Below, one piece after another: positions 1 through 10,172 of a DNA stretch of 10,172 nucleotides. Numbering within the stretch: the first letter of the stretch is position 1; each line of letters starts with the position of its first letter. Below the pieces are notes generated by a model that was not told the DNA's origin, ran no database searches, and was given only the letters and a program-made list of their open reading frames with translations. The position numbers and the translations under genes are program-made. The stretch comes from Gemmatimonas sp. UBA2094 (GTDB lineage Bacteria; Gemmatimonadota; Gemmatimonadetes; Gemmatimonadales; Gemmatimonadaceae): positions 4,245 through 14,416 of the forward strand of contig DCZC01000011.1 in assembly GCA_002331565.1 (NCBI GenBank). The letters run 5' to 3'.

Positions 1-14
1 CCCCGCCCGCGGGG
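1..14. repeat. GC-rich hairpin ahead of the epimerase gene
   Basis: The first 14 bases form a perfect hairpin: stem CCCCG/CGGGG with a four-base loop. It ends 15 bases before the epimerase start codon. It could be the remains of a terminator of a gene to the left, but there is no T-run after it and the left flank is missing, so its role cannot be decided. Its nearness to the ribosome binding site (AGGA at 19-22) means it could also influence translation. Confidence 0.25.
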
Positions 15-29
15 CTTCAGGACACGGAT

Positions 30-1040
30 ATGGCAAAGATTCTCGTCACCGGCGCCGCCGGCTTCATCGGCTACCACACGAGTGAGCGCCTGCTCGCGCG
101 CGGCGACGAGGTGGTGGGACTCGACAACCTGAACGACTACTACGACCCCACGCTCAAGGAGGCGCGCCTCGCGCGACTGCAAGGCGCACCGGGCTTCAAA
201 TTCGTTCGCATGGATCTGGGTGACCGCGCGGGCATCGAGCAGCTCTTCGCCACCGAGCGCTTCGACAAAGTGATCAACCTCGCCGCGCAGGCCGGGGTGC
301 GCTACTCGCTCACCAATCCGCATACGTACATCGACAGCAACCTCGTGGGCTTCCTGCACATCCTCGAGGGGTGCCGGCACCACGGCGTCCAGCACCTCAC
401 GTACGCCAGTTCATCGAGCGTGTACGGCGCCAACACGGCGATGCCCTTCTCGGTGCACCAGAACGTGGATCACCCGCTGTCGCTCTATGCCGCCACGAAG
501 AAGGCCAACGAGCTGATGGCGCACACGTACAGCCATCTGTACGGGCTGCCCACTACGGGGCTGCGCTTCTTCACGGTATACGGACCGTGGGGCCGTCCGG
601 ACATGGCGCTGTTCCTGTTCACCAAGGCCATTCTCGAGGGGCGGCCCATCGACGTGTTCAATCACGGCAGGATGCGCCGGGATTTCACGTTCATCGACGA
701 CATCGTGGAAGGGGTGATCCGTACCAGCGATCACACGGCGCCGGTGAACGCCGACTGGGACAGCAACCACCCCGACCCGGCCACCAGCAAGGCCCCGTAC
801 CGCCTCTACAACATCGGGAACAACAATCCCGTCGAGCTCATGCATCTCATCGGCACGCTCGAGCAGGCGCTGGGACGTACGGCGGCGAAGAACATGCTGC
901 CCATGCAGATGGGGGATGTGCCGGCCACCTACGCAGACGTACAGGCGCTCGAGCGGGACGTCGGCTTCGCGCCGAAGACGAGTATCGAAACCGGCGTAGC
1001 GCGTTTCGTGGAGTGGTACCGCTCGTACTATGGCACCTGA
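30..1040 (+). CDS. NAD-dependent epimerase, UDP-glucuronate 4-epimerase-like
   Basis: A 336-residue extended short-chain dehydrogenase that most resembles UDP-glucuronate 4-epimerases (LpsL/CapI/GAE group). These interconvert UDP-glucuronate and UDP-galacturonate in the cytoplasm to supply capsule, LPS or exopolysaccharide synthesis. Visible features: the Rossmann NAD-binding motif TGAAGFIG (residues 7-14, glycines 8, 11 and 14); an acidic residue after strand 2 (D32) in the group-typical segment LDNLNDYYD (31-39); the serine stretch ASSSSVYG (126-133); and the catalytic Y153-x-x-x-K157 pair. The segment [12 protein letters not shown] (184-195) and GDVPATYAD (295-303) are typical of the UDP-glucuronate epimerase branch. 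The length is normal for the family. The ATG at 30 has AGGA at 19-22, seven bases upstream, which supports this start. It is the only plus-strand gene and converges with the SURF1 gene. The exact sugar substrate (glucuronate versus another UDP-sugar) is inferred from motifs and not proven. Confidence 0.93.
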
Positions 1041-1049
1041 GCGCTCAGG
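1036..1049. repeat. 14-bp perfect palindrome over the epimerase stop codon
   Basis: CCTGAGCGCTCAGG reads the same on both strands and includes the epimerase stop codon TGA at 1038-1040. Its right arm (GCTCAG, 1043-1048) can alternatively pair with CTGAGC at 1076-1081. It lies between two convergent genes, so a role in transcript 3'-end formation or stability is possible. No T-run follows. Confidence 0.45.
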
Positions 1050-1081
1050 CCGATCAAGGGGTCAGCCTCGTTGATCTGAGC
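1043..1081. terminator. Possible bidirectional hairpin between convergent genes
   Basis: An imperfect inverted repeat lies in the 97-base gap between the epimerase and SURF1 stop codons. GCTCAG (1043-1048) pairs with CTGAGC (1076-1081), and ATCAA (1053-1057) pairs with TTGAT (1071-1075). This leaves a four-base bulge on the left and a 13-base loop. The position suits a shared terminator for converging genes. Neither side has a T-run, so this is not a classical intrinsic terminator, and the rest of the gap (1082-1137) shows nothing else recognisable. Confidence 0.35.
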
Positions 1082-1137
1082 CCGCAGCGATGTGCCTCAC
1101 CTTGCTGCCTGCGCGCAACAGGGGGGCACGCCGCCGA

Positions 1138-1857
1138 TCATTTCCGCCTCGTTCGGGTGAACGCGAGAAATCCGACGACGAAGACGGTCGCAAACGAGAA
1201 CCACTGCAGCGCGTAGCTGAGATGCGGGCCCTCCGTGATCGGCGGCGGCGGCACCCGGCTGGGGCGCGTGATGTCCGTCATGGTCGTGTCCCCCAATACC
1301 AGCAGGACGAACGGCGCAACGGGGCGACCGATGAGCGTGGCAATCGAATCGGGATTGAGCAGCCGCATGGCGCGCGGTGACGACTGCATGCGTGCCTGCC
1401 CCGCCCGTACGGGAGGAAACGACGTGAGCAGCGTTTCGACGTGCAGCGTGTCGCTTTCGCGCGCTTTGCCGAAATCCACGGTGCGTCCGTCGGCCGCATA
1501 GAGATAACCGCGCAGCACGAGCACCGCGGTATCGCCCCAGCTCCCGTCGAGTGGATGCACCGGTGTCAGCAGATGCACGCCGGGGGAGCCGTTCTGCGTG
1601 CGCGTGGCGTGTACGAGTTCGTGCTCGTAATCGGCCACGGCGTCGACACGCACGCGCCGCCAGTGCGTGACGCTCGTATCCTGACCGCGAAGATCGGCCA
1701 CGGATAACACGGGCGCCACGCCGCGTTCCGTCACGATCGCGTTCTGCGTGCGACGTTGCTGCAGGCGATCGAGTTGCCAGAGGCCGAGGCGCACGCAAAC
1801 CGCCGCGGCAACGGTCGTGAGGATGCCAAAGGTGATTGTCTTAGCCGTGCTGCTCAT
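1138..1857 (-). CDS. SURF1 family cytochrome oxidase assembly protein
   Basis: A 239-residue inner-membrane protein of the SURF1/Shy1 family, which helps assemble cytochrome c oxidase, probably at the heme a insertion step. The family layout is clear. An N-terminal TM helix (about residues 8-24) runs into the hallmark RLGLWQLDRLQQRR (23-36). A periplasmic domain of about 170 residues follows, with the family-typical LVLRGYL (113-119). The C-terminal signature EGPHLSYALQWFSFA (209-223) leads into the second TM helix (to about 234). Length and two-TM topology match bacterial SURF1. The ATG at 1857 lies 9 bases after the glgB stop codon with only a weak Shine-Dalgarno (GGG), suggesting co-transcription or coupled translation with glgB. 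No cytochrome oxidase subunit genes (ctaCDE) or heme synthesis genes are in this window, so the usual neighbourhood is missing here. Assignment to the family is firm; the oxidase it serves is not visible. Confidence 0.93.
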   Translation of the reverse strand: MSSTAKTITFGILTTVAAAVCVRLGLWQLDRLQQRRTQNAIVTERGVAPVLSVADLRGQDTSVTHWRRVRVDAVADYEHELVHATRTQNGSPGVHLLTPVHPLDGSWGDTAVLVLRGYLYAADGRTVDFGKARESDTLHVETLLTSFPPVRAGQARMQSSPRAMRLLNPDSIATLIGRPVAPFVLLVLGDTTMTDITRPSRVPPPPITEGPHLSYALQWFSFATVFVVGFLAFTRTRRK

Positions 1858-1866
1858 GCGGACCCG

Positions 1867-4179
1867 TTATCTCTCGTTGGCGGCCAAGTGCGTTGGCGCC
1901 TTTGGCCTGTTTCCCTTCTTTGCCTTCTTCTTCGGCGTTGACTCGACTGCGCCGATGGAGGCAGCAGGCCCCTCCTCGGGGAGCGTATCGGGCACGAGCA
2001 CCAGCATGCTGAGCGGTGGCAGCGACATGGCGAGGGAATGCTCGAAGCCGTGATAGGGTACGGCTTCCGCTCGGGCCGTCTCGGGCACCGGAAAGCCACT
2101 GCCGGCGAACTGCGGTGCGTCCGAATTGATGGCCACCCGGTACGTCGCATCGGCGGGTACCCCGAGACGATACGCCGGGCGCGGTACCGGCGTGAGATTG
2201 AGCACCACCAGCGCGTGCTCACGCCCGTCGAAGCGCGCGTACGAGAACACGGACTGCTCACGATCCGCCACGTCGATCCAGCGGTAACCGGCCGGCTCAT
2301 GATCGGCGCGCCACAGGCAGGGCAGCTGCTGATACAGCGCACCAAGCGCCCCCACGTACTCCATGAGCCCGCGGCGACGCGGATCCTCGAGCAGGTGCCA
2401 CTCGAGACTCACATCGTGGTTCCACTCGTGATGCGCACCGAGCTCGACTCCCATGAAGAACAGCGACTTGCCCGGGCGCGTGATGGAGTACCCGATGAGC
2501 GTACGCAGGTTCGCCAGCTTCTGCCACACATCGCCGGGCATCTTCTCCAGCAGCGATTTCTTGAGGTGCACCACTTCGTCGTGTGACAGCGGATTGACGA
2601 ATTTCTCGCTGTACTCGTACCACATCGCGAAGGTGAGCTTGTCGTGCACGCCTTTGCGGAAGAAGGGATCGACCTTGTAGTAGTCGAGGGTATCGTGCAT
2701 CCAGCCCATGTTCCACTTGAACGTGAACCCCAACCCCCCTTCACCGATGGGCGCGGTGACCTTGGGCCACGCAGTGCTCTCCTCGGCGACGGTGATCACC
2801 CCCGGATGCAGCGAATGCACCGCGTGATTGAGCTGCTTGAGGAACGACATCGCGTCGAGGTTCTCGCGTCCGCCGTGCCGATTGCGCAGCCACTGTCCGG
2901 CCGCTCGGCCGTAGTCGAGATACAGCATCGAAGCCACGGCATCCACCCGCAACCCGTCGATGTGAAACTCCTCGATCCAGTAGAGGGCATTCGCCACGAG
3001 GAAATTCCGCACCTCGTGCCGCGCGTAATTGAAGATGTGCGTACCCCATTCGGGGTGATCGCCGAGGCGCGGATCCTCGTGTTCGTAGCAAGCCGTGCCG
3101 TCGAAGCGGCGCAGGGCCCAGTCGTCCTTGGGAAAGTGCGCTGGCACCCAATCGAGTAGCACCCCAATGCCGGCCTGGTGCAACGTGTCCACGAGGGCGC
3201 GAAAGTCGTCTGGCGTGCCGAAGCGCGACGTGGGCGCGTAATAGCCGCCCACCTGATACCCCCACGAGCCGCCGAATGGATGCTCCTGCACCGGGAGGAG
3301 CTCCACGTGCGTGAACCCCAACCGGCGCACGTGATCCGCCAGCTTGGGCGCGATCTCGCCGTAGCTCAGCATCCGGTTGTCCGCACCGCGCACCCACGAA
3401 CCAAGATGGACCTCATACACGATCATCGGCTCGCGCAGCGGATCGCTCTCGGCGCGCTGCGACAACCAGGCGCCGTCGTTCCACGCATACCCGCTGCGCC
3501 CCTGCACGATGCTCGCGACGCCGGGTGACTGTTCGAGCTTGAACGCATACGGATCGGTCTTCACGCAGATATCACCGCTGCGCGCAAGAATCTCGTACTT
3601 GTACAGCGCCTCGGCTTCGACACCGGGCACGAAGAGTTCGAACACGCCGCTGGTGCCCAGCATGCGCATGGTGTGCGCGCGGCCGTCCCACGCATTGAAC
3701 GACCCGATCACACTGACTCGCACCGCGTTCGGGGCCCAGACAGCGAAGGCCGTGCCACGCACCCCGTCGATCTCGCACGGATGCGCGCCAAGCTTCTCCC
3801 ACAGCCGCAGATGCCGCCCCTCGTTGAAGAGGTGCAGGTCCATCTCGCGCAGTGTGGGCGCAAAGCGATACGGGTCGTGCTGCATCCGGCGCTGCCCCTC
3901 ACCATCGGTTACGACCAGACGATACGGGATCGGCAGCCGACGGTCCGAGAGAAAGGCGACGAACAGTCCGTGAGCCTCACGCCGCATCGGGAATTCGTGC
4001 TCACCCACCAGCACCGCCACCTGGGCGGCGGTCGGCAAAAAGGCGCGCACCATCACCCCGTTCACTCCGTCGACGACGGCCGCATGAGCACCCAACAGGT
4101 CATGCGGATGCATGGACTCCCCGCAAACCAGACGGCTTGCGGCAGTACTGTCGGCGGGGGGCACGCGGAGCGTGGTCAT
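1867..4179 (-). CDS. glgB: 1,4-alpha-glucan branching enzyme (GH13)
   Basis: A 770-residue cytoplasmic glycogen branching enzyme, which cuts alpha-1,4 glucan chains and re-attaches the piece as an alpha-1,6 branch. Domains in order: an N1 domain (about 15-125), a CBM48 domain (about 140-225, with FAVWAPNA at 145-152 and GSFNAWDG at 159-166), the GH13 barrel (about 250-610) and a C-terminal beta domain (about 640-735). Catalytic positions are intact: nucleophile D413 in GLRVDAVAS, acid/base E466 in VAEEST, and D534 in LSHDEVVH. Region I is DWVPAHFP (343-350). No Shine-Dalgarno precedes the ATG at 4179. An internal ATG at 4113 has GGGGAG three bases upstream. However, residues 17-32 (LVCGES then HPHDLLGAH) align with the conserved N-terminus of long-form GlgB, which favours 4179. 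After about residue 735 there is an unusual lysine- and proline-rich tail (KKKAKKGNRPK). glgA, glgC and glgP are absent from this window. Confidence 0.96.
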   Translation of the reverse strand: MTTLRVPPADSTAASRLVCGESMHPHDLLGAHAAVVDGVNGVMVRAFLPTAAQVAVLVGEHEFPMRREAHGLFVAFLSDRRLPIPYRLVVTDGEGQRRMQHDPYRFAPTLREMDLHLFNEGRHLRLWEKLGAHPCEIDGVRGTAFAVWAPNAVRVSVIGSFNAWDGRAHTMRMLGTSGVFELFVPGVEAEALYKYEILARSGDICVKTDPYAFKLEQSPGVASIVQGRSGYAWNDGAWLSQRAESDPLREPMIVYEVHLGSWVRGADNRMLSYGEIAPKLADHVRRLGFTHVELLPVQEHPFGGSWGYQVGGYYAPTSRFGTPDDFRALVDTLHQAGIGVLLDWVPAHFPKDDWALRRFDGTACYEHEDPRLGDHPEWGTHIFNYARHEVRNFLVANALYWIEEFHIDGLRVDAVASMLYLDYGRAAGQWLRNRHGGRENLDAMSFLKQLNHAVHSLHPGVITVAEESTAWPKVTAPIGEGGLGFTFKWNMGWMHDTLDYYKVDPFFRKGVHDKLTFAMWYEYSEKFVNPLSHDEVVHLKKSLLEKMPGDVWQKLANLRTLIGYSITRPGKSLFFMGVELGAHHEWNHDVSLEWHLLEDPRRRGLMEYVGALGALYQQLPCLWRADHEPAGYRWIDVADREQSVFSYARFDGREHALVVLNLTPVPRPAYRLGVPADATYRVAINSDAPQFAGSGFPVPETARAEAVPYHGFEHSLAMSLPPLSMLVLVPDTLPEEGPAASIGAVESTPKKKAKKGNRPKAPTHLAANER

Positions 4180-4230
4180 GCCATCAATCTAGGGGACGGA
4201 CGGGTGCGAAAGCCTCCCCCGCGTGCGGGA

Positions 4231-5052
4231 TCAGAACAGCGTGGGTTGCTCCCCGATGGACAGCGGGTCGACCGTGGGTATCGCGAGCCGCTCCTGCAGC
4301 ATGCGCACCGACGCCGGCGCATGCCCGGCGAAATGATTGTTCACGAAGCCGAAGATCTCCCGCACCTGTCCCTGCAACACGGGCATCATGCGCGCCCACG
4401 CGTCGAGTTCGACGCTCCGGTCCACCTGCAGATGCGAGTAATCGGTGATCGTGCGATCGGGGCCCATCCACCGCAGGTAGGTGAAGTCTGCCGTGGGCTG
4501 CTCACACAACTTCAGCAGCCATTCGCGCGGGATCCACTTGCCGTCACTCAGCGCCAAGGCGACGCGATGCTCACGCAGCAGGTCGAGCACCCGGCGTCGT
4601 ACCCACGCCGGCTGACGGAACTCCACGGCAAAGCGCAGATCGCGGGGGAGCAGCTGCAGGAACTCGGCGAAGGCCTTGCCCTGCCGCGGGGCGAAGTAGG
4701 GGGCGCATTGAATGAGAATGGGCCCCAGCCTGGAGCCGAGTTCGCGCATCCGCTCCGTGAACGCAAACAGCAGCTCCTCACACCCGGCGAAGCGCCGCTC
4801 GTGGGTGATCTGCTGCGGCATCTTGCAGGTGAAGACGAAGCCGTCGGGCACCCGCTGCGCCCAGCCCCGCACGGTACTCGCCGGCGGGATGGCGTAGAAG
4901 GTGGAATCGATCTCCACGGTCTCGAACGCACGCGCGAACGTCCGCAGGAAATCTGCGGGCCGAGTGCCGGTCGGATAGAACGGGCCCACCCACGCGGGGT
5001 AGTTCCATCCCTGTGTCCCGAAACGTACGCGCGCGGGATTCACCGGCGGCAT
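4231..5052 (-). CDS. DUF72 family protein (YecE-like TIM barrel)
   Basis: A 273-residue protein of the DUF72/COG1801 (YecE) family, predicted cytoplasmic TIM-barrel proteins of unproven biochemical function. Family marks: GTQGWNYPAWVGPFYP near the N-terminus, FETVEIDSTFYAIP, FTCKMPQQITH, AVEFRQPAW and the C-terminal FVNNHFAGHAP segment. Length is normal. The frame is open back to 5157, but that extension lies inside the preceding lipocalin gene and is arginine-rich non-family sequence. The ATG at 5052 sits 5 bases after the upstream stop codon, just before the conserved core (RVRFGTQGW), and is chosen as the start. Its Shine-Dalgarno is poor, so translation may depend on ribosomes finishing the upstream gene. 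It is the last gene of the tightly packed transporter run. Whether it works with the transporter is unknown; close packing is the only evidence. Confidence 0.9.
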   Translation of the reverse strand: MPPVNPARVRFGTQGWNYPAWVGPFYPTGTRPADFLRTFARAFETVEIDSTFYAIPPASTVRGWAQRVPDGFVFTCKMPQQITHERRFAGCEELLFAFTERMRELGSRLGPILIQCAPYFAPRQGKAFAEFLQLLPRDLRFAVEFRQPAWVRRRVLDLLREHRVALALSDGKWIPREWLLKLCEQPTADFTYLRWMGPDRTITDYSHLQVDRSVELDAWARMMPVLQGQVREIFGFVNNHFAGHAPASVRMLQERLAIPTVDPLSIGEQPTLF

Positions 5053-5057
5053 GTGCG

Positions 5058-6572
5058 TCAGCGATACGTTTCGAAGAATCCGCGGCCGCGGCCGTCGAGC
5101 GCCTTGCCTCGGATGCGGCCGCTGATCCGGGCCTCGCCGGCCATCTGCACGAACCACGGCCGCGCGAGGCCACGCGCATAGTCGCCCTCGCCACGCTCGG
5201 CGAGCCCCTGGCGCGTGTCGGTGGCCACGGCATCGTCAACCGCGAGCTGCACGCGCAACGTATCGGCCCCGCGCACGTCGAACAGGGTCGCCGTGGCCGG
5301 GACCGCGAGCGGACCGTCCGCAGTCTGTACCACGCGCGCGTCGTCGTACCGGATGACCTTGGGACGGAAGAGCGCGAGAAACCCGCGCGCATCGGTGACG
5401 TACACGAAGAGCGGCGAAGTCCCACCCGCCGTGTCTTCCGGCTTTACGCGCCCATACAGCAGCGTATACTCGCCGGCGCGCGTGGCACCCCACTCCCAGG
5501 TGACGCCACGCCAGCCGCCCCAGTTGTGGTCGTGGTACGCCTGCGCATCCACGTACTCGTCGCACCGCGAGGCCACGCAGATGCGCCCCGTAGCCGTGGC
5601 GCGCAATGCCGGTACTGCGTAGCCCGAGGCGAAGTCCCCGCTCGCGAGCGTCGCGCCGGGAAACTCCACCCGGGGAGCGGGGCTCACGACGAGATCGACG
5701 GCCAGCGTCGCACCACTACTCGCTTCGCGTACGACCGACTTCACCGCGTAGCGACCGTCGGGCAGCACGGTCACGCTGCCTTCACCGATACGGACATCGG
5801 CGTCACGACGGCTGAAGCGCACCCGATCGCGCGTCACGTTGGTCACGAAACGTCGAGGCGCCTTCCCCCGCTCGTGCAACGTGACGAGCAGCTGGCCACC
5901 CCAGCGGTCCCCGCGCACGTCTCCGCCGACGAGGAACGTGATGAATGCCCAACGCGACGCGTCGGGCGACAGGACGTTGAAGTAGTGCCACTCGCCCCAT
6001 GAGTCGGCGTTTGCGAGTCCGTCGTTGGGCCGGTGAAAATGATCGACGTCGTGCCGCAGCTCGGCCAGTGTTGGGGCGGTCCAGCGCCGGTCACCCGCGT
6101 CGTCGTCCCACGCCCCTTGTGCGATTTCGGGCATGGCGCCGAGCGTGCGTGTCGCCGACGGCACTTCACCGGTGGCGCGAACAGGATGTTCCACCCCATC
6201 CGGCGTGGTGAGATACAGCAGTTTTCCCTCGAGCTGCGGCGCCGCCACGGTCACCGCATCGGCCAATCGCGGACTGCTCAACACCTGCCGGTGCACGAAC
6301 CGCGCGTTGGGCACCGAGAAGAACAGTCCGCCCAATCCGCCTGTGGTGAGTACCTCGATGTCGATACCCTCCGGCAACACCGTCACCTGTCCGCCACCCA
6401 CGAGCCGCTCCTGACTGGCCTGCCTCACCATGGCTTCGCCCACCGCCAGCAGCACGACCATCACCCCCACGCCCACACCGAAGCCGCCACACAACAGCAA
6501 GGCACGCCACGGCCGCGAGGTAACGGTGCGCCAGGCCAACAGCCACGACGTCCCCAGGCGCTCTCTCTGCAT
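5058..6572 (-). CDS. Permease N-terminal half fused to CrtC/AttH lipocalin-like domain
   Basis: A 504-residue two-part protein. Residues 1-46 form a cytoplasmic start (WRTVTSRPWRALLL) and one TM helix (about 24-46), as in FtsX/MacB permeases. Residues about 47-180 match the first half of a MacB-type periplasmic domain: GGQVTVLPEG (60-69) aligns with GYQLRVSPKG of the neighbouring permease (7281-8498), and a later segment ends in GAMP (145-148) where that permease has GRDMP. From about 190 the protein is a CrtC/AttH (lipocalin-like) domain: WGEWHYFNVL (192-201), the hallmark YHDHNWGGW (346-354) with TWEWG (358-362), and the C-terminal GRGFFETYR. C332 and C337 could form a disulfide. The three C-terminal permease helices are absent. 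The lipocalin should therefore face the periplasm, anchored by one helix. CrtC/AttH proteins are thought to bind hydrophobic molecules; some hydrate carotenoids, but no carotenoid gene is nearby. The ATG at 6572 has AAGG (6579-6582) six bases upstream, overlapping the ATPase stop codon. Confidence 0.88.
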   Translation of the reverse strand: MQRERLGTSWLLAWRTVTSRPWRALLLCGGFGVGVGVMVVLLAVGEAMVRQASQERLVGGGQVTVLPEGIDIEVLTTGGLGGLFFSVPNARFVHRQVLSSPRLADAVTVAAPQLEGKLLYLTTPDGVEHPVRATGEVPSATRTLGAMPEIAQGAWDDDAGDRRWTAPTLAELRHDVDHFHRPNDGLANADSWGEWHYFNVLSPDASRWAFITFLVGGDVRGDRWGGQLLVTLHERGKAPRRFVTNVTRDRVRFSRRDADVRIGEGSVTVLPDGRYAVKSVVREASSGATLAVDLVVSPAPRVEFPGATLASGDFASGYAVPALRATATGRICVASRCDEYVDAQAYHDHNWGGWRGVTWEWGATRAGEYTLLYGRVKPEDTAGGTSPLFVYVTDARGFLALFRPKVIRYDDARVVQTADGPLAVPATATLFDVRGADTLRVQLAVDDAVATDTRQGLAERGEGDYARGLARPWFVQMAGEARISGRIRGKALDGRGRGFFETYR

Positions 6573-6580
6573 GCGATGCC

Positions 6581-7288
6581 TTACCCGTTCACGCGCGGCG
6601 TATCACTCGCCACGCGTCCGTCGAGCAGGCGAATCACACGACGGGCGGAGTTGGCAACCACGCTGTCGTGCGTCACGAACACGAGCGTCGTGCCATCACG
6701 ATTGAGCTGCCCGAACAGCGCCAGCAGCTTCTCTCCGGTCGTGGCGTCGAGCTCGCCGGTGGGCTCGTCAGCGAGCAGCAACGCCGGCTCGTTGGCGAGT
6801 GCGCGGGCAATCGCCACACGCTGCTGTTCACCGCCCGACAATTGCGTGGGCCGGTGCCCACGCCGGTCGCCGAGCCCCACGTAACCGAGCAGCTCGGAGG
6901 CTCGCGCTCGGCGCGCCGCCTTGCCCAAACCGGCCTCGGCGAGGGGCAACTCTACGTTCTCCTGCGCCGAAAGGGTCGGCATGAGGTAGAAGCGCTGGAA
7001 CACGAACCCGATGTGCCGGAGCCGGAACGCCGTGGCCTCGGCATCACCGAGTTGCGCCGTGTCACGGCCGTTCACGAACACGCGTCCGGAACTGGGCGCA
7101 TCGATGGCGCCAAGCAGATGCAGCAGCGTGCTCTTGCCGCACCCCGATGGCCCCGTGATAGCGGCGAACTCGCCTCGCGCGATGTCGAGATCGATGCCGC
7201 GCACGGCGTGCACCTCGGCATCACCCATGGTGTACCGGCGGTGTACCTGTTCGCAGCGGATCACCGAACCGGAAAATGCGTCAGCCAA
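6581..7288 (-). CDS. ABC transporter ATPase, LolD/MacB type
   Basis: A 235-residue cytoplasmic ATPase of the LolD/MacB/FtsE group, which powers FtsX-type permeases that work on the outer face of the inner membrane and do not carry substrate through a channel. All motifs are intact: Walker A GPSGCGKST (46-54), Q-loop Q98 in GFVFQRFYLMP, signature LSGGEQQRVAIARAL (150-164), Walker B and D-loop ALLLADEPTGELD (169-181) and switch histidine H207 (FVTHD). The start is a TTG at 7288, supported by GAGGA at 7294-7298, five bases upstream. The gene overlaps the preceding permease gene by 8 bases, indicating translational coupling. Its stop codon lies 8 bases before the lipocalin gene. It is expected to pair with the two permease products of this operon and not with an unrelated system, since all lie in the same packed run. 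The substrate is unknown. Confidence 0.95.
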   Translation of the reverse strand: MADAFSGSVIRCEQVHRRYTMGDAEVHAVRGIDLDIARGEFAAITGPSGCGKSTLLHLLGAIDAPSSGRVFVNGRDTAQLGDAEATAFRLRHIGFVFQRFYLMPTLSAQENVELPLAEAGLGKAARRARASELLGYVGLGDRRGHRPTQLSGGEQQRVAIARALANEPALLLADEPTGELDATTGEKLLALFGQLNRDGTTLVFVTHDSVVANSARRVIRLLDGRVASDTPRVNG

Positions 7289-8498
7289 CGGCGTCCTCGC
7301 GCAACGAGCGCACGATGGGGATGGAAGCGGCCTGCCACGCCGGCAACAGACCGGCGAGGGTACCGGAGATCAAGAGGAGCGCGAGTGATTGCCACGCGGC
7401 CTCGGGGCTCCACAGAAAGAAGTCGAACGCCGCCGGCAGCCCCGGGAAGTCGCGGAGAATACCGTTCAGCCAACGCGCCGTGACGAGCCCCAGCAGCAGA
7501 CCACCGGCGATGCCGGCGCTGCTCAACAGGAATCCTTCGAGGAATACCTGACGCAGTACCCCGCCCTTCTGTGTACCGATGGCGCGCAGCACGGCGATTT
7601 CGCCCCGTCGCTCATTCACGGAGAGTGTGACCAACGTGGCCACGAGCAGGAAGCCGATGCCAAGGCTGATGGCGCCAAGCACAAACGCCAGCTGGCGGAA
7701 GTACGACAACCGCTCCTCGACCTGACGGATGGCCGTTTCGGTGCTGATCGCTGTGACGCGCGGTTGCGACGCGGCGATCCAGCTGCGTACCGCTTCCACG
7801 CTCACCGAGTCGCCCTTGCGGCTTTCGGCCATCGCCAGCGATATCCGATCGCGGTACTCGGCGCCGAGCAGCGTACGGACTTCCTGCAGCGGCAGCGCCA
7901 TCACCGGCGTTTCCGCCGGCACGTAGAAGAAGCGGCCTTCTCCCGCGAGCACCACGACACGCGACCTCGCCGTGGTGCGCAACTGCGCATCGATGCCCGC
8001 CGCCACCGTCAGTGTATCACCCAGTTTGCGGCCGCTGCGTACGAGGAACATGCGATTGACCACTGCCGGCAGCGGAATAGCAGCCGCGGCGCCGTTGCGG
8101 GGCGCGGGCATATCCCGCCCCGCCTCGAGCACGTAGTCGCCCTGCACATCGGCCTCGAGCCCCAGCGTGAACACCGACGGGAAAGCCTGCGACGGCAACG
8201 CGAGCGTGGTCCCGAGCGAGGGACTCACCGCCTTGATATCGGGGTTCGTGCGCAGCGCCTCCACGATGGCCGTGGCCCCGTCGATGGTGGCCTCGCTGTC
8301 GAATGGCAACGTGCCCTTGGGTGACACGCGCAACTGGTAGCCACGCGTAAGCAGCAGCGAGCGGAAACTTGCGCGCATGCCGGTGGCGAGCATCACCATG
8401 TCGAGGAGCAGCGCTGCGGCCACGGCAATGCCGAGCACGGCGAGGATCGTGCGCGCCGGATGCCGCCGCAAGGTGGCGAGCGCCAATGTCGTGCGCAT
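7281..8498 (-). CDS. ABC transporter permease, full-length FtsX/MacB type
   Basis: A 405-residue inner-membrane permease with the standard four-helix FtsX layout: TM1 about residues 16-38, a periplasmic MacB-like domain of about 225 residues (39-265), then TM2 (266-292), TM3 (317-345) and TM4 (364-390). The cytoplasmic coupling segment VNERRGEIAVLRAIG (294-308) after TM2 is the family hallmark that contacts the ATPase. The mid-domain segment VVNRMFLVRSGRKLGDTLTV (146-165) marks the second half of the periplasmic domain. The start is placed at ATG 8498 because GGAG (8505-8508) lies six bases upstream. An ATG at 8504 touches the GGAG directly, and the open frame back to 8591 is shadow coding inside the preceding gene. 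The stop codon overlaps the ATPase gene. It serves as the internal reference for judging the two partial permease pieces in the same operon. Confidence 0.93.
   Translation of the reverse strand: MRTTLALATLRRHPARTILAVLGIAVAAALLLDMVMLATGMRASFRSLLLTRGYQLRVSPKGTLPFDSEATIDGATAIVEALRTNPDIKAVSPSLGTTLALPSQAFPSVFTLGLEADVQGDYVLEAGRDMPAPRNGAAAAIPLPAVVNRMFLVRSGRKLGDTLTVAAGIDAQLRTTARSRVVVLAGEGRFFYVPAETPVMALPLQEVRTLLGAEYRDRISLAMAESRKGDSVSVEAVRSWIAASQPRVTAISTETAIRQVEERLSYFRQLAFVLGAISLGIGFLLVATLVTLSVNERRGEIAVLRAIGTQKGGVLRQVFLEGFLLSSAGIAGGLLLGLVTARWLNGILRDFPGLPAAFDFFLWSPEAAWQSLALLLISGTLAGLLPAWQAASIPIVRSLREDAVG
7294..7298 (-). promoter_or_regulatory. Ribosome binding site for the TTG start of the ATPase
   Basis: GAGGA on the minus strand ends five bases before the TTG at 7288. 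It lies within the last codons of the upstream permease gene. It decides the ATPase start, since no ATG is present nearby and the next candidate (GTG nine codons in) has no Shine-Dalgarno. Confidence 0.6.
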
Positions 8499-8504
8499 GC
8501 TCAT

Positions 8505-8508
8505 CTCC
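8505..8508 (-). promoter_or_regulatory. Ribosome binding site deciding the full permease start
   Basis: GGAG on the minus strand is six bases from the ATG at 8498 and directly abuts the ATG at 8504. The spacing favours 8498, giving a 405-residue product that begins MRTTLALATL. Confidence 0.6.
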
Positions 8509-8517
8509 GTCCGCGCC

Positions 8518-9411
8518 TCATCGTCCAAGCAGCGTGAGGGGCGGCGTGCGCACCAGCCGCCATGCCGCCACGGCACCCGCGCCGATACCAAGCACGAGAC
8601 TCGTGAGGGTCGCGAAGACGAAGATCTCGGGTGTGAGCAGCGCGAACAGCAGCGGCGTGCGGTAGACCTGCTGGAAGTGCACGTTCACGATGAGGCTCGA
8701 CACCCAGCCGATTCCGGCCCCGATGGCACTGCCGATGACGCTCACTACGGCCGCTTCGATGACGATGGAGCGGATGATCGTGCCCTGCGAGATACCCATG
8801 AGGCGCAGTGCGGCAATGTCGCGCCGCCGTTCCTCCACGCTGAGCAGCAGGAGGCAAAGCAGAAAGACGGCGCTGGCTACGACGGTGATCAGCCCGATCG
8901 CGCGATGAAAGCGCTCCACCACGCGGAAGGTGCGAGAACTCTGCACGGCCACATCGGCCGACTTGTGCGCGCGGAAGCCGAAGGCCACGTGATTGATGCG
9001 CGCAACCGCCGAGTCCACCGGCACGCCGTCGGGTACGCCCACGGCAAAGCGATCGACCCGATCATCGAGCCCGAGCAATCCCTGCAGGTGATCAAGGTGC
9101 GTGCGGATGCGGTATTCGCGGCGTGCGACCTCGGCCGGATCGGCCTTGCGTTCGAACACGGCGGCGATACGCACGGTGTCACCCGTCTCACCGGGTTTGC
9201 CGGTCAGTCGCGCGAGGCTGCCGGGGCGAAGGACGAAATCCTCGGCCATGCGCGCATCGATGGCGATCCCGCGGTACGCCGGTGGTGTGCGGCCGTAGGT
9301 CGGCGAGAGCGCGGTGTCGCCCTGCGCCGCCAGCGGTGCGGACAGCGGCGCCGCCGCCAACGCCACGACCACCGCGGCCATGCGAATCAGTCGCACCGGT
9401 ATGGATTCCAC
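8518..9411 (-). CDS. Short FtsX-type permease with signal-peptide-like N-terminus
   Basis: A 297-residue permease carrying only the second half of the FtsX/MacB fold. The first 30 residues (RLIRMAAVVVALAAAPLS then APLAAQ) look like a cleavable signal peptide: basic start, alanine-rich core, small residues before Q30. The periplasmic part begins in the middle of a MacB-type domain. GIAIDARMAEDFVLRPGS (48-65) aligns with residues 145-161 of the full permease, so about 95 N-terminal residues including an ordinary TM1 are missing. Three TM helices follow (about 170-192, 215-240, 258-283), with the coupling segment EERRRDIAALRLMG (193-206) and the normal family tail. The missing half is what the lipocalin protein at 5058-6572 carries. 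The GTG start at 9411 has AGGAA at 9418-9422, six bases upstream. If the N-terminus is not cleaved it would act as TM1, giving four helices with a shortened periplasmic domain. Confidence 0.85.
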   Translation of the reverse strand: MESIPVRLIRMAAVVVALAAAPLSAPLAAQGDTALSPTYGRTPPAYRGIAIDARMAEDFVLRPGSLARLTGKPGETGDTVRIAAVFERKADPAEVARREYRIRTHLDHLQGLLGLDDRVDRFAVGVPDGVPVDSAVARINHVAFGFRAHKSADVAVQSSRTFRVVERFHRAIGLITVVASAVFLLCLLLLSVEERRRDIAALRLMGISQGTIIRSIVIEAAVVSVIGSAIGAGIGWVSSLIVNVHFQQVYRTPLLFALLTPEIFVFATLTSLVLGIGAGAVAAWRLVRTPPLTLLGR

Positions 9412-9417
9412 GCGCCG

Positions 9418-9422
9418 TTCCT
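9418..9422 (-). promoter_or_regulatory. Ribosome binding site for the GTG start of the short permease
   Basis: AGGAA on the minus strand is six bases from the GTG at 9411, in the 20-base gap after the regulator stop codon. It supports the full signal-peptide-like N-terminus over the internal ATG at 9381, which would remove the basic start of the signal. Confidence 0.6.
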
Positions 9423-9431
9423 GCGAACGAC

Positions 9432-10172
9432 TCAGCGCGCCGGTTTCCGGGTCCGCGGGCGAGCGCTCGTGGCGTCGCGGGAGCGATCGGGGCTCACCGC
9501 GGTCGGGGCGGAATGCACGTGGGCGGACGCAGGCATGGTGGCGGTCATCGATTCCACCAACACCTGGGCGGCCAGATTGGGTCCCACCACCGGCTCACAC
9601 GCGCCGACCCGCAGCGTGAGGGGGCCGTCGAACGGCGCACGGGCCACCAGCGTGATTTCGGCGCCGGGCTGCAGCGCGATCTCGGCGAGGTAGCGCAGTA
9701 GCGACGGGTCCTTGTCGCTCACCCGCACCATGCGCGCCTGTTCGCCGACCGCGAGATCGGCCAGCGTGCGGTGACGGCGCTCGTCGACGACGCCGTCGGC
9801 CGTGGGAATGGGCGCACCGTGTGGATCGGCCGTGGGGTTACCAAGCGCGGCGGCCATGCGATCGATCAGCTCGTCGGAGGCGGCATGTTCGAGCCGCTCC
9901 GCTTCGTCGTGTACGCGGTCCCACGGGTAGCCGAGCACTCGCGTGAGATACGACTCGAGGATGCGGTGACGCCGGATGGTGCGCAGGGCCGCCCGACGCC
10001 CCAGCGCGGTGAGCTGCACCCCGCGGTACGGCACATGATCGAGGAAGCCCTGCGAGGCCAGCCGGCGGATCATTCCCGTCACCGATGCGGGGGCCACCGC
10101 GAGCGCACTCGCCACGTCGGAGGTGGCCGCGGCGCCGCAGCGCGTTTCGAGCTCGTAGATCGCCTTGAGGTA
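9432..10172 (-). CDS. DtxR/MntR-family metal-dependent regulator, 5' end cut
   Basis: 246 residues are visible; the start codon lies beyond the right edge. The frame stays open to base 10172 and reads YLKAIYELETRCGAAATSDV, which matches the conserved first helix of the family, so a GTG at 10115 is not the real start. A winged helix (about residues 17-65, SDVASALAV to YRGVQLTALG) is followed by the metal-binding dimerisation domain with RHRILE and VHDEAERLEHAASDELIDRM. The E-x-x-E-H arrangement (AERLEH) resembles the manganese-sensing MntR pattern; DtxR and IdeR have cysteine at the first position. A C-terminal SH3-like FeoA-type domain follows (LLRYLAEIALQPGAEITLV), then a basic, proline- and serine-rich tail of about 35 residues. 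Such proteins bind DNA when loaded with Mn(II) or Fe(II). The stop lies 20 bases before the permease gene, so it probably heads this operon. Its operator would be outside the window. Confidence 0.92.
   Translation of the reverse strand, partial: YLKAIYELETRCGAAATSDVASALAVAPASVTGMIRRLASQGFLDHVPYRGVQLTALGRRAALRTIRRHRILESYLTRVLGYPWDRVHDEAERLEHAASDELIDRMAAALGNPTADPHGAPIPTADGVVDERRHRTLADLAVGEQARMVRVSDKDPSLLRYLAEIALQPGAEITLVARAPFDGPLTLRVGACEPVVGPNLAAQVLVESMTATMPASAHVHSAPTAVSPDRSRDATSARPRTRKPAR

Follow-up and report, generated by a model that had tools for sequence, protein, structure and literature searches.

The window, a stretch of 10,172 nucleotides from Gemmatimonas sp. UBA2094, contains on its minus strand four genes which form a tight cassette, here called SHORT, P1, the ATPase and LIPO. 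These genes, their domains (TM, transmembrane helix; PCD, periplasmic core domain) and two adjoining genes are located as follows.

9432-10172, minus strand: DtxR/MntR-type regulator with a FeoA domain, first in transcription order, truncated by the window end
8518-9411, minus strand: SHORT, 297 aa; signal peptide, C-terminal half of a MacB-type periplasmic domain and the last three TM helices
9325-9411, minus strand: SHORT residues 1-29, signal peptide in the place of TM1; cleavage site between LAA and Q, assigned by motif only
8962-9279, minus strand: SHORT residues 45-150, C-terminal half of the PCD
8542-8934, minus strand: SHORT residues 160-290, FtsX domain with three TM helices
7281-8498, minus strand: P1, 405 aa, with its ATG at 8498; intact 4-TM FtsX/MacB-type permease
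6581-7288, minus strand: ABC ATPase of LolD/MacB type, with an 8-base overlap with the P1 stop
5058-6572, minus strand: LIPO, 504 aa; TM1, N-terminal half of a periplasmic domain and an AttH-type double lipocalin
6411-6515, minus strand: LIPO residues 20-54, TM1, its sole predicted TM
6153-6404, minus strand: LIPO residues 57-140, N-terminal half of the PCD
5061-6008, minus strand: LIPO residues 189-504, AttH-fold double lipocalin
5517-5537, minus strand: YHDHNWG motif, LIPO residues 346-352, from an alignment of 53 members
4231-5157, minus strand: DUF72 gene, 3' of LIPO, last in transcription order

Transcription runs from the regulator through SHORT, P1, the ATPase and LIPO to the DUF72 gene, with gaps of 20 bases between the regulator and SHORT, 19 between SHORT and P1, and 8 between the ATPase and LIPO. 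The five open reading frames named in the initial annotation were found where it had placed them, all on the minus strand; it had counted two ATPases, whereas a single ATPase gene is present. The listed DUF72 frame and the end of LIPO share 100 bases, an overlap which an in-frame ATG at 5052 would abolish. From their translations, three further frames are presumed to encode a nucleotide-sugar epimerase (30-1040, plus strand), a SURF1-like membrane protein (1138-1857, minus strand) and a glycogen branching enzyme (1867-4179, minus strand). The source genome is a draft, 59% complete and in 243 contigs, and close relatives of the window in named collections come from Gemmatimonas and other Gemmatimonadota.

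Permeases of the LolC/LolE/MacB type have four TM helices per chain. P1 has all four, with TM1 followed by the PCD characteristic of type VII ABC permeases, in one chain. A second such permease would exist only across LIPO and SHORT, the former having one helix and the latter three and a signal peptide. The four helices of P1, the one of LIPO and the three of SHORT therefore add up to the eight of a LolC/LolE-type dimer. Among database relatives, three helices past residue 100 were predicted in 105/120 SHORT proteins and a single helix in 112/120 LIPO proteins. The FtsX-type C-terminal TM domain of type VII systems (PF02687) is present in both SHORT (8.4e-19) and P1 (2.9e-15). Profile-profile alignment placed LIPO residues 8-140 on P1 residues 1-118 (E 3e-5, probability 73%) and SHORT residues 45-290 on P1 residues 141-394 (E 2e-20, probability 99%), while LIPO and SHORT gave no match to one another (E 0.42 and 0.3). 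The complementary cover of P1 noticed earlier is therefore upheld, although its boundaries, put at about 1-130 and 145 to the end, shift to 1-118 and 141-394. The window's own LIPO had no Pfam match, but 38/53 LIPO rows and 16/46 SHORT rows of relatives matched MacB_PCD at E <= 0.1. In ten relatives whose match ranges were examined, 5/5 LIPO proteins matched the first part of this model and 4/5 SHORT proteins its last part, the fifth having no PCD match; the curated Pfam level of 27 bits was reached in just 3/9 of these range matches.

SHORT does carry the C-terminal half-domain and three helices first ascribed to it, but it does not simply start in the middle of a domain: its N-terminus is a predicted Sec-type signal peptide. 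A cleavage motif ([AVLSTG]xA[QED] within residues 16-75) was found in 112/120 SHORT relatives against 4/120 LIPO relatives, and a stricter test, which asks for [AV]xA after a hydrophobic stretch, gave 77/120 against 7/120. A relaxed signal-peptide test does not discriminate (114/120 and 112/120). These 120 relatives are the best hits and hence mostly close relatives; leaders are visible by eye in rows from more distant loci, some of which have no assigned start. This leader changes rapidly in evolution, residues 1-43 having 17% mean pairwise identity against 45% for the domain that follows. Since SHORT lacks TM1, its N-terminus must cross the membrane by other means, and its own signal peptide would export it. 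In a fold search the SHORT model aligned to LolC (142-398), LolE (144-413) and MacB (397-643) chains, in each case over their later part; its matches also include unrelated helical chains.

The C-terminal part of LIPO has the AttH-type double lipocalin fold known from AttEFGH systems. Lipocalins are proteins which often hold fatty molecules, and by fold this domain is related to, among others, kievitone hydratase, 25-phosphosteroid lyase and [4+2] pericyclases. The YHDHNWG motif is invariant across the 53 aligned LIPO members. A Pfam model named as lipocalin or AttH matched 0/53 members; Tocopherol_cycl matched 5/53 weakly, and PF17186 had no match anywhere, controls included, and is therefore uninformative. 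Modelled in isolation, LIPO has low confidence at the half-domain (pLDDT < 50 for residues 49-85). Among the matches listed, LIPO is called 'hypothetical protein' in most named records and 'AttH domain-containing protein' in one, and SHORT is named just as an ABC or FtsX-like permease. Stand-alone AttH-like lipocalins also occur (L127 6657-7712, L128 6364-7602, L129 5857-7209 and L130 5778-6815), and profiles of the cassette ATPase and permeases found no match in the stretches fetched around them. The L127 frame, from genome G122, has a distant likeness to LIPO (73 bits) and the same YHDHNWG motif; no SHORT match was found in that genome.

Further analysis of related genomes revealed that the gene order SHORT-P1-ATPase-LIPO is complete in 144/177 loci, of which 77 came from a contig collection and 100 from genomes, with species partly shared. 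The complete cassettes span six families (f1, f2, f5, f6, f7 and f9) and, with the window, yielded 125 rows below 97% identity. In 30 of the 33 incomplete loci the contig stops within about 900 bases; the other three lie in G156 (L214, L223) and G316 (L089). G156 was considered as a genome with unlinked halves and rejected as a scaffolding artefact, with N runs and a repeated P1 start; in this single-contig genome the repeated start occurs at two places about 0.8 Mb apart (L223, L251). In G316, LIPO (L089 3992-5416, preceded by a presumably murB-like frame) and SHORT-P1-ATPase (L249 2193-5123) are both present on different contigs, which reflects either a real separation of the cassette or misassembly.

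The two halves also occur together. Among 298 genomes sampled across the phylum, 111 had a strong LIPO match and 112 a SHORT match: 110 had both, one LIPO only, two SHORT only and 185 neither. Weak LIPO matches, all < 74 bits, are excluded from this count (G122, G146, G198, G165, G260, G304 and G061). The initial annotation had named homologues with either half alone as evidence against its proposal, and the three single-half genomes are all cut by contig ends: in G026, LIPO lies about 960 bases from a contig start; in G234, the cassette leaves the contig 48 bases past the ATPase; and in G205, a SHORT fragment lies at a contig end. Five further genomes were reached via loci, four with a SHORT match; the fifth, G319, has a LIPO cut by a contig end and no SHORT match. 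Because of shared ancestry the Fisher p-value of 9e-79 for co-occurrence is no true probability, and because the halves are neighbouring genes, which tend to be kept or lost jointly, much of the co-occurrence could stem from linkage; the proposal thus withstands the check on single halves, but the count is no proof of dependence. Within the same genus, the single-contig genomes G028 and G029 have the full cassette and G020 has neither half. A contig scan of 84,980 species used exact peptide patterns from the window's LIPO and so reaches close relatives only; its 77 loci have Gemmatimonadota-type titles (Longimicrobium being counted as such) save two, a plain 'bacterium' and a 'Candidatus Kuenenia' bin with a LIPO 74% identical, which is probably mislabelled. 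A plasmid search found four Sulfitobacter records with a lipocalin about 24% identical. SHORT is absent from all four, and the one record examined, with an incomplete gene table, lists no ABC gene closer than 6 kb to the lipocalin.

The regulator is a less constant neighbour. In 43/144 complete loci it lies on the same strand, no more than 400 bases upstream, and in 32 it lies elsewhere in the locus; it is absent from 53 with more than 1.5 kb of flank, and 16 with a shorter flank have no match. Present upstream in just 43/144 loci, the MntR-type gene is placed outside the cassette, and metal transport, considered as the cassette's function, was rejected on this ground. In the two single-contig genomes of the same genus, genes taken to be UspA-like and Nramp/MntH-like lie near the cassette (L257 8712-10522, L258 7805-9648).

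A close unsplit version of SHORT was sought among 7999 scored candidates of about 350-1115 aa, using the SHORT region, and none was found; the candidates scored were those sharing most words, so that a more distant unsplit relative could escape. Forty-one proteins passed E 1e-5. The top two (P0241 and P0242) look chimeric or frame-shifted, and the other 39, of 747-924 aa, have two SHORT-like stretches each, at no more than 63 bits. SHORT and P1 both mostly favour the first unit of these long permeases, and for this reason an origin by circular permutation from a duplicated permease was dropped. Among the matches listed from open-licence PMC literature (titles and abstract openings), no description of a split permease with a lipocalin was found.

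An ATP-driven pump of Gemmatimonadota thus appears to contain a membrane subunit that is built from two separate genes. We propose a type VII (MacB/LolCE-like) ABC complex in which two permeases would sit on an ATPase dimer, with P1 as the ordinary permease. The second would be split inside its periplasmic domain, LIPO giving TM1 and the N-terminal half and SHORT giving the C-terminal half-domain and TM2-4. Once joined, these parts would keep the C-terminal AttH lipocalin of LIPO covalently tethered to the transporter on its periplasmic face. As the periplasmic domains move under ATP turnover, a hydrophobic molecule could be drawn out of the inner membrane and delivered to this lipocalin, which may carry it, pass it on or chemically modify it. 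This model as a whole, from the split second permease to the hydrophobic cargo lifted to a tethered barrel, is quite probable. Reassembly of the two pieces into a second permease had been suggested at the outset and is supported by the co-occurrence; joining in trans also fits the conservation of the operon, the leader of SHORT and the constraint on the N-terminal half of LIPO. Physical assembly of LIPO with SHORT is likely, a hydrophobic substrate handed over to the lipocalin is plausible, and we infer the direction of transport and any chemistry; the cassette may serve export or, instead, signalling. In a more specific version, the AttH/CrtC-fold domain with its YHDHNWG site would be an enzyme which modifies an isoprenoid- or sterol-like lipid lifted from the inner membrane by the ATPase cycle, with chemistry of the hydration, lyase or cyclase type. 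The enzyme would be permanently docked by the split permease, and the split is what would have allowed it to be built into the transporter. This version is possible but rather doubtful.

An alternative is that the LIPO N-terminus is a mere membrane anchor for the lipocalin, left over from a permease, and that SHORT partners P1 as a permease reduced to three TM helices. Membrane anchors commonly consist of one TM and one soluble domain, and covariation (mutual information with APC correction over 125 rows; Neff about 95) does not discriminate: it is enriched between the half-PCDs of LIPO and SHORT, but also between the LIPO half-PCD and P1. However, no other part of LIPO is as conserved as the stretch assumed to be an anchor. 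Mean pairwise identity over 145 rows is 0.576 for TM1, 0.570 for the half-PCD and 0.481 for the lipocalin, against 0.438 and 0.355 for the two PCD halves of P1. Across nine relatives with dS of about 1, median dN for LIPO is 0.029, 0.094 and 0.191 for TM1, half-PCD and lipocalin, respectively; medians were used because the P1 copy of L021 reads in two frames, which inflates P1 dN against it. A plain anchor would not need such conservation. Moreover, the LIPO N-terminus holds the part of MacB_PCD missing from SHORT, and the half domain retained by SHORT would be unpaired. Against the simple picture of two matched halves, the SHORT half-PCD is under weaker constraint than that of LIPO (identity 0.45, dN 0.202). 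On balance, the anchor explanation is unlikely.

It could also be that P1 forms a homodimer with the ATPase and that LIPO and SHORT are accessory membrane proteins and no permease. P1 is complete alone, and homodimers occur in this family, MacB being one. SHORT, however, keeps an FtsX domain (8e-19) in which E194, R195, R203, G206 and E219 are invariant (46 rows), residues which lie in and near the loop coupling such permeases to their ATPases, and the four genes form a tight cassette. We regard this arrangement as very improbable. That the permease is simply broken, by pseudogenisation or misassembly, is barely credible even with a draft genome of 59% completeness, and is refuted by complete, conserved copies: the same split recurs in the six families and in the single-contig genomes G028 and G029, which belong to the same genus, and dN is low at dS of about 1.

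Type VII ABC machines move their periplasmic domains against a partner protein, and the way in which this partner receives its cargo is still debated. In the split-permease model, the permease is seemingly cut within the moving domain and the partner is fused to one piece. The cassette would thus be a natural split-protein system for testing force-transmitting contacts, with a fixed partner for catching the handover, and the model suggests what a conserved cassette of Gemmatimonadota may do, in which the fused gene is mostly annotated as 'hypothetical protein'.

The cassette resembles LolCDE and MacB in that its ATPase is nearest to LolD/MacB models and, in its FtsX-domain permeases, TM1 is separated from TM2 by a large periplasmic domain; as in LolC/LolE, the two permeases are different. 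Unlike in these systems, the second permease is made of two chains, one bearing a lipocalin. The scores also lie far under the NCBIfam cut-offs, the ATPase reaching 226.0 of 307.75 for the LolD equivalog and 236.6 of 966 bits for MacB, and P1 and SHORT 27.9 and 41.4 against 362.45 for LolCE. In MacB the ATPase is fused to the permease, whereas here they are separate genes.

AttEFGH systems combine intact FtsX-like permeases with a separate lipocalin. The initial assignment to this type holds for the AttH fold of the lipocalin and fails for its fusion and for the split permease. In contrast to AttEFGH and to the DUF2006-type lipocalin NE1406 (2ICH), the AttH domain of the cassette sits behind TM1 and half a periplasmic domain. 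For the NE1406/AttH family, a published study describes a genome association with ABC transporters and judges a role in lipid transport compatible (PMC2954199).

YbbAP-TesA is reported to be a type VII ABC transporter bound to a periplasmic enzyme and is proposed to feed it membrane-extracted compounds (PMC12646458). The cassette would share with it the type VII architecture and a partner carried by the permease in the periplasm, where it is proposed to take up such compounds. It differs in that TesA is a separate hydrolase and YbbP a single 10-TM chain (PMC12646458). By analogy, YbbAP-TesA may be seen as a precedent for a type VII ABC transporter with a periplasmic enzyme as its partner.
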